From Thermincola carboxydiphila (GTDB lineage Bacteria > Bacillota > Thermincolia > Thermincolales > UBA2595), in the NCBI GenBank assembly GCA_016841325.1, contig JAENZJ010000012.1, positions 1 to 64,000 on the forward strand: a DNA stretch of 64,000 nucleotides. Direction: 5' to 3'. The notes below the pieces were generated by a model. The model saw only the letters and a program-made list of their open reading frames with translations. It had not been told where the DNA came from and did not search any database. This document shows, piece after piece, positions 1-64,000 of the stretch. Numbering within the stretch: the stretch's first letter is position 1; the number at the start of each line of letters is the position of its first letter. Position numbers and translations under genes: made by a program.

Positions 1-67
1 TCAGGCCCGGATTTACATCCTACCATACCCGGCCCATTCAGGTCAACTGGTAATCGCTGTAACTGTT

Positions 68-89
68 AAAAAGCGCTCTGCGCGCTTTT
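68..89 (-). terminator. Hairpin downstream of lysS
   Basis: AAAAGCGC and GCGCTTTT form an 8-bp stem with a 5-base loop. Read on the minus strand, the 3' arm ends in a short T run, so it is a plausible intrinsic terminator for greA-lysS. It is near-symmetrical and could also work on the plus strand. Confidence 0.5.
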
Positions 90-176
90 GGAATTTTATT
101 GTACCATGGACAAACAGAGTTTGTCAAGCACACTAGCGCTGTTGATGCACCAGGGTTCGGCAACTGCCTACAGATC

Positions 177-218
177 AAATACCCGCAAACCCTTATAACA
201 AGAAGTTTACGGGTATTT
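177..218 (-). repeat. 14-bp imperfect hairpin after lysS
   Basis: Positions 177-190 and 205-218 are complementary with one mismatch around a 14-base loop. The minus-strand 3' arm ends in ATTTG, only a weak T tract. It may be a first terminator or an mRNA 3'-end stabiliser for lysS. The rest of 1-300 shows no gene. Confidence 0.45.
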
Positions 219-300
219 ATTGATGTTTAGGTATGTCACTGCTGCTCGGCAGCACTCTTACAGCAACACTCTTATAACAGCTTCTTATTTATGTATCTGG

Positions 301-2303
<2,003 letters not shown>

Positions 2304-2402
2304 TATCTCGCTCCCCTTTAAATTTTAGGCCAAGACCCCGGCCCTTTCAGGCAGTGCAGTCATGCTCTAACGTGTTGATTTTGCTCCTAAAAGCACTAAA
2401 AG

Positions 2403-2426
2403 AGTGTCAAGTAACCACTTGACACT
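2403..2426 (-). repeat. Perfect 10-bp inverted repeat in the greA leader
   Basis: AGTGTCAAGT, a 4-base spacer, and its exact complement. It sits between the greA promoter and greA, so it is transcribed in the leader. The minus-strand 3' side continues CTTTTAGTGC, a weak T tract. It could be an attenuator, the terminator of the gene ending at 2540, or an operator. Confidence 0.6.
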
Positions 2427-2480
2427 AACAGCATTACCGCAGAATAGTGATATCTGCAGCAAGCATTTCTCTTGGGAAAT

Positions 2481-2509
2481 ATTATAAAGACATTACTCTG
2501 CATTGTCAA
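2481..2509 (-). promoter_or_regulatory. Consensus sigma-A promoter for greA-lysS
   Basis: On the minus strand TTGACA (2509-2504), a 17-base spacer and TATAAT (2486-2481): a perfect housekeeping promoter. Start of transcription would fall near 2474, leaving a leader of about 170 bases before greA. Confidence 0.9.
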
Positions 2510-2539
2510 GGAAATCAAACCAAAACTATCACTCACTAA

Positions 2540-3655
2540 TTATCCGATACACCTTTCGGGGTAACCTTCCCCAGCCCTGGATGATACCGGGAGCTTCACA
2601 GCAATTATCCCGTCACGGACTTCCCAATAACCGGTTACCTGAAAACCATAACTCTTTGCCACTTTTTTTAACGCATCAACTTTTTTTACACTGAGAGGAC
2701 TGGCTGCAATAGTACAGTAACCATTTTTCCCCAATGCCATGATCAGGGTTTCAGCCATCCATGGATATACTATTCCTGCCGGCAGGCCCCATTGCTCAGA
2801 TACACCTTTAGTACCCGGCACCTCCACAAGTCCTCCGTCAATAATTATCAGATCATTTCGTATTGAGGCCATATTCTGCAGGGCCCTTAATGAAACAACA
2901 TCCTTAAGAGATACGCCGGTACCCCTGATAAAACATATAATCGCACCTGTTTTGAAGTCATCAGGCCTTATTTCCGGTCCGGTAAAAGACGCATCTATTA
3001 AAACAAGGTCAGAAACCCCGAGAACCTGTTGAATATCTGTGCCTATTTTAACCGGCAAACCCGTGTCATATAAAATAGTATTTGTCATCTGGCGAAGCTG
3101 TGCTATATTATCACCTGCCAATATCAGGTTTTTTACATCCCGGGCCAGAATGGCTGCACAAATGCTTCCGGCACAACGTGAGGCTCCCACAACAGCGACC
3201 GTTATCCGGTCCGGGTCATAACCCCTTGTGGCAGCCGCCAGTTTTGCACCTTCAAGTGCAGCCAAAAGATTATAAGTATGGCCAAACGTAATTCTATGTT
3301 GACTACCGTCCCCCACAATTAACTCCCCAGGACCCAATGCAGCCGGAATAAAGCCCCCGAGCCCGATTATTTCTGCTCCCAGCTTCCGGGCTGCCTTTCC
3401 GGCTTCAATAATTCTTTTTAACACCAGTTTCCTCGATATGCCGGTAATTTGTGATTCTGTTAAAGGGCAGGTGACCATCCACCCGCGGGCACAGTTGCCC
3501 TCATTTAATTTTATTATAAGTTCTGAGGACTTAAAAGGAGGACTGTATTTTGACATCTGTTTTATAAGGATATGGGGAAAATATCCGGCCAGGGGATAAA
3601 GCCTGCGCAAATCATCAATATCAACAGGATGGTTAATAAAGGCAAACCTTTCCAT
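2540..3655 (-). CDS. Acyl-ACP-reductase-like protein lacking the catalytic Cys
   Basis: 371 residues related to cyanobacterial fatty acyl-ACP reductase (AAR) and to the C-terminal half of the 900-residue fusion at 15102-17804. Shared features are the start FAFINHP, the IGLGGF block (97-102), a Rossmann segment (153-163), IIDGGLVEVP (271-280) and the AET block (301-303). Two key positions differ: the Rossmann glycine motif reads GASRCAG instead of GATGxIG, and the position of the AAR catalytic Cys (two residues before the conserved A/S-E) holds Trp299. It may therefore bind a nucleotide or acyl group without making an acyl-enzyme, or have another activity. The ATG follows AGGAGG. It is last of a three-gene set with the 3669 and 4642 genes. 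Annotation pipelines may call it shikimate dehydrogenase-like. Confidence 0.7.
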   Translation of the reverse strand: MERFAFINHPVDIDDLRRLYPLAGYFPHILIKQMSKYSPPFKSSELIIKLNEGNCARGWMVTCPLTESQITGISRKLVLKRIIEAGKAARKLGAEIIGLGGFIPAALGPGELIVGDGSQHRITFGHTYNLLAALEGAKLAAATRGYDPDRITVAVVGASRCAGSICAAILARDVKNLILAGDNIAQLRQMTNTILYDTGLPVKIGTDIQQVLGVSDLVLIDASFTGPEIRPDDFKTGAIICFIRGTGVSLKDVVSLRALQNMASIRNDLIIIDGGLVEVPGTKGVSEQWGLPAGIVYPWMAETLIMALGKNGYCTIAASPLSVKKVDALKKVAKSYGFQVTGYWEVRDGIIAVKLPVSSRAGEGYPERCIG

Positions 3656-3668
3656 TAAGGTGTTCCTC

Positions 3669-4586
3669 CTAACCGGCCAACTCTTCCTTAAGATTAAGGA
3701 CCCTGGGTCTAAACCCTACACTCTCCAGCAGGTCTGAATATTCCTCAGGCAGCATTGAATCAGGATTCCGGCCTGACAATGCAATCAACACTCCCTCCAT
3801 AACATTGGTCCCAAAGGACCTGCCATTGAGCTCAGGAGTTGTTGTAATTAGCTGCCTGATTCCCCTTTCTTTCAACAATTGTATGTCTCTTTGGGTTACA
3901 GTATTCGTAATAATACATTTACCGGACAAATTTTCGGGCATATACCTCCTGATAAAATGAAAATCCCCCGCTATAATGTCAGCCCGCTCATAGTAGCTAC
4001 TATACCTGGGAGTCTGATAGTCCTGTTTGCCACCCGTCGGATAAAGTATTTTAAAAGGAAGTTTTACAATAATCGGTGCAATTATTCTGGCTATCCTTTC
4101 CAATGATGTAATTGAGGTAATGCTAACAGGGAGTCCCAGGGCGAATATCAGGTCACCAAAGGTCATATCGGCTCCGGCTTCCGCAAGGCTTTCAGCCATA
4201 CCAAACCTGTCCACCGCACAGACCATTAATACCTTTTTGTTTGCGAATACCATTCCCAATTCGTTTTGTAAATATGCAATTACTTTTCGCTCCAGAGTGT
4301 TTTTCAAACCACTGCCATCGACGACCGGAGATTTCTTTGCCGCCCGGGCAATTCTTTTGGCATCCCTGAAAGTATACCGCCTGGCGCCGGCATAGATATA
4401 CAGGTCAATTCCACCAAGCCCAAAAGCATCCACCTGTCCATCATATTTTTTGATAAGTTCAATGGCTTTTTCAATATCTCCGTCAGTCCCTATTCGTTCA
4501 ATAAGGATCCTCTGTCCCAGTATCTCTGTTTCCACCGTATGGTCACGGACTGAAGACCCCAAACTGACACTCATAACCCGTTTCAA
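3669..4586 (-). CDS. 'Quinate 5-dehydrogenase' family protein, function uncertain
   Basis: A 305-residue protein of a family usually named quinate 5-dehydrogenase in clostridial genomes; I know of no biochemical proof for that name. Visible features are DAFGLGGIDLYIY, a conserved block (SPVVDGSG), and a central segment KKVLMVCAVDRFGMAESLAEAG resembling a Rossmann turn but without a classic GxGxxG. The start is TTG at 4586, 8 bases after AGGAGG; an in-frame ATG lies 4 codons later. It stands between a probable regulator and an AAR-like protein, suggesting one pathway or one sensing function. No signal peptide or membrane segment. Confidence 0.6.
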   Translation of the reverse strand: MKRVMSVSLGSSVRDHTVETEILGQRILIERIGTDGDIEKAIELIKKYDGQVDAFGLGGIDLYIYAGARRYTFRDAKRIARAAKKSPVVDGSGLKNTLERKVIAYLQNELGMVFANKKVLMVCAVDRFGMAESLAEAGADMTFGDLIFALGLPVSITSITSLERIARIIAPIIVKLPFKILYPTGGKQDYQTPRYSSYYERADIIAGDFHFIRRYMPENLSGKCIITNTVTQRDIQLLKERGIRQLITTTPELNGRSFGTNVMEGVLIALSGRNPDSMLPEEYSDLLESVGFRPRVLNLKEELAG

Positions 4587-4641
4587 AACAACGTCCTCCT
4601 TTAAAAACAACCTTTTGACCGATTGCTTTATAGCTATTACT

Positions 4642-5193
4642 TTACTCTTTTGCCATACTCCCATTAGGTTTTTTCTTGACGGCCTGTAAAATTTTCAGTA
4701 ATTCTTCGGTGGGCACATACTTGTCTTCTTTTATTGGGGACTCCCCGATTTCTATACCCACCACTTCCTGGTCGAGAATTGCTTCGATTGTCCTGATCCG
4801 CCGGTTTGAGCCAATAACCACCACTACATCAAAGGACCGGGCTTCAGCAATCAAATCAAGGATTTTATTCAAAAGGCCAATCCCATCATCTTTTTTAACA
4901 AAGTCCCAGCGTTCATTTTCAGTCATGATTAAGGTGAATTCAATACCTTCCCTGTGCAATAAGTCCATTATCTCACCCTTATTCTTAACAGGAAATCCGA
5001 TAACGGCTATCCGGTTGCCTTTGCGCACCTCTCCCAGGGCTTCCAGCCTGGATATAAAGGTACGGTCAATCCCCAATCGGTCGGCAACTTTTTGCTGGGC
5101 AATTCCCGAACTTCGCATCTCCAGTATCAGGTCAATGGCTTTGGATATCTTCCTGCGGCTTAGAATTTTACCGCCGATTCTCAGCAGATCCAT
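4642..5193 (-). CDS. Helix-turn-helix regulator with Rossmann-like C-terminal domain
   Basis: 183 residues. An N-terminal Xre/KorB-like helix-turn-helix (about 27-56, with QQKVADRLGIDRTFISRLE) is followed by a domain with alternating strands and helices (IAVIGFPVKN, FDVVVVIGSNRRI) that could sense a small molecule. The ATG at 5193 has AAGGAG upstream; the longer reading frame to 5226 lacks a good site. First gene of the set with the two genes downstream. A promoter and an inverted repeat lie just upstream, so autoregulation is plausible. The ligand is unknown. Confidence 0.7.
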   Translation of the reverse strand: MDLLRIGGKILSRRKISKAIDLILEMRSSGIAQQKVADRLGIDRTFISRLEALGEVRKGNRIAVIGFPVKNKGEIMDLLHREGIEFTLIMTENERWDFVKKDDGIGLLNKILDLIAEARSFDVVVVIGSNRRIRTIEAILDQEVVGIEIGESPIKEDKYVPTEELLKILQAVKKKPNGSMAKE

Positions 5194-5240
5194 AATGCTA
5201 CTCCTTACTGAAAATATTTTAACCAATTTTCGGCAAATTT

Positions 5241-5262
5241 ATGTGCACAAAACCGTGTACAT
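5241..5262. promoter_or_regulatory. Inverted repeat at the +1 region of the regulator gene
   Basis: ATGTGCAC, 6 bases, GTGTACAT: arms of 8 with one mismatch. It starts about 10 bases downstream of the -10 box of the promoter at 5272-5300, a typical place for a repressor operator. The encoded HTH protein is the obvious candidate binder. Confidence 0.5.
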
Positions 5263-5271
5263 ATCTAAACC

Positions 5272-5300
5272 ATTCTAACAAAATTATCCATCGTGTTCAA
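5272..5300 (-). promoter_or_regulatory. Sigma-A-like promoter for the regulator/quinate-DH/AAR-like set
   Basis: Minus strand TTGAAC (5300-5295), 17 bases, TAGAAT (5277-5272). It lies between the dusB terminator and the regulator start, so the three-gene set has its own transcription start. Confidence 0.7.
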
Positions 5301-5348
5301 GTAGGACGGGCTTTTTGGGGTATATCTGCGTTCTCCCTGGTTAACGAA

Positions 5349-5383
5349 AAAAACACAGACGCCCCATTATACTGATGGGGCGT
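5349..5383 (-). terminator. Intrinsic terminator of coaX-dusB
   Basis: GACGCCCCAT and ATGGGGCGTC make a 10-bp stem whose 5' arm overlaps the last codons of dusB. It is followed on the minus strand by TGTGTTTTTTT, a clear T tract. Confidence 0.9.
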
Positions 5384-6359
5384 CCTGCTCATCCTTACTT
5401 AGGCTTTTTCTATAATCCTCTAAAATTTCAGTAAGGCCCTTAATGGTATCTACTTCATTTACCGCCTGCCTGACCCTGGAAGAATCTCTGAGGCCCTTAA
5501 GGTACCAGGCAATGTGTTTTCTCATCTCCCGCACAGCCGTATACTCACCCTTAAACCCGGCGACCATGGCCAGGTGTCTCAGGGCCATGTTTATCCTGTC
5601 GTTAAAACCCGGCTCAGAAAGGTCCCGCCCTGTTTCAAGGAAATGAACAGTCCGCCGGAACAACCACGGGTTGCCCATTGCCCCTCTGCCAATCATAATG
5701 GCATCACACCCCGTCTGTCCCATCATTTCCAGGGCATCCCCGGGCCGGTAAATATCTCCATTGCCAACCACCGGGATGCTCACTGCCTGCTTTACCCTGC
5801 CGATAATATCCCAGTCGGCCTTTCCGGAATAATACTGTCCGCGGGTACGCCCGTGCACGGTTACCGCAGCAGCCCCGGCAGCCTCTGCCGCTTTTGCCAG
5901 CTCAACCGCATTTACCGATTCCTCGTCCCAGCCCTTCCTCATTTTCACAGAAACCGGTATACCCACAGCCCCGGCAACTGCCCGAATAATCTTTTCTGCC
6001 AGGGGCAGATTTGTCATTAAAGCACATCCCTCATTGTTCCTGACAATCTTTGGGGCCGGGCACCCCATATTTATATCAACTACATCAGCCCCGGCTTCCT
6101 GTACCACCCGGGCAGCATCAGCCATCCTGTCCGGGTCACTGCCAAATATTTGGACACTCGTCGGTCCCTGTTCACCGGTCAGGTCAAACATGGTTTTCGT
6201 TCGTTCACTGTCGTAAGCCAATGCATTCACACTTATCATCTCAGTACATACCAGGCCACACCCGGCTTCTTCAGCAAGTAACCGAAATGCCTTATCGGAA
6301 ATCCCCGACATTGGCGCCGATATTACAGGATTTGCAAGCCTGAGGCTGCCAAATTTCAT
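5367..6359 (-). CDS. dusB: tRNA-dihydrouridine synthase, DusB type
   Basis: Reduces uridines in tRNA D-loops with FMN and NAD(P)H. The 330-residue protein is a TIM barrel with the family marks SAPMSGISDKAFR at the N-terminus, DINMGCPAPKIVRN (catalytic Cys about residue 100), VSVKMRKGWD, VHGRTRGQ, and the FMN-phosphate segment GNGDIYRPGDA and GRGAMGNPW. The C-terminal helical domain is present. It overlaps no gene; coaX lies 14 bases upstream on the same strand, forming coaX-dusB, closed by the terminator at 5349-5383. Chosen start is ATG; the ribosome site is weak. Confidence 0.94.
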   Translation of the reverse strand: MKFGSLRLANPVISAPMSGISDKAFRLLAEEAGCGLVCTEMISVNALAYDSERTKTMFDLTGEQGPTSVQIFGSDPDRMADAARVVQEAGADVVDINMGCPAPKIVRNNEGCALMTNLPLAEKIIRAVAGAVGIPVSVKMRKGWDEESVNAVELAKAAEAAGAAAVTVHGRTRGQYYSGKADWDIIGRVKQAVSIPVVGNGDIYRPGDALEMMGQTGCDAIMIGRGAMGNPWLFRRTVHFLETGRDLSEPGFNDRINMALRHLAMVAGFKGEYTAVREMRKHIAWYLKGLRDSSRVRQAVNEVDTIKGLTEILEDYRKSLSKDEQDAPSV

Positions 6360-6373
6360 GTCCGTTCCACATC

Positions 6374-7144
6374 CTAATCCCCTTTATTGCGTTCATAAAT
6401 AATCCTTAGCCCTTCCAGGGTTAAGTTGGAGTTTATGGTATCAATCATTCCTGACTCATTGCTGATAAGTTCTGCAAGTCCACCGGTAGCAACAACATAA
6501 GCTTTTCCGCCCATCTCTTTCTTCATCCGGCTTATAATTCCATCCGTCTGGCCTACAAAACCGTATACTATCCCTGACTGCATACTGGTCACTGTATTTT
6601 TCCCAATGACTGTTTTGGGTTTTGATAGTTCAATTCTGGGCAGTTTGGCCGCTTTTGTATAAAGGGCTTCTGTCGAGATACCGATACCCGGAGCTATTGC
6701 ACCGCCAAGGTATGCACCATCACCCGATATCGCGTCAAAGGTTGTTGCCGTGCCGAAGTCAACCACGATCAAGGGACCCCCATATAGCTCATAAGCCGCA
6801 ATGGCATTAACTATCCTGTCTGCACCTACCTCCCGGGGATTATCATATCTTATGGGCATGGCAGTCTTTACTCCGGGGCCCACCACCAAAGGCCTGATCC
6901 CAAAATACTTTATAGACATACTTTCCAGGGCCGACATGACTGTTGGCACCACGGAAGAAATAATCATCGCCTTTACTTCCCTGCAGTTGACACCCGAATA
7001 ATCAAAAAGCATGCTTATCTGTAAACCATATTCGTCAGCGGTCTTATCCTTGTTTGTAGAAATCCGCCAGCTCCTCACCAGATTTTTTCCCTTGAAAACA
7101 CCCAATACTATATTGGTGTTCCCGACATCAAGGACCACCAGCAT
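6374..7144 (-). CDS. coaX: Type III pantothenate kinase
   Basis: Phosphorylates pantothenate, the first step of coenzyme A synthesis. The 256-residue protein has the ASKHA-fold marks of CoaX: DVGNTN (phosphate loop, residues 6-11), [14 protein letters not shown] and GIGISTEAL. It lies upstream of dusB with a 14-base gap. The panBCD genes at about 23-25 kb feed the same pathway, though they are not in the same operon. Confidence 0.95.
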
Positions 7145-7206
7145 ATCCAGCCACCTTCTTCCCGAATAATTGTATTATTTACAGTTTGCCAGACTAAATT
7201 ATACCA

Positions 7207-7234
7207 CAAACAACAAAACTCCCGAAGGAGTTTT
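7207..7234 (-). terminator. Terminator after the CheX-like gene
   Basis: AAAACTCC-CGAA-GGAGTTTT, a perfect 8-bp stem, with TTTTGTTGTTT following on the minus strand. Confidence 0.8.
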
Positions 7235-7266
7235 GGGGTAATTGATATTTAACCACTGTTCTCATG

Positions 7267-7740
7267 TTACCTGTTGTTCTCCCTGAGAGCAACACCGACC
7301 TCGATTTCGCCAAATTCGGTAATCAGTGGAATCTGCAGCCTCTTTATATTAATAGTTGAAATTATTACCCCGCGGCCCGATACCACCGTCGGAGGAGCCA
7401 GTGTTGAAGGATAACCTGCTTTTTCCAGCTCAGCACTGGCAATACCGGTAATTACATTACCCATCTCGGCAATAGCGCTCTCTACCATCTCGTTAAAAAC
7501 AACCACCCGTTCATCCAATAAGGCAGATACAATGTTCTTTGCAGTTCGTTCAGACATGCCATACATGACGATTCCCTGAATAGCCCCTATCACTCCGATC
7601 AATACAGTAACATCCTGGCAGGTATGTGAAGAAGATTCTATGGTCAACTGCCCTTTTTGCACCGGAATCGCACGTCCGGTTTCTGTTTCCAGGACTTTTA
7701 CGGTAGCATTGACAAAAGGGCTGATAAACTCTACCTTCAA
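7267..7740 (-). CDS. CheX-like chemotaxis phosphatase
   Basis: 157 residues of the CheC/CheX/FliY phosphatase superfamily, single-domain CheX type. CheX dephosphorylates CheY-P; the catalytic Glu and Asn of the ExxN motif are visible as E92 and N95 (AEMGNVI). The family's second half (VSGRGVIISTI, IPLITEFGEIEVGVAL) is complete. Start is TTG 9 bases after AGGAG. It stands alone, closed by its own terminator, with no flagellar or chemotaxis gene in the window, so its partner response regulator must lie elsewhere. It is divergent from the AAA+/VWA operon. Confidence 0.85.
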   Translation of the reverse strand: MKVEFISPFVNATVKVLETETGRAIPVQKGQLTIESSSHTCQDVTVLIGVIGAIQGIVMYGMSERTAKNIVSALLDERVVVFNEMVESAIAEMGNVITGIASAELEKAGYPSTLAPPTVVSGRGVIISTINIKRLQIPLITEFGEIEVGVALRENNR

Positions 7741-7988
7741 ACTTCTTCACTCCTCTCCATTAGGAAGAAGTTTCGACAAAGTTGCCATTTTCCCTTCCTC
7801 AAAACCAAAAGATAACCGATTTTTTTAAAATTTTTGTCATTTTATTAAAGTTCCTTGATTTTACACGTTCAAATACCTTTAAATCTTCAATATTACCATT
7901 CGGCGTATTACTTGTTATCCTGTCCCGGCATTTCAAATTCACTATTTCCCATAAAGGTCACAAAAAATGCACTTCAGACGTTTAACAG

Positions 7989-8018
7989 TTGCAATCAGGC
8001 TAATATATTGGTTATAAT
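7989..8018 (+). promoter_or_regulatory. Promoter of the AAA+/VWA operon
   Basis: TTGCAA (7989-7994), 18 bases, TATAAT (8013-8018). It lies in the 424-base intergenic stretch 7741-8164 shared with the divergent CheX-like gene. Transcription would start near 8025, giving a leader of about 140 bases. Confidence 0.7.
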
Positions 8019-8050
8019 TAGACATATATCATTAAATAATAAAAATTCCT

Positions 8051-8108
8051 AAAAGTCTGGCCATCTTTCCTTGTTTAGCCGAGTCTTATATGGCTCAGAG
8101 GACTTTTT
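8051..8108 (+). promoter_or_regulatory. Structured leader with terminator-like hairpin
   Basis: AAAAGT (8051-8056) pairs with ACTTTT (8102-8107). Inside, CTG/CAG and GCC/GGC pair with small bulges, closing a large loop that contains a further GAGTC/GGCTC hairpin. The 3' arm ends in ACTTTTT, as in an attenuator. It matches no riboswitch class I recognise. Confidence 0.4.
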
Positions 8109-8164
8109 CCAAAAAATGTTACAGAAGCTTTTTCACAAGCTATTTACAGGCAGGGGGAAAGAAT

Positions 8165-9526
8165 ATGAAATCATATGCTGAGTTAGCGCGACATGACGGT
8201 AATGAAACCTTATTTGAGGTTGTTGAAATGGGGATTATTTCGATGCTCTGGAATATCCCTCTCCATATCCATGCGGAAGGACTAAGGGGCACCGGAAAGA
8301 CAACAATCATGAGGGCTGCACACCAGATCATGCCTCCTATTGTCCGTATTAAGAACTGCCTGTACAACTGCGACCCCGAGGCCCCACATTGCCCCAACCA
8401 TAGGCACCTGTCAGCGGAGGAAATCTCAGCCTTGGGGGCCGAAACCGTACCCCGCCCGTTTCTTGAGATTTCACATTCAGCGAAAATAGGTACCATTGCG
8501 GGAAGTATTGACCTGCAGAAGATAACCAATTCTTCAAATCCCGAAGCTGCACTGTTGCCGGGAATTATCCCCCAGGCACACAGAGGAATTATTTTTATAG
8601 ATGAAATCAACCGCCTGGCTGATACTTCACCTGAAATAACCGATATCCTGCTTGATGCCATGGGAACTAAACCGGGCCGGGTCCAAATTGAAGAAACAGG
8701 ACTGCCACTGGTTGAGCTCCCTGTGCAGGTTTCAGTATGGGCCGCCTCAAACCCCGATGAAGAACCGGGCCCCCTTCAGGAAATCAGGCGCCAGCTGTCT
8801 GACAGGTTTGACCTGGTTGTAGAAATGGGACGGACCACCAGTCCTGATGCCATTGCAGATATCCTGATTCAGAGTGAGCTCAGGAGGCTGGGTAAAAAAG
8901 AAGTCCTGCAAAAGGGTATTGATAATTCTGCCCGGCTCCGCAAAGAACTGGAGACCCTGGCCAAAAAGTTCGAGTCACTGACTATGCCGGACTTTTTACG
9001 AAACTACATAGCCCGGCTCTATGTCAAGTATAATCTTGAAAGTTTTCGGGCCATTGAAGCCATCCAGCACACTGCTCTGCTGCACTGTGCCCTAAGGGGG
9101 CGGCAGCAGCCTCTGGTAAGTGATATTCTTAAGGTAATCCCCCTGGCTCTGAGACATCGTGTCGAAACTGAAACCCTGACCAAGATTATGAACTCTTCAG
9201 ACTCAAAACCGAGTACAAATGACAATACTCCTTCACCAAGTCTTGGTTCACAACAAAAAAAAAAGAAACCAGAGACTTTTTCTTCCGAGTATGAACCGGC
9301 GGTCAATGATGGCATAATGAATGATAACTCCGATTACGACAGTGCCGGTAAAGAAGGAAAATCGATTTTTCAGCCCCTCAAACAGTTATTCTCCGGCAAA
9401 CAAAGCAAGGCTGAAACCGGGGAATCCGATAATGACCCAATTAAAGCATCTCCGCTGAATAAGGCCAAAAGGCTGCCTGATCTGAATCTTGACGAACTTG
9501 TAAAATCAGAGGGTGATTTTAAATAA
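8165..9526 (+). CDS. AAA+ ATPase, BchI/MoxR type
   Basis: 453 residues. The AAA+ core has Walker A GLRGTGKTT (39-47), Walker B GIIFIDE (141-147), sensor-1 Asn196 (AASNPDEE) and a likely arginine-finger segment RRQLSDRF (208-215). Between Walker A and B is a Cys/His cluster: C65, C69, C76, H79, H81. It resembles the chelatase-I branch but no bchH/cobN-type gene is present. Residues about 340-435 are low-complexity, charged and probably disordered. The ATG at 8165 follows GGGGGAAAG; a longer frame from 8090 lacks such a site. First gene of an operon with three VWA proteins; AAA+/VWA pairs normally form ring-plus-adaptor complexes that remodel a target protein. The target here is unknown. Confidence 0.88.
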   Translation: MKSYAELARHDGNETLFEVVEMGIISMLWNIPLHIHAEGLRGTGKTTIMRAAHQIMPPIVRIKNCLYNCDPEAPHCPNHRHLSAEEISALGAETVPRPFLEISHSAKIGTIAGSIDLQKITNSSNPEAALLPGIIPQAHRGIIFIDEINRLADTSPEITDILLDAMGTKPGRVQIEETGLPLVELPVQVSVWAASNPDEEPGPLQEIRRQLSDRFDLVVEMGRTTSPDAIADILIQSELRRLGKKEVLQKGIDNSARLRKELETLAKKFESLTMPDFLRNYIARLYVKYNLESFRAIEAIQHTALLHCALRGRQQPLVSDILKVIPLALRHRVETETLTKIMNSSDSKPSTNDNTPSPSLGSQQKKKKPETFSSEYEPAVNDGIMNDNSDYDSAGKEGKSIFQPLKQLFSGKQSKAETGESDNDPIKASPLNKAKRLPDLNLDELVKSEGDFK

Positions 9527-9533
9527 CCAAACC

Positions 9534-9554
9534 GGGCCGGGATTATCCCGGCCC
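9534..9554 (+). terminator. Strong hairpin between the AAA+ and first VWA gene
   Basis: GGGCCGGGA-TTA-TCCCGGCCC is a perfect 9-bp stem. The T tract (ATCTTTTTT) starts about 8 bases later, so it may give only partial termination or act as an mRNA processing or stability element. That could set the ratio of ATPase to VWA proteins. Confidence 0.5.
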
Positions 9555-9666
9555 CTGTTGTATCTTTTTTCATGCCAATATGGGAAAACACAAAGAGTCC
9601 AGGGCTTAAAAACCAGAACATAGTGGAAGATTTTTCTTTTTTAATGCCTGAAGGGAGGGTCAGTTT

Positions 9667-11424
9667 ATGGATAGTTCAGAAAGACACCAGAGAATGACTC
9701 TGGAAAATTACCTCGGTGCATATTTCCAAAAAAATCAGGGTGTCAGGCTGGGTGAAACAACTGTGATCAGCCATAAGGTACACGGCAATGACCCCAAGGC
9801 TCCCGGTGAGATCCGCATTTATACCGACACAGATGCAGGACGGTATTATTTGAAGAACCCTGAAGAAAACATGGTCCTTCACATGGATGTATTCCATGAG
9901 CCGGCCTGTCTGGACCCGGTTTACGTAGCCAGGCGGGTCTGGCAGGGTATTGATAAATACTTTGTCCAACTCCGTAACGAAAACCGCTCCCTCTTTACGC
10001 AGGAGAAAATCAAAGAACTGTCGAAAATGATGGTACAGAATATTGTTATTAGGACCTCCGGCGGGTCGGGGACTGTTTGGGAACTGGCCAACCATAAAGG
10101 CCGACTGGAGCACGATAAAGCCGGAAAACCTGAAACTCATGTCCACCTCCTGTTTTCGGTTGCTCCCAAATATTATGACAGCATTATATTTATCGCCGAT
10201 GCCGTAGAACAGGCAATACTCAAACACGGCTTCGAAATCAGGCGAGTCGAAAAGATAATCCACTGTGAAAAAGACTCTGACCCCGGTCCGGGCTTTGGAA
10301 TAGGGTTTGGCCTGCCGGGTTTTAATATACCCGAAGCGCTTCAGCACCGCCGCCACCAGAACCGTCTCCAGATTATCATGAACCTGGCGAGCGCTTTCGG
10401 GAGTATTGAGGATGCTGCCAGGTTCCTTGAATCCCTTACCACAACAGGCAATATCTTTCTGGGGTCATTTGCCAAAAAGCATACTGACGGCGGGTTGAAA
10501 CAGACCCTTTTGGACCTTTCAAATGCCAACATTGTGCAAAAGAAAAAGTTCGCCTTTGTCCTCACTGAAGAGGGTCAGACACTAAAGAATTTCATCAGGG
10601 GCCATCAAAAGGAACTTGAGGCCCAGGTCAGGAAGTCTATCCGCCGTTACCAGATAGTCCGCCACGATTACCGGACATACCGAAATTCTGATTTGAAATC
10701 ACGCAAGAGTCACCTGACTGACCATAAAAAGGTGCTTAATTCGGCCAACAATGCATGGATCACTGATATTGCTATCCCGGAAACTGTTGTCAGTGCATCT
10801 GCGCGAAGTTTTCTTGAAGGCAGTCCGCGAATGACAGTTACTAAAAAGGATTTCAAAGTATTTGGCAAAAAATCATTTGCCCCTATTGACACCTGTATCT
10901 CCATTGATTGCAGCGGAAGCATGGTCGGGGAAAAAATCAAGGCGGTCTCTTACCTGGCCGAACACTTCCTACTCACCTCCAAAGAAAAGGTCGGGGTGCT
11001 TTCTTTTCAGGAAATGGATGCCCGGGTTGTTGTCCCCTTCACCAAGAGCTACCAGAAGCTTCAGGACGGCCTGCGGTCAATTCATCCCGAAGGACTCACT
11101 CCACTTGCCAAAGGAATTGCTGAAAGCATTAAACTGATTAAAATGAAACGGGCCCGTAATCCCCTGTTGGTACTTATTACGGACGGGATTCCCAACTTCC
11201 CGCTGTGGACTATGGATGCTCAGGATGATGCCCTCAGGGCAGCCAAAATGATTGCCGAGAACCGGATCAGGTTTGTCTGTATCGGGGTAATTCCCAACGA
11301 AACATTTATGAAACAATTAGCTGCAGCAGGGAGAGGAAATCTTTATATTGTTGACGAACTCAATAAAAACAGCCTATTGGATGTTCTCACCAGGGAATGG
11401 GAACAATACAAATACCGTAAATAA
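9667..11424 (+). CDS. VWA-domain protein, tandem copy 1
   Basis: 585 residues. The C-terminal von Willebrand A domain (about 395-580) keeps a complete MIDAS metal site: DCSGS (414-418), T478 in GLTPLAKG and D506 in ITDG. The N-terminal 230 residues form an unrecognised alpha/beta region (LHMDVFHEPA, TSGGSG, ETHVHLLFS, HGFEIRRVEKI). Residues about 235-335 look like a winged-helix-like segment (SNANIVQKKKFAFVLTEEG) leading to a basic helix (VRKSIRR). ATG preceded by GGGAGGG. Closely similar over its whole length to the next two genes. ChlD/CbbO/NorD-type VWA proteins partner with AAA+ rings, so this is probably the adaptor of the upstream ATPase. No membrane segment. Confidence 0.85.
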   Translation: MDSSERHQRMTLENYLGAYFQKNQGVRLGETTVISHKVHGNDPKAPGEIRIYTDTDAGRYYLKNPEENMVLHMDVFHEPACLDPVYVARRVWQGIDKYFVQLRNENRSLFTQEKIKELSKMMVQNIVIRTSGGSGTVWELANHKGRLEHDKAGKPETHVHLLFSVAPKYYDSIIFIADAVEQAILKHGFEIRRVEKIIHCEKDSDPGPGFGIGFGLPGFNIPEALQHRRHQNRLQIIMNLASAFGSIEDAARFLESLTTTGNIFLGSFAKKHTDGGLKQTLLDLSNANIVQKKKFAFVLTEEGQTLKNFIRGHQKELEAQVRKSIRRYQIVRHDYRTYRNSDLKSRKSHLTDHKKVLNSANNAWITDIAIPETVVSASARSFLEGSPRMTVTKKDFKVFGKKSFAPIDTCISIDCSGSMVGEKIKAVSYLAEHFLLTSKEKVGVLSFQEMDARVVVPFTKSYQKLQDGLRSIHPEGLTPLAKGIAESIKLIKMKRARNPLLVLITDGIPNFPLWTMDAQDDALRAAKMIAENRIRFVCIGVIPNETFMKQLAAAGRGNLYIVDELNKNSLLDVLTREWEQYKYRK

Positions 11425-11471
11425 AAATAATTACTTACTACTGTACTCCCCTGCAAAGGAGGGCATAAACC

Positions 11472-13223
11472 TTGGAAAGTTCCGAAAGGCACAAGCGGCT
11501 GACCCTGGAAAACTACCTCTCAGCATATTTCAGGGAAAACCAGGGTGTACGCCTGGGAGAAACCACTGTTCTCAGCCAGAACGTTCACGGAAATGACCCT
11601 AAAACTCCGGGGAAAATTATGATATATACAGACCAGGATGCCGGGAAATTCTACCTGGAAAACCAGGAAGATGACCTGACACTGCACATGGATGTGTTTC
11701 ACGAACCTGCCTCCCTGGACCCCATCTATGTTGCCCGGAGGATATGGCAGGGTGTGGAAAGCTATTTTACCCAGCTAAAAGAACACGAAAACAGGCTGGC
11801 TTATTCTGATGATAAGATAAAGGATTTGACAAGGGAGTTTGTCAAGAGCATCACCCTGAGGACCTCCGGAGGTAAAGGAACTGTGTTTGCCCTGGCCAAG
11901 CGGGAAGTGCAGCTGGTTCCCGAAAAAACCCGAAAACCCGAAACACACGTTCATCTCCTATTCTCTGTAAACCCGGAACACTATGACAGTGTGTTATTTA
12001 TTGCCGATGCCGTAGAACAGGCAATTATGAACCAGGGCTTTGAAATCAGGCGCGTGGAAAAAATCGTGCACTGTGAAAAAGAAATCCAATACAAACCAGG
12101 AATCGGTATAGGTTTCGGACTGCCCGGGTTTAAGTCGCAGGAAGCCCAGGAATACCGGGCTCACCAAAACAGGCTGCAGATAATTATGAATCTGGCAGGT
12201 GCCTTTGGAAGTATCGAAGATGCCTCGCGTTTTCTGGAGTCACTCACCACTGCAGGAAACGTGTTTCTTGGCTCCTTTGCCAAGAAACACACTGATGGTG
12301 ACCTGAAACAGACTCTGCTGGACCTTTCCAACGCAAATATTGTAAAAAAGACCCGGTTTGCTTTTGTCCTTACTGACGAAGGCAAGGCACTGAAGGATTT
12401 TATCAGTCAGCACCAGAAGGAACTGGAAGCCCAGGTGCGCAAATCCATCCGCAGGCATCAAATCGTCAGGCATAATTACCGGACCTTCAAAAATACTGAT
12501 TTGAAGTCTAAAAAAAGCCGGCTTACCGACCATAAAAAAACATCAGAATGGCGGGACCACAGTGATATTGCCATTCCGGAAACGGTGGTCAGGGCTGCTG
12601 CCCGGAGCTTTCTGGAAGGCCAGCCCCGCATCTCCATAAAGAAAAATGATTTCAAGGTCTATGGCAAAAAATCCTTTGCCCCCATTGACACCTGCCTGGC
12701 CATTGACTGCAGTGGCAGTATGGTAGGTGAAAAAATCAGGGCAGTTTCCTATCTGGCGGAACATTTCCTCCTCACTTCCAAGGAAAAAGTCAGTGTCATT
12801 GCCTTTCAGGAGATGAATGCCCGAATTGTGGTCCCATTTACAAAAAACTACCAGAAGCTCCAGGACGGCCTGCGGACTATTCAGCCCGAAGGCCTGACTC
12901 CCCTTGCCAAAGGAATCATGGAGAGTATTGACCATATTAAGGCCAAAAGAGCGCGCAACCCTCTGCTTATCCTGATAACAGACGGTATTCCCAACTTTCC
13001 GTTGTGGACAACTGACGCCCAAAAGGACGCCCTGAAGGCTGCCGAAATGATAGCAGAAAACAAGATCAGGTTTGTCTGCATAGGTGTTATTCCAAATGAG
13101 GAGTTTATGAAAAACCTTGCTGCCAAGGGACGGGGCAACCTCTATGTTGTGGATGAGCTTGACAAAAACAGCCTTGTGGATGTGGTTACCCGGGAATGGG
13201 AACAATATAAATACAGCAAATAG
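11472..13223 (+). CDS. VWA-domain protein, tandem copy 2
   Basis: 583 residues, collinear with copies 1 and 3. The MIDAS residues are intact (IDCSGSM, GLTPLAKG, ITDGIPN). The N-terminal region again has HMDVFHEPA and HGFEIRR-like blocks (here QGFEIRR). Start is TTG, 8 bases after AAGGAGGG, and the resulting N-terminus MESSERHKR matches copy 1 (MDSSERHQR), so the start is well supported. It is 47 bases after copy 1 with its own strong ribosome site. The spacer after the winged-helix-like part differs most between copies (TSEWRDHSDIAIPE here), which might set partner choice. Confidence 0.85.
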   Translation: MESSERHKRLTLENYLSAYFRENQGVRLGETTVLSQNVHGNDPKTPGKIMIYTDQDAGKFYLENQEDDLTLHMDVFHEPASLDPIYVARRIWQGVESYFTQLKEHENRLAYSDDKIKDLTREFVKSITLRTSGGKGTVFALAKREVQLVPEKTRKPETHVHLLFSVNPEHYDSVLFIADAVEQAIMNQGFEIRRVEKIVHCEKEIQYKPGIGIGFGLPGFKSQEAQEYRAHQNRLQIIMNLAGAFGSIEDASRFLESLTTAGNVFLGSFAKKHTDGDLKQTLLDLSNANIVKKTRFAFVLTDEGKALKDFISQHQKELEAQVRKSIRRHQIVRHNYRTFKNTDLKSKKSRLTDHKKTSEWRDHSDIAIPETVVRAAARSFLEGQPRISIKKNDFKVYGKKSFAPIDTCLAIDCSGSMVGEKIRAVSYLAEHFLLTSKEKVSVIAFQEMNARIVVPFTKNYQKLQDGLRTIQPEGLTPLAKGIMESIDHIKAKRARNPLLILITDGIPNFPLWTTDAQKDALKAAEMIAENKIRFVCIGVIPNEEFMKNLAAKGRGNLYVVDELDKNSLVDVVTREWEQYKYSK

Positions 13224-13258
13224 ATCATTTTCCGGTGCTCAAAAGGAGGAAGGGACCC

Positions 13259-15004
13259 TTGGAACGCTCCGAGAGACATCAGCGAATGACCCTGGAACAC
13301 TACCTGACGGCATATTTCAAGCAGAATCAGGGGGTGCGCCTGGGGGAAACCACGGTAATCAGTCATAAAGTGCATGGCAATGACCCCGGAAATCCCGGGG
13401 AGATACATATTTATTCCGATCAGGATGCCGGCAGGCATTATCTGAAAAATTCGTCAGATAACCTGGTGCTCCATATGGATGTTTTCCATGAACCGGCCAT
13501 GCTTAACCCGGTACATATTGCCCGCCGGGTATGGCAGGGACTGGAAACTTACCTCACCAAACTTTTTGAAGAAGAGTCAGAAGACTTGACCAGGGATGAA
13601 ATTACCAACCTGACCAAAAAGCTGACCCAAAACATTATTTTAAGAACATCTGCGGGTTCCGGAAATGTTTTTGAACTGTCAAGCCTAAAAGTAAAACTTA
13701 TCCCGGAAAAACAACAAAAGCCCCAGACCCATGTCCATCTTTTAATATCTATGGAGTCAAGTCATTATGACTCTATTTTATTTATTGCTGACGGAGTCGA
13801 ACAGGCAATACTCAACCAGGGGTTCGAAATCAGGCGTGTGGAAAAAATCGTACACCGCAGGAAGGATATTGAAATAGAATCCGCCGGCGGTATCGGCCTG
13901 GGCCTGCCTGGCTTCAGTTCAGCAGAGGCAGAAAAGTACCGGGCGCACCAGAACCGGCTGCAAATGATCATGAACCTGGCAAGTGCTTTCGGAAGTATAG
14001 AAGATGCCGGCAGGTTTCTGGATACACTTTCTGCAGCCGGAAACATTTTTTTGGGCACCTTTGCCAGGAAACACGGTGACGGTGACCTGAAACAAACCCT
14101 TCTGGACCTTACCAATGCGGGCATGGTCAAAAAAACTGCCTTTGCCTTTGTCCTCACAGAAGCAGGCAAAGGAATGCGGGACTTTATCAGGGAACATCAG
14201 AAGGAACTTGAAGCCCAAGTCCGGAAATCTATCCGCAGACACCAGATAGTGAGGCACAATTACCGTACTTATAGGAATTCGGAACTTAAATCCCGCAAAA
14301 GCCACCTGACAGACCACAAAAAGGTATCCCCGTGGTCAGGGCACAGTGATATTGCAATTCCGGAAACGGTAGTTGCGGCCTCGGCACGCAGTTTTTTGGA
14401 GGGCCAGCCCCGGATGACTGTTAAAAAAAAGGACCTCCGGGTTTTCGGGAAAAAATCCTTTGCTCCTATTGACACCTGTATTGCCATTGACTGCAGTGGC
14501 AGTATGGTCGGTGAGAAGATTAGGGCGGTTTCTTACCTGGCCGAACACTTTCTCCTGACTTCCAAAGAAAAAGTAAGTGTGGTCTCTTTTCAGGAGATGG
14601 AAGCCAGAATAGTTGTCCCCTTTACTAAGAACTATCAGAAACTCCAGGAAGGGCTGCGCATGATCCAGCCCCAGGGACTGACGCCCCTGGCCAAGGGTAT
14701 TGTCACCAGTATTGAACTGATGAAACAAAAAAGGGCCCGCAATCCCCTGCTGGTCCTGATTACAGACGGCATCCCCAACTTCCCGCTATGGACCACCGAT
14801 GCCCAAAAAGATGCCCTGACGGCTGCAAAGCTCATCTCAGAAAACAAAATACGGCTGGTCTGTATCGGTGTTATTCCCAACGAGGATTTTATGCAGGAAC
14901 TGGCATCCATAGGTCAGGGTAATCTCTACATTGTTGATGAACTTGACAAGAATAGCCTTGTTGACGTGGTTACCCGGGAATGGGAACAATATAAGTACAG
15001 TTGA
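13259..15004 (+). CDS. VWA-domain protein, tandem copy 3
   Basis: 581 residues. A longer frame opens at 13235, but TTG at 13259 lies 9 bases after an AGGAGG run and gives MERSERHQRMTLEHYL, matching copies 1 and 2. The MIDAS site is complete (IDCSGSM, GLTPLAKG, ITDGIPN). Residues 201-216 differ from the other copies (RKDIEIESAGGIGLGL). The gene lies 35 bases after copy 2 and 97 bases before the aminotransferase-reductase fusion. Keeping three intact copies argues for distinct roles or a hetero-oligomeric ring rather than drift after duplication. Confidence 0.85.
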   Translation: MERSERHQRMTLEHYLTAYFKQNQGVRLGETTVISHKVHGNDPGNPGEIHIYSDQDAGRHYLKNSSDNLVLHMDVFHEPAMLNPVHIARRVWQGLETYLTKLFEEESEDLTRDEITNLTKKLTQNIILRTSAGSGNVFELSSLKVKLIPEKQQKPQTHVHLLISMESSHYDSILFIADGVEQAILNQGFEIRRVEKIVHRRKDIEIESAGGIGLGLPGFSSAEAEKYRAHQNRLQMIMNLASAFGSIEDAGRFLDTLSAAGNIFLGTFARKHGDGDLKQTLLDLTNAGMVKKTAFAFVLTEAGKGMRDFIREHQKELEAQVRKSIRRHQIVRHNYRTYRNSELKSRKSHLTDHKKVSPWSGHSDIAIPETVVAASARSFLEGQPRMTVKKKDLRVFGKKSFAPIDTCIAIDCSGSMVGEKIRAVSYLAEHFLLTSKEKVSVVSFQEMEARIVVPFTKNYQKLQEGLRMIQPQGLTPLAKGIVTSIELMKQKRARNPLLVLITDGIPNFPLWTTDAQKDALTAAKLISENKIRLVCIGVIPNEDFMQELASIGQGNLYIVDELDKNSLVDVVTREWEQYKYS

Positions 15005-15101
15005 AAATAATTTTATCTTTATTGGACTAAAATATATAATATAAGCATATATTTAATAATGTCGTTTAATTTGGATTATGTACTGAAGGGACTGGATTGT
15101 T

Positions 15102-17804
15102 TTGAGTATGGAATGGCTAAACCCGTCAACAGACAAATTACTGAAAAGTTTTAGGCTGGAAATGGAATATGTGAAAGGTGAGGGGCTATACCTGTATGAC
15201 CGGGAGGGTAACTCATACCTGGACTTCATTTCACAGTACGGGGCTGTCCCCTTTGGGTACAATCCTCCGGAAATAGCCGCTGTGGTACAGGATTTTATGA
15301 ATTCAGGCCTGCCCGCAATGGTTCAGCCATCGGTGCCGATAAAGGCCGCAGAACTTGCCGAAAAGCTGCTTAGACTGGCTCCCGGTGAAATGTCCCAGGC
15401 CACCTTCTGTCAAAGTGGCGCCGAAGCAGTGGAAACTGCCATTAAACTGGCCCGCTCCACAACGGGAAAACAAATAATCCTGTCCACAAAAAACAGCTTT
15501 CACGGTAAAACCATGGGGGCTTTGTCGGCTACGGGGAGGCCTGTTTACCAGGAACCCTTTTTTGCACCTGTAGCCGGATTTGAGACTATCCCCTTTAACG
15601 ATATCGATGCCCTGGAAACCAAGCTGAAAAGTCAGGGAAATGAAATTGCTGCCTTTATTGTTGAACCCATCCAGGGTGAGGGTGGTATCATCATTCCCTC
15701 AGAAGGTTACCTCAAACGCGCCGAGCTTATCTGCCGCAGTTACGGTGTCCTGTTGATTGTTGATGAGGTCCAGACAGGTCTGGGCAGGACCGGCAGTCTT
15801 TTTGCCTGTGAAAGGGAAGGAGTTAACCCTGATATACTGTTACTGTCCAAGGCCCTTGGAGGTGGTCTGGTTCCCCTGGGTGTCTGCCTGAGTTCAAGAC
15901 ATGCCTGGAACGACAGATTTGGCAAACTGCATAGTTCTACCTTTGCCAATAATAACTTCACCTGCTCTGTTGGGCTTGCAGTCATAGACAGGCTGACGGC
16001 AAACGGCCGGTCTCTGGTCAAGTCTGCTGCCACTATGGGTTCATATCTCCTGGACTGCCTCCGCAGGATAGACTCCAGGTTTCCCGGTGTCATCAGGGAA
16101 ATTCGGGGACAGGGACTGATGGCCGGGGTGGAATTCAACGGCTTTGACGGCTCTGAATCTTTTAGCATGCGGTATTTAGCCCGGCAAAGCGGTTTTTCCG
16201 CATTGCTTGCAGGGTATCTGCTGCACATTCATAAGATACGGTGTGCCCCGTTCCTGAACAATTCCATGACTCTCAGGCTGCAGCCATCCCTAACTGTCAG
16301 CAGAGAACAGATCGGACAGGCTCTGGATGCTCTGGAAAATGTCGTGGAAATACTTTATTACCAGGATTACAGTGAGTTATATAGTTACCTTTTAGACCGG
16401 AAAGTTCACGGCAAGATTACTGATTTCAGAACATACCGGAAACCCGTCAGGGGTTCGGCCCTGCTCCCGGGAGAAAAGCCCACTGAAAAATTTGCTTTTC
16501 TCATTCATTATCCGGCAGTGGAGGATATTGTTAAAAACAACCCATCCTTTATCAAACTTAACGAGACCGAGCAGGAAAAACTGCTGGACTGGGAAGCATC
16601 CCTGGATGCTGCGCCGGATGTTATTGTACACCTCCCAGCCTTTAAGTCCAAAGCTGGCAAAATTGCCGAAGGATGGTTAATTGGCATTCCGTACAGCGGA
16701 AAACACCTCGTTAATATGCCCAGGAAAAAAGCGGTATCAGTTTTGACTGAAGCCATTGACCTGGCCAAAGATATGGGTGCGAAAATTGTAGGCCTGGGTG
16801 CCTATACATCTATTGTCAGCCGCGGCGGCGCCGACCTCCAGGGAAAAGGGGTGGCAATTACCTCAGGCAACAGTTTCACTGTGGCCACAGCTTTTGATGC
16901 TTTGATGAAGGGCGCCTCCATGATGGACATTAAACCCGAAAAGGCTACCGGAGCCGTAATCGGGGCCACAGGTGCCATTGGAAGAGTGTGTGCCATTATG
17001 CTGGCCCGGGAAGTTGGCCAACTCTACCTGGTGGGAAACCCGGGCAAAGAGAAAACCAGCCTGCGCAGGCTGGAAAAACTGGCTGATGAAATATATGGAC
17101 ATATATTAACAGATTTGGTCAATGACAATACTTCACTCGACCACCAGAGGGGAATTGCCAAATGGTTGAAGGGTTTTGTCACCTGGCTTAATAATTCTGA
17201 CCCCCGCCAGGCCGAAAAACTCACAAGTGCAGTCGCAGTCAGGGAGGGAACACCTTTTTCACTGTCCCAATTTATCAACAACAACCTGGCACGGTCCGGC
17301 AAATTCAGCACCCCTCCGCTTAAGATTACCGTAAATATCCGGCAGGCGCTGCTGCAGTCAGACCTGGTGATCACGGCATCAAACTCGACATCTGACCTGA
17401 TTATGCCGGAACACCTGAAACAGGGCTGTGTCATATGCGATGTTGCCCGCCCGGCAGACGTCTCCCGGTCTGTACTCAGCAGCCGCAAAGATGTCTTGGT
17501 AATTGAAGGCGGCCTGGTAAAGTATCCTGATAAAATCTGCTTTGGGCAGAATATCGGCTATGCCCCGGGAATGAACCTGGCCTGCCTGTCGGAAACGATG
17601 CTCCTGGCCCTGGAAGGGGATTACCGTGACTTCAGTATCGGGCTGAAACTGCCGGTGGAGGATATTTATTATCTTAAGGGCCTGGCGCGGAAGCATGGCT
17701 TCGAACTTGCCATGCCGCAAAATACAGAGGGTGCCATAACCCCGGAAATAGCAGAAGCAGCCCGGAAAAATGCACGCTGTATTGATGTCCGGAAAAAGGC
17801 CTAA
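15102..17804 (+). CDS. Fusion: class III aminotransferase + acyl-ACP-reductase-like domain
   Basis: 900 residues. Residues about 1-420 are a class III PLP aminotransferase (acetylornithine/GABA type): QSGAEAVETA, VDEVQTGLGRTG (220-231), PLP Lys250 in LSKALGGG. After a linker (about 420-460) comes an AAR-like domain (463-875): FAFLIHYP, GLGAYTS (564-570), TSGNSFT (588-594), the Rossmann motif GATGAIG (621-627), IEGGLVKYP and Cys828 in NLACLSETML, which aligns with the acyl-enzyme Cys of cyanobacterial AAR. An insertion of about 60 residues (650-745) separates Rossmann motif and Cys. TTG start 11 bases after GAAGGG; ATG at 15108 is an alternative. A logical combined reaction is acyl thioester to aldehyde to primary amine (inference). 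Its TAA overlaps the stop of bioY on the other strand. Confidence 0.85.
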   Translation: MSMEWLNPSTDKLLKSFRLEMEYVKGEGLYLYDREGNSYLDFISQYGAVPFGYNPPEIAAVVQDFMNSGLPAMVQPSVPIKAAELAEKLLRLAPGEMSQATFCQSGAEAVETAIKLARSTTGKQIILSTKNSFHGKTMGALSATGRPVYQEPFFAPVAGFETIPFNDIDALETKLKSQGNEIAAFIVEPIQGEGGIIIPSEGYLKRAELICRSYGVLLIVDEVQTGLGRTGSLFACEREGVNPDILLLSKALGGGLVPLGVCLSSRHAWNDRFGKLHSSTFANNNFTCSVGLAVIDRLTANGRSLVKSAATMGSYLLDCLRRIDSRFPGVIREIRGQGLMAGVEFNGFDGSESFSMRYLARQSGFSALLAGYLLHIHKIRCAPFLNNSMTLRLQPSLTVSREQIGQALDALENVVEILYYQDYSELYSYLLDRKVHGKITDFRTYRKPVRGSALLPGEKPTEKFAFLIHYPAVEDIVKNNPSFIKLNETEQEKLLDWEASLDAAPDVIVHLPAFKSKAGKIAEGWLIGIPYSGKHLVNMPRKKAVSVLTEAIDLAKDMGAKIVGLGAYTSIVSRGGADLQGKGVAITSGNSFTVATAFDALMKGASMMDIKPEKATGAVIGATGAIGRVCAIMLAREVGQLYLVGNPGKEKTSLRRLEKLADEIYGHILTDLVNDNTSLDHQRGIAKWLKGFVTWLNNSDPRQAEKLTSAVAVREGTPFSLSQFINNNLARSGKFSTPPLKITVNIRQALLQSDLVITASNSTSDLIMPEHLKQGCVICDVARPADVSRSVLSSRKDVLVIEGGLVKYPDKICFGQNIGYAPGMNLACLSETMLLALEGDYRDFSIGLKLPVEDIYYLKGLARKHGFELAMPQNTEGAITPEIAEAARKNARCIDVRKKA

Positions 17805-18367
17805 AACTCCCTCCGTATTTTTACCTGCCTGGCAACAGGTACAGCTATCACAGATACAAGGGCAGCTTTGACCACATCGGACACAATAAACGGCAGGAAA
17901 ACATACTGGAGCACAGTCCATACTGTCATGGCCTTACCCAGGTAAAAGTTCATCAATACATAAAAATAAGGAACACCAACCAGGTAAAGGATTACTATTC
18001 CGGCACATGATGCAATAAAATAACTCCAGACTGTATTTTTGGCGATCTTCTCAGTTATTTTCCCGGTAACAAAGGCAGCGCCTATAAATCCAAACAGGAA
18101 TCCTGCAGTTGGTTTAATCAGATATGCCAGCCCGCCGTATGGAGGGGTCTGAAAAACCGGGATCCCGGCGAGACCGATGACCAGGTAAACCGTCAGGCTC
18201 AAAGCGCCCAACCTGCCTCCCATGAGGACACCTGCCAGCATGGTGATAAATGGCAGGATACTGAACGGTACCACAACATCCCCGCCAAACCTTAGCATCA
18301 GACCCCCGGCACATGCCAGGGCTGCGAACATGGATACAAAAGCCATCTCCTTGACAGAAATTTTCAT
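17801..18367 (-). CDS. bioY: Biotin transporter substrate-binding subunit BioY
   Basis: 188-residue membrane protein with about six hydrophobic segments; the S-component of an ECF transporter that captures biotin. Family marks are GGDVVVPFSILPF near the N-terminus, the central GGLAYLIKPTAGFLFGFIGAAF block and a short basic C-terminus. ATG start. No EcfA/T genes lie next to it, so it probably uses a shared energising module or acts alone. A BirA operator just upstream (18383-18413) ties it to biotin status. Its stop codon overlaps the stop of the convergent fusion gene in the four bases CTAA. Confidence 0.95.
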   Translation of the reverse strand: MKISVKEMAFVSMFAALACAGGLMLRFGGDVVVPFSILPFITMLAGVLMGGRLGALSLTVYLVIGLAGIPVFQTPPYGGLAYLIKPTAGFLFGFIGAAFVTGKITEKIAKNTVWSYFIASCAGIVILYLVGVPYFYVLMNFYLGKAMTVWTVLQYVFLPFIVSDVVKAALVSVIAVPVARQVKIRREF

Positions 18368-18382
18368 TAAATAACACTCCCT

Positions 18383-18413
18383 TTGTTAACCTGTTTTTTT
18401 TGTTGGTTTACAA
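18383..18413. promoter_or_regulatory. BirA operator upstream of bioY
   Basis: TTGTTAAC (18383-18390), 15 bases, GTTTACAA (18406-18413): inverted half sites with the spacing of Firmicutes BirA boxes. It lies 16 bases before the bioY start, so biotin-loaded BirA should repress bioY. Confidence 0.85.
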
Positions 18414-18470
18414 TGGAAACAAAAAAAACATGTACCTCAAATTAGCTTACAACAATTTCCGTTACAAATT

Positions 18471-19442
18471 TCAGTTACGCAAGGTGACATCCCCTGAAAT
18501 AACCCTCCTCATTGAACCATCTTTTTTCATCAGCAGAAGTGCCCCTTCAGCATCAATGTCAAAGGCTATTCCCTCATCAATGCCATCCAGGGAAGTAACC
18601 CTGACCCAGCGGTTTATGGTAACAGACATTTCCTTCCATAATGACAGAATCCTGTGGAAATGACCCCTGATGAATTCTTCATAAAGGGCATCAAAATGGT
18701 CCAAAATACCGGCCAGCAGGCTGACACGTGAGACTTGGCCGTCACTTTCTGCCGCGATGGAAGTAGCCGTTTCCGCCAGCCCTTCAACCAGCCCGGCACT
18801 GTCAAGATTTACATTGACACCGATACCGACAGCCACATAATTTACCCGGTCCACTTCAGCACTCATTTCTGTAAGTATTCCTGCCAGCTTGCGGCCCGAT
18901 ACCAGGATGTCATTAGGCCACTTTATCCCTGCTTCAATACCGGTTAATTCCCGAACTGCGCTGGCAACGGCAACAGCCGCTACCAGTGTAATTTTAGCGG
19001 CATCAACAGGGTTAATTGGCGGCCTGAGAATTGTGGTAAACCATAACCCCTCCCCCCCGGGGGAGTACCAGTCCCGGCCCAGCCTGCCCTTACCACCGGT
19101 TTGTTCTTCGGCAATCACAACCGTACCGTCCTCTGCACCTTCCCTGGCCAGTTCTTTGGCCAGTTCATTGGTAGAGCCCACTGTTTCACGGTATACTATA
19201 TTCCGCCCTATAAGCCTGCCGGTTAACAATCCTGACAGCTCATGGGTAAACAGACGGTCAGGGACATGCAGCAGCCGGTAACCGATTCTGGAATGAGACT
19301 CGATCCGGTAACCGTCTTCCCTCAGTTTTTTGATATGTTTCCAGACTGCAGTCCGGGATACCCCCAAGACCCGGCTTATTTCTTCCCCGGAAACATATTC
19401 GGGATACCTCTTTTTCAGCAGGGATACAATCTGACCCTTCAT
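18471..19442 (-). CDS. birA: Bifunctional biotin-protein ligase / biotin repressor
   Basis: Group II BirA, 323 residues. An N-terminal winged helix (about 1-65, SGEEISRVLGVSRTAVWKHIKKL) is followed by the ligase core with GKGRLGRDWYSP (the biotinyl-AMP loop), KWPNDI and VGIGVNVN, and a C-terminal SH3-like domain. It activates biotin with ATP, biotinylates carboxylase carriers and represses biotin genes. The ATG at 19442 (GGTGAGGTG upstream) is preferred over the start at 19493. A BirA operator at 19487-19518 suggests self-repression, and bioY downstream carries a second operator. Confidence 0.95.
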   Translation of the reverse strand: MKGQIVSLLKKRYPEYVSGEEISRVLGVSRTAVWKHIKKLREDGYRIESHSRIGYRLLHVPDRLFTHELSGLLTGRLIGRNIVYRETVGSTNELAKELAREGAEDGTVVIAEEQTGGKGRLGRDWYSPGGEGLWFTTILRPPINPVDAAKITLVAAVAVASAVRELTGIEAGIKWPNDILVSGRKLAGILTEMSAEVDRVNYVAVGIGVNVNLDSAGLVEGLAETATSIAAESDGQVSRVSLLAGILDHFDALYEEFIRGHFHRILSLWKEMSVTINRWVRVTSLDGIDEGIAFDIDAEGALLLMKKDGSMRRVISGDVTLRN

Positions 19443-19486
19443 AACACACCTCACCGTGACTTCATTATAAAATATAAAACAGCATA

Positions 19487-19518
19487 TTGTCAACTACTAT
19501 GTTAATTATGGTTAACAA
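19487..19518. promoter_or_regulatory. BirA operator upstream of birA
   Basis: TTGTCAAC (19487-19494), 16 bases, GTTAACAA (19511-19518), centred about 60 bases before the birA ATG. Supports autoregulation of birA. Confidence 0.8.
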
Positions 19519-19577
19519 TTATGCTGCATACTTAAATTCTTAAAATAGCAATAATAACACAGCGCAACTCACAGCCT

Positions 19578-20476
<899 letters not shown>

Positions 20477-20502
<26 letters not shown>

Positions 20503-22111
20503 TTATTCCGCCTCCTGCATCCCGGTAAATGACTATATGCTTTTTCCAGTTAACATCGTCCCTGACCCCGTAATTTGCCCTGCAGTGCCCTCCCCTGCTC
20601 TCACCCCTGGAAAGGGCGGCATACGTAATCAGGGTAGCAACAGTAAGAATGTTAAATGTTTCCATTTCCTCCATACCCCTGGCCTCACACCCAAATATGG
20701 CCTGCATTTTTTGCAGACATTTCAGGGCATCGTGCAGGTTTTTTTCCTCCCTGATAATGCCTACATTTTCCCACATCAGGTTCTGGACAGTTTCCCTGGC
20801 TTCCCTGATCCGGGAAACATCGTCCAGTGTCGGAGTAAGTAATCTCTCATTACTGAAATGAAGTCCATGGGGCCCCCGCCATTCCTTAAATTTAGGCTTA
20901 CTGCTGTCTACTATCCTGTGGCCGAATACCAGGCCATCCAGGAGGGAATTACTGGCCAGGCGGTTGGCGCCGTGGACCCCCTGACATGCCGCTTCTCCAC
21001 AGGCATAAAGCCCGGCAATGGAGGTCTCCCCATTGAGATTTGTCTGAATGCCGCCCATCATGTAATGGGCTGCCGGAGCCACCGGAATCATTTCTTGTGC
21101 TATATCTATACCATATTGGGAACAGGTCCGTGCAATGGTAGGAAACCTCTTTTTAACCTTTTTACCTGTAATGGGAGACAAGTCAAGATATACATGGGTG
21201 CTGCCGGTTGCAGCCATTTCACGGAATATGGCCCTGGCTACTATATCCCGTGCAGCAAGTTCCGCCCCAGGATGATACCTGGGCATAAAGCGCTCTCCAT
21301 GGATATTTCTCAGGACAGCCCCTTCTCCCCTGACGGCCTCAGAAATTAAAAAGCGGGGAGCTCCCGGAAGAAACAGCGCAGTGGGGTGAAATTGCACAAA
21401 CTCCATATCCATCAACCCCGCCCCTGCCCTGAAAGCCAGGGCTGCACCATCACCGGTGGCTACTTCGGGATTGGTGGTATTTCGGAAAACCTGTCCGGCC
21501 CCTCCTGTGGCCAGTACAGTTATTTTAGCAAAATATGCTATAGTCTTCTGGGCCAGGTTGTCCCACACCAGGGCGCCATAGCATTTGTTCCCTTCGGTAA
21601 GTAAGTCAATTACCATATGGTCTTCCAAAAAATGCACCTTATTTTCGCTGAGAATTCTCCTGGCAAGGGTATTTTGAATTTCCTCTCCTGTGAAATCACC
21701 GGCATGCAGAATCCGCCTCCGGCTGTGGGCTGCTTCCCGGGTAAATGTCAGTTCACCGTCCAAACGGTCAAAATTGGCACCCAGCTCGATTAACTCCCGG
21801 ACCCGGTCCGGTCCTTCATTCACGAGCACCTCTACGGCTTCCACATCACAGAGCCCGGCTCCTGCCTCGAGGGTATCAGCCCGGTGCAGTGCCGGCGAGT
21901 CAGCACTGTGGATAGCCGCTGCAATACCACCCTGGGCTCTTTCGGTATTGGTGTCACCCATCTTTTTCTTGGTAAGCAGGGTAACTTCAGCAAATTCACT
22001 GGCTTTCAGGGCCGCATACAACCCGGCAATACCACTGCCGATGATAAGGTAGTCGGTCTGCTTTTGTGGCAGTGACCGGGTATCAAAATTTACGATATAC
22101 CTGGGAATCAA
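20477..22111 (-). CDS. nadB: L-aspartate oxidase
   Basis: FAD enzyme oxidising L-aspartate to iminoaspartate. 544 residues, with the dinucleotide motif GSGIAGLYAAL, ERAQGGIAAA, the substrate-loop EFVQFHPTAL, the HYMMGGIQTN segment and GANRLASNSLLDGLVFG. TTG at 22111 is the likely start, 6 bases after GGGGAGGG; a longer frame reads into nadA. Second gene of nadA-nadB-nadC. Confidence 0.96.
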
Positions 22112-22124
22112 AAGAAACCCTCCC

Positions 22125-23051
22125 CTATTTAACCGCAATCATGCGCTCCACAGCGCCAAGAGCCTTGTCGCGGATTTGATCAGGCACTATAATCCGGGGC
22201 TGCATTTCCTCAAGTGATAACTTAACTTTTTCCAGAGTAGTGGCTTTCATGTTGGGACAGATTAATTCATCAGAAGCCATGAAAAATTTCTTACCGGGAG
22301 CGGTTTTTCTTATCTTGTGAAGAATTCCCGATTCAGTACCCAAAATAAACTCATTATGGTCACTTTCTTTGGCAAACCTTATCATTCCGGATGTACTGAA
22401 AATCCTGTCAGCTAAGGCAACCACCTCTGGACGGCATTCGGGATGAACCATCACCAGGGCCCCGGGATGGTCTTGTTTGGCCTTTTGCAGCTGTTCGGCA
22501 GTCAGCCTGTCATGGGTATTACAAAAACCCTCCCAGTAGATTACTTCCCTGCCTGACTGCAAACCAACATAATGTCCCAGGTTCCTGTCAGGAACAAACA
22601 GGATGCGTTTATCAGCAGGAACAGACCTGACAACTTTGACAGCATTAGCAGAAGTACAGCAAATATCACTTTCTGCCTTCACCTCTGCTGAAGAATTAAC
22701 ATAACATATAACTACCGCATCAGGGCATTCTTTTTTCTTGGCCCTCAGTTGTTCTGCAGTTATCATATCTGCCATCGGACATCCCGCATTAACTTCAGGC
22801 AGCAGCACGGTCTTCTCAGGGGAAAGTATGGCTGCGGTTTCGGCCATAAAATGTACACCGCAAAACACAATGACATCAGCATCGGTTTTAGCTGCCTCTT
22901 CAGAAAGGCCCAGGGAGTCACCTGTGAAATCTGCAATATCCTGAACCTCCGGTCTCTGGTACAGGTGTGCCAGGATTATTGCATTACGCTTATTCTTGAG
23001 CTCCAGAATCTCTTTCTGCAGTCCGGAAAATTCAGATTCCTGTTTAATCAA
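22125..23051 (-). CDS. nadA: Quinolinate synthase A
   Basis: [4Fe-4S] enzyme condensing iminoaspartate with dihydroxyacetone phosphate to quinolinate. 308 residues with three pseudo-repeats and the three cluster cysteines in VNAGCPMAD, VHPECRPEV and DELICPNMK contexts; the substrate motif IILAHLYQRPEVQ is at the N-terminus. TTG start about 10 bases after AGGAG. First gene of the nad operon, with a good promoter at 23091-23119. Confidence 0.96.
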   Translation of the reverse strand: MIKQESEFSGLQKEILELKNKRNAIILAHLYQRPEVQDIADFTGDSLGLSEEAAKTDADVIVFCGVHFMAETAAILSPEKTVLLPEVNAGCPMADMITAEQLRAKKKECPDAVVICYVNSSAEVKAESDICCTSANAVKVVRSVPADKRILFVPDRNLGHYVGLQSGREVIYWEGFCNTHDRLTAEQLQKAKQDHPGALVMVHPECRPEVVALADRIFSTSGMIRFAKESDHNEFILGTESGILHKIRKTAPGKKFFMASDELICPNMKATTLEKVKLSLEEMQPRIIVPDQIRDKALGAVERMIAVK

Positions 23052-23090
23052 AGCATATCAACTCCTAATCGGGGCGTAAATGATATTCTT

Positions 23091-23119
23091 ATTCTATATT
23101 AAACTGCCAAAACCTGCAA
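23091..23119 (-). promoter_or_regulatory. Promoter of nadABC
   Basis: Minus strand TTGCAG (23119-23114), 17 bases, TAGAAT (23096-23091), about 40 bases before the nadA start. No clear NiaR-type operator was recognised. Confidence 0.6.
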
Positions 23120-23162
23120 CAAACTTCCCAATTAGCCATAATTATTCCACATATTCTTTAAT

Positions 23163-23546
23163 TCACCGGGATTCTCCCGCAGTCTCCCCCGAATTAATCT
23201 CACATACCCTGTTTTTGTCATCCACAAAAATAACGGTTGGATGGAACCCGGCTGCTTCCCGGTTATCAACCATGACATAAGAAATAATTATAATCCTGTC
23301 ACCCGGCTGTACCAGGCGCGCTGCCGCCCCGTTGAGGCAGACAGTGCCGGAACCCCTGGAGCCTTTAATGACATAGGTCTCAAAGCGCGCCCCATTATTA
23401 TTGTTCACAATTTGTACTTTCTCATTCTCCAGGATATCGGCTGCCTCCATCAGCGCTTCATCCAATGTTATACTGCCCACATAATTCAGGTCAGCCTCAG
23501 TCACTGTTGCCCGATGAATCTTTGATTTTAACATTGTCCTGAACAA
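23163..23546 (-). CDS. panD: Aspartate 1-decarboxylase
   Basis: Makes beta-alanine from aspartate for pantothenate. 127-residue proenzyme that cleaves itself at Gly-Ser in YVGSIT to form the pyruvoyl group; [11 protein letters not shown] and [11 protein letters not shown] are standard. TTG at 23546 fits the GGAGG spacing; an ATG 4 codons later is possible. It starts directly at the panC stop, so the two are translationally coupled. Confidence 0.95.
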
Positions 23547-24422
23547 CTAATCCACCTCCAGTACCACATTATCAATCAACCGGGTATCCCCGATAAACAC
23601 CGCCAGGGCAATAATCACCTGACCGCTGACGTTTTCAATCTCTTCAAGCCCGGGAAAGGACAGGATGTCCACATAATCTATCCTGGCCTTGGGCTCCCTG
23701 CCAATAAAACCGGTTACTTCTCTTTTCAGATCTGCCGTATTCCGGGCCCCGGAATTGATGAGATTTTTTGCCAGAAGGAGAGCCTTTGACAATACCAGGG
23801 CTGCTTTTCTTTCTTCAGGGTCAAGATACTTGTTGCGTGAGCTCATGGCCAGTCCGTCAGGTTCCCTGACAATAGGGACAATTTCTATTTCAAGGTTCAT
23901 ATTGAGGTCTGCAGCCATTTTCCGGAGGACAACTGCCTGCTGTGCATCTTTTTGACCAAAAAAGGCTATGTCAGGCTCAATAATGTTAAAAAGCTTGGTG
24001 ACAACAGTGGTGACTCCTCTGAAATGGCCGGGCCGTGACCTGCCGCATAGCCTGTCAGTCAGTCTGGTCACTTCCACAGTTGTCCCATATCCATCCGGAT
24101 ACATCTCTGCAACCCCAGGGGCAAATATCAGGCTGACTCCGGCGCTTTCGGCAAGCCTGACATCTCTCTCCAGGTCCCTGGGGTATTCTTCAAAATCCTC
24201 CCCCACACCAAACTGAAGCGGGTTAACAAAAATACTGGCAACAACAAAATCAGTCTTTGCGGCCGCTTTTCTCATCAGTGTCAGGTGTCCCTCATGCAGA
24301 TACCCCATTGTAGGAACAAACCCAATAGTTTTGCCCTGTCTCTTAACCTTCGTAATAACCTCTTTTATTTCCCCTATCGTTGTTATTACTCTTATACCCT
24401 TTGCTGTCTGCAAAACACCCAA
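23547..24422 (-). CDS. panC: Pantoate-beta-alanine ligase
   Basis: ATP-dependent joining of pantoate and beta-alanine to pantothenate. 291 residues with the HIGH-type motif PTMGYLHEGHLTLMRKA, FVNPLQFG, FFGQKDAQQ and the KMSKS-like SSRNKYL. TTG start after a run of eight G. Sits between panB and panD in the pan operon. Confidence 0.95.
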   Translation of the reverse strand: MGVLQTAKGIRVITTIGEIKEVITKVKRQGKTIGFVPTMGYLHEGHLTLMRKAAAKTDFVVASIFVNPLQFGVGEDFEEYPRDLERDVRLAESAGVSLIFAPGVAEMYPDGYGTTVEVTRLTDRLCGRSRPGHFRGVTTVVTKLFNIIEPDIAFFGQKDAQQAVVLRKMAADLNMNLEIEIVPIVREPDGLAMSSRNKYLDPEERKAALVLSKALLLAKNLINSGARNTADLKREVTGFIGREPKARIDYVDILSFPGLEEIENVSGQVIIALAVFIGDTRLIDNVVLEVD

Positions 24423-24484
24423 AACATAACCCCCCCCAGGACTAATTAAAGGTCACTCAGTATTAAGTATCCAGTACAGCCGAC

Positions 24485-25321
24485 TCAGTATAACTTGCCA
24501 AGCTCGGCTTCTTCCATGCCGAAACTGTGTTCAGGTCCCGGAAAACGCCCCTCTTTTACTTCAGCGCTGTACCGCCCCACAGCCTCGAGAATGGTGCTGT
24601 GCAGATCAGCATACTTCTTGGCAAACTTAGGGGATACCTCAGCATATAAACCAAGCATGTCATGGATTACCAGGACCTGACCGTCACAGCCGGCCCCGGC
24701 TCCTATTCCAATTGTGGGTACATCAATGCGCTCAGAAACCATTTTGGCAAGGGGCGCCGGGATACATTCCAGCACTATGGCAAACACACCGGCATCCTGC
24801 AAAGCCAGGGCATTGTTCAATATCAGCCGTGCCGCAGCCTCATCCCGGCCCTGAACCCGGTAACCGCCCAGTTTGTTTATGGACTGGGGAGTCAGGCCAA
24901 GGTGCCCCATTACCGGGATACCGGCATCATTAATGGCTTTTATTGTCTGGGAAATCTCCCGTCCGCCTTCAAGCTTGACAGCATTGGCTCCAGCCTCCTG
25001 AAGGAACCGCCCTGCATTCCTGACACTTTCCTCTACTGAAACCTGATAGGACATAAAAGGCATATCGGCAACCACCATGGCCTTTTTCGCCCCCCTGGAA
25101 ACAGCCTTGGTGTGAATCAGCATATCTTCCATGGTCACCGGTATTGTAGATTCGTAACCCAGGAGCACATTTCCCAGGGAATCACCAACCAGCAATATTT
25201 CAATACCTGCCTGGTCCAGCATTCTCGCCATGGAATAATCATAACACGTGAGTACCGTTATCTTCTCACCCCGTGCCTTCATTTCTCTCAATTTAAATGT
25301 GGTCACCCTGCTGTTATTCAT
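24485..25321 (-). CDS. panB: 3-methyl-2-oxobutanoate hydroxymethyltransferase
   Basis: Adds a hydroxymethyl group from methylene-THF to ketoisovalerate, the first committed step of pantothenate synthesis. 278-residue TIM barrel with LTCYDYSMARMLDQAG, VGDSLGNVLLGYEST, KLEGG, GHLGLTPQS and GIGAGAGCDGQVLV. ATG start, overlapping the DUF2520 gene by 8 bases. It consumes the folate made by the neighbouring fol genes. Confidence 0.96.
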   Translation of the reverse strand: MNNSRVTTFKLREMKARGEKITVLTCYDYSMARMLDQAGIEILLVGDSLGNVLLGYESTIPVTMEDMLIHTKAVSRGAKKAMVVADMPFMSYQVSVEESVRNAGRFLQEAGANAVKLEGGREISQTIKAINDAGIPVMGHLGLTPQSINKLGGYRVQGRDEAAARLILNNALALQDAGVFAIVLECIPAPLAKMVSERIDVPTIGIGAGAGCDGQVLVIHDMLGLYAEVSPKFAKKYADLHSTILEAVGRYSAEVKEGRFPGPEHSFGMEEAELGKLY

Positions 25322-26198
25322 TTTTCACAGCCCCCTCACAAAAAAGTTTTAGCAGCTCGTTTCTTTGGGTTTCATTAATACTTCCCTTTTCCAATGCTAT
25401 CTGCACAGTATGCCGCCCCAGGGTTTTGTATAATTCTGTATAGCTGTACTGCATTTTTGCCAAAGCGTTCAGGTGTCCCCCTATAGTACCGATATCACCC
25501 CTGGCAACAGGTCCCGTAAGGGATTTTACCGGCCCAAGCTTCTCTATATTTGATAAGGTGCCCCTGATCAGGGGTAATAATGCCAGTACCGCCTTCTCTT
25601 CAGGAATGCCTATGGAAGCGAATATTGTCAGGGCATAGTGTATCAGGGATACAAGGTAATTGGAAGCAACAACCGCACCCAGGTGATACAGCGGTTTATC
25701 TTCTTCCTGAATGATAAATGGCTCCCCTTCCAGATCCCTGGTTATCCTGTAGGCAGTCTCCATTGCCGCGGTATCACCCTGAATGCCGAAAAAAGAACCC
25801 GGCAGGTTCTCCAGGGCCTGCTCAATGCCGGCAAAGGACTGCAACGGGTGCAGGGAACAAATAACACCGCCCTGTTTCCTTACAGGAGCAAGCACTTCTG
25901 CAGGCAGGGCTCCACTCATATGAAAAAATAGGTGTTTTTCATTGACCATCCCTGAACCGGCCAGCAAAGATGCCATATGATGCAGTTCACGGTCAGGGGT
26001 GGTGATGAAAATTACTCCTGCAGACTCCAAGACCCGGGCAGGATCGTTATATGCCCTGCAGCCAAGCCTTTCGGCAAGGTTAGCAGCTGACACACCGGTC
26101 TTTGAATACAGCCCGGTAACCTGATGACCCTTATCCTGAAGCAGGATGGCAACTGCCGAGCCAACCACCCCTGTACCAATTACCCCAATCCTGTACAT
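25314..26198 (-). CDS. DUF2520 Rossmann-like protein
   Basis: 294 residues. An N-terminal NAD(P)-binding fold (RIGVIGTGVVGSAVA, residues about 2-130) precedes a helical C-terminal domain (YLVSLIHYALTIF ... GPVARGDIGTIGGHL) as in ProC- and ketopantoate-reductase-like enzymes. The family is often found with panBCD and annotated DUF2520. No panE is seen here, so it may supply the ketopantoate reduction step; that is inference. The ATG at 26198 lies 10 bases after AAAGGGG; TTG at 26207 is less likely. First gene of the pan operon. Confidence 0.8.
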   Translation of the reverse strand: MYRIGVIGTGVVGSAVAILLQDKGHQVTGLYSKTGVSAANLAERLGCRAYNDPARVLESAGVIFITTPDRELHHMASLLAGSGMVNEKHLFFHMSGALPAEVLAPVRKQGGVICSLHPLQSFAGIEQALENLPGSFFGIQGDTAAMETAYRITRDLEGEPFIIQEEDKPLYHLGAVVASNYLVSLIHYALTIFASIGIPEEKAVLALLPLIRGTLSNIEKLGPVKSLTGPVARGDIGTIGGHLNALAKMQYSYTELYKTLGRHTVQIALEKGSINETQRNELLKLFCEGAVKNE

Positions 26199-26245
26199 AG
26201 CCTGCAAACCCCTTTAACAGAATTTTTGGACAATGATAAGTAAAT

Positions 26246-26278
26246 AAAAAAACCTCCCAGACAAAATCCGAAAGGCTT
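26246..26278 (-). terminator. Terminator-like hairpin between folK and the pan genes
   Basis: Minus strand AAGCCT ... AGGTTT with inner CGGA/TCTG pairs, then TTTTTTTATTT. It lies between folK and the DUF2520 gene, so it either ends the fol operon or is the attenuator of a leader for pan. Confidence 0.65.
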
Positions 26279-26289
26279 TTGAAACAAAT

Positions 26290-26407
26290 TCAACTATACC
26301 TTCCGTCTCGGTCCTTACGGCTCCAAGCGGTTCTTTGGTTTTATGAAAACATAAAAAAACAAGACTCTCGGTGAAGTTCCGGTAAAAACGGATACTTCCC
26401 AGCGTCT
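26290..26407 (-). promoter_or_regulatory. Candidate structured leader of the pan operon
   Basis: On the minus strand, AGAC/GTCT close a hairpin (26362-26407) with GAAGT/ACTTC and CCG/CGG arms and unpaired A residues on both sides. A second element has CTTGG/CCGAG (about 26310-26332). Two hairpins with bulged A before pantothenate genes recall the pan RNA motif. I could not verify the match; it may instead be 3' structure of folK mRNA. Confidence 0.35.
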
Positions 26408-26413
26408 ATTATT

Positions 26414-26908
26414 TTACCACAATTTTCGGTTAATGCAAACGAATTTTTTAATGTTATCCAAAACTTCCCTAACCTGTGCAGCAGTCCTCCCATCTGGGAA
26501 CTCGGCCTCAGGTGCAATTTCGGCCAGGGGAACCATCACAAAGGCCCGCTCTGCCATCCTCGGGTGAGGAATTACTAATTGCTCCGTATTTATGTTTAAC
26601 CGGTCATAAAGCAGGATATCCAGATCAATAACCCGGGGACCCCACCTGATATTCCTGACCCTGCCAAGTTCATTTTCTAATTCCTGAAGGGTGTGTAACA
26701 GCTCTTCCGGTGCAAGCACTGTTTCTACCTGGGCAACACAGTTATGAAACCAGGCCTGGTCTTCATAGCCAACCGGCTCGGTCTCATACAGCCCGGAGAC
26801 TGCAGTAATCCTGATTCCCTCCATATCATCAATCATTTTCAGGGCCCTTTCCAGATTAGAGACCGGGTCACCCATGTTAGACCCCAGTCCAATATAGGCA
26901 CGGGACAT
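26414..26908 (-). CDS. folK: 6-hydroxymethyl-7,8-dihydropterin pyrophosphokinase
   Basis: Transfers pyrophosphate from ATP to hydroxymethyldihydropterin. 164 residues with YIGLGSNMGDP, LYETEPVGYEDQ, ELGR, RWGPRVIDLDILLYD and IPHPRMAERAFVMVPL. ATG overlaps the folB stop. Confidence 0.95.
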   Translation of the reverse strand: MSRAYIGLGSNMGDPVSNLERALKMIDDMEGIRITAVSGLYETEPVGYEDQAWFHNCVAQVETVLAPEELLHTLQELENELGRVRNIRWGPRVIDLDILLYDRLNINTEQLVIPHPRMAERAFVMVPLAEIAPEAEFPDGRTAAQVREVLDNIKKFVCINRKLW

Positions 26909-27276
26909 TATGGTTTAATCCCCCTTATGATTTCACACCCCATATAGTCAAAAATTCCGCTTATTGGGGCATGAGGTTTACGCACATTCACCCTCACCTG
27001 GTCAACACGGTAATTCTCCAGGATTTCCCGGGCCACTGTCTCAGCAAGGGCTTCAATCAGATTAAAATTTCTCTGGGTAACAATGTTTTTTACTGTTGCA
27101 TAGATATCAGCATAATTTATGGTTTGATTAACATCATCGGTCTCACCGGCTTGTCTCAGGTCAAGAGTAAGTTCAACATCAATAATAAACTTCTGTCCCA
27201 TAGCCTTTTCTTCCGGAAAGACACCATGTCTCCCATAGAACTGCATCCCGGAGAGCAGGATTTTATCATTAACCAA
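26908..27276 (-). CDS. folB: Dihydroneopterin aldolase
   Basis: Cleaves dihydroneopterin to hydroxymethyldihydropterin. 122 residues with GMQFYGRHGVFPEE, the INYADIY segment, LIEALAE and VRKPHAPI. TTG start, 8 bases after GGAGG. Middle of folP-folB-folK. Confidence 0.95.
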   Translation of the reverse strand: MVNDKILLSGMQFYGRHGVFPEEKAMGQKFIIDVELTLDLRQAGETDDVNQTINYADIYATVKNIVTQRNFNLIEALAETVAREILENYRVDQVRVNVRKPHAPISGIFDYMGCEIIRGIKP

Positions 27277-27281
27277 ATCTC

Positions 27282-28466
27282 TTACCTCCTTACCATGGCA
27301 TCTGTCATCCTGACAACCCGAGCCATTTCCTTAATGTCATGGACTCTGACGATATCCACTCCCTGCGCAATTCCAAAGGTTACCGTAGCTGCGGTACCCT
27401 CAACCCGTTCCATTACCGGGAGGTTTAGGGTATTGCCAATCATGGACTTCCTTGAGGTCCCTAAAAGCACGGGATAGCCCAGTGTCCTAAACTCCCAAAG
27501 CCGGTGCATCACCTCAAGGTTCTGTTCAGTATCCTTCCCAAACCCGATGCCGGGGTCTATGATAATGTTTTCCTTTTTTACACCTGCCTGGAGCGCCATA
27601 TCCACACTTTCCCCCAAAGCGCTGAGGATATCATCCATCATATTGCTGTACTCAGTGCCTTTTTGGTTGTGCATAAGGACCAGGGGAACATCCTGGTACC
27701 TGGCCACCACATCTGCCATGTCAGGGTCAGCCTTAAGGCCCCAGACATCGTTTATTAGGTGGGCCCCTTCTTCCAGAGCCTGCCTGGCAACCTCTGCCTT
27801 ATAGGTATCCACAGAGATAGGTACATCAATCTCTTTAACCAGTTTTTTCAGGACCGGTAAAACACGCTCCAGTTCCTCTTCTAGAGACACGGGATCAGCA
27901 GTAGGCCTTGTTGATTCACCGCCAATATCAATAATATCTGCCCCCAGCTCAACCATTTTCCGGGCATGTTTCACAGCCGTATCCAAATCAAAAAACCTGC
28001 CGCCATCTGAAAAGGAGTCAGGGGTTATGTTTAAAATGCCCATAATAATAGTGCGTTCACCAAGCGGCAGATGATATCCCCTGCAGTTTAATGCCCTGCA
28101 GCTGTCACCTTCGAGGTTATTTAAGGTGCAGCAAAGGACATCGGCCAGTCTGCTCAAACCAAAGGGCTGGGCTTTCAGTTTATTAATAACCCTGTGGAAC
28201 TGTTTTATTGTACCCATTAACAGGACATCAGTTGTATCCACAGATAAATTGCCGACACCCCGACTTACAGCCGCCTCTCCACCCTTTGAAAGCATCTCCT
28301 GTTTCAGGATAACTGCCGCCTTGACAGGAACACCTGTAACCCTGATAACCCTGTGCACTGCCTTGGCGGACATAATGTTGACTCCTGAAGTGTCCGCTCC
28401 TGTTAGAGCAATCTCCCTTTTTGCATCTTCAATATCACCTACTCTGATTGCCCGCACCTTAAGCAC
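27282..28466 (-). CDS. folP: Dihydropteroate synthase with N-terminal extension
   Basis: Joins pterin pyrophosphate and p-aminobenzoate. The synthase core (about residues 137-394) has GILNITPDSFSDGG, DIGGESTRP, ISVDTYKAEVA, LINDVWG, DPGIGFGK and LLGTSRKS. About 130 extra residues at the N-terminus have no motif I recognise and include a cluster CC ... C ... C just before the core. The extension makes the protein longer (394) than the usual 270-290. GTG start after GGAGG. Confidence 0.93.
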   Translation of the reverse strand: MLKVRAIRVGDIEDAKREIALTGADTSGVNIMSAKAVHRVIRVTGVPVKAAVILKQEMLSKGGEAAVSRGVGNLSVDTTDVLLMGTIKQFHRVINKLKAQPFGLSRLADVLCCTLNNLEGDSCRALNCRGYHLPLGERTIIMGILNITPDSFSDGGRFFDLDTAVKHARKMVELGADIIDIGGESTRPTADPVSLEEELERVLPVLKKLVKEIDVPISVDTYKAEVARQALEEGAHLINDVWGLKADPDMADVVARYQDVPLVLMHNQKGTEYSNMMDDILSALGESVDMALQAGVKKENIIIDPGIGFGKDTEQNLEVMHRLWEFRTLGYPVLLGTSRKSMIGNTLNLPVMERVEGTAATVTFGIAQGVDIVRVHDIKEMARVVRMTDAMVRR

Positions 28467-28528
28467 CTTTTCATTCCTCCAAATCAGATTGTAATATTAT
28501 TCTAATCCTGATAAATAATTTTTTTCTA

Positions 28529-29050
28529 TTAATAAATAATTTCGACACTGCCTGTTTCCATTTGGGAAATCTTATAACATTCACCGGAGGCTTCACAGCG
28601 GGTACATTGCCTGGACAGTCGGTCAGCCCTGTGCAGGTATTTCCCCAGTAAAGACTTGTTTTTCGGCAGCCTGCGGTGTTCTCTGATTCCTGCAGTTATT
28701 ATTTCAATTTCTTTTTCACTGAATCCGTGTTTTTGCAATAATTCCTCACCCAATATGGCACTGGCCGTTGCATGGTCTTCTCCGTCAAAATATTCCTTCC
28801 AACGGCCTATATCATGCAAAAGAGCTGCCGTATAAATAATTTCCCTTGCCAGGCGCAGGTTAAAATCATTCTTCTCCATAAACTGCCGGATATCTCCTGT
28901 CTCCAGTAAAAGTATATAAGCAATCCTGGCGACATCCACCAGATGTTGAAAAGAATGTCCGCAAAACTTCCTATCCTGTTCAGCAGCCGTATTTTTGTCC
29001 AGATACCTCCTGTACAACTCGTCCTTTAATATCCTGTCAAGCCTGTCCAC
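28529..29050 (-). CDS. HD-domain phosphohydrolase with C-terminal Cys cluster
   Basis: 173 residues. The HD metal residues are visible as HSFQH near residues 32-36, HDIGRWKEY in the middle and a later D (HRADRLSR). The C-terminus has CTRCEASGEC, four Cys-like positions that could bind zinc or a cluster. GTG at 29050 lies 6 bases after GGAGGG; the frame up to 29086 lacks a site. Substrate unknown. Upstream of the fol genes on the same strand, with a 62-base gap. Confidence 0.8.
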   Translation of the reverse strand: MDRLDRILKDELYRRYLDKNTAAEQDRKFCGHSFQHLVDVARIAYILLLETGDIRQFMEKNDFNLRLAREIIYTAALLHDIGRWKEYFDGEDHATASAILGEELLQKHGFSEKEIEIITAGIREHRRLPKNKSLLGKYLHRADRLSRQCTRCEASGECYKISQMETGSVEIIY

Positions 29051-29125
29051 TGGCCTCCCTCCGTTACGGTGCGGCGGTATCGCCACCTTACATGTTAATT
29101 TGGCTGCGCCGGTTACCCTTAATTA

Positions 29126-29160
29126 AATCGGGGAGGTTTGCCTGACAAACCTCCCCGATT
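29126..29160 (-). terminator. Terminator of fhs
   Basis: A perfect 15-bp stem around the loop CCTGA, ending on the minus strand in GATTTAATTAA. Just after the fhs stop. Confidence 0.85.
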
Positions 29161-29172
29161 ATATCAACTTTT

Positions 29173-30948
29173 TTAGAACAATCCGCTTACTTCACCGGTT
29201 TCAGTGTCAACATCAATCCTTCTGTAAGCCGGGTCGGAAGCAGTTCCAGGCATCAGGCTGATATCTCCAGCCATCGGGCAAAGGAACTTGGCGCCGCTGT
29301 AGACGAGTACGTCACGGATCGGCAGAGTCCAGCCCTTGGGTACACCCTTCAGAGTCGGGTCATGAGACAGACTCAGGTGGGTCTTAACCATCATTGTCTG
29401 GAAGTCAGCGAAGGCAGGATCAGATTCGAATCTCTTGGCCTTGGCCTCAGCTGCAGGTGCCCAGTTAACACCATCTGCACCGTATACTTCCTTGGCAATC
29501 GTTTCTACGCGCTGGCGGAGAGGCATTTCAAGCGGATACAGCGGTTTGTAATTGGAGGGTTCGTTACATGCATCCATAACAACATCAGCCAGCTCAGCTG
29601 CACCTTCACCACCATACATCCAGTGGTCAGACCTGGCAACCCGAACGCCATACTCCTTACATTTTTGCCTGATTAGATCAATTTCTTTGTCAGTATCAGT
29701 GTAGAAACTGTTGATACATACAACCGGAACGATTCCGGATTTCTTGACCACATCGACCATGTGGAACAGGTTCTCGCAGCCCTTCTCGACAAGGTCGAGG
29801 TTCTCCTGGGTATATTCGGCCGGCAGCGGACGTCCAGGGGCAACAGCCGGGCCGCCGCCATGCATCTTGAGAGCGCGGATGGTGGCTACGATTACGGATA
29901 CGTTAGGAATATTGCCACTTAAGCGGCATTTTACGTTCCAGAACTTCTCGAAACCTATATCGGCAGCAAAACCGGACTCAGTTACCACATAATCAAACAG
30001 CTTCAGACCGAGGCGGTCGGAAATGATGGAGTTCTGACCAATTGCGATATTAGCAAACGGACCTGCATGGATAAGTACAGGCTGGCCTTCAACAGAGTAG
30101 CAAAGAGTCGGGTTGATGGTATTCCGCATCCAGGCACACATTGCGCCGGCTACATCCAGGTCAGAGGTAGTGACAGGTTTACCGGTCCGGTCATAAGCAA
30201 CGGTAATCTTGCCGAGACGATCCCTCAGGTCAGCGAGGTCACGGGAAACGGCGAGAATAGCCATTAACTCGGAACCAACAGCGATCCCGAACCGTGACGG
30301 CATCGGATAACCGTCCTTCTTGCCGCCAAGACCGATCATGATATTCCGTAGAGATTGGGCACAGAAGTCAATTACCCAGCCCATTTCCATATTTTTCGGG
30401 TCTATATCCAGACGCCTCAGGCCACGCTTGGAGAGTTCTTCATCAGTGTAGTTGCACTCATGCTGGTAGCGGGAAGTTGCAGCCACCATAGCGAGGTTAT
30501 GAGCATTCATAATATCATTGATATCCCCGGTCAGGCCAAGGGAAAACTCGGTCATTGGAATAAGCAGAGCGTTTCCGCCGCCTGCTGCAGTACCTTTTAC
30601 GTTCATTGTAGGACCGCCGGAAGGCTGACGCAGCGCGCCACCGACATTCATGCCTTTAACCCCAAGGCCCTGAATCAATCCCATGGATACGGTTGTTTTG
30701 CCTTCTCCAAGAGGAGTCGGGGTGATAGCGGTAACTTCGATATACTTGCCGTCGGGCTTATCCTTCAGGCGGTTCATAATTTTAAGGAAGTCAAGCTTCG
30801 GGGTCTTTCCGAAAGGGATTACTTCATCTTTTTGAAGCCCCAGCTTTTCAACCCACTCATCCGGAGTAGGCAGATACTTTTCAGCCTCTTGGGCAATTTG
30901 GTAATCCTTAAACTTTGTCGGGTCCATTGATCTCGGATTGTAAGGCAT
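29173..30948 (-). CDS. fhs: Formate-tetrahydrofolate ligase
   Basis: ATP-dependent synthesis of 10-formyl-THF, an entry step of the methyl branch of the Wood-Ljungdahl pathway. 591 residues with P-loop [43 protein letters not shown] and [12 protein letters not shown]. It has extra N-terminal residues compared with the usual 555-560. ATG preceded by AAGGGAG. It stands alone between its terminator and a 400-base upstream gap. Fits an acetogenic or CO-using lifestyle together with cooS at 61-63 kb. Confidence 0.96.
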
Positions 30949-31350
30949 TTAAATAATCCTCTCCCTTCAGTTGTTTATGATTTTGATTTAAAAGTTTACA
31001 CAACTCCCTGGTTTAAAACTGCTCTAAACGACCAACCTCCTTTTACTTAATTAGATATCTTGTATCATACGGCAGCCTGCTTTTACTTGTATAATGACTG
31101 CCTGCCATTCAGGGTAATTTCCCCTGGAGAACAGCTTATGAAAACAATCACAATCCCATTCCCACTATAATGGAACAAAGAAACTTTAACTCGGTTTATA
31201 CATATTCGCGACTTTTATAAAAACTCCTGCCAATAAAGACAAAATATTTAAAAAATTAGTACTCTTGACTCTGGCGGGACTTTTATCCTCCATATCCACT
31301 CTCTTGCATAATCCACCCTAAAGCATATGTATACTTGTTCCATTACAGAA
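30949..31350. other. Intergenic stretch upstream of fhs
   Basis: 402 bases without a gene between fhs and the thioesterase gene. The fhs ribosome site is at its left end. I saw no convincing sigma-A promoter or riboswitch, although one of these must drive fhs. Confidence 0.5.
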
Positions 31351-31752
31351 CTACTGCCGGGAACCCTTTTCAGTAATTTTTTTCATGAACTTCTCGGTAT
31401 TTATAACAAACCTTTCATGAATTCCTTCACCTATCTTGTCAACCTTGTCAAAAGCCTCAACCCTAAATACCAGCCTCTTACCATCAATCTCAATAAGCTC
31501 TGATCTGGCTGTCACTTCCATGCCAACAGGAGTAGCTGCACTATGAGTTGTACTGATTTTAATCCCTACTGTGGTACTTCCCTCGGAAAGGTAAGGAGCA
31601 ACCGAGGACAATGCCGCATTCTCCATCAGGGCTACCATTGCCGGTGTGGCAAAAACGGGTACACCCCCGCTCCCATGTGATACCGCAGTATCCTTTTCAG
31701 CCACCGTTAGCCTGGCCTCTCCCAGAAGCCCGGTCTGTAAAGATGCTGTCAT
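31351..31752 (-). CDS. FlK-type hotdog thioesterase
   Basis: 133 residues related to fluoroacetyl-CoA thioesterase FlK. T36, E44 and H70 (in VFATPAMVALMEN and STTHSA) have the same spacing (8 and 26) as the FlK catalytic triad T42/E50/H76. Bacterial relatives are usually of unknown acyl-CoA specificity; fluoroacetate is not implied. Single gene, ATG after GGAGGTGC. Confidence 0.85.
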   Translation of the reverse strand: MTASLQTGLLGEARLTVAEKDTAVSHGSGGVPVFATPAMVALMENAALSSVAPYLSEGSTTVGIKISTTHSAATPVGMEVTARSELIEIDGKRLVFRVEAFDKVDKIGEGIHERFVINTEKFMKKITEKGSRQ

Positions 31753-32021
31753 AATCGCACCTCCTCCGCTGTAATCTTATTTCTTATTGACTATATTAAA
31801 GTCAGGTAAAGTAAAATTCGGTGTCATTGGTAAAATTCCTGCTAAAAACAATAAATTAGTTAATCCATCCATTATTTTTCCATACTTAGAAAGGAAGTAC
31901 AAATGCTTTGTATAAAGCAGGAATTTTATCCTGCCTGTAGAAAGAATAATAACTCAACTTATTATGAAACTTTGTCCAATATTCTATAATTTTTCCAATA
32001 CTGTATTAAAGGAGGATTGTA

Positions 32022-32249
32022 ATGCGTATAAACTATTCAATCAGTGACCCCCACCGGGAAAAAGATTTCTATTTCGAGAAATATATGTGTCCCTTTTGCC
32101 CTACCTCAATGGATACACCCGGAGAACTGACAATTGCAGTTGAAAAATCGACCTTAAAGGTCGCCTGGACAGAATGCACCAAGGGTTATGCTAACTGCTG
32201 CGCCATTGCAGAACTCCATGCCAAATTAATAGTATCTGAACCCCATTAA
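32022..32249 (+). CDS. Small Cys-rich protein with CPFC motif
   Basis: 75 residues, not recognised. CPFC (23-26) plus C52 and C59-C60 suggest a thioredoxin-like or metal-binding role. Excellent ribosome site (AAAGGAGG) and ATG make it a real gene despite its size. No signal peptide or membrane segment. The 270 bases upstream hold no other clear gene. Confidence 0.65.
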   Translation: MRINYSISDPHREKDFYFEKYMCPFCPTSMDTPGELTIAVEKSTLKVAWTECTKGYANCCAIAELHAKLIVSEPH

Positions 32250-32301
32250 CTTTAATTTGGCAATTGATTCCAAGAAATCATGTTGTAGCATCTCGTAAAC
32301 A

Positions 32302-32351
32302 GATTTCTTGTCGTCAGGTGGAGTTTGGACTCCACCTGACGACAAGAAATC
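32302..32351. repeat. Perfect 23-bp palindrome
   Basis: Positions 32302-32324 and 32329-32351 are exact inverted copies around TTGG. Much longer and more perfect than the terminators here, and not followed by a T tract. Confidence 0.9.
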
Positions 32352-32428
32352 GTTATCCAGGAGCTTAGCGCCGCTTATCTCCACCCTGACGAGGTGGGAG
32401 TCTTAGCAGCGGTTAGCTATCGGATAAA
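32352..32428. repeat. Second, imperfect long hairpin next to the palindrome
   Basis: TATCC (about 32354) pairs with GGATA (about 32421). Inside, AGCT/AGCT, CGC/GCG and CTCCACC/GTGGGAG pairs flank the loop CTGACGAG. Together with the 23-bp palindrome it forms a compact block between a small gene and ndk. It could be a MITE, an IS200/IS605 end remnant or a structured RNA. Confidence 0.6.
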
Positions 32429-32434
32429 TATTAA

Positions 32435-32468
32435 AAAAACAGCAGCTCTTTACAGATCTGCTGTTTTT
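32435..32468 (-). terminator. Terminator of ndk
   Basis: AAAAACAGCAG and CTGCTGTTTTT form an 11-bp stem; on the minus strand a run of seven T follows. Symmetrical enough to also stop plus-strand transcripts. Confidence 0.85.
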
Positions 32469-32490
32469 ATTTTGTCATTATTTTTTTTTA

Positions 32491-32940
32491 TTATTCGTAA
32501 ATCCACTTATCAAGCACCATCTGATACTCACAAAGTTCCTGGTCCGTAAAATAAATGGCTATTTCTCTGGCTGCGCTGTCAACAGAATCTGAGCCATGAA
32601 TTACATTTCGGCCGACTTCAATGGCATAATCGCCCCTGATAGTTCCCGGACCTGCATTAGCCGGGTTAGTGGCTCCGTTCATAGCCCGCACTGTACTGAC
32701 CACATTTTTGCCTTCCAGCACCACAGCTACTACCGGACCTGATGTTATATAAGATGCCAGGGCTTCAAAAAAGGGTTTGCCAATATGTTCCTCATAATGT
32801 TTTTCTGCCATCGCCCTGTCCAGTTGAAGCATTTTCAGTCCTACTATCTTAAAACCCTTTTTCTCAAAACGCGAGATTATTTCTCCCACCAGATTTCGCT
32901 GTACACCATCTGGCTTAATCATTACATAAGTTCTTTCCAA
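32491..32940 (-). CDS. ndk: Nucleoside diphosphate kinase
   Basis: Exchanges phosphates between nucleoside di- and triphosphates through a phospho-His. 149 residues; the active-site His is in NVIHGSDS, with the N-terminal [13 protein letters not shown] and the [18 protein letters not shown] segment. TTG at 32940 has AGGAGGG 8 bases upstream and gives the standard N-terminus; the upstream TTG at 32964 does not. Confidence 0.96.
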
Positions 32941-32974
32941 TTTAGGTTCCCTCCTGAACGCCAATTTGATAATC

Positions 32975-34996
32975 TTATTCTTTATCCGGGTTATTATTAT
33001 TGTTTTCCGCTTCTTTGTTGAATTTAATTTCGGGGACTTTATCTTCTGAAGGGACGCTGCCTTTGCTGTCAGCTGCAGTCATGCCGTCAGCTGACTCCTG
33101 CTTGTTTTGACCCTTGTTAAGAACTGTCCTGTCCCTTTCCTGTTCATGTTCCTTGGCGAGCCTTTCCTGTCTGACTTCTGCTACGGTCTTGTTTTCTATC
33201 AAAGCCGTAAATTCGTCAGAATCAAGAGTCTCTTTATCCATCAGGGTATTTGCTATAAGATGAAGTTTGTCAATGCTGTCCTTCAGGAGTTGTTCCGCTT
33301 TACTGTAACAACCGTCAATTATCTTGCGGACTTCCTTGTCAATAGCGGAGGCAACTTCTTCACTATAATTCCGGTCCCTGGCAATATCACGCCCCAGGAA
33401 GACCTGTTCGGTTTTCTTGCCCAGTGTCAGGGGACCGATTTCTTCGCTCATACCATATTCCATTATCATCTTACGGGCTATGGCGGTAGCCCTCTCCAGG
33501 TCATTCTGTGCCCCGGTACTGACATCACCCAGTACCAGGCTTTCAGCCACACGGCCCCCAAGCAGGACAACAATCTCATCAAGCAGCATGGACCTGGTGC
33601 GATAGTACCTGTCTTCGGTCGGGAGGATCAGTGTATAGCCCCCGGCACGGCCCCGGGGTATAATTGATACCTTGTGGACCGGATCGGTATCAGGCAGGAG
33701 TGTGCTCACAAGTGCATGTCCGGCTTCATGATAGGAAACCAGTTTCTTTTCCTTATCACTGATTACCTTTGATTTTTTCTCAGGGCCGGCAACTACCCTC
33801 TCTATGGAATCTTCCATCTCAGCCATCCCGATCTGCTTTTTATTTCGCCTGGCAGCCAGTAGAGCGGCCTCGTTGACCATGTTAGCCAGGTCAGCCCCAG
33901 TGAATCCGGGAGTCCTTCTGGCCAGTACTGACAGGTCCACATCACCGGCAAGGGGTTTACCTTTAATATGTACCTGTAATATCTCCTGGCGTCCCGATAT
34001 GTCAGGGACATCCACAACTATCTGCCTGTCAAAACGTCCTGGCCTTAAAAGCGCCGGGTCAAGAATGTCCGGCCTGTTAGTAGCCGCAATAATGATAATA
34101 CCCTCATTGGGGCTGAAGCCATCCATCTCAACCAGTAACTGGTTCAAGGTCTGCTCACGTTCGTCATGGCCCCCGCCCAGTCCGGCCCCACGCTGGCGGC
34201 CGACGGCATCAATCTCATCAATAAACACTATACAGGGTGAATTTTTCTTGGCCTGTTCAAAAAGGTCACGGACTCTGGATGCACCAACACCAACAAACAT
34301 TTCCACAAAGTCGGAACCGCTGATACTAAAAAACGGTACCCCGGCCTCCCCGGCAACAGCTCTTGCCAGGAGTGTCTTACCTGTTCCCGGCGAGCCAAAC
34401 AGAAGTACTCCTTTGGGAATTTTGGCACCCAGTTCATTAAATTTCTTCGGATGCTTCAGAAATTCAACAACTTCTTCAAGTTCCTGTTTAACTTCATCCG
34501 CACCGGCAACATCTTCAAAAGTGACCCTCTTTTTATCGTCAGAATGAAGCCGGGCCCTGCTTTTCCCAAATGACATAACCCGGTTACCGCCGCCCTGGGT
34601 CTGGTTAAGCATAAAGAACACAATTCCTATCAGCAATAATATAGGCAGAAAGTTAATAAACAGATTTGTCCACCACGGAGCCTTTGGTGCTGGCTTGTAA
34701 GACACCTTTACCTTTTCCTTCTGACTCCTCAGTATCTCAGCTATCTCATCCATTTCTTCAACAGACCCTATGGATGTAAACTGCTTTCCGTCCCTGAACT
34801 CACCTGTTATATTAGTAACCTGTTCTTCAGGTTGAATACTTATTTGCGCAATCGTACCCTTTTGGATTTGTTCATACAATTCATCACTGGTAAGTTCTGT
34901 CACAGGCGTTTGTGCCGGGGAAGTGTACCTTATAATAGCTACTGCCAGAACAACAATTAACAGGTATATGCTCAGATTTTTAAAGATACGGTTCAT
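32975..34996 (-). CDS. ftsH: ATP-dependent zinc metalloprotease FtsH
   Basis: Membrane-anchored hexameric AAA protease that degrades misfolded and regulatory proteins. 673 residues: TM1 (about 7-24), an extracytoplasmic domain, TM2 (about 105-125), the AAA module with [19 protein letters not shown] and the second region of homology ([18 protein letters not shown]), and the zinc site HEAGH with a later Asp. The C-terminal tail after about 610 is charged and low-complexity (NNNNNPDKE at the end). ATG at 34996 after GGAGAGGGG. Own promoter at 35046-35074. Confidence 0.97.
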
Positions 34997-35045
34997 CACT
35001 TCACCCCTCTCCAATTAAAGGATCCAAAAGTAATTATACTCAGTA

Positions 35046-35074
35046 ATTGTAACATAAAACATTTTTCTTTTCAA
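35046..35074 (-). promoter_or_regulatory. Promoter of ftsH
   Basis: Minus strand TTGAAA (35074-35069), 17 bases, TACAAT (35051-35046). The -35 overlaps the tilS stop. Confidence 0.7.
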
Positions 35075-36477
35075 TTTTGTTTTTTGACATTTCTGATTAA
35101 TTTCAGCCTAAGGGCTCTCTTGGTCCCGGGTGTGGCTGCCCACCTCCGGTCTGCCCTCATTCCGGCAATCCAAATTATCTTCCCGTCTGAAGTAACCAGC
35201 ACCGGATACCTGTTGCGTTCCCTGCGGGGGATTTTGCAGTCAATAAAAAACTTCTTCAATTTTTTGGAACCGCTGAACCCGGACGGATAAAACCGGTCGC
35301 CGGACTTCCGGTTGCGTACATTAATAGGAAGGCCAACTTTGTCCAAATCAATGATAATCTCATCAGGGTCCTGTTGTCCGGAACAAAAGCCTCCTTTTGT
35401 TTGTTCTGCTATGATACTGTCACCGGTTTCCGGAATAGAAGTAACTCCCGGAACCGTTAACTGATATAAAAAATCAGGTGCTGCCCCGATATCAGCAAAC
35501 CTATACAGGCTGATCCTCTGATAGCCTTTCTCCAGCTTTACCGAACCAGGCATGTCAAATACTGAACCCGTCCCGCTCCGGACAATAAGTTCAATTGCGG
35601 CAGCAAGGTTGACAAAGGCAATGTTATGTTTACTCCCTGTAAGGGTTGCCCATCCTCGGCGAATGATTCTTCGCTGCATTACCCGGGGAATTTCAAGAAA
35701 CTTTTTCAGGTCAAGGCTAATCAGGTCATCCCTGGCTTCCAGGCAAACCTCCCGCCAATATCCCTCGGTTACATCTTCCAGATAGGCTTCTTCTTCTCTG
35801 AAAATATCACTGGTCCTTACTAGGGTTTCAATTAAGTTATGATTATATTCCTTTTCAAGCAGAGGTATTAACTCAAGGCGGATCCTGTTTCTGGTATAGA
35901 CATTTTTGAGATTGCTACTATCTGTTCTGGTGGCCAGATTTTCCTCTCTGCAGTACTTTTCTATCAAGCCCCTGGGTATCTCAATCAGCGGCCTGGTAAC
36001 CCAGCCGTCCCGAATCGGGGGAATACCCCTCAAGCCGGCAGGACCTGTCCCTCTCAGGAAGTGATGAAGCACTGTCTCTGCCTGGTCATTGGCATTGTGA
36101 CCTGTAGCCAGTTTGTTACACCCGCATTCCCGGGCTGTTTCCGCAAAAAACCGATACCTGATTTCCCTTGCCGCTGTCTGGGCAGACTTATTCACAGCTG
36201 AAGCATAGGCCGCCACATCTTCGCTTTTGATCACTGCAGGCAGCCCCAGCCGTTCAGCAAGTATGCGCACAAATTCTGCGTCCCCGGCTGACTCCGGTCC
36301 CCGGAAACGATGGTCAAGGTGGGCAACGTAAAGTGAAATCTGAAGTTCATCCATCAATTTATGTAAAACATGAACAAGTGCCGTGGAGTCCGGGCCTCCC
36401 GATACCCCTACCAGAATGCGGTCTCCGGGCTTAAACATGCTGTATTTCTCAATAGTTGCCCTAACCTGGTCAAGCAT
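35071..36477 (-). CDS. tilS: tRNA(Ile)-lysidine synthetase
   Basis: Modifies C34 of tRNA-Ile(CAU) to lysidine so that it reads AUA. 468 residues: PP-loop GVSGGPDSTAL, HLDHRFRGPES, TGHNANDQAETVLH, and the C-terminal TilS domain (KLKKFFIDCKIPRRERNRYPVL). ATG at 36477 after GGGAGAGAGG. Unlike Bacillus, hpt does not lie between tilS and ftsH. Confidence 0.95.
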   Translation of the reverse strand: MLDQVRATIEKYSMFKPGDRILVGVSGGPDSTALVHVLHKLMDELQISLYVAHLDHRFRGPESAGDAEFVRILAERLGLPAVIKSEDVAAYASAVNKSAQTAAREIRYRFFAETARECGCNKLATGHNANDQAETVLHHFLRGTGPAGLRGIPPIRDGWVTRPLIEIPRGLIEKYCREENLATRTDSSNLKNVYTRNRIRLELIPLLEKEYNHNLIETLVRTSDIFREEEAYLEDVTEGYWREVCLEARDDLISLDLKKFLEIPRVMQRRIIRRGWATLTGSKHNIAFVNLAAAIELIVRSGTGSVFDMPGSVKLEKGYQRISLYRFADIGAAPDFLYQLTVPGVTSIPETGDSIIAEQTKGGFCSGQQDPDEIIIDLDKVGLPINVRNRKSGDRFYPSGFSGSKKLKKFFIDCKIPRRERNRYPVLVTSDGKIIWIAGMRADRRWAATPGTKRALRLKLIRNVKKQN

Positions 36478-36567
36478 TAAAAAACCTCTCTCCCTTTGGT
36501 TATCGTTTTCCATTCGACATTTACTTATCTTTTCCTGCACTAAAATGCAATTTTAATCACCACTGTT

Positions 36568-37479
36568 TTATCTGTAGTAATATGCAATACTAAGCATAAA
36601 TGAAATAATACTGACTGCTCCGACGATATTAACAAAGGCCCCTACCTCAGGACCTGATTCCGTTACCGGTAAGTCCTGGAAAATGATTTCAGGCAGGCAT
36701 TCCCGTGGTTGGGGAACTGCCCCGGCTTCCTGCTGCAAACATTTTTTAATCAGGCATCTCAGTGTAGTATCTGCAATTTTTTTGTATACCTTTGATATTA
36801 CTTTTTCAAGACTGCAATTCCCGGTCCGGCTCTGTTTGCCCAGGACCAGGGAGACCAGAAGCATCCCCAGGGAAAATATATCATACCCCTCGTCAGCAAT
36901 CCGGTCCCCAGCCCGCCAGCTGGCCCGGTCATACCCGGGTGTGTATTGCTTCAGACAGTGGCCTTTTGCACAGACGCTGCCGTAATCAATAATGTGTATC
37001 TGATCCCGGATCCGGTCAAAAATTATATTTTTGGGTTTTAAATCACCAAATATAAAGCCTGCCTTATGCAGGCAGTCGAGAAACCAGCCAACCTGTACCC
37101 CTATTGCCAGGGCACGACGGTAGTCAGTCTTCCCTACATAACTGTCAAGACTCCTGCCCTCAAAATAGTCGGTTATCAGGAAATGGAATACTACAGAGCC
37201 AAGCTGAAAATCATCCAGTTCATAAACCCCGGGTACCATATTGGTATCTTTGAGCCCGCAATTATTGTTCAAATGAACCAGAATCCGGTGCTCATGGCTT
37301 ATAACCCTGATATCGGTGGAAATCTTCATGGCCCTGAGCCTCGCCTCCCTGTCCCTGACAAGGTAGACAAGTCCGCTTCCACCGCTGCCCAGCAAGCGTA
37401 TTGCCTGATAGCGGTTTCTTTCCCAGCGCCCGGTAATTATCTGGCCTTTTTTCAAAAAAGGTTTTAACCTGGCAGACAT
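36568..37479 (-). CDS. Ser/Thr protein kinase with C-terminal membrane segment
   Basis: 303 residues. Hanks-type kinase with glycine loop LGSGGSGLVYLV, ATP-binding Lys in AMK, catalytic loop FGDLKPKNI (lacks the usual HRD start) and metal-binding IDYG in place of DFG. A single hydrophobic segment near the C-terminus (VNIVGAVSIISFMLSIAYYY) suggests tail anchoring. It lies between spoIIE and tilS, as in other Peptococcaceae, so a role in sporulation or cell-wall signalling is likely. Start codon is not certain. Confidence 0.85.
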   Translation of the reverse strand: MSARLKPFLKKGQIITGRWERNRYQAIRLLGSGGSGLVYLVRDREARLRAMKISTDIRVISHEHRILVHLNNNCGLKDTNMVPGVYELDDFQLGSVVFHFLITDYFEGRSLDSYVGKTDYRRALAIGVQVGWFLDCLHKAGFIFGDLKPKNIIFDRIRDQIHIIDYGSVCAKGHCLKQYTPGYDRASWRAGDRIADEGYDIFSLGMLLVSLVLGKQSRTGNCSLEKVISKVYKKIADTTLRCLIKKCLQQEAGAVPQPRECLPEIIFQDLPVTESGPEVGAFVNIVGAVSIISFMLSIAYYYR

Positions 37480-37540
37480 AAAAATACCCCCTTAGGGGTA
37501 AAGTTCCCAAAATATGGCTTGCTTATACCCTGGCAGGGTT

Positions 37541-39973
37541 TCACTCATGTGCTGATACCAGTCTGGCAACCACTACGGTCATGTCATCATTAACTTTGCC
37601 CCCTGACCTGAGGATGGCCTTGTTTAGCAGAAGGTCTGCTATATTCTGCGGGTCGGTAGTCATAATTGTCTGGAGTGCATCCATAACCCAGGTCTCACCT
37701 GTCTGGTCCGCACCACACCCCAGGAGTCCGTCAGATACCATGACCAGTACATCATCATGACCCATTTGCTGCTGAATAGTGTCTATCTCGATATGGCTCA
37801 ATATGCCGATTGGCAGATTATTGGACCTGACCATCCCAACCTGGCTGCCGCGTTTGATAAAACTGGGAGCTGCACCTATCTTAATAAATTCCACCACCCC
37901 GTTCATCAGGTTAATTGCAGCCAGGTCCACAGTTGTTATTGTCTCATCGGGTGAACCCAGAATAAGAATGGAATTAGCTGTTTTTACGGCTACACTGTGA
38001 TCAAAACCGGCCTCCATAAGTTTTTCCACCAGAGCGATAGCAGCCTTACTTTCTATTGATGCCTTGGGCCCTACTCCCATTCCGTCACTGATAACCAGGG
38101 CATACTTACCGTCTTTGAGGTCAAATTCCGCGTAATTGTCTCCTGAGACCATACTACTGTCTTTGGCCACTGATGCGGAACCGACTTCAACTGAAAAGGC
38201 CCGCATGGGAACCAGCTTAAACTCACAGACAGGTTCACTGGTCTTTTTGGTACAGTAGTTTGAATTAAGTACGGTCAGGGGTTGTGACAAAATCCTTGAT
38301 ACAATAGGTTTAATACTGTTAACACATACTGCCTTGCCCCCACATGACGGGAAAGTCACACTTACCTCCAGCTGATCACTTACTTCACCCATAACACTCA
38401 GGTCAAGTATGCTGTACCCCGCTTTTGCAAGTTCGGTCCGCAGTATCGCTTCGATATCTTCTCTCATTCTGATGTCAATTTTGACTTCATCGGCCAGGTT
38501 TTGCATCATGGTGGCAATTCCATCAAGCTGTCTGGACAGAATATCCCTTCCCTCGGTGAGTTTACGCTGCCACACCTGGGCTTGTCTGTATGTCTCGTAA
38601 AGACAGTTAACAGTCACTGATAACTCCCTGAGCCTGGCACAGCGTTTCTGGATATCCGGTGAGATATGTTCCTCGGTAAGCCGTCCATTAATTTCTATGT
38701 GTGAAATCATATCCATGATATTGCGGTATGTTTTGTAAAATTCCGCATCCCAGCATATTCTGTAAAGGGAACATCCTTTGCATACCTTTGAAGCAACACC
38801 GCTGAAAAGGGTCTGGAGATTATTCTCTTCATAAACCCTGACATCACATGACACTTCCTCAAAAGCTGTGGACAGCTCACGGAAAATCCTTGAATAATCA
38901 CGGACCTTCCCGGCAACAATTTCCTTAACCCTTTTTTCACTTACAGACCTGGTGTTAGAGCTGAACAGGCTGCTTTTTACCATTGCCCTTAGGGTAAACA
39001 GCCGTTTCGCAGGAATTGCCAAAAAGAGGACGACAGCCAGCACTGTTTCCGCAAATGTAGTGACAAGTTCCGAATAATCTGTGAGATAAATAGACAGCAG
39101 GACATTTCCCAGGACAAATCCTATACAGATGCCAATTCTGCCAAACCCGCGGAATATTCCCGCCAGCAAACCGGAAAAAGAATATACCGCCACCATTCCC
39201 GGAGCAACTTCAGCTGTGATGCTCGGCACCATACCGACCAGTGTGCCCATGGCAGCCCCAAAACCGCTGCCTCCCAAATAAGCTGCCAATAATATCAAAG
39301 CCCTGGAGATGACATTCTTGACCTGCAGTCCCTGGAAACTCAGTTCTGACATTCCGGTAAGAAAAGCAACCACAAGGACAGCGCCGCCAATCAGTTCTTC
39401 TTTTTTAAGAGTTCCCGTGTTACCGCCTTTCTGCAGGACCGGAAGGGTCTTAATCAGCAGAAAAGTGCCACAGCCTGCCAAAACCGCTTCAAATATGGCC
39501 ACAATATAGTTATAGAGTTCAGGGGCAAAGTATGAGTACATCCCTACCTTTATACCGATAGTCAATCCGGCCACCAGAACCGGCACCCCATACCACTTTT
39601 GCCTGAACTGGGCCCGGGTCCGGCCAAGAATAAAGAACAGCAGTACCATGGTTATCAGTGTTGATGCCAGTGTATACCCCGTACATACTGTAGCCAGACC
39701 TACTGCTGCAGCAATAAGTATTAAAAACCCCTTATCACCGAGGACAGTCATGCCGGCAGCCAGCAGGGCCGCCGGAAACGGTATCAGTCCTCCGGCAATT
39801 ACAGCTCGTCCCATAAAAAAGGAAAGAAGCATTAAAAAACCGGTTTCCATAGAAAATATCTGTCTCAACAACTGCTTCACCGCCTGCGCGGAAAAAACAG
39901 GCAGGACAACCCTGGATTTTGACCTTCGTCCACTTAACCGGTGGTAAGCATAAATACCTGATTTTTCTCCCAT
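37541..39973 (-). CDS. spoIIE: Stage II sporulation protein E phosphatase
   Basis: Dephosphorylates SpoIIAA to switch on sigma-F in the forespore and acts at the polar septum. 810 residues: about ten membrane segments in the first 330 residues, a central regulatory region with CxxC pairs (SKVCKGCSLYRICWD) and a C-terminal PP2C domain (about 600-805; ISDGMGVGPKA, VSDGLLGCGAD, DDMTVVVARL). ATG with a weak ribosome site. The upstream promoter has Spo0A-type spacing. Confidence 0.96.
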   Translation of the reverse strand: MGEKSGIYAYHRLSGRRSKSRVVLPVFSAQAVKQLLRQIFSMETGFLMLLSFFMGRAVIAGGLIPFPAALLAAGMTVLGDKGFLILIAAAVGLATVCTGYTLASTLITMVLLFFILGRTRAQFRQKWYGVPVLVAGLTIGIKVGMYSYFAPELYNYIVAIFEAVLAGCGTFLLIKTLPVLQKGGNTGTLKKEELIGGAVLVVAFLTGMSELSFQGLQVKNVISRALILLAAYLGGSGFGAAMGTLVGMVPSITAEVAPGMVAVYSFSGLLAGIFRGFGRIGICIGFVLGNVLLSIYLTDYSELVTTFAETVLAVVLFLAIPAKRLFTLRAMVKSSLFSSNTRSVSEKRVKEIVAGKVRDYSRIFRELSTAFEEVSCDVRVYEENNLQTLFSGVASKVCKGCSLYRICWDAEFYKTYRNIMDMISHIEINGRLTEEHISPDIQKRCARLRELSVTVNCLYETYRQAQVWQRKLTEGRDILSRQLDGIATMMQNLADEVKIDIRMREDIEAILRTELAKAGYSILDLSVMGEVSDQLEVSVTFPSCGGKAVCVNSIKPIVSRILSQPLTVLNSNYCTKKTSEPVCEFKLVPMRAFSVEVGSASVAKDSSMVSGDNYAEFDLKDGKYALVISDGMGVGPKASIESKAAIALVEKLMEAGFDHSVAVKTANSILILGSPDETITTVDLAAINLMNGVVEFIKIGAAPSFIKRGSQVGMVRSNNLPIGILSHIEIDTIQQQMGHDDVLVMVSDGLLGCGADQTGETWVMDALQTIMTTDPQNIADLLLNKAILRSGGKVNDDMTVVVARLVSAHE

Positions 39974-40029
39974 TGTTTAAGCACCGCCCGTATTGGAATT
40001 TGATTAAGTCCCCAGCCTGCTCTTGTTTT

Positions 40030-40062
40030 ATTATATTACATGTGTTGAAAAATCTTTGTCAG
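40030..40062 (-). promoter_or_regulatory. Spo0A-type promoter of spoIIE with 21-bp spacer
   Basis: Minus strand CTGACA (40062-40057), 21 bases, TATAAT (40035-40030). Spo0A-activated spoIIE and spoIIG promoters of Bacillus have 21-22 bp spacers. 0A-box-like sites are TGACAAA overlapping the -35 and GGTCGAA at 40095-40089. Confidence 0.6.
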
Positions 40063-40124
40063 GTTTAGTAGTTGGAACAGAAAATTGTTTCGACCAGATT
40101 CGTTTATATAACATTCAGGACAAC

Positions 40125-40149
40125 AAAAAAGCGTATGAGTTTCATACGC
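40125..40149 (-). terminator. Terminator after the SPOCS-like gene
   Basis: GCGTATGA-GTT-TCATACGC followed on the minus strand by TTTTTTGTTG. Confidence 0.85.
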
Positions 40150-40166
40150 ATCAGGGTCATCTCAAA

Positions 40167-40691
40167 TTACCACGGGCGCCTGCGGGCCCTGTTTACCAGT
40201 CCCAGGACCAGTTCTCCCCTAAAGGAATCCGGCCCGTCACATCTAAAATCGGCCTTCTCTACCACCATACCCGGTTTATATTGTCTTGGCCTGTCAATCA
40301 TATGCAAATCCACATATGTATGAAACGGCCGTGTATAATGAACCGTATACAGTTCAGCTCCTGTTTCACTGTCCCCCGGATAATTATCTTCCGCGTCTGC
40401 AAACAGGCCATCCGCCTGTAACCTTAAATGGCAGAAAAAATCATCATTTTCCAGTTCCTTAAGTTCAGGGGGGCCCTGGTCCTCTTCCTTGTCGGGGGTT
40501 TTCATATACGATATCGTTATCTGGTAGGAACCCTTAATTTCCATCTCACCACGGCTGATCCTGTAATCACTTATTTCGGGAACCACCGATACGTTTGAAA
40601 TCCTTCCCACACACGGATAATCCTGGGGTAAAGTTAATTTAAGTGGAATCCTGGGGAATATAATCACATTTTTTGTATCACCAACCGTCAC
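40167..40691 (-). CDS. SPOCS/DUF3794-like protein
   Basis: About 174 residues, mostly beta strand. The block CVGRISNVSVVPEI ... YRISRGEMEIKGSY resembles the SPOCS (DUF3794) domain of spore-coat-associated proteins such as SipL; this is a by-eye match. GTG start close to GAGGAGG; codons at 40694 and 40691 both fit. Lies downstream of the 218-residue gene and upstream of spoIIE, in a probable sporulation setting. Confidence 0.5.
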   Translation of the reverse strand: MTVGDTKNVIIFPRIPLKLTLPQDYPCVGRISNVSVVPEISDYRISRGEMEIKGSYQITISYMKTPDKEEDQGPPELKELENDDFFCHLRLQADGLFADAEDNYPGDSETGAELYTVHYTRPFHTYVDLHMIDRPRQYKPGMVVEKADFRCDGPDSFRGELVLGLVNRARRRPW

Positions 40692-40734
40692 CACAGACAC
40701 CTCCTCGTAAAATGCCCGCCCTCCAGCCTCCAGA

Positions 40735-41391
40735 TTAAAATGCCACCCGTTTTTTTCGTTTGGGACAGAAAGCCGGCTGGCTATAATTGTTCTCCAAGTC
40801 AGGCATTATACTGATCTGCCACCACCTGATATTTGGGAGGGGCGGTTTAAATGGCTGTACCGGCTGAAAAAGGGGGTTTCCCTGACAATTGGGTGCTGAC
40901 TTTGTGGTTTTCACCTCCCTGTTAAACCCTATCACCCGGTTGTCATTTACCTCACCGGAAAGCATAACGACACCTTCCAAAATCACTTTACCTTCCGGAA
41001 TTCCATTTACAGTCTGACTGTCTTCATTGTCCGGCCGGTCCCCAGCTATAATTTCAACAGTGTATTTCACCAGGCCCGGTGAATTCCGGAAAACAGCGGG
41101 GACTGTATTAAATTCCCATCTGCCTCTTTCGACTCCGGGATGACCTGCCGGAAAACGCGCAATCCTGAAAGCCTGTCCGGTACTTTCATTAGACAATAAT
41201 ATCGTCAGGTACTCACCTGAGTCCGGTTTAGTACCTGTGCCTATGTTAAGATACCATTTTAACCAGCCTTTAGCCCCGTTTACCACAATTTCAACTTTAC
41301 CCTGCGGTATGGCGGTTTCCTTTACCGGATCTTCAGCGGGATACAGGTATAACTGGTGAAAAGAGTATTCCGTACCTTTGGGTAAATCCAT
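40735..41391 (-). CDS. Unknown beta-rich protein, related to the 41883 gene
   Basis: 218 residues, no known family recognised. A beta-sandwich-like region (about 30-165) has the pattern 'GKVEI..., LTILLSNES, F..ARF..G, EGKVILEGVVML' seen also in the 281-residue protein at 41883-42728. The C-terminal part is Pro-rich with a Trp pair (IRWWQ) and ends basic (KRKKRVAF). ATG at 41391 with AAAGGAAGG upstream; a longer frame starts at 41484. No signal peptide. Probably co-transcribed with the SPOCS-like gene. Confidence 0.6.
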   Translation of the reverse strand: MDLPKGTEYSFHQLYLYPAEDPVKETAIPQGKVEIVVNGAKGWLKWYLNIGTGTKPDSGEYLTILLSNESTGQAFRIARFPAGHPGVERGRWEFNTVPAVFRNSPGLVKYTVEIIAGDRPDNEDSQTVNGIPEGKVILEGVVMLSGEVNDNRVIGFNREVKTTKSAPNCQGNPLFQPVQPFKPPLPNIRWWQISIMPDLENNYSQPAFCPKRKKRVAF

Positions 41392-41535
41392 CAAATACCT
41401 TCCTTTCCCTACACATTTAAACTGTGTTTTATACCAGTATATTAATTCCGTCCGGCTTCCGTTACACCTGATTTTCCGGAGCATTCACCATTAAAGGGCG
41501 TTCTTTAATATACTATCAGTAAGGAGGCTCCAAAA

Positions 41536-41859
41536 ATGAAGTTAATTCAAAAAACCAAAGGCCTGTTGGGCAGGTTTGGCATCGGGGCCGGTCTGGATGA
41601 AGCTGAAGTCAGCATCTTTGGCATTAATGCCAAACTTGTTCGGAAAATTCCTCTCCCTGTTCCTCATGAAGTCTCAATTTTCATACCGCGCCTTGAAATC
41701 AGTCAAAAAACCACCGAAGGCAGTAAATCGACCGAAACTACCATGGTACTTAGCAGCCTGACAATAGTAAGCGCCCCCCGGCATGAACCTTTGGAACCGG
41801 ACCGTAAAATATCGGGAGCGGACCTACGGTCCGAAACTGACAGAGGGTGCCTCCGGTGA
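41536..41859 (+). CDS. Small unknown protein, divergent
   Basis: 107 residues, no family recognised. A basic N-terminus (MKLIQKTKGLLGRFGIGAG) leads into a region of short strands; no Cys and no membrane helix. A textbook ribosome site (AAGGAGG, 8 bases before ATG) makes translation likely. It is the only plus-strand gene in this stretch and lies between two minus-strand genes of related fold. The shared hairpin at 41845-41866 closes it. Confidence 0.6.
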   Translation: MKLIQKTKGLLGRFGIGAGLDEAEVSIFGINAKLVRKIPLPVPHEVSIFIPRLEISQKTTEGSKSTETTMVLSSLTIVSAPRHEPLEPDRKISGADLRSETDRGCLR

Positions 41860-41866
41860 GGCACCC
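41845..41866. terminator. Bidirectional hairpin between convergent genes
   Basis: GGGTGCCTC-CGGT-GAGGCACCC, a 9-bp stem between the convergent genes ending at 41859 and 41883. T tracts are poor on both sides. Confidence 0.55.
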
Positions 41867-41882
41867 CCATTACTAAGTTTAA

Positions 41883-42728
41883 CTATTTTTCACAATCTGA
41901 ACAGTCAGGAGGTTTTAGAGCTTTATCCGGAAAAACCACCTCCCCGGTTGCAGGATCAATGTAAATTAACCAGTATCCATAATCTCCCGGTTTATACTGT
42001 TGTCCCGGCAGAGGATGCCAGTAAACATACCCGGTGCTTCCTCCGTAAGGTTGGTCCCGCAGGCAGAACCTGCCGGGGATACCATGTACCAAATACTTTA
42101 CCGCACCCTGTGCATACTGCAGACCAATAAGCTGATGACCCCGAAAAGCAGGCCCGTCAGAACCGGAGTTTTGATTGCCCTGTGAAAAAAGCATCATGTT
42201 TTGAAAATAACCCGGGTAAAACTTCCACCACTGATGATACGGCAATCCTGTCCCGAATGGCGATACTTTCTCCATCTTTGGCTCTTCAGGAAGGTTTGCC
42301 TCCTCAAGTTCCAGCTCTCCACCCAAAACCCTGTCACCGGGCAAATCATCACTGAGTGTTGTATGCACACTTACTTCCAGAATCCCACCTGACCCGAGAT
42401 TCAGGCCTGAACCTTCAAAACGTTCAGGTTCAAAGGTTATGGTACTTTCTCCCACCCCCTTGTCATTTACTTCTATTATTCCTGCATATACAGGAACACT
42501 CTGTCCTTTTTCCACTGCCCTGATCCATATTCCGTACCCCTGGTTTAAATCCGATGAATTTAGCGGGCGCAGATTTCTGACAGAACAGTTCAGAATTACT
42601 GATTCTCCGGTAATCTCTATAGTCGCCCTGCCTCCCGGCCTTTTAGCCGGGCTTTTGGCATACTTACGATTAACTTCCCGCAGAACCGCTGTATAACGGT
42701 GATACTCGCTGTCCGTCAAACGGTTCAT
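41883..42728 (-). CDS. Unknown beta-rich protein with WW-like C-terminus
   Basis: 281 residues. Residues about 30-150 look like a beta-sandwich (RATIEITGESVILNCSV, VPVYAGIIEVNDKG, ITFEPERFEGSG, VLGGELELEEA), echoing the 218-residue protein. The rest is rich in Trp, Tyr, Pro and Gly (HQWWKFYPGYF, GYWLIYIDPATGEVV) and ends CSDCEK. No signal peptide or membrane segment. ATG with AAGGAGG 6 bases upstream. Function unknown; a structural or coat role is a guess from composition and neighbours. Confidence 0.6.
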   Translation of the reverse strand: MNRLTDSEYHRYTAVLREVNRKYAKSPAKRPGGRATIEITGESVILNCSVRNLRPLNSSDLNQGYGIWIRAVEKGQSVPVYAGIIEVNDKGVGESTITFEPERFEGSGLNLGSGGILEVSVHTTLSDDLPGDRVLGGELELEEANLPEEPKMEKVSPFGTGLPYHQWWKFYPGYFQNMMLFSQGNQNSGSDGPAFRGHQLIGLQYAQGAVKYLVHGIPGRFCLRDQPYGGSTGYVYWHPLPGQQYKPGDYGYWLIYIDPATGEVVFPDKALKPPDCSDCEK

Positions 42729-42844
42729 GCTAAACCTCCTTCAACCTGCTAAAAAACACCTTGACGGCAGTAACTCTTCCGTCTTAAATAAATATATGCC
42801 GGTTATGCCACAACTTTAACAAAATTTTTGGTTTTCCGCTGGAA

Positions 42845-43780
42845 TTAGTTTACAGCCCCTGCCGCACTTAATGCCAGACCGTGCATGATATCAGTTTCGC
42901 TGGCAGTTATCATGCCGGTACCCAGTCCCCTGACCACAGCCAGCAGTATCCGCAATCCGGCAATTATGATATCGGCACGTTCCGGCTGGAGTCCCGGAAC
43001 CTCTTTTCTCCGGGTAGGAGGCATCCCCTCCAGGTCAGACAGGATATCAGCTATTCTTTGCTCATTGAGGCAATAACCATGAACTGCTTCCGGGTCATAA
43101 ACCGCCAGTTTTTGGTCAATGGCTGCCGCAGTGGTCACAGTCCCCCCTACCCCTATGAGGCTCCGGACTCCTGTTTCCTGAATAGTATCCAGCACTTCTT
43201 GAAGCATCTTTTCAATTTCACCCTGGGTGGCCTGAGTATCAGTCATCCTGACTGCCCCAACCCGTTTACTGGCGAAACGCAATCTGCCTTCCTTACTCCA
43301 GATAAATTCGGTACTCCCGCCTCCAATATCAATTACTGCCGGATTCCCCGTCTCCGGAATACCGCCTTCAGCGCCTGGCACTCCGGAGCCTGAACAGCCG
43401 GAGAGACCGTGCAGCCCGCTTACTGCCCCCCTGTAGCTTAGCTCGGCCTCTTCCCTTCCTGAAAGGACCCTAACCTCCCACCCAACCCGCTGTTTAACCT
43501 CAAATAAAAATTCATCACGGTTCTCAGCATCACGCACTGCGCTGGTAGCAGCCACAATAATTCTGTCCGCCCCTGCCCCGGTCACTATATCGCGAAAATT
43601 CAGCAGTGCCTCAACTGTCCGATCCATTGCCGGCCGGGACAACTGACTTGCCCTGCCGATTCCCTCTCCCAGCCTTGTAGTCACCAGATCAGTCCCGTTT
43701 ACCTGTAAGTCCCCCGAAACATAGTCCGCAAGAAGCAGTCTTGAAGAATTGGTCCCTATATCAACGACTGCAATCCGCAT
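42845..43780 (-). CDS. Exopolyphosphatase / pppGpp phosphatase family
   Basis: 311-residue ASKHA-fold Ppx/GppA protein, single catalytic module. Marks: VVDIGTNSSRLLLAD (5-19), LGEGI, ATSAVRDAENRDEF, the catalytic Glu region LSGREEAELSY, VIDIGGGSTEF and GVGGTVTTAAAI. It probably hydrolyses polyphosphate or the pppGpp 5' phosphate; substrate choice cannot be read from sequence. A Gly/Ser-rich insert (LSGCSGSGVPGAEGG) is present in the middle. ATG after AGGAGGGG. Confidence 0.9.
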   Translation of the reverse strand: MRIAVVDIGTNSSRLLLADYVSGDLQVNGTDLVTTRLGEGIGRASQLSRPAMDRTVEALLNFRDIVTGAGADRIIVAATSAVRDAENRDEFLFEVKQRVGWEVRVLSGREEAELSYRGAVSGLHGLSGCSGSGVPGAEGGIPETGNPAVIDIGGGSTEFIWSKEGRLRFASKRVGAVRMTDTQATQGEIEKMLQEVLDTIQETGVRSLIGVGGTVTTAAAIDQKLAVYDPEAVHGYCLNEQRIADILSDLEGMPPTRRKEVPGLQPERADIIIAGLRILLAVVRGLGTGMITASETDIMHGLALSAAGAVN

Positions 43781-43837
43781 ACAATCCCCTCCTGATTATT
43801 TATTCAATATTCTTTAGTATTGGCTCTGGAAAGGAAA

Positions 43838-43862
43838 TAGAAAAGCACCGTTGACCGGTGCT
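43838..43862 (-). terminator. Terminator of yabR
   Basis: AGCACCG-TTGAC-CGGTGCT, with TTTTCTATTTCC following on the minus strand. Confidence 0.75.
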
Positions 43863-43876
43863 CTGCATTCCAAACA

Positions 43877-44311
43877 TCAGACCGAAGTCTTATATGGTTT
43901 TTTGGCGCCTCTGCCGCCTCTCTTGTTGTCAGTGCTGCGCCGGATATCCTGTTGGCGCTCATCACTCTCTTTCATGAATTTAGACAAGCGGTCTTCAAAA
44001 TTTTCGGTCTTCCTGGCAGGCTGGTGGTATCCCCTGCGTTCAGGAGTACCCCTGCGCTCGGAAGTGCCTTGAGCAACGTTTGGCTTAGCTTGTTTGATAG
44101 ACAGGCCTATTTTGCCCTTGTCTATGGCAATAACCTTGACCTTTACCCGATCCTTATCCTTAAGATAATCCTTGACATCCCTCACATAGGAGTCAGCAAC
44201 CTCGGAGATGTGAACCAATCCTGTCTGTCCCCCGGGCAATTCAATAAAAGCCCCAAAATTAGTGATACCTGTGACCACTCCTTCAACGATGCTCCCCACT
44301 TCAATTGACAT
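43877..44311 (-). CDS. yabR: S1 RNA-binding protein, YabR/GSP13 type
   Basis: 144 residues. One S1 domain (1-75: VGSIVEGVVTGITNFGAFIELPGGQTGLVHISEVA, in two halves) followed by a basic, Arg-rich tail likely to bind RNA or ribosomes. ATG at 44311; AAGGAGG stands 12 bases upstream. Driven by a perfect promoter at 44373-44401. Confidence 0.85.
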   Translation of the reverse strand: MSIEVGSIVEGVVTGITNFGAFIELPGGQTGLVHISEVADSYVRDVKDYLKDKDRVKVKVIAIDKGKIGLSIKQAKPNVAQGTSERRGTPERRGYHQPARKTENFEDRLSKFMKESDERQQDIRRSTDNKRGGRGAKKPYKTSV

Positions 44312-44372
44312 AAAACAAAAAATCCTCCTTAAAATAAGACAAGACCCGTAATCATCTTGTGTAATCAATCAA

Positions 44373-44401
44373 ATTATAACCGAATGGTTTTTATGTGTCA
44401 A
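44373..44401 (-). promoter_or_regulatory. Consensus sigma-A promoter for yabR
   Basis: Minus strand TTGACA (44401-44396), 17 bases, TATAAT (44378-44373). The leader contains an ACAAGA/TCTTGT hairpin followed by CTTATTTT, a possible weak attenuator. Confidence 0.88.
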
Positions 44402-44416
44402 GATATCCGTTATTGT

Positions 44417-44833
44417 TTAATGTACTTCAATTTCTTTGGGGTTTTTGGCAGCGGCCGGAATCCTGCTTCCTTCTTCTCCGGGTTTCGCTTCCAGGATTAT
44501 TTTTTCTCCCGGTTTAACCAGTCCCAGCTTCTCCCGGGCCTCTCTTTCAATATATGCATCTGAGTTCAGTTGTTCCAGTTGTTTTTTCAGGGCATCATTT
44601 TTTACCTTAAGCTCGTCCATCTGTTCCTGTATATTTGTAATCTCACGCTGGACATTATACATTTTGACCATTTGTCCTCCAAATGAATAAAAAATCATGC
44701 CCAATAATATAAGGAGAATTACACTTGGCCCTTTAAGCTTATACCTGAACTTCTTCTTTTGTTTGGGCCTTTTATATATGCCATGCATGTCCCCTGGATT
44801 GTCATACTTTTTTACCTTTGCCGAAAGTACCAT
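44417..44833 (-). CDS. divIC: Septum formation initiator, DivIC/FtsB family
   Basis: 138 residues: basic cytoplasmic N-terminus, one membrane helix (about 34-52), then a coiled coil (60-95) and a conserved LGLVKPGEKI block. Part of the FtsL-DivIB-DivIC complex at the division septum. Start ATG overlaps the stop of the small HTH gene (TAATG), so the two are translationally coupled. Confidence 0.88.
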   Translation of the reverse strand: MVLSAKVKKYDNPGDMHGIYKRPKQKKKFRYKLKGPSVILLILLGMIFYSFGGQMVKMYNVQREITNIQEQMDELKVKNDALKKQLEQLNSDAYIEREAREKLGLVKPGEKIILEAKPGEEGSRIPAAAKNPKEIEVH

Positions 44834-45066
44834 TACGAATCACCGCCCTCATCTTCAGGCCCGAATAACCCCAAAGCATCTCCCGGAATTATAATAACAA
44901 CCTCATAGCCCTTATTCCTGGCACGGCTGAAAAGGGTTGCCACAGTGCTTCCGGTTAACCCGAGCTTTTTGGAAATTTTGTCGTTTGAATAACCCATTTC
45001 CTTTAGAGTTACTACCTGGCGCTCCCGAAAGCTCAGCTTTTCAGCGCCCCTTATTTCTATCTTCAT
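44833..45066 (-). CDS. Small LuxR/sigma-4-like HTH protein
   Basis: 77 residues, nearly all one helix-turn-helix: LSFRERQVVTLKEMGYSNDKISKKLGLTGSTVATLFSRA in pieces matches the sigma-region-4/LuxR C-terminal fold. No sensor domain. ATG at 45066 is preferred; a GTG three codons upstream is possible. Coupled to divIC, suggesting control linked to cell division. The DnaA-box array begins about 70 bases upstream. Confidence 0.75.
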   Translation of the reverse strand: MKIEIRGAEKLSFRERQVVTLKEMGYSNDKISKKLGLTGSTVATLFSRARNKGYEVVIIIPGDALGLFGPEDEGGDS

Positions 45067-45135
45067 AAATGCCACCCACAGGCCTTACCGGAAAATTATC
45101 ACCTAAAATCAAATTTAATCGTAGCATATCCGGAG

Positions 45136-45250
45136 TTATCCACAAATTGCCCTGATTTAACATTGGATTGTCTATGTTATCCATAGACTGCCGTAGTTTA
45201 TCAAGAGATTATCCATAGACTGTCTGTGGTTTATCCACACTTTATCCACA
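45136..45250 (+). promoter_or_regulatory. Cluster of five DnaA boxes
   Basis: Same-strand boxes TTATCCACA at 45136, 45231 and 45242, and TTATCCATA at 45177 and 45209. Start-to-start distances are 41, 32, 22 and 11 bases, close to 4, 3, 2 and 1 helical turns. The first box overlaps a possible -35 (TTGTGG, 16 bases, TACGAT on the minus strand) of the HTH-divIC unit. No dnaA or dnaN is in the window. Confidence 0.85.
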
Positions 45251-45333
45251 AACTGTGTACAAATCAATGACTTATATACTACAAATATTGATTCTACGCA
45301 GGATCTAATTATCCTTCCGGTCATTAGAAAAAA

Positions 45334-45843
45334 TTACTCCTTTTTATGAAACCATAAATGCAGTTTTTTGGTTAATCTCTTACCCTGCCGTCCCGCAAAA
45401 CTGCTCAACTTGTTATATATTCTGCCCAAAATTCCCACTGGAATAATTATTATATTACCAATCAGGAATACCGGATAGCTTACGACAAACCATATGAATC
45501 GTACCACCCTCATAATTCCGGTAAGGACTTTCTTAATAACATAAATGATATATAAGAGTATTTTTATCACTACCCGGCTCAGTAATTTTAGGTAAAACAG
45601 TAGTCCTGCCAGGATTCCGATAATTACATAAAAACGGAGTTCACCCCAGTTCCCGATTAACAACATGAAAAAGACCACAATAGTTGTGATCACCCAAAAC
45701 AGAAAATCGCCGAGATATGTGCCTGCCTTCCGGGGTCGGATGACTCCTTTGGCAACATTGTAAAAATCAAAAAGTATCCCAATTGTAATTCCCATCAATA
45801 GTGTTACCACAAACGAAAATAACTGGGATTCCAGAGACTGCAT
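45334..45843 (-). CDS. yabQ: Spore cortex biosynthesis protein YabQ
   Basis: 169-residue membrane protein with about four to five hydrophobic helices and a basic C-terminus (KRLTKKLHLWFHKKE). YabQ is needed for cortex formation and sits in the outer forespore membrane. ATG after GGGAGGAGG. 25 bases after yabP, as in other spore formers. Confidence 0.88.
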   Translation of the reverse strand: MQSLESQLFSFVVTLLMGITIGILFDFYNVAKGVIRPRKAGTYLGDFLFWVITTIVVFFMLLIGNWGELRFYVIIGILAGLLFYLKLLSRVVIKILLYIIYVIKKVLTGIMRVVRFIWFVVSYPVFLIGNIIIIPVGILGRIYNKLSSFAGRQGKRLTKKLHLWFHKKE

Positions 45844-45868
45844 TAGCCTCCTCCCTTCCAGTAGCAGA

Positions 45869-46162
45869 CTATTTTAAAATGCGCTGCAAAAGGCCTTTGC
45901 TTTTATTTCTGATACCCCGTGTATTTTTTTCATCTGAGAATTCCAGGGATTTGCAGTACCCTTCAACCATCAGGACACCGTTTTCCAAATTAAGCTGGAC
46001 CACGTGCATTCCCTGGCCTTTTAAAATTAGCAGTCCCATTTTGGTTTCCAGCAGGATCTCTTCTTCATCAAAGCTCTCTACATTCTCCACTCCTTCTATC
46101 AAAGCAGTCTCCCTGTTTGTCATTATAATCTTGTATTCCCTTGCCTGATCCTGATCTATCAA
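45869..46162 (-). CDS. yabP: Sporulation protein YabP
   Basis: 97 residues of the YabP/YqfC family: NRETALIEGVENVESFDEEEILLETKMG and a final basic segment. TTG start after AAGGAGGGG. Pairs with yabQ; probably expressed in the mother cell under sigma-E, though I cannot assign the promoter with confidence. Confidence 0.9.
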   Translation of the reverse strand: MIDQDQAREYKIIMTNRETALIEGVENVESFDEEEILLETKMGLLILKGQGMHVVQLNLENGVLMVEGYCKSLEFSDEKNTRGIRNKSKGLLQRILK

Positions 46163-46246
46163 TGTTACCCCTCCTTATAAAAAAAAATGTTACTATCTCA
46201 TAGATATTCTGTAAAAAGACATAATATGCCACTAAAGACCCCGTCT

Positions 46247-46283
46247 AAAAAAACAGAGCGACAAATTCGTGATTTGCCGCTCC
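46247..46283 (-). terminator. Terminator of the SpoIID-like gene
   Basis: GAGCG...CGCTC with an inner ATTTG/CAAAT stem and ACGA loop, then TTTTTTT on the minus strand. It separates this gene from yabPQ. Confidence 0.88.
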
Positions 46284-46318
46284 AAAGTATTAACCCGGTC
46301 CTTTTAACAGTCGTCCGG

Positions 46319-47284
46319 TCAATCCCATTCTTTTTCTATGGTAATATCTTTAAAATAAAACTCTACTATCTGTTCCGGGGTTTTACCTTCAGCCGCCATT
46401 TTTTTGGCCCCCCACTGGCACATACCAACACCGTGCCCGTATCCCTTTCCGGTCATCACAAGGTTTCCCCCTTCTATCCAGACCTGTTCCAAAAATATGG
46501 AACGCATTCTGTCATTGCCCAGGGCCAGCCTTAAGGCCGCCCCGCCGACATTCTGGGTACCAATTTTCAGGGTTTCGGCCCTTCCCGAGGGACCCCGCTT
46601 GGCAATCCGGACATTACCGGCATTAATGTCTCCCGGGTCATTTCCGGTAACGTTCTGAACGGCAGTCCTTACTGTCGCCAGCGGAAATTTGGCTGTCCAT
46701 TTTTGGTTTTCGGGGACAGTAATTGATATACAGCCATCCTTAACCCCGGCTTTAATATATGGGGTTTCTTCTTTCCTGTAAGACAGGCCCTCGGCGGCCG
46801 ATGCTTCCACCCCTCCGTCACAGGCGCTAAACCATGCATTTATATAATCATTTTTGTATTTGACGACTTCCCCCCTGGTCATCTTCACTGCCTGGCGCAC
46901 ATTGTCATTTATCTTCGAGGGGTCATAAGCCTGAAATTCCTCCACACTGGTAGAGGCATCTGCATTATATTTTGGTACCCCTCCCTTATCCTTGATTTGC
47001 TTCAGGGTAAATGTCCGGGCTAAAATAGCCTGAGCAGCCAGGGCATTAACCGGCCACTTTGTATCCATTTCTGCGGCCACCACGCCCTGAATATATTCTT
47101 CCATCTTAATGTTTTTCGTCTCACCTGTTTCATTAATATAGAGTTTGATGGTCGGCTCTTTTCCCTGGTCTCTCTTTTCCGGCGGCAGCGGTTTTTTAGC
47201 ACCGGCACAACCTGCCAGAAGACCAATAATAATGGAAGCACATAAAAACAGAGCTATCCTCCTGCCGCATATCCTCATTTTCAT
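46319..47284 (-). CDS. SpoIID/LytB-family lipoprotein
   Basis: 321 residues. A signal peptide ends in the lipobox LLAGC (about residue 26), so it is a membrane-attached lipoprotein. The SpoIID domain (about 45-315) shows EEYIQGVVAAEM, LAAQAILARTF, YIKAGVKDG and GYGHGVGMCQWGAKKMA. SpoIID proteins are lytic transglycosylases in engulfment. ATG at 47284 after AAGGGGG. The lipobox differs from the single-pass SpoIID of Bacillus, so it may be a paralogue; a second spoIID elsewhere is possible. Confidence 0.85.
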   Translation of the reverse strand: MKMRICGRRIALFLCASIIIGLLAGCAGAKKPLPPEKRDQGKEPTIKLYINETGETKNIKMEEYIQGVVAAEMDTKWPVNALAAQAILARTFTLKQIKDKGGVPKYNADASTSVEEFQAYDPSKINDNVRQAVKMTRGEVVKYKNDYINAWFSACDGGVEASAAEGLSYRKEETPYIKAGVKDGCISITVPENQKWTAKFPLATVRTAVQNVTGNDPGDINAGNVRIAKRGPSGRAETLKIGTQNVGGAALRLALGNDRMRSIFLEQVWIEGGNLVMTGKGYGHGVGMCQWGAKKMAAEGKTPEQIVEFYFKDITIEKEWD

Positions 47285-47368
47285 CGTCGATTCCCCCTTT
47301 AAGCTTACTTCCAACCAACTGTTGATAGTATCTTCCCGGAGAAATCACAATATGAATGGGAATTAGAG

Positions 47369-47629
47369 TTAATTCAGCACTATTTTTTCTTCAATGGTCC
47401 GGTACAGGTCTTTGGCCTGGTCTGCCCTTACAGTGGCGGGAGTGTCGAGAATCTCTACCTTTATGCGTTTGCTGCCAAAATCCAGCTCAAGAATATCCCC
47501 GGCCTTTACCTCATACCCTGGCTTTGCAGGTCTTGAATTTACTGTCACCCTTCCGCTGTCACAGACCTCTTTGGCTATTGTCCGGCGCTTTATGATGCGT
47601 GATACCTTTAAAAATTTATCCAGTCTCAT
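47369..47629 (-). CDS. rqcP: S4-domain RNA-binding protein RqcP
   Basis: 86 residues, a single S4 domain (MRLDKFLKVSRIIKRRTIAKEVCDSGRV in two parts). RqcP/YabO assists RqcH in alanine tailing of stalled chains on 50S subunits. ATG at 47629 after GGAGG; the frame upstream to 47782 crosses a terminator and is not real. Confidence 0.88.
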   Translation of the reverse strand: MRLDKFLKVSRIIKRRTIAKEVCDSGRVTVNSRPAKPGYEVKAGDILELDFGSKRIKVEILDTPATVRADQAKDLYRTIEEKIVLN

Positions 47630-47741
47630 CTTTACCTCCGTATTTCTGGCAGAAGCGCAGCTTCTTAGGGATGCATCCCACCCCTTACGGGTGAAAGCAC
47701 GCAGGAGAACCAAAATATGCGCGCTTTTCTGGCGAAAAGAA

Positions 47742-47793
47742 AAATCAGGTTCCCCTGAACCCGGATACTGTCCGGAACTCACGAACCTGATTT
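47742..47793 (-). terminator. Terminator of the HU gene
   Basis: AAATCAGGTTC and GAACCTGATTT (11 bp) with an inner CCGGA/TCCGG hairpin, then TTCTTTT on the minus strand. Confidence 0.8.
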
Positions 47794-47816
47794 GCCATGC
47801 TCAAATGTGTCACAAT

Positions 47817-48089
47817 TTAGGAAACTGAGTCTTTAAGAGCCTTACCTGCTTTAAATGCAGGAACCTTGGCAGCTGCAATCTCGATTTCTGCGCCTGTTTG
47901 CGGGTTGCGTCCCTTCCTGGCAGCACGGCTGCGTACTTCAAAAGTTCCGAAACCAACCAATTGAACTTTGTCACCTTTGGCAAGGGCCTCTTCAATGCTG
48001 GCAAACACGGCGTTAACTGCTTTTTCGGAATCTTTTTTGGTTAAACCTGACTTTTCTGCGACACTGGTCACTAATTCTTGCTTGTTCAC
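47817..48089 (-). CDS. hup: DNA-binding protein HU
   Basis: 90-residue nucleoid protein that bends DNA. Standard marks: [29 protein letters not shown] and [10 protein letters not shown]-like ([12 protein letters not shown]). GTG start. Single gene. Confidence 0.97.
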
Positions 48090-48201
48090 AAAAATCCCTC
48101 CTAAATGTAAATATTGGTGATCAATTAGAATTCCATTTATTGCATTCGATAAAACCCGCTAAACTCCTGCTTTTAGGCAAATTTTTTATAATAAACCCCC
48201 A

Positions 48202-49716
48202 TTATTTTTTGGATTGTAGTTTGAATTTAGCCTCATTCCATAATCTGTCAAGTTCATCAAGGTTCATCTCACTTAAACTTTTCCCCAAACGGGATGCCAT
48301 TTCCTCCATAAAGAGAAACCTCTGTTTAAACTTGCGGTTGGTAAGTGTCAGGGCTTCTTCGGGGTCAATTTTATTAAAACGGGCCAGGTTAACAACAGCA
48401 AACAACATATCTCCTATTTCTTCACAAACCTTGTCTTTATTGCCGCTGTCAATGGCCTCACACACCTCAGCCAGCTCTTCGCTGACCTTGTCCAAAGCAC
48501 CCCTGTAGTCAGGCCAGTCGAACCCGACCTTGGCTGCTCTCCGCTGAATTTTATCGGCCTTCATCAAAGCAGGCATATGATTTGGTATACCATCCAACAG
48601 TGAAACTCTGGTCTCGCCCTTTTCCTTCAGTTCATCTCGCTTAATTTCTTCCCATCTAACCGAAACCTCCTCACTGCTGCTTACATCAGTATCTCCAAAC
48701 ACATGCGGGTGCCTCCTGACAAGTTTGTCAGAAATGACCTTAATGACATCATTCATGTCGAAAAAGCCCTGTTCCACCGCTATTTGGGCGTGAAAAACTA
48801 TTTGTAATAATAAGTCTCCCAATTCTTCGCAAACTTTATACATATTTCCTTCTTCAATTGCGTCGATTACCTCATATGTCTCTTCAATGAGGAACTTCTT
48901 CAGTGAATTATGTGTCTGTTCCCTGTCCCAGGGGCAGCCGTCTTCATCCCTGAGCGCTTCCAGTATTTCCACCAGGCGGTCGGCCGGATACCGGCTAACC
49001 ATTGATTTTGACTCGGTATACGGAGGTACATAGACACAGGTCAGGTGGTCAATCCACGGCAGCCTGTCCAGCTCAAAAAGAGGTACTTCCTCTGCCCTAA
49101 CCTGACCTGGTGTTCCGGCAGCACTGATAACTGTCACCGGGTGCTCATCGGGATAGAAGTCCATCAGAGACAGTTTTACTTCTGAAGCAACTCGGGAATT
49201 GTATACCTGCATTATCAGGTTCGGAACTGACGGGTCCGGATTCGCGGCAGGGGTCCGCACTTCCCCGGCCAGCCTCAGTCCGTCAATGAGTTTAAGACCC
49301 TGTGATATATCTATTCCCAGGATTGTGAACACCGGATCCATAAAACTCATTGCAGGCAGTATTTCATATGACAGGTTGGCTTCCCGGGCCAGATCTAAAA
49401 TTATCCGGACAGCCTCCTCTCCAACCAACGGGTGACCGGGAACCGCAAAAACCACCGGACCCTCCCGGGCCATCCTGACGACCTCTGCAGCAATTTCGTA
49501 ATAAATTTCTGCAAAGTCACTGAAACGTTCATAAAGATGGTCAAATGTATCAAACTCCAATCCCATACTGCGTAATTCCCCGGCTGCGGGGTGCTTCCCG
49601 GTACGCAGCAGGAGTTTCCGGGCATTTTTTATTATTTCAAATGTGCCTAAAGAAAGTGACTCCATACCCCCCGGTCCAAGTCCGACTACTAATAAGTCTT
49701 TATCAGTCGTGGTCAT
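48202..49716 (-). CDS. yabN: YabN: tetrapyrrole methylase-like domain + MazG
   Basis: 504 residues. Residues 1-225 are a SAM-dependent tetrapyrrole methylase-like domain (VVGLGPGGMESLSLG, FAVPGHPLVGEE), the rest is MazG nucleotide pyrophosphohydrolase with two MazG modules (CPWDREQTHNSLKKFLIEETYE and the EELGDLLLQIVFHA set, then KVGFDWPDY and EEIGDMLFAVVNLAR). Removes aberrant NTPs; the methylase half has unknown substrate. Typical Firmicutes architecture and location. Confidence 0.92.
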   Translation of the reverse strand: MTTTDKDLLVVGLGPGGMESLSLGTFEIIKNARKLLLRTGKHPAAGELRSMGLEFDTFDHLYERFSDFAEIYYEIAAEVVRMAREGPVVFAVPGHPLVGEEAVRIILDLAREANLSYEILPAMSFMDPVFTILGIDISQGLKLIDGLRLAGEVRTPAANPDPSVPNLIMQVYNSRVASEVKLSLMDFYPDEHPVTVISAAGTPGQVRAEEVPLFELDRLPWIDHLTCVYVPPYTESKSMVSRYPADRLVEILEALRDEDGCPWDREQTHNSLKKFLIEETYEVIDAIEEGNMYKVCEELGDLLLQIVFHAQIAVEQGFFDMNDVIKVISDKLVRRHPHVFGDTDVSSSEEVSVRWEEIKRDELKEKGETRVSLLDGIPNHMPALMKADKIQRRAAKVGFDWPDYRGALDKVSEELAEVCEAIDSGNKDKVCEEIGDMLFAVVNLARFNKIDPEEALTLTNRKFKQRFLFMEEMASRLGKSLSEMNLDELDRLWNEAKFKLQSKK

Positions 49717-49737
49717 TGTTTTCCACCCCCGGATTGA

Positions 49738-51294
49738 TTATTTTCTGATCTTTAGAGCTATCCCCATTTCAGCGAGTATTCCCAGAAAACATAAGGCAGC
49801 AAAGTATATGACTGCACCGGTAAGTACGGCCGCCACTGTTGCCCAGTCACTTCCCAGAATTATTGTTGATTGGGCATATGTAAAATATACTCCTACCGCC
49901 ATTATTGTAGCAGCAAATGCAGGCTTAAGCAATATTTTCCGGTAATCAGCCGTCCAGCCCAGGAAACTGCGGATATACACATAGTTCATATAAGAGGATA
50001 CCAAAAAACCGGCCACAGTCCCAACAGCAGCGCCCATGATGCCTACTTGTGGCAGGGCCGTAAGGGTATAATTCAGAATCAGTTTAACAGCAGCGCCCAT
50101 GGCAAGATTGATCACAGGGATAAAAGTCTTCCCCATCCCCTGAAGAATCCCGGTGGTGGTCTGGTGCAGCCCCATAAAAACCGCTGCCGGGGCCAAAACC
50201 GCCAAAGGCAGCCCGGCCTCGGGACACCTGAATAACAGGTTGGATATCGGCCCTGCCAAAACCATTAAACCTGCGGCGGCCGGTAAACATACCAGTATTG
50301 TTATTTCCACAGATGTCTTAATCTGCCTCTTAACCTCATTAAAGCTCCTGCGTTCAAGACCCCGGGAAACCGCCGGTACCAGGGATGACGCCAGTGAAAC
50401 AGTAAGCACTGTAGGAAGGTTGATCAGGGTAGTTGCAGCACCGGTAAGCTGTCCATAAAGCTGAGATGACCGTGACACTGTATACCCGGCCAACTGCAGA
50501 CGCCCGGGGACTGTAACTGCATCAAGGGTCTGTATCAGGGGCAGGACAAGCCCTCCCAGGGAAATGGGAAGGGCCAGCACAGTTATTCGGCAAATAATGG
50601 ACAGGATGCTTTGGACATAGTCTTTTGGTGATCCGACATGACCTGATGGAGTGATTTTGAAATAAGGCCTGAGACAATAAAGCCCCACAAGAAACAACAG
50701 GCCTGCAACGGCTCCCGTTACAGCTCCAAAGGTAGCAGCGGCGCTGGCATATTCCAGTCCCGCAGGCAGGAAGATATAAGCCCCTGCCAGTACAGTCCCC
50801 ACTCTGATAAACTGTTCCAAGACCTGGGATATGGCAGTAGGGGCCATTTCCTGGAAGCCCTGAAAATAACCCCGGAACACCGACATTAACCCCACAAAAA
50901 AAACCGCCGGAGCAATTGCCCTGATACTGTGGGCCGCTGCAGGCACGCGAAATATCTCAGATGCCAGGAATCCAGCGCTTTTATACAGCAGTACCGACTG
51001 CAGCCCGGATAATACCGCGATAAACACCAGGGAGACAGCAAAGGTGCGCCTGACACCGGGATAATTACGGTGTGCCATATTTTCAGATACAATTTTGGAA
51101 ATTGCCACAGGAATACCGGCGCTGGACATGGCCAAAAGCATCGTATAAAAGGGATATGCCATCTGGTAAAGCCCCATTCCTTCTGCCCCCACCACCCGGA
51201 AAAACGGTATCCGGTACAGGGCACCCAGAAGTTTGCTGATCAAGCCCGCCAGCGCCAGGATTGCCGCCCCTTTTAAAAAAGAATGGGTCTTCAA
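49738..51294 (-). CDS. spoVB: MATE/MOP-family flippase, SpoVB-like
   Basis: 518 residues with about 14 hydrophobic helices of the polysaccharide-flippase (MOP) superfamily. N-terminus FLKGAAILALAGLISKLLGALYRIPFF in two parts is typical of SpoVB/YabM proteins that move lipid-linked precursors for cortex or wall. TTG start after GGGGGAGG. Lies between yabN and spoVT as in Bacillus (yabM). Confidence 0.85.
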   Translation of the reverse strand: MKTHSFLKGAAILALAGLISKLLGALYRIPFFRVVGAEGMGLYQMAYPFYTMLLAMSSAGIPVAISKIVSENMAHRNYPGVRRTFAVSLVFIAVLSGLQSVLLYKSAGFLASEIFRVPAAAHSIRAIAPAVFFVGLMSVFRGYFQGFQEMAPTAISQVLEQFIRVGTVLAGAYIFLPAGLEYASAAATFGAVTGAVAGLLFLVGLYCLRPYFKITPSGHVGSPKDYVQSILSIICRITVLALPISLGGLVLPLIQTLDAVTVPGRLQLAGYTVSRSSQLYGQLTGAATTLINLPTVLTVSLASSLVPAVSRGLERRSFNEVKRQIKTSVEITILVCLPAAAGLMVLAGPISNLLFRCPEAGLPLAVLAPAAVFMGLHQTTTGILQGMGKTFIPVINLAMGAAVKLILNYTLTALPQVGIMGAAVGTVAGFLVSSYMNYVYIRSFLGWTADYRKILLKPAFAATIMAVGVYFTYAQSTIILGSDWATVAAVLTGAVIYFAALCFLGILAEMGIALKIRK

Positions 51295-51378
51295 GAAAGC
51301 GCCTCCCCCGCATTTGTTAACTTAATAATATTTGCCGGGAAAGCAAAAAATGCCACCGGAAAAAGTGGCAAAAGAAAG

Positions 51379-51401
51379 AAAGGTAGCACTGAGCTACCTT
51401 T
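51379..51401 (-). terminator. Terminator of spoVT
   Basis: AAAGGTAGC and GCTACCTTT, then CTTTCTTTT on the minus strand. A further TGCCAC/GTGGCA hairpin lies at 51350-51369. Confidence 0.7.
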
Positions 51402-51404
51402 TGA

Positions 51405-51956
51405 TTACTGTTCCATTTGTTTGGCCAGGAAACCCGCTGCAGTTTCTGCAAGTTTCAATTCCATGTCACCCATTTGGGTACCGGTTTCCTTGGACAGAAG
51501 AATTACTGCACCGATGGGATCACCCTCAGCAATAATCGGTGCAATCACCTGTGCACTGAACTTATCGGGCTCATCCTCATCACCCTCTAATACAGGTTCA
51601 GAGCCAGGGTCATTTATAAGTATTGCTTTGCGGTCCTCCATTACCTTTTCAACTGCGGGCCCAATAGGTTTATTCAGGAATTCCTTTTTAGGCGCCCCAG
51701 CAACAGCAATAATGGTATCCCGGTCAGCAATACAGGCAATGTGCCCTATAGCTTCATAAAGAGAGTCGGCATATTCTTTGGCAAAATCACCCAACTCACC
51801 GATGGGTGAATATTTTTTAAGAATAACCTCTCCTTCCCTGTCCACAAAAATCTCAAGAGGGTCCCCTTCACGAATCCTCAGGGTTCTTCTAATTTCTTTG
51901 GGAATCACTACGCGTCCTAGGTCGTCTATCCTGCGTACTATACCGGTCGCCTTCAT
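51405..51956 (-). CDS. spoVT: Stage V sporulation regulator SpoVT
   Basis: 183 residues: an N-terminal AbrB-type swapped-hairpin DNA-binding domain (MKATGIVRRIDDLGRVVIPKEI, in pieces) and a C-terminal GAF-like domain. Controls late forespore genes. The ATG at 51956 (GGAGGG 11 bases upstream) matches family N-termini. Confidence 0.95.
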   Translation of the reverse strand: MKATGIVRRIDDLGRVVIPKEIRRTLRIREGDPLEIFVDREGEVILKKYSPIGELGDFAKEYADSLYEAIGHIACIADRDTIIAVAGAPKKEFLNKPIGPAVEKVMEDRKAILINDPGSEPVLEGDEDEPDKFSAQVIAPIIAEGDPIGAVILLSKETGTQMGDMELKLAETAAGFLAKQMEQ

Positions 51957-52108
51957 TAGTTTGTCTTCCCTCCTTTTTCTGCACATTTTAACAATGATCT
52001 TTCATTGATAGTATATAACAGAGCAGAGGGAATTATTCATTTTTTTCCATCGCATTTTATTAGACGCTGTAGTGTTCTCTTACTTCCTGATAATCTGCAC
52101 CAATACTT

Positions 52109-53221
52109 TTATTTGCCTTGTTCTGCCGGTTGCTCAGAGCCTGTAGCAGGCGGCATTGCCGGAGCATCCGGAACAGCCGCGGGTTCTTCTTCTGCCAGTT
52201 TATTTTCGATTTTGGCCTTTTCTTTGACTCCGGCCATGTACTCGGCGAACTTCTGCTGTTTTAACATCATCGGCAGAGTTTGCTCAATCTGTCCCCTGGC
52301 TTCCTCAAAAGTAAGCTGCTTCTCCTCGGTCAGGGACTCCAGCTTGATTATATAATACCCCGAGGCAGTCTTTACAGGTTCTTTGGTATATTGCCCTGCT
52401 TCCAGGGCCATAGCAGCTTCATCAAATTCAGGAGGCATGACGGTACCCTTGGCATAAGGGCTGCTCCCCTGCATATCCTTAATAAGTCCCCCGTCTTCTT
52501 TGGACCTGGTATCTTCGGATTTCTCCCTGGCAAGTTCTGCGAAATCCGTACCGGAATCAAGTTCCTTAATGATACCCGCAGCAATCTCCTTGGCTTCTTC
52601 TTCACTACGGCCAGCCTGGGGCACATCTTGTCCCATCATGGGAGCCTGGTTAGGGTTGTCGTATTTGATTAGGATCGCTCTGGCACCGATCTTTACCGGG
52701 TCCTTAAGCTGTTCTTTGTTTTCATCGTAATATTTTTTTATTTCATCTTCGGAAACTTTAACATCTGCTGTGACTTTTTCATATAGCTTGGTATAGGCTG
52801 TCTCAAATGAAACCTTTTCTTTAATATCTTCCAATGTATAATTATATTGTTTCATTGCCTTTTCGAATTCGTCTTTACTGCCAAAATTTGCGATAATCTG
52901 TTCGACCTGCTTGTCAATTTCACTCTTGGAAGGATATACACCTTCATCCTTTGCGGTCTGCTCAATAAGGAGCTGTTCGATCATATTATCAAGGGTCTGT
53001 TTTTCCAGGGCCTTCAACATCATCTGCCCTTCCTGACCGGAAAATGATGCCCCCTGTTGTTCTAAATAAAGTTTTTCCTTTTGTATTCTTTTGTCCAGGT
53101 CTTCCTGTGATATCTTTACCCCGTTAACTGTAGCCAGGGTCTTAGAACTGCAGCCGGTCACCGCAATTGAGAACGCGAGAACAATCATTAAGGCAACAAT
53201 TCTTTTCAGATTTTTTCCCAT
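52109..53221 (-). CDS. prsA: PrsA-like peptidyl-prolyl isomerase lipoprotein
   Basis: 370 residues. Lipoprotein signal with VTGC at about residue 24; a SurA-N-like helical domain (30-200), a parvulin rotamase domain (about 205-315: ARAILIKYDN, DFAELAREKSED, GGLIKDMQG, GYYIIKLE) and an acidic Pro/Ala-rich tail. Assists folding of secreted proteins outside the membrane. ATG start. Between spoVT and mfd. Confidence 0.9.
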   Translation of the reverse strand: MGKNLKRIVALMIVLAFSIAVTGCSSKTLATVNGVKISQEDLDKRIQKEKLYLEQQGASFSGQEGQMMLKALEKQTLDNMIEQLLIEQTAKDEGVYPSKSEIDKQVEQIIANFGSKDEFEKAMKQYNYTLEDIKEKVSFETAYTKLYEKVTADVKVSEDEIKKYYDENKEQLKDPVKIGARAILIKYDNPNQAPMMGQDVPQAGRSEEEAKEIAAGIIKELDSGTDFAELAREKSEDTRSKEDGGLIKDMQGSSPYAKGTVMPPEFDEAAMALEAGQYTKEPVKTASGYYIIKLESLTEEKQLTFEEARGQIEQTLPMMLKQQKFAEYMAGVKEKAKIENKLAEEEPAAVPDAPAMPPATGSEQPAEQGK

Positions 53222-53287
53222 GAGTTACCCTCCCCTAATAAAATCATAAATTTATTATACTCCTACACATATTAATGTTCAAGTTGT

Positions 53288-56200
53288 TTATTTTGCCTGC
53301 CCCGCTAAATTGGTTAACAGCTCCTCCAATTTACTGAGCACCTGCGGACCGCTTAAATTCTTTACTGAAAGAATTATCTGGAAACCTGAGGCAGCTGAAT
53401 ATGACACCCTTCGCTTAAACATTTCCGAAATCGGGGCCAATTGTTCCGCCTTAATACCTGACAATTCATGAAACCTGATATTTACCGAATCCCTGGTCTG
53501 CATAATACTCTGGACCCCTGTTTTTACAGCCAGGGACTTTATCCTGGCTATGGAAATCAGGTTTTCAACCGGACCGGGTATATCACCGAACCGGTCTATA
53601 AGTTCTTCCACAATGTCAAAGGAATCTTCCCTGCTGTTAATATGCATTATCTTTTTATATACCTCTATTTTAACCCCCGGGTCCGATATATAGCTGTCAC
53701 TTATAAATGCATTAATATTGAGGTCTATCGTCGGCTCGGGCAGGTGTTCCGAAGCTGTACCGCGCAATTCGTGAACAGCCTCATCCAACAGCCTGCAATA
53801 CATATCAAAGCCCACAGCCATCATATGCCCATGCTGCTCCGGCCCCAGGATATTACCGGCTCCCCTTATTTCCAGGTCTCTCATGGCAATTTTAAAGCCG
53901 GCGCCGAATTCAGTAAATTCCCGGATGGCCTGCAGGCGTTTTTCGGCTACTTCGGTCAGGCTCTTATCTTTTTTATACGTGAAATAGGCATAGGCCAGCC
54001 GGTGAGACCTGCCTACACGCCCCCTGAGCTGATGCAGCTGAGACAGTCCCATTTTATCTCCCTCATCCACAATCAGGGTGTTGACATTCTGGATATCCAG
54101 TCCCGTCTCGATTATAGTTGTACAGACAAGAATATCATAATCTCCTGAAATAAAATCAAGCATTGTTCTTTCCAACTGGTCTTCCCTCATCTGTCCGTGA
54201 GCCACCGCAATACGTGCCTCGGGCACTACCGCCTGAAGCATACGGGCTGTTTTGTCAATATCCTTAACCCGGTTATGAACAAAATAAACCTGGCCTCCCC
54301 GGTCGATTTCACGCCTGATGGCATCAGCGATTATCTCCAGGTTAAACTCAAGTACATAGGTCTGGACAGGATAACGGTCCTCCGGAGGCGATTCCAGAAT
54401 ACTCATGTCCCTTGCCCCGATCATGGCCATGTGCAGAGTCCTGGGTATAGGGGTTGCGGAAAGAGTCAGGACATCTACAGTCTGCCTGATATACTTGAGC
54501 TTTTCCTTGTGGGTCACTCCGAACCGCTGCTCCTCATCAATTATTACCAGGCCAAGGTCCTTAAATTCCACATCTCCCTGGAGCAGGCGGTGAGTCCCGA
54601 TAATGACGTCTACCACTCCTTTTTTGACATCATTTAAGATCCCTTTCTGCTCCCCTGCAGATTTGAACCTGCTCAGCATTTCGACCCGAATCCCATGCCC
54701 CGCAAACCTCTCCTGAAACGTGTTAAAGTGCTGCTGGGCCAGGATGGTTGTAGGCACCAGTACAGCAACCTGTTTATTGTCCATTACAGCCTTAAAAATG
54801 CCCCTGATAGCAACTTCTGTTTTGCCATAGCCAACATCCCCGCAAAGCAGGCGGTCCATCGGCCTGGGAGCCTCCATATCTTTTTTGACATCCTCGATAG
54901 CCTTTAACTGATCAGGAGTCTCCTCGAAGGGGAAGGCATCTTCAAATTCCTTCTGCCAGACCGTATCAGGGGAAAAACTGTGTCCCGGAATCTTCTGCCT
55001 GGCGGCATAGAGTGTAATCAGGTCATTGGCCAGGTCTTTGACTGATTCCTTAACCCTTTGCTTAACCCGGTTCCACTCGTTTCCACCCAGTTTGTAGAGC
55101 TTCGGCGCCGTCCCTTCGGCGCCAAGGTACTTCTGGATAAGCTCTATCTGGTCTGTAGGGACATAAAGCTTATCCTCCCCGGCATACTGGACAAAAAGAT
55201 AGTCCTTCCGGATCCCACCTACCTCCAGCTGCTTTATGCCCATATATTTTCCGATACCGTGGTTCACATGGACAACAAAATCACCCGGGCGCAAGTCTGA
55301 AAAGTGGCTTATCCTGGTCCCCTGCTGGGTCTGGGCCCGGACCACGCGGGTCTTTTTGGGCTGTCCGTAGATCTCCAGGTCTGTAATCACAGCCAGTTTG
55401 ACTGCCGTTAATTCAAATCCGGCCTCCAGCAGGCCGCGCACAATTACAATTTCACCTGATACAACCCTTTTGGGAAGACCAGTCTCCATACGGGCAAAGA
55501 TGCCGTGGTCCTTCAGGAGTTCGTTTATCTTTTCCATCCTTCCGGGGGTACTTCCAAAAATAACAACTGCAAAACCATTATCCCTCAGTGTTTTTATTTC
55601 ATCAACCAGGATGTCGGTTTTGCCCTTAAATATATGCATGGTTTTTGCCGAAAAATTTACAATATTGCCTGGTCTGGCCCCGATCTGTTTAGGCAGAAGG
55701 GAATAACCGATCCTGGTATACCGGGTCAGGACCCTGTTAAGCTCCTCGGCCGTAATGCTATTGTGCACCTGGGCGGGAAGAGCCAGGCCCTGCTCCAAAA
55801 GGCTGATATGCATTTCTGCCTGCTCCCGCAGCCTGTTATGGATGAGGTCCCTCTGCCGGGACGGTTCTTCAAGAAAAACTACCGAACCCTGGGGCAGGTA
55901 CTCCAATACCGTAACCCCATCAGGATAAAAATAGGAGAATAAGGGCTCAATTCCCTCAGGAACTATTCCCTGGTCAAGTTTTTCGATGAAGTCACCCATT
56001 CGTTCCGACAACCTTTTATAGGCATCTTTTTTACCGGCCTTGAGGAGCATAGCTTTTTCGGTAGCAAAGTCTTTTTGCAGTGCCGGCAGCGCTTTGGAAA
56101 TCCTTTCCGCAGGAAAGACGGTTTCCCGGGCAGGAAAGACTGTAATCCCGCTGCGCTTTTCAAGAGAACGCTGAGTCTCTACGGTGAAGTCCCTGACAGA

Positions 56201-56821
56201 ATCTACTTCATCATCAAACAATTCAATCCGGACCGGATTTTCTGAGACCGGAGGGTATATGTCCAGAATTCCCCCCCTAAGGCTGAAGTGGCCCGGACCT
56301 TCCACCATGTCGACCTTTTCATACCCCTGGTCCACCAGTATCCTGACAGTTTCTGAAAGGTCAATCCGTTGCCCCACTTCAATTTTCAGACAAAACTCAC
56401 CAAATACCCCAGGGGGCATAAGCTTCTTTAGAAGTGCCTCGACAGGCATAACAACTACTGTTCCCCCATGTCCGGAAATCCCGTTAAGGGCTTCGAGGGC
56501 TTCAAGACGCTGTGTCATAACCTCCCTGCTTTGTGCAATTGCTCCAAAGGGAACAGGGTCAAGATCAGGGAAAAGTAAAACTTCCCTGTCAGGAAGAAGG
56601 GTTTTCAGGTCAGTGACTTTTTTCTTGGCCGACTGAGCGCCGGCAGTCACAAACAATACCGGCTGCCTGTGGCCGCTGATAAGACCTGCCGTAAGATAGC
56701 TTATCTGGGTTGATGAGAGTCCGTACACCATCTGGTACCCGGTCTTCTTCTGAATACCCTTAACCAGGGAGATGTATTCGGAGCTTTCCAGCAATGGCTG
56801 GTAAAATCCATGTACTGTCAT
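53288..56821 (-). CDS. mfd: Transcription-repair coupling factor
   Basis: 1177 residues. UvrB-homology N-terminal region, RNA-polymerase-interaction domain (DFVVHVNHGIGKYMG), RecG-like translocase motor with Walker A CGDVGYGKTEVA, DEEQRFGV, SATPIPRTLHMA and the TRG motif region, and a C-terminal UvrA-masking domain. Removes stalled polymerase and recruits UvrA. Length and order are normal. Confidence 0.97.
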   Translation of the reverse strand: MTVHGFYQPLLESSEYISLVKGIQKKTGYQMVYGLSSTQISYLTAGLISGHRQPVLFVTAGAQSAKKKVTDLKTLLPDREVLLFPDLDPVPFGAIAQSREVMTQRLEALEALNGISGHGGTVVVMPVEALLKKLMPPGVFGEFCLKIEVGQRIDLSETVRILVDQGYEKVDMVEGPGHFSLRGGILDIYPPVSENPVRIELFDDEVDSVRDFTVETQRSLEKRSGITVFPARETVFPAERISKALPALQKDFATEKAMLLKAGKKDAYKRLSERMGDFIEKLDQGIVPEGIEPLFSYFYPDGVTVLEYLPQGSVVFLEEPSRQRDLIHNRLREQAEMHISLLEQGLALPAQVHNSITAEELNRVLTRYTRIGYSLLPKQIGARPGNIVNFSAKTMHIFKGKTDILVDEIKTLRDNGFAVVIFGSTPGRMEKINELLKDHGIFARMETGLPKRVVSGEIVIVRGLLEAGFELTAVKLAVITDLEIYGQPKKTRVVRAQTQQGTRISHFSDLRPGDFVVHVNHGIGKYMGIKQLEVGGIRKDYLFVQYAGEDKLYVPTDQIELIQKYLGAEGTAPKLYKLGGNEWNRVKQRVKESVKDLANDLITLYAARQKIPGHSFSPDTVWQKEFEDAFPFEETPDQLKAIEDVKKDMEAPRPMDRLLCGDVGYGKTEVAIRGIFKAVMDNKQVAVLVPTTILAQQHFNTFQERFAGHGIRVEMLSRFKSAGEQKGILNDVKKGVVDVIIGTHRLLQGDVEFKDLGLVIIDEEQRFGVTHKEKLKYIRQTVDVLTLSATPIPRTLHMAMIGARDMSILESPPEDRYPVQTYVLEFNLEIIADAIRREIDRGGQVYFVHNRVKDIDKTARMLQAVVPEARIAVAHGQMREDQLERTMLDFISGDYDILVCTTIIETGLDIQNVNTLIVDEGDKMGLSQLHQLRGRVGRSHRLAYAYFTYKKDKSLTEVAEKRLQAIREFTEFGAGFKIAMRDLEIRGAGNILGPEQHGHMMAVGFDMYCRLLDEAVHELRGTASEHLPEPTIDLNINAFISDSYISDPGVKIEVYKKIMHINSREDSFDIVEELIDRFGDIPGPVENLISIARIKSLAVKTGVQSIMQTRDSVNIRFHELSGIKAEQLAPISEMFKRRVSYSAASGFQIILSVKNLSGPQVLSKLEELLTNLAGQAK

Positions 56822-56899
56822 AGTTACTTTTCCTTTCTAATACAGAAATATGGGCCCCCTGGGGCAGGACACCATAATCTGAAAAAACACAGACATACC

Positions 56900-56926
56900 A
56901 AAAAACACCGGTTTTTGAATCCGGTG
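56900..56926 (-). terminator. Second terminator of the pth-fin unit
   Basis: CACCGG and CCGGTG with a 9-base loop, then TTTTTTGG on the minus strand. Isolates mfd from upstream genes. Confidence 0.82.
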
Positions 56927-56940
56927 GTTATCTAGATATT

Positions 56941-56970
56941 AAAAAAGCTCCAGCACCCTGGCTAAAGCTC
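56941..56970 (-). terminator. First terminator of the pth-fin unit
   Basis: AGCT...AGCT with AGC/GCT inside and an internal loop, then TTTTTTAATATC on the minus strand. Confidence 0.6.
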
Positions 56971-57038
56971 TGATAGGCCTCCGGGAACATCAATCCCTTT
57001 GCTCTCCGGTGATTAACCGTGTTTAGTATTTATGAGTT

Positions 57039-57278
57039 TCAGTGCATTAAAGGTTTATGCAAAAAGATAAACCCGTCCCTGTCTGTGATCCCGAGGTCCC
57101 TGTTACATTCGGGACAAACTGACAGGAAATAACTTCCCAGACCATGAGGGTCTTGTAATATTATACCCCTCCCTTCTTCGCCAGTCAAGGTTTCTATTTC
57201 CTCCGGCAATGCGTCCTCTTCTATCTCGGCCTCATCAAAAACTGTATCACAGAAGTCACAGAAAAACCTGACTTTCAA
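57039..57278 (-). CDS. fin: Anti-sigma-F factor Fin (YabK)
   Basis: 79 residues; C7, C10, C55 and C58 (FCDFC, VCPEC) form a zinc-ribbon pattern. In Bacillus Fin blocks sigma-F to allow the change to sigma-G. Position between pth and mfd is the same. TTG start overlapping the upstream stop (TTGA), so coupled. Confidence 0.85.
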   Translation of the reverse strand: MKVRFFCDFCDTVFDEAEIEEDALPEEIETLTGEEGRGIILQDPHGLGSYFLSVCPECNRDLGITDRDGFIFLHKPLMH

Positions 57279-57676
57279 CCTTTTTGCCCCCTTTTTCTGA
57301 CCAGCAATTTTAAGACTGTAAAGTTCCAGAGCATATGCAGTATATATCCGCTCAATATTGCAATAAACAGGTTATGTTTTTGCATAACCAGAAAAGTAAT
57401 ATATCCATAGAAAAGGTGGCCTGCCAGACTGGCCGCACCTGCCTGCAGCCCCTGCCAGCCGGCGCCCCAGGCGTCATAAATCCCTTCTGTTAACCCAAAG
57501 ACTCCATGGGTCAGAGTCACAGGGCTTCCGGTTAATACAGCCGCCCCGGTTTTTGCGGCTTCCTCAATGAATGGCGCCAAAACCACTATTTCCCTGGTAC
57601 CAATAATCTTTAAAGCCAGCCGGTTCCCTACCCAGGAAACTAAGGCAGCCATTACCCCGGCCGCAAAAAACAGCAT
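57275..57676 (-). CDS. Small PrsW/CPBP-like membrane protein
   Basis: 133 residues with three to four hydrophobic segments. EEAAKTG, a HGVFGLTEGIYD block and HLFYGY resemble the Glu-Glu and His motifs of PrsW/CAAX-type membrane proteases, but it is short and I cannot place it securely. It lies between pth and fin and is coupled to fin. Confidence 0.5.
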   Translation of the reverse strand: MLFFAAGVMAALVSWVGNRLALKIIGTREIVVLAPFIEEAAKTGAAVLTGSPVTLTHGVFGLTEGIYDAWGAGWQGLQAGAASLAGHLFYGYITFLVMQKHNLFIAILSGYILHMLWNFTVLKLLVRKRGQKG

Positions 57677-57693
57677 ACCATCCCTCCGGCCCG

Positions 57694-58260
57694 TTACATT
57701 CTGTTTACCTCATTCATAGCCTGTTCAGCACCTTTTGCAATTACTGCCAGTACTGCCTCTGAGGCCTTTTTAACTGTTTCACCCATTATTTTTGCTTCCT
57801 CGTCAGTGAATTTACCCAGGACAAAATCAATATTGTCCAAATGCCCGTTCTCCGGCCGACCAAGGCCGATGCGAAGACGGGGAAATTCTTCAGACTGTAA
57901 CATGTAAATAATTGATTTCATCCCATTATGCCCCCCGGCTCCGCCTTTAATTCTCAGGCGCAGCTTACCCAGGGGCAGGTCCATGTCATCATAGATTACC
58001 AGGATATCCTGCAGGTCGGCTTTGTACCAGTTTACCATATCAAGCAGCGCTTCCCCGCTTAGGTTCATATAGGTCTGGGGTTTGGCCAACACTATTTTTC
58101 CCCCATCCCTGAACCCTTCGCCAACAAGGCTTTTAAACTTGGCCCTGTCAATACTTATATCTAAAGCTCCAGCCAGATAATCTATGACCGTAAAGCCGAT
58201 ATTATGCCTTGTAGCAGCATACTTGCTGCCCGGGTTGCCCAGTCCTACTATCAGTTTCAC
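57694..58260 (-). CDS. pth: Peptidyl-tRNA hydrolase
   Basis: Frees tRNA from peptidyl-tRNA. 188 residues with VGLGNPGSKYAATRHNIGF (catalytic His20 in RHN), KPQTYMNLSG, DDMDLPLGKLRLR and GGHNGMKS. ATG start; downstream of the ctc gene on the same strand. Confidence 0.97.
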   Translation of the reverse strand: MKLIVGLGNPGSKYAATRHNIGFTVIDYLAGALDISIDRAKFKSLVGEGFRDGGKIVLAKPQTYMNLSGEALLDMVNWYKADLQDILVIYDDMDLPLGKLRLRIKGGAGGHNGMKSIIYMLQSEEFPRLRIGLGRPENGHLDNIDFVLGKFTDEEAKIMGETVKKASEAVLAVIAKGAEQAMNEVNRM

Positions 58261-58393
58261 AAAGAATCCCCCTTAAATCCCCCTTATTCATCACTTGTTT
58301 ATTCGAGGGCTGAAGAACTTTTCCTCCTGTGAACCTTAAACTTTGGCAACCCTGCTATGTTTTTTTCGTTAAGGCCCCCTAAGGGACCCCCTT

Positions 58394-59098
58394 TTATGCA
58401 TCTGCAGCTCCGTCGGCATCCACAGCTTCTCCCTCTGCTTCTCCGTCTGCTCCCTCAGCAGCTTCCCGGGCAGTGTCTGCCCTTCCTTCACCTTTATCTT
58501 CTCTCACAGTTTCCCCTGCTTCAGTCTCGTCAGCCACCCTGGGCGGTACAACCATAACCACTGTCTTATCAGGTTCTATTAAAACCTTCAGGTCCCCGGA
58601 CACCATAAGGTCCGCCACTGTCAGCCGCTGACCTGTTTCAAGGCCGGAAACATCGACAGTAATCGAGTCCGGCAGCTTGTCAGGTGTACCCTCAATCTCC
58701 AGCTCACGCAATACTGTCTGCAGAACCCCTCCGGCCTTTTTCCCTGAAGGTTCACCTTTCAACACCAGGGGGACCACTATACGTATTTTATCCTCCAATG
58801 ACACTTTGCAGAGGTCTGCATGGACTATATCCCTGCGTATAGGGTCTCTTTGCAGTTCCTTAATCATGACCACATATTTCCCCTGTTCCGCATCTCCCTT
58901 TACATCCAGGTCAATAAGGGCATTCCGCCCCTTCTTACGGATTACGGACTCCAGGTCCCTGGCATCAAGTTCAATGGCCTGTTCCTTAATTCCCTTCCCG
59001 TAAACCACCGCAGGTACCCTGCCCTGGTTACGTAAATAGTGCCGGTAACTTCCTTTGGTGCTCGGCCTCAGCCTGGCACCTATCTTTACCTCCGCCAT
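58394..59098 (-). CDS. rplY: Ribosomal protein bL25, general stress protein Ctc
   Basis: 234 residues: an N-terminal L25 5S-rRNA-binding domain (1-95, RNQGRVPAVVYGKG), a CTC C-terminal beta domain (96-190) and an acidic Ala/Glu/Gly-rich tail. ATG at 59098 follows AAGGGGG by 8 bases. Confidence 0.93.
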   Translation of the reverse strand: MAEVKIGARLRPSTKGSYRHYLRNQGRVPAVVYGKGIKEQAIELDARDLESVIRKKGRNALIDLDVKGDAEQGKYVVMIKELQRDPIRRDIVHADLCKVSLEDKIRIVVPLVLKGEPSGKKAGGVLQTVLRELEIEGTPDKLPDSITVDVSGLETGQRLTVADLMVSGDLKVLIEPDKTVVMVVPPRVADETEAGETVREDKGEGRADTAREAAEGADGEAEGEAVDADGAADA

Positions 59099-59233
59099 TG
59101 TGCAAACCCCCTTCATTTTTTCCTGGTTCCTCGTTCAGGATTCAATTTTGTTATAGTATTTCCCGGAAAATGGTATAACAAACATGTCTCATGAATAATA
59201 TGGTAGCAAAGAATTTTTCGGGGGGTTTTAAAA

Positions 59234-60112
59234 TTGAGAAAGAGCCGTAAATTTATCTCCATGCCCATAGTCAGTTTAGAGGAAGGTATCCAGATTGGTG
59301 CGGCCAAAAATATCGTTATTGACCCGTCAAAAATGGAGGTTGCCGCAATCATTATTGACCAGCGCGGATGGTTTCGCGAACAGAAAATAATCCCCTATAC
59401 AAAGGTCAGGAGCATCGGTGATGATGCCATTACTATTGACCAGTCATCAAATGTGCAGAGAACGATGAGCCTCCCCCATATACTGAAACTGATCAAGGAA
59501 AATGTCAATCCCGTAGGTGTCAAAGTAATTACTGAAAACGGAACTGTTCTGGGGGTAGTTGACGAATATTATATTGATGAGAAGACAGGTAAAATTAAGT
59601 GCTTTGAAATCAGCGGCAAATTCCTGGAAAGCCTTTTTAAGGGTAAAGCGCTCATGTCGGCAGATCATATCAGAACCCTGGGTTCAGATATTATCGTGGT
59701 CAATGAAGGGACTGAAGCACACCTGGAAAAAATCGACGGTGGGTTAAATGAAACAATCCATAGCCTGAAAGAAAGTACTTCCACACTTTGGGAAACAACC
59801 AAAAAACACACCGGGAAAATTCGCAGTAATATTAAAAACCGGTATGAAAAACCCGACAGCCCTGAACAGCCGCCTTCCACCGGTGCTGCAGATGAAAAGA
59901 GCGGAGATTTTCCCGAGCCTGATTCTGACCTTGATTTAATCAGTGAGGTGGAAATAAAAAATGAAGACATAATTGCCGGGATTTCAGAAAACGAACCTGC
60001 CGTGCCGGAAGGTACAGCCGATGTCCCTGATGACGCGGCCGGTACCCCTGATGAGGAGGCCGATACCACTGATGAGACGGTCAATGCTCCGGATGAGGCC
60101 AATACCAGATAA
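59234..60112 (+). CDS. PRC-barrel domain protein with acidic tail
   Basis: 292 residues. Two PRC-barrel-like repeats (about 5-75 and 88-160; SLEEGIQIGAAKNIVID and TENGTVLGVVDEYYID) are followed by a helical region and about 90 acidic, Pro/Thr-rich residues that look disordered. PRC barrels often bind RNA-processing, photosynthetic or membrane partners; none is evident here. TTG start after GGGGGG. Confidence 0.8.
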   Translation: MRKSRKFISMPIVSLEEGIQIGAAKNIVIDPSKMEVAAIIIDQRGWFREQKIIPYTKVRSIGDDAITIDQSSNVQRTMSLPHILKLIKENVNPVGVKVITENGTVLGVVDEYYIDEKTGKIKCFEISGKFLESLFKGKALMSADHIRTLGSDIIVVNEGTEAHLEKIDGGLNETIHSLKESTSTLWETTKKHTGKIRSNIKNRYEKPDSPEQPPSTGAADEKSGDFPEPDSDLDLISEVEIKNEDIIAGISENEPAVPEGTADVPDDAAGTPDEEADTTDETVNAPDEANTR

Positions 60113-60116
60113 TACC

Positions 60117-60158
60117 AAAACAGGGCAACCCTGAAAATACTCAGGGCTGCCCTGTTTT
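60117..60158 (+). terminator. Terminator of the PRC-barrel gene
   Basis: AAAACAGGGCA and TGCCCTGTTTT with an inner CCCTGA/TCAGGG stem, T tract at the end. Confidence 0.88.
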
Positions 60159-60185
60159 ATGCCTAACTATACTTGCCGGGGCCTC

Positions 60186-60737
60186 CTAAGATGCCAACAG
60201 CAGCTTTTTGTACCTGGCTGCCAGGTAGTTAAACCTGGCCCTGTCACCCTTCTCCAGGGCAATGTCTATCTCAGCCAGAATTTCTGCCTTCCGCTGTTCC
60301 CGGTCCAGTATCTTCTGACCCATTTCATCTTCCAGAGCCCGGATAACCTGGTAATAGAAGACCTTTTCCCTGATTTCAGGCACCATGTCCAGATCAGTGT
60401 TGCAGGCTGAACACATGTAGTCTTTCTCAAAAGAAAGCCACACAAACAATTCTTCCGGCGTATCCTGGTCCAACAGGCAAATGATCTCTTCGATATCATC
60501 ATAATACTCATTATTGATGCGACAGAGGAACGATACCGTAGAGGCATTTGTCGCGGATATAATCAGGGCATTGGGAAGATGCCTGACATTCTCCACAAAA
60601 TAGGTACTGGCCAACAGCCTGTCCCTGGATAGTAGAAAATTCAGAATTTGGGAAGCGGCCGGTTTTTTCAGTTCATATTTACTTAAAAACCCGTTGATAA
60701 ACTTCTTCTTTTTGTATAACATTACTGCTTCTTCCAT
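60186..60737 (-). CDS. UPF0302 family protein, ReoY/YpiB-like
   Basis: 183 residues. KKKFINGFLSKYELKKPAASQILNFLLS in parts, FVENVRHLP and a C-terminal IDEAL-like segment (EIDIALEKGDRARFNYLAARYK) match the YpiB/ReoY family. In Bacillus ReoY helps ClpCP degrade MurAA and so tunes peptidoglycan synthesis. ATG at 60737 is my choice; an upstream TTG is possible. Confidence 0.75.
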   Translation of the reverse strand: MEEAVMLYKKKKFINGFLSKYELKKPAASQILNFLLSRDRLLASTYFVENVRHLPNALIISATNASTVSFLCRINNEYYDDIEEIICLLDQDTPEELFVWLSFEKDYMCSACNTDLDMVPEIREKVFYYQVIRALEDEMGQKILDREQRKAEILAEIDIALEKGDRARFNYLAARYKKLLLAS

Positions 60738-60831
60738 TTTACCACCCAACTCTTTTGTTTAGTTGACTATACCAATTAGACAACTATAACAAAAAAACCT
60801 GCCCAACTGCAGTGGTAATTTATGGCCATGA

Positions 60832-60868
60832 AAACAGGGGTCCCGGCAACTTACAGGACCCCACTGTT
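60832..60868 (-). terminator. Terminator of cooS
   Basis: GGGGTCC and GGACCCC with flanking ACAG/CTGT pairs, ending in TGTTTTC on the minus strand. Confidence 0.7.
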
Positions 60869-60886
60869 GTAAATACGGTCTGTTTC

Positions 60887-62800
60887 TTAATCAAGCCCGA
60901 TTTGGGCCCTTTTTTTCCTGATATGTTCCTCTATACCGGTTGCGGCATCAACCGGGTCATCTCCCAGGGCCACTTTGCCTCCGGTAAGTCCTTCCAGGTC
61001 TTCTGTCAGGAGTTTGACCAATTCAGGCCCTCCTGCCACGGGAGGTGTGGGAGACAGGTGAGTATAAAGCCCGTATGCCAGGGCAAACATACCATCAATT
61101 GTAGCCTTTTGTTCCAGGTACTGGGGGGCCGTGACCGCTGCCGGCAGGTCTGCGGAGTCAATCCCCAGGTGATTGGCCAGAGCAGTTGTTAACATAGAAA
61201 TCCGGCCGGTATCAGTACAGGTCCCAAAACTAAGCACCGGTGGAATTTTAAGGCTGCGGCATACCTCTGCCAGACCCGGCCCTGCCATTTCAATGGCATC
61301 AAGATTGCACAGCCCGGCAACTTCAAGGCCGTGGTTGCCGCATCCACCGCTCACTATAAGGATATCCCTCTTAATAAGCTCCTTAGCCAGGTTGACAGTC
61401 ATATAATCATGGGGTCCGGTGGATAAAGTGGTGCAGTTCACCAGGGCAACCACACCTTTGATTTTGCCGGCTTTTATAGCCGCTGCCAAAGGCTCAGGAG
61501 TACCGCCAAGTGCCTTAAGTACAGCCTCTGTGGAAAATCCGGAGATTGCCTTGGTAACCTTTTTGGGTACTTTAGGTGTAATTCTTCCCTTGCGCCGGGT
61601 AAAGTTGCCTACAGCCAGGTCTATCAACTTGTTAGCAATACCGGCCGCCTCAGGTGGTTTATAATCAAAATTCCTGTTGACACCCGGGATTCGGACCAGG
61701 TCATTCACGCTCACAAGAGTTACTCCGTACTTTTCTTCATAGGGCTTCAGATACGGAGGGGAACAGTTTTCATCCATGGCAAAGACATCTATTGTCCCTG
61801 TTGCCAATGCCGGTTCAATTGCCAGCCAGTTGCCTGTCAGGCCCCTGAAAACCTCATCCACAGGGAGCCGCTGCAGCATCTCCTGCCCTGTTTCTATGGA
61901 GCCGATAATCCTTAATCCTTTTGCCCCTGCATCCCTGGCGCGCTGCTGGACCTGCGGCTTTTTGGCAGCATAATATGTGGCCATCGCCACCCATGGTTCA
62001 TGGCCGTTAAATACTATGTTGATGTAATCCGGGTCCAGAATCCCGAGGTCCACTTCCACCTCATGAGGCATGGGAGTCCCAAACAGAATGTCCTGTACCA
62101 TCTCCAGGCCAATCTGGGCCCCGTAAATTGTGGCTATCCCCAGCCGGAGCCCCTTCCTGGCCATTGAGATAAAGTCACCGTCAACATTTGTAAGGCAGCT
62201 GGCCACAGCATCCTTGATCTCATGAAGTGTCCCGGCAGGATAGATGGCCAGATCCTGCCATACCTTCTGCCTCGCGGGAGGTGCAAATGCCGCTATTATC
62301 CGGCTGGGCTCATCATATCCGCGGTGAAGTTCGTACATCAGAAAATCTGACAGCCAAAATGCCACCTGGTTTTGGTCACCATTTGTACTTACCCCGCATT
62401 GTCCGGCAAGCCAGTAGAGTTTCTCCCTGTCGGTGATGCCGAAGGGAGTCTTCCCTTCAACAGTGGACTTCAATGTCCTGAAGGCCTCATACGCATGATG
62501 GGCATATGTTGAAGCTCCCATTGCATTCCTCAGCAGCATATCCCGCATGGCCATAGCATCAGGAGTTATTCCGCATACCCCCAGTTTGGCCTCGGTTTTA
62601 TCCGAAATACGACAGGGACCGTTAGTACATAACTGGCAGCTGGTTCCTGCCAGACAGAAGCCGCACCTGATTTTTTCCTGAGGTTCGAAACGGTCAAAAG
62701 TGTTGCTGATACCATCCTCATGCAACCGCTGGTACATTTCCTGAACAGACTCATGGATACTTACTTTTTCATCCAACCTGTGCCTGGTTTTGTTCGTCAC
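60887..62800 (-). CDS. cooS: Ni-Fe carbon monoxide dehydrogenase, CooS type
   Basis: 637 residues; oxidises CO to CO2 at a Ni-Fe-S C-cluster. N-terminal cysteines C46, C49, C55, C58 and C63 (RCGFC, CQLC, GPCR) and C76 bind the B and D clusters; C46 and C49 form a short CX2C where classic CooS has CX7C. C-cluster blocks GHEPWVAMA, GGCGNHG and GTCTDTGR are present. GTG after AAGGAGG. It is alone: no cooC, cooF, acs or hydrogenase gene in the window, with its own terminator. Confidence 0.95.
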   Translation of the reverse strand: MTNKTRHRLDEKVSIHESVQEMYQRLHEDGISNTFDRFEPQEKIRCGFCLAGTSCQLCTNGPCRISDKTEAKLGVCGITPDAMAMRDMLLRNAMGASTYAHHAYEAFRTLKSTVEGKTPFGITDREKLYWLAGQCGVSTNGDQNQVAFWLSDFLMYELHRGYDEPSRIIAAFAPPARQKVWQDLAIYPAGTLHEIKDAVASCLTNVDGDFISMARKGLRLGIATIYGAQIGLEMVQDILFGTPMPHEVEVDLGILDPDYINIVFNGHEPWVAMATYYAAKKPQVQQRARDAGAKGLRIIGSIETGQEMLQRLPVDEVFRGLTGNWLAIEPALATGTIDVFAMDENCSPPYLKPYEEKYGVTLVSVNDLVRIPGVNRNFDYKPPEAAGIANKLIDLAVGNFTRRKGRITPKVPKKVTKAISGFSTEAVLKALGGTPEPLAAAIKAGKIKGVVALVNCTTLSTGPHDYMTVNLAKELIKRDILIVSGGCGNHGLEVAGLCNLDAIEMAGPGLAEVCRSLKIPPVLSFGTCTDTGRISMLTTALANHLGIDSADLPAAVTAPQYLEQKATIDGMFALAYGLYTHLSPTPPVAGGPELVKLLTEDLEGLTGGKVALGDDPVDAATGIEEHIRKKRAQIGLD

Positions 62801-62964
62801 TTGTACAGTCCTCCTTGTAACATTGATTTGCCCTTATAGTAGTTTTCCTCACCGACTTCCTTTTATTCAGAAGTCCCTGCTGCCCTCGGCTCCTGGTATA
62901 TTCCCCCCGGCGCAGGAAGGAAATGCGGCAATTCTGTTGAATAATGTATAAGCAATAAACCATA

Positions 62965-62998
62965 ATTGTATAATCATAATATTACATAATTGTACAAT
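62965..62998. promoter_or_regulatory. Two palindromes between cooS and degV
   Basis: ATTGTATAAT (62965-62974) and ATTGTACAAT (62989-62998), part of a 14-base direct repeat CATAATTGTAYAAT with a 24-base period. They overlap the -10 and -35 of the cooS promoter. Confidence 0.65.
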
Positions 62999-63001
62999 CA
63001 A
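62973..63001 (-). promoter_or_regulatory. Candidate promoter of cooS
   Basis: Minus strand TTGATT (63001-62996), 17 bases, TATGAT (62978-62973). Gives a leader of about 165 bases before cooS. Confidence 0.55.
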
Positions 63002-63026
63002 TATTGCCTATAGAAAGGTGGGTTTT

Positions 63027-63863
63027 ATGCAAAAGATTGCGATTGTTACTGACAGCACCTGTGACCTGGAGCCTCAACAGCTTAAGGATTACAGGATTCA
63101 TGTCCTCCCCCTGAAAGTAATTTACCGGGATTGTGAATTTACTGATAGAGTTGACATTACACCTGAGGAAGTTTACCAAAGCCTGGAAAAGGAAGTCCCC
63201 AAGACTTCGCTGCCCAGTCCTTCTGATACTTATCAGTTGTTCCGGCACCTGAAAGACAGCGGGTTTACCCACATCCTCTGTATCCATATTTCCAGCGGTC
63301 TGAGCGGGACCATGCAAATGGTCCGGAACGTCGCCGGAGAGTTTAGCGACCTTGTAATCGAAGTCCTGGATTCCAAGTCCCTGTCGATGGGGCTGGGTTT
63401 TCCTGTCCTGGAAACAGCCAGGGAGGTCTCCAAAGGAAGCACTTTTGAACAGGTAGTAAACAGAGCCACAGAGGTAATTAACCGGATTCAGACCTTCTTT
63501 GTGGTCGGTACTCTCGAATATCTGAAAAGAGGCGGAAGAATCGGTTACGTTTCGGCTTCCCTTGGGGAGATACTGCAGGTAAAACCCATTATCTCCATAA
63601 ACGATGAAGGAAAATACTATACATATGAGAAGACCCGCGGAAGGAAAAAATCCCTGAACCGGATGTTTGAGATCATCCGGCAGGCAGCAGAGGGCAGGAC
63701 AGTGAAAATCGCAGTGTTTCACGGGGATGCCCGGCAGGAAGCAGATTTTTTGATTGATAAGCTAAGGGCACTCGACAATGTTAGCGAAATTGTAACAGGC
63801 CAGATCGGTCCTGTAATGGTTGTCCATACCGGTCCGGGACTGGTTGGTGTTGTGATTTATTGA
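63027..63863 (+). CDS. DegV family fatty-acid-binding protein
   Basis: 278 residues with IVTDSTCDL, the SLPSPSDTY segment, HISSGLSGT, the LKRGGRIG block and a final GPGLVGVV. DegV/FakB proteins hold a fatty acid for phosphorylation by FakA. ATG at 63027 (AAAGGTGGG upstream) is chosen over GTG at 63018. Divergent from cooS. Confidence 0.9.
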   Translation: MQKIAIVTDSTCDLEPQQLKDYRIHVLPLKVIYRDCEFTDRVDITPEEVYQSLEKEVPKTSLPSPSDTYQLFRHLKDSGFTHILCIHISSGLSGTMQMVRNVAGEFSDLVIEVLDSKSLSMGLGFPVLETAREVSKGSTFEQVVNRATEVINRIQTFFVVGTLEYLKRGGRIGYVSASLGEILQVKPIISINDEGKYYTYEKTRGRKKSLNRMFEIIRQAAEGRTVKIAVFHGDARQEADFLIDKLRALDNVSEIVTGQIGPVMVVHTGPGLVGVVIY

Positions 63864-63901
63864 GTATGAAGGCATAGAAAACCTGAACCTTCCCTACGTT
63901 T

Positions 63902-63929
63902 AAAAAACCGCGTCCCAACGCGGTTTTTT
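63902..63929 (+). terminator. Terminator of degV
   Basis: AAAAAACCGCG-TCCCAA-CGCGGTTTTTT, an 11-bp stem with T tract; works on both strands. Confidence 0.9.
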
Positions 63930-64000
63930 ATAGTCAGATATAATTTTATGGTCAGATATAATGTAACATAACTGAGTAACTTCTAAATTTAACTAAGTAA

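Follow-up and report, generated by a model that had tools for sequence, protein, structure and literature searches.

A predicted TamH-type fatty-amine synthase gene beside a MoxR-like AAA+/VWA gene cluster in Thermincola carboxydiphila

The window, a 64,000-nt stretch of the Thermincola carboxydiphila genome, contains five plus-strand genes encoding one AAA+ ATPase, three VWA proteins and one transaminase–thioester reductase fusion. The reading that we favor, with a probability of roughly 65%, is that two functional units stand side by side by chance at this locus: a TamH-type enzyme and a MoxR-like AAA+/VWA machine. Briefly, this reading draws on the domain composition of the five proteins, the duplication history of the VWA genes, and the distribution and synteny of the two units among related genomes.

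Gene content and regulatory elements of the locus

All five plus-strand genes described in the first-pass annotation were recovered as open reading frames, and the identities proposed for them agree with Pfam and NCBIfam, which returned AAA_lid_2/Mg_chelatase, VWA_2 and Aminotran_3. The AAA+ ATPase gene (8165–9526) encodes a BchI/ChlI-like protein of the MoxR class that matches the NCBIfam model TIGR02442 over positions 31–377. It is followed by three VWA genes assigned from domain and motif matches: copy 1 (9667–11424), with a C-terminal VWA domain and the MIDAS motif DCSGS..T..D; copy 2 (11472–13223), which has a TTG start; and copy 3 (13259–15004). The listed start of copy 3 is the GTG at 13235, and the TTG at 13259, with AAAGGAGG upstream, is likelier and replaces it here with the N-terminus aligned. 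The fusion gene (15102–17804), recognized by its domain matches and motifs, starts with a TTG at 15102, and an in-frame ATG is also present at 15108. The gaps between the genes had been called short, which holds only in part: 140 nt follow the AAA+ gene and hold a strong hairpin, and 97 AT-rich nt with a conserved promoter-like element precede the fusion gene. The five genes form a plus-strand island within a minus-strand run of housekeeping-type genes. From their sequences we take these flanking genes to be, on one side, coaX, CheX and genes resembling lysS, greA and dusB, and, on the other, bioY, birA, nadC and nadB; CheX is the only one of these names confirmed by Pfam. No Rfam match to a structured RNA was found in positions 7000–19600.

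A sigma-A-type promoter (TTGCAA-18-TATAAT) for the AAA+/VWA unit is found on the plus strand at 7989–8018 and is conserved in three close relatives (G001, G002, and G003). It had been regarded as the one promoter of all five genes; its presence is borne out, but the fusion appears to have a promoter of its own. The candidate is the promoter-like element GACTAAAAT-N11-GCATATATTTAAT at 15025–15057 (plus strand), which is conserved in the same three relatives. The second half of this element aligns between G003 and a further relative, G009, whose fusion gene is preceded by an unrelated gene (0 of 1000 shuffled pairs scored as well), whereas a direct comparison of the region upstream of the fusion between the window and G009 did not rise above shuffled sequences (81 of 1000). 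The element fits the sigma factor consensus poorly. The fusion is probably expressed from this gap, and read-through from VWA copy 3 is also likely because no terminator was found between the two genes.

The hairpin in the first gap (9534–9554, plus strand) is a 9-bp G+C stem directly after the AAA+ stop codon, with a z score of −3.57, and it occurs in the host genome (G000), in G001–G003 and in G007. We infer that it serves as an attenuator, a processing element or a stabilizing element, and it may set the ratio of AAA to VWA protein. No covariation is claimed for this hairpin, since the automatic alignment of such short stretches placed G003 one column out of register.

The fusion enzyme

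The N-terminal part of the fusion (residues 1–415) is a class III aminotransferase (Aminotran_3, E = 4.8e-90), and residues from about 461 to 870 form a thioester reductase domain like that of acyl-ACP reductase (AAR). In phmmer searches the C-terminal domain matched two proteins: PigE, in its N-terminal half (E = 2e-28), and the cyanobacterial acyl-ACP reductase 6jzq (E = 3e-12). The PLP-binding Lys250 within SKALGGG, the nucleotide motif G621xxG624xxG627 and the catalytic Cys828 are all intact. By strict regular expression, the catalytic cysteine is retained in 70 of 73 full-length fusions, the nucleotide motif in 67 and the PLP lysine in 66. The AlphaFold model has a mean pLDDT of 81, and the best PDB match of its transaminase part is PigE.

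Both the domain content and the domain order correspond to those of PtTamH from the tambjamine YP1 pathway of Pseudoalteromonas tunicata, which has a transaminase at its N-terminus and an AAR-like thioester reductase at its C-terminus, makes amines from C7–C14 aldehydes and, together with TamA, converts fatty acids to amines (PMC9594044). By the published description, the two proteins share a class III transaminase, a short linker and an AAR-like reductase in this order, along with the PLP lysine, GxxGxxG and the catalytic cysteine. The enzyme class and its order are therefore already known, which qualifies the earlier statement that no system with this gene set has been described: the fusion enzyme type itself has been (PMC9594044). 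PigE of Serratia, from the prodigiosin pathway, is homologous in both domains and combines thioester reduction with transamination, but its order is reversed, with the reductase N-terminal and the transaminase C-terminal (PDB 4ppm; PMC8341465). The fusion also lies below the NCBIfam cut-off for PigE (NF053554; 569 against 850 bits) and does not belong to that family. The cyanobacterial acyl-ACP reductase (PDB 6jzq and 6jzu) shares the catalytic cysteine and the Rossmann motif with the C-terminal domain; in contrast to the fusion, it is a stand-alone enzyme without a transaminase and serves alkane synthesis.

Judged by these domains and residues, the fusion is probably a TamH-type enzyme that converts fatty acyl chains to fatty amines. 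In the reaction that we propose, a fatty acyl group would be transferred from a carrier thioester, most likely acyl-ACP, to Cys828, and NAD(P)H-dependent reduction would yield the aldehyde, which the N-terminal PLP domain would transaminate, probably with glutamate as the donor, to give the primary fatty amine.

PigE and TamH both come from secondary-metabolite clusters, and the fusion could accordingly be an enzyme of a pyrrole- or prodiginine-type cluster. We consider this highly improbable, as no tam- or pig-like gene was recognized among the neighbors examined, and the presence of the fusion in 12 sampled genomes of the Syntrophomonadaceae type resembles that of a core function. Unlike PtTamH, the fusion is hosted by anaerobic Firmicutes, has no pyrrole cluster or TamA-like loading gene recognized near it, and shows a core-like distribution with a dedicated operator in Syntrophomonadaceae. 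Homologs of PtTamH have been reported only from Pseudoalteromonas and, more distantly, from Chitinimonas, Paucibacter and Streptomyces (PMC9594044); the Firmicutes fusions are a new branch and a large extension of this known type. A literature search on the fusion in Syntrophomonas returned no papers. A phage origin was rejected: no phage record covers the greater part of the fusion, and the top matches are confined to the aminotransferase part.

The AAA+ ATPase and its VWA partners

The AAA+ protein carries Walker A (GLRGTGKT), Walker B (IIFIDE), sensor 1 (ASNPDE), an Arg-finger region (LSDRFD) and the lid-2 domain, which place it in the MoxR class, together with a Cys/His cluster (NCLYNC..C.NHRH). 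The adjoining VWA proteins have a complete MIDAS, as in MoxR-class pairs. The first-pass annotation had suggested a partnership of the BchI/BchD or NorQ/NorD kind, and this suggestion is supported by the split match to TIGR02442, by the fold match to NorD and by the adjacency of the two genes across genomes. Judged from sequence, the four genes are a split BchI/BchD-like AAA+/VWA pair of the MoxR/NorQD type. NorQ/NorD, BchI/BchD and RavA/ViaA likewise join an AAA+ protein with lid-2 to an adjoining VWA protein with an intact MIDAS. Here, in contrast, about 390 residues without a Pfam match precede the VWA domain, up to three VWA copies stand in tandem, and no known client adjoins them. The AlphaFold model of VWA copy 3 has a mean pLDDT of 84 and a pTM of 0.54. 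NorD VWA domains from NorQ–NorD complexes are among its best fold matches, with many other VWA domains scoring equally; the N-terminal part has no fold match as such, the best 50 matches being VWA-domain structures.

The best NCBIfam model for these genes, TIGR02442, describes a putative cobaltochelatase and is spread over both proteins, with model positions 31–377 falling on the AAA+ protein and about 394–630 on the VWA proteins. This match would suit a metal chelatase or a split cobaltochelatase, a function that we rejected as very improbable: the scores (161 bits for AAA and 82–88 bits for VWA) are far under the curated cut-off of 779 bits, so that the equivalog assignment to Mg or Co chelatases (BchHID or CobNST) fails. 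Furthermore, the catalytic CobN/BchH subunit (PF02514) was not found in the host genome or in eight of its nine close relatives (G000–G003 and G005–G009), whereas the same search was positive in G004 and in five control genomes. Since no such subunit was found in its genome, the AAA+/VWA pair probably does not function as a metal chelatase.

The three VWA proteins are recent tandem duplicates and not a set of distinct parts, with 67–71% identity in the N-terminal region and 81–82% in the VWA region, all with an intact MIDAS. At the site shared by the Thermincola group, G009 has one copy, G003 and G007 have two each, G000–G002 have three each and G006 has at least three. In the VWA tree, the three copies form orthologous sets within Thermincola, with separate clusters for G006 and G007, and the duplication (or gene conversion) has therefore occurred more than once. 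Collectively, sequence comparison indicates that tandem duplication of the VWA gene took place within the Thermincola family, the outgroup having one copy. The host genome has a second AAA gene with two VWA genes on another contig (C21), with no fusion nearby.

By analogy with related pairs, the genes at 8165–15004 would encode a remodelling machine, an AAA+ ring with a VWA adaptor that binds a client through its MIDAS and presents or remodels it, and the three tandem adaptors may widen or dose client recognition. We infer that a housekeeping or membrane protein, and not the fusion, is the likeliest client.

Distribution and linkage of the two units

We surveyed 398 genomes of the phylum, counting VWA proteins at E ≤ 1e-50 (the weakest matches cover the C-terminal part only) and fusions as AAR matches inside a long open frame. 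The fusion count is approximate because it was taken from the lengths of the frames in the match table, and one of the 54 frames has only 555 aa. The AAA+/VWA pair occurs in 117 genomes and the fusion in 54, with 24 genomes having both, 30 the fusion only, 93 the VWA only and 251 neither. The co-presence is mildly correlated (Fisher p = 0.015, uncorrected for relatedness). AAA lies directly 5′ of VWA in nearly all neighborhoods examined.

The first-pass annotation had proposed that the ATPase and the VWA proteins may act on the fusion. In such a single unit, comparable to CbbQ/CbbO acting on Rubisco, the AAA+ protein and its three VWA adaptors would activate, remodel or load the fusion, or deliver an acyl-carrier partner to it. 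The distribution argues against this proposal, as the fusion is missing from 93 of the 117 genomes with VWA, and VWA from 30 of the 54 with the fusion. Direct adjacency, which speaks for a single unit, was seen only in G000–G003, of which three are Thermincola and one belongs to a sister genus. Conservation of the fusion beside the AAA+/VWA genes, named earlier as the test of the proposal, largely fails beyond them: G007, a 61% complete genome, has AAA-VWA-VWA at the site and no fusion there, and G005 has the fusion in the same neighborhood but beyond dusB and no VWA match. AAA-VWA occupies the same site in G009 with the fusion on another contig; the two also occupy separate contigs in G043, and roughly 1 Mb lies between them in G017.

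A scan of named genomes added 31 loci, nearly all in Syntrophomonadaceae, in which AAA/VWA shares the strand of the fusion and follows it at a distance of 1.9–5.5 kb. The fusion comes first in these loci, opposite to the order in the four f1 genomes with direct adjacency, and by the VWA tree the two linkages look like separate, independent events, which favors a single unit, as do the weak co-occurrence and the lack of a detected terminator after VWA copy 3. Against it, the two units have separate promoter elements, and in Syntrophomonadaceae a radical-SAM gene on the opposite strand typically stands between them, along with a LytTR regulator. In six loci of the Syntrophomonadaceae type, no AAA/VWA follows the fusion although the downstream sequence extends for at least 7.8 kb; three of these loci (L115, L122, and L128) keep the flanking rSAM and Germane genes. 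No AAA/VWA was found within reach of distant fusions in Bacilli, Rhodobacteraceae, Halanaerobiales and others. A functional link is thus possible but conservation is not in its support, and we regard a single unit as rather unlikely; it keeps this weight because proximity in two lineages, in different order, in our judgment exceeds what chance would give.

The Syntrophomonadaceae fusion has a conserved candidate operator, TGCACA-N4-TGTGCA, from which the element in the Thermincola gap differs. An operator common to the fusion and AAA/VWA in Syntrophomonadaceae was considered and rejected: among the 46 TGCAC-N6-GTGCA sites in 1.29 Mb, 44 mark the start of the fusion gene, AAA has none, and of the remaining two one is without a nearby gene start and the other precedes an HTH gene. 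An HTH protein is also encoded beside the fusion in locus L151.

AAA-VWA adjoins recJ-apt-relA in roughly half of the diverse genomes that were sampled, and secDF often flanks it on the opposite side; secDF–AAA–VWA–recJ–apt–relA is a frequent order. The favored reading of two units presents the AAA+/VWA pair as old and uncharacterised, often placed beside recJ-apt-relA and expanding by tandem duplication. It is unlikely that the fatty-amine synthase is activated by, or receives acyl-carrier substrates from, an AAA+/VWA machine dedicated to it and equipped with diversified VWA adaptors; if true, lipid-amine synthesis in anaerobic Firmicutes would have an activase of the MoxR type. For the fusion, we predict that fatty-amine synthesis would be widespread, and near-core, in syntrophic and other anaerobic Firmicutes.

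Second AAA/VWA cluster and the AAA-VWA1 spacer

The genome that contains the window carries a second AAA+ ATPase/VWA/VWA cluster (L077), at positions 28376-31947 of contig C21, and comparison with the related locus L082 suggests that HDOD- and LrgAB-type genes lie nearby. In two near relatives with three VWA copies, G001 (L065, 5534-5970) and G002 (the corresponding gap), the spacer between the ATPase gene and the first VWA gene is about 200-300 bp longer than in the window, which lacks the additional sequence. This sequence is possibly a repetitive or mobile element.

Reductase-like and HTH-like proteins of the window

The minus-strand gene at 2540-3655 of the window encodes a single-domain acyl-ACP-reductase-like protein that lacks the catalytic cysteine, with PWMAET replacing ACLSET. 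Many Firmicutes have frames of 360-400 aa resembling this protein. The adjoining gene (3669-4664) has no Pfam match. Homologues of the HTH-like protein encoded at 4642-5226 (minus strand) are found near the aminotransferase-reductase fusion gene in L148, L149, L151, L152, L153, L157, and G017 (L074).

Surroundings of the fusion gene in other genomes

Among loci L085-L164, a 16-bp operator, TGCACA-N4-TGTGCA, is conserved at the fusion promoter, upstream of the gene, in nearly all of those from Syntrophomonadaceae. Similar operators are also located upstream of the fusion gene in L151, L153, and L160. A second copy in L151 precedes an HTH gene, whose product is a candidate repressor. Often found 3' of the fusion in Syntrophomonadaceae are genes for a conserved protein of ~140 residues with a weak DUF1285 match and for a DegV-type fatty-acid-binding protein (L073, L131, L122, and L091). 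Downstream of the fusion, L134, L135, and L136 (from Brevibacillus, Anoxybacillus, and a Bacillus) carry genes for a DUF3419 (BtaA-like) protein, a dehydrogenase of the Glu/Leu type, and an MFS transporter, possibly as part of a cluster for a fatty-amine-derived metabolite.

Follow-up and report, generated by a model that had tools for sequence, protein, structure and literature searches.

A transaminase-acyl-ACP reductase fusion protein of the TamH/TfFusion kind in Thermincola carboxydiphila and its probable conversion of acyl thioesters to amines

Within the 64,000-nucleotide stretch of Thermincola carboxydiphila DNA analysed here (the window), a single long reading frame raises the question of what a transaminase joined in one chain to a reductase would make, and from which substrate. 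The earlier note on this DNA proposed that the two halves act in sequence, acyl thioester to aldehyde to amine. Sequence, fold and the invariance of the catalytic residues all support that assignment, and we put at roughly 85% the probability that the protein is a bifunctional reductase-transaminase of the TamH/TfFusion kind. The gene is present in single copy in the genome and contains no internal stops; an RBS-like GAAGGGA lies about 10 bases 5' of the TTG start, and an alternative ATG at 15108 would give 898 residues, with the stop ending at 17804 (table 1). The PLP lysine (within LLLSKALGG), the nucleotide-binding loop (the sole GxxGxxG of the protein) and the presumed acyl-enzyme cysteine (within NLACLSET) all stand in an intact frame exactly where the earlier note had placed them, and its alignment with the acyl-ACP reductase (AAR) cysteine is likewise confirmed: in a phmmer alignment Cys828 falls on Cys294 of the Synechococcus enzyme, the residue replaced by Ser in the mutant chain 6jzz (C294S).

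Table 1. Features of the fusion gene in window coordinates, with residue numbers counted from the TTG start.
Feature	Position	Strand	Remarks
Whole fusion gene	15102..17804	+	single ORF, 900 aa, TTG start
Class III PLP transaminase domain, YgjG/PigE-like	15102..16376	+	residues 1-425; Pfam PF00202, fold match
Lys250 codon, PLP Schiff-base lysine	15849..15851	+	invariant 29/29
Linker	16377..16481	+	residues ~426-460; 51% family conservation
AAR fold domain	16482..17717	+	residues ~461-872; fold match to 6jzy
GATGAIG nucleotide-binding loop	16962..16982	+	residues 621-627
Helical insertion, variable	17040..17321	+	residues ~647-740; absent from cyanobacterial AAR and PigE
Cys828 codon, presumed acyl-enzyme cysteine	17583..17585	+	invariant 29/29; aligned with AAR Cys294

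The identity of the N-terminal half is straightforward, with a match to Pfam Aminotran_3 (PF00202) at E=4.8e-90. The AAR domain (residues 461-872) has no Pfam model, so that Pfam annotation shows a transaminase only and hides the fusion. The NCBIfam PigE model matches stretches in both halves (E=1.9e-170), yet at 569 bits against the 850 required for the PigE equivalog NF053554, and with the domain order reversed. Similarly, the C-terminal half matches the NCBIfam AAR model TIGR04058 weakly, with 76 bits where the cut-off is 450, and is thus a relative of the cyanobacterial AAR equivalog but no member of it. A profile of the family's C-terminal halves recovered the crystal chains of PigE (6e-52) and Synechococcus AAR (E=1.1e-31). 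An AlphaFold2 model of the full-length protein, built on 29 family sequences, reached a mean pLDDT of 90.5 and a pTM of 0.87; its N-terminal half is best matched by the PigE transaminase (4ppm; Z 49.4 over 414 residues, 39% identity), with YgjG also matched. Since the transaminase half fills the fold-search list of the full-length model, where only transaminases were found among the matches listed, the C-terminal half was folded separately (pLDDT 90.8). Its closest matches are AAR 6jzy (Z 36.3, 3.0 Å over 325 of 342 residues, 25% identity) and the carmabin-pathway TAD domain (Z about 32), on which a literature search returned nothing explanatory; the next dehydrogenases drop to Z 13.8 or less. 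In the predicted model, the C-terminal half adopts the AAR fold rather than a mere Rossmann domain. As in the TamH/TfFusion kind, a class III transaminase precedes an AAR domain in one chain, with both the PLP lysine and the acyl-enzyme cysteine retained.

Under this assignment, Cys828 of the AAR domain would accept the acyl group of a thioester carrier, and NAD(P)H bound at GATGAIG would reduce it there and release an aldehyde; the N-terminal class III domain, with PLP on Lys250, would then aminate the aldehyde to a primary amine, probably at the expense of L-glutamate. By inference, the reductase half is active and the product a fatty amine. The proposal is chemically sound, but as a rediscovery, correct though it is, it cannot claim novelty: natural transaminase-AAR fusions for which such a reaction is proposed are already known, one of them from the same genus. 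Prout et al. (2024, PMC10829540) cloned TfFusion (Tfer_2018) of Thermincola ferriacetica along with three other natural fusions and proposed the route from acyl-ACP to amine, assaying the transaminase half only, which uses L-glutamate as donor, is active to 70 °C and works when the fusion is expressed alone in E. coli. The same reaction has been demonstrated for TamH: Richardson et al. (2022, PMC9594044) obtained the complete conversion with acyl-TamA, NADH and L-Glu, and carried acid through acyl-ACP to amine in vitro. In a T. ferriacetica MAG we found an ortholog 85-86% identical to the present protein, whose cysteine is residue 826 counted from TTG and 824 from ATG, in agreement with the AAR cysteine mapped to C824 of TfFusion (PMC10829540); judging from these sequences, the ortholog is presumably TfFusion itself. 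Against our preferred reading, reductase activity has so far been reported for no thermophilic fusion, and alcohol dehydrogenase tests on the C-terminal halves of such fusions were negative (PMC10829540); PigE, when purified, failed to turn over its thioester (PMC8341465), TamH rejects acyl-CoA (PMC9594044), and the gene neighbours name neither substrate nor product.

Lys250, Cys828 and the glycines G621, G624 and G627 are invariant in 29 family members (34-86% identity), and equivalents of the lysine and cysteine recur in four more fusions from the class of an Alcanivoracaceae genome. Against same-genus orthologs the two halves are equally conserved (85% and 87-94%), which argues that the reductase half is under selection. 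The insertion, on the other hand, behaves differently. The earlier note rightly saw an extra segment in the reductase half, although its estimate of about 60 residues was low: alignment to AAR gives some 70-80 extra residues, predicted to be helical, the two aligned blocks being separated by about 100 residues in the query and about 20 in AAR. Its further suggestion of a channel or interface is not borne out, as the segment is less conserved than any other part of the reductase (mean 33%, against 64-68% for the flanking core and the transaminase) and its length varies among transaminase-first fusions, from 77 to 121 residues for positions 640-757. On these alignments the insertion is a family feature under weak sequence constraint; such poor conservation lends no support to a conserved channel, and the segment may serve as an interface. 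Direct transfer of the aldehyde between the two halves, as the earlier note had it, is not supported either. TamH deprived of an amino donor yielded detectable free C12 aldehyde (PMC9594044), so that in one member of this kind a block at the second step lets the aldehyde out.

Which thioester would be consumed? In the genome (99% complete), PF00550 carriers and PF00109 ketosynthases number one each, and the two genes share the fabH-fabK-fabD-fabG-acpP-fabF-rnc locus. The donor is thus probably ordinary acyl-ACP (or acyl-CoA), drawn from housekeeping rather than from a dedicated pathway; should the enzyme depend on an ACP, only that of fatty acid synthase is available. No carrier protein, ligase or ketosynthase occurs among the neighbouring ORFs read, and the 12 AMP-binding matches of the genome all lie outside the 64-kb window. 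Upstream on the same strand come three VWA paralogs in tandem (9667-15004) and, before them, a ChlI-like AAA protein (8090-9526); downstream, bioY is convergent with a 4-base overlap, followed by birA/nadCBA/panBCD housekeeping genes. A prodiginine-type cluster was suggested for the relatives from antiSMASH (PMC10829540). In T. carboxydiphila we found no dedicated prodiginine or tambjamine alkaloid cluster: there are no carrier, ketosynthase or MBC genes among the adjacent ORFs read, and genome-wide the only ACP and ketosynthase are those of fatty acid synthesis, which argues against that suggestion at least in this genome. One could go further and propose that in anaerobic Bacillota the fusion belongs to primary metabolism, using housekeeping acyl-ACP to supply a long-chain amine for an undescribed lipid or signal and no antibiotic alkaloid; we regard this extension as doubtful.

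Elsewhere, fusions sit in what look like product clusters. In Brevibacillus and Anoxybacillus (L010, 1556-10125; L011, 7989-16550) the fusion is accompanied by an R2-like diiron protein, a DUF3419/BtaA-like protein, a Glu dehydrogenase, an MFS protein and a histone-deacetylase-like hydrolase, in what looks like an uncharacterised amine-product cluster. In an Alcanivoracaceae MAG (L012, 5993-13976) a flavin halogenase-like protein, the fusion, a hydrolase, an AurF-type N-oxygenase and a fatty acyl-AMP ligase occur together, which suggests an N-oxidised fatty amine. In G433, the fusion adjoins PigC/RedH-like proteins. These settings fit the acyl-to-amine reading.

In Bacillota, family membership was scored at E<=1e-110, and a fusion was called where an open frame of at least 860 residues matched through the Rossmann loop. 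By these measures 61 of 398 sampled genomes match, some 50 of them with fusions and the rest with standalone transaminases or uncertain cases. In the class of the Alcanivoracaceae genome 8 of 369 match, about 5 with fusions. Among the genomes sampled, Bacillota (about 50/398) thus carry the fusion far more often than do relatives of the Alcanivoracaceae genome (about 5/369). On the transaminase tree the transaminase-first fusions group together, apart from sampled standalone transaminases (94/86), a topology compatible with one origin of this domain order; several long branches leave the joins between phyla unsure. A split arrangement, with a separate AAR beside the standalone transaminases, was ruled out in the six Bacillota loci examined.

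Among other readings, the one that survives best is that the reductase half acts on another thioester, such as an amino-acyl or short-chain CoA, the product being a diamine, an amino alcohol precursor or a polyamine. By type, the transaminase half belongs with the putrescine aminotransferases (YgjG), PigE and YgjG being its nearest matches; standalone transaminases with 44-46% identity occur in other Bacillota with no AAR neighbour; and TfFusion takes a range of short and aromatic aldehydes as well as 6-aminohexanoic acid (PMC10829540). However, the fold and cysteine of the C-terminal half best match long-chain AAR, and TamH prefers C12 (PMC9594044), so we hold this alternative to be unlikely. 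Far less probable is an inactive reductase half, kept to support the transaminase structurally or to regulate it. Without its C-terminal half, TfFusion had half the kcat and a weaker affinity for aldehyde, with no reductase substrate present (PMC10829540), so that this half does have a structural effect, and a Cys-less AAR-like paralog encoded in the same genome (2540-3655) illustrates that degenerate AAR domains do occur; yet 29 relatives show little or no variation at Cys828, in the glycine loop or in the domain core. That paralog (371 aa, minus strand) adjoins a conserved 331-aa protein (3669-4664, minus strand) between greA and dus. At the acyl-enzyme position it has Trp here, Gly in L037 and Cys in L038, so that this AAR paralog seems to be degenerating or to have been repurposed.

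Least probable of all is that the fusion forms one system with its upstream neighbours, for example as the target of a machine that inserts a metal or cofactor. Of 20 sampled genomes having both, 12 do place AAA, the fusion and one to three VWA genes inside 10 kb, in at least two different arrangements, but the second has five or more unrelated genes between or around them, G065, G042 and G152 carry AAA-VWA genes with no fusion nearby, G002 has a fusion without any VWA match, many genomes hold one without the other, and neither known half of the fusion requires a metal centre. The neighbours themselves (8090-15004, plus strand) comprise the ChlI-like AAA gene and three ChlD-like VWA paralogs of 583-589 aa, about 75% mutually identical, with no chelatase H subunit beside them; two copies occur in L038, one in G065, and a relative in 87 of 398 sampled Bacillota. 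Adjacency to the fusion is kept in the genus and in one more genus of the family, and the distance is 7-9 kb in several more distant genomes. The evidence for a functional tie is weak and the tie itself unproven.

Returning to the bifunctional reductase-transaminase, a one-protein route from acyl thioester to amine is useful in biocatalysis, a thermophilic one more so, as already pointed out for TfFusion. If the reading is true, the fatty amine would derive from ordinary acyl-ACP and be unexpected as a lipid building block, because the genome has no secondary-metabolite carrier.

Compared with known systems, cyanobacterial AAR (6JZY) shares fold, cysteine and NADPH loop with the C-terminal half, but it is a standalone enzyme without the insertion and hands its aldehyde to ADO. 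PigE of prodigiosin biosynthesis (PDB 4PPM) has the same two domains and is the nearest solved transaminase structure, yet in reversed order and without the helical insertion. Its conversion of acyl group to amine was shown in lysate, and channelling had already been proposed for it by analogy with GluTR-GSAM (Couturier et al. 2021, PMC8341465). PP_2782/KecF of Pseudomonas (koreenceines) has the same order and proposed reaction (PMC10829540) but lies within a type II FAS/PKS cluster. PtTamH of Pseudoalteromonas tunicata (tambjamine YP1) likewise has an N-terminal transaminase, a C-terminal AAR and the catalytic Lys and Cys (PMC9594044); it differs in that its gene lies in a biosynthetic cluster that includes an ACP, TamA, whereas T. 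carboxydiphila has no such cluster and a single ACP in its genome. TfFusion matches the T. carboxydiphila protein in genus, domain order and length.
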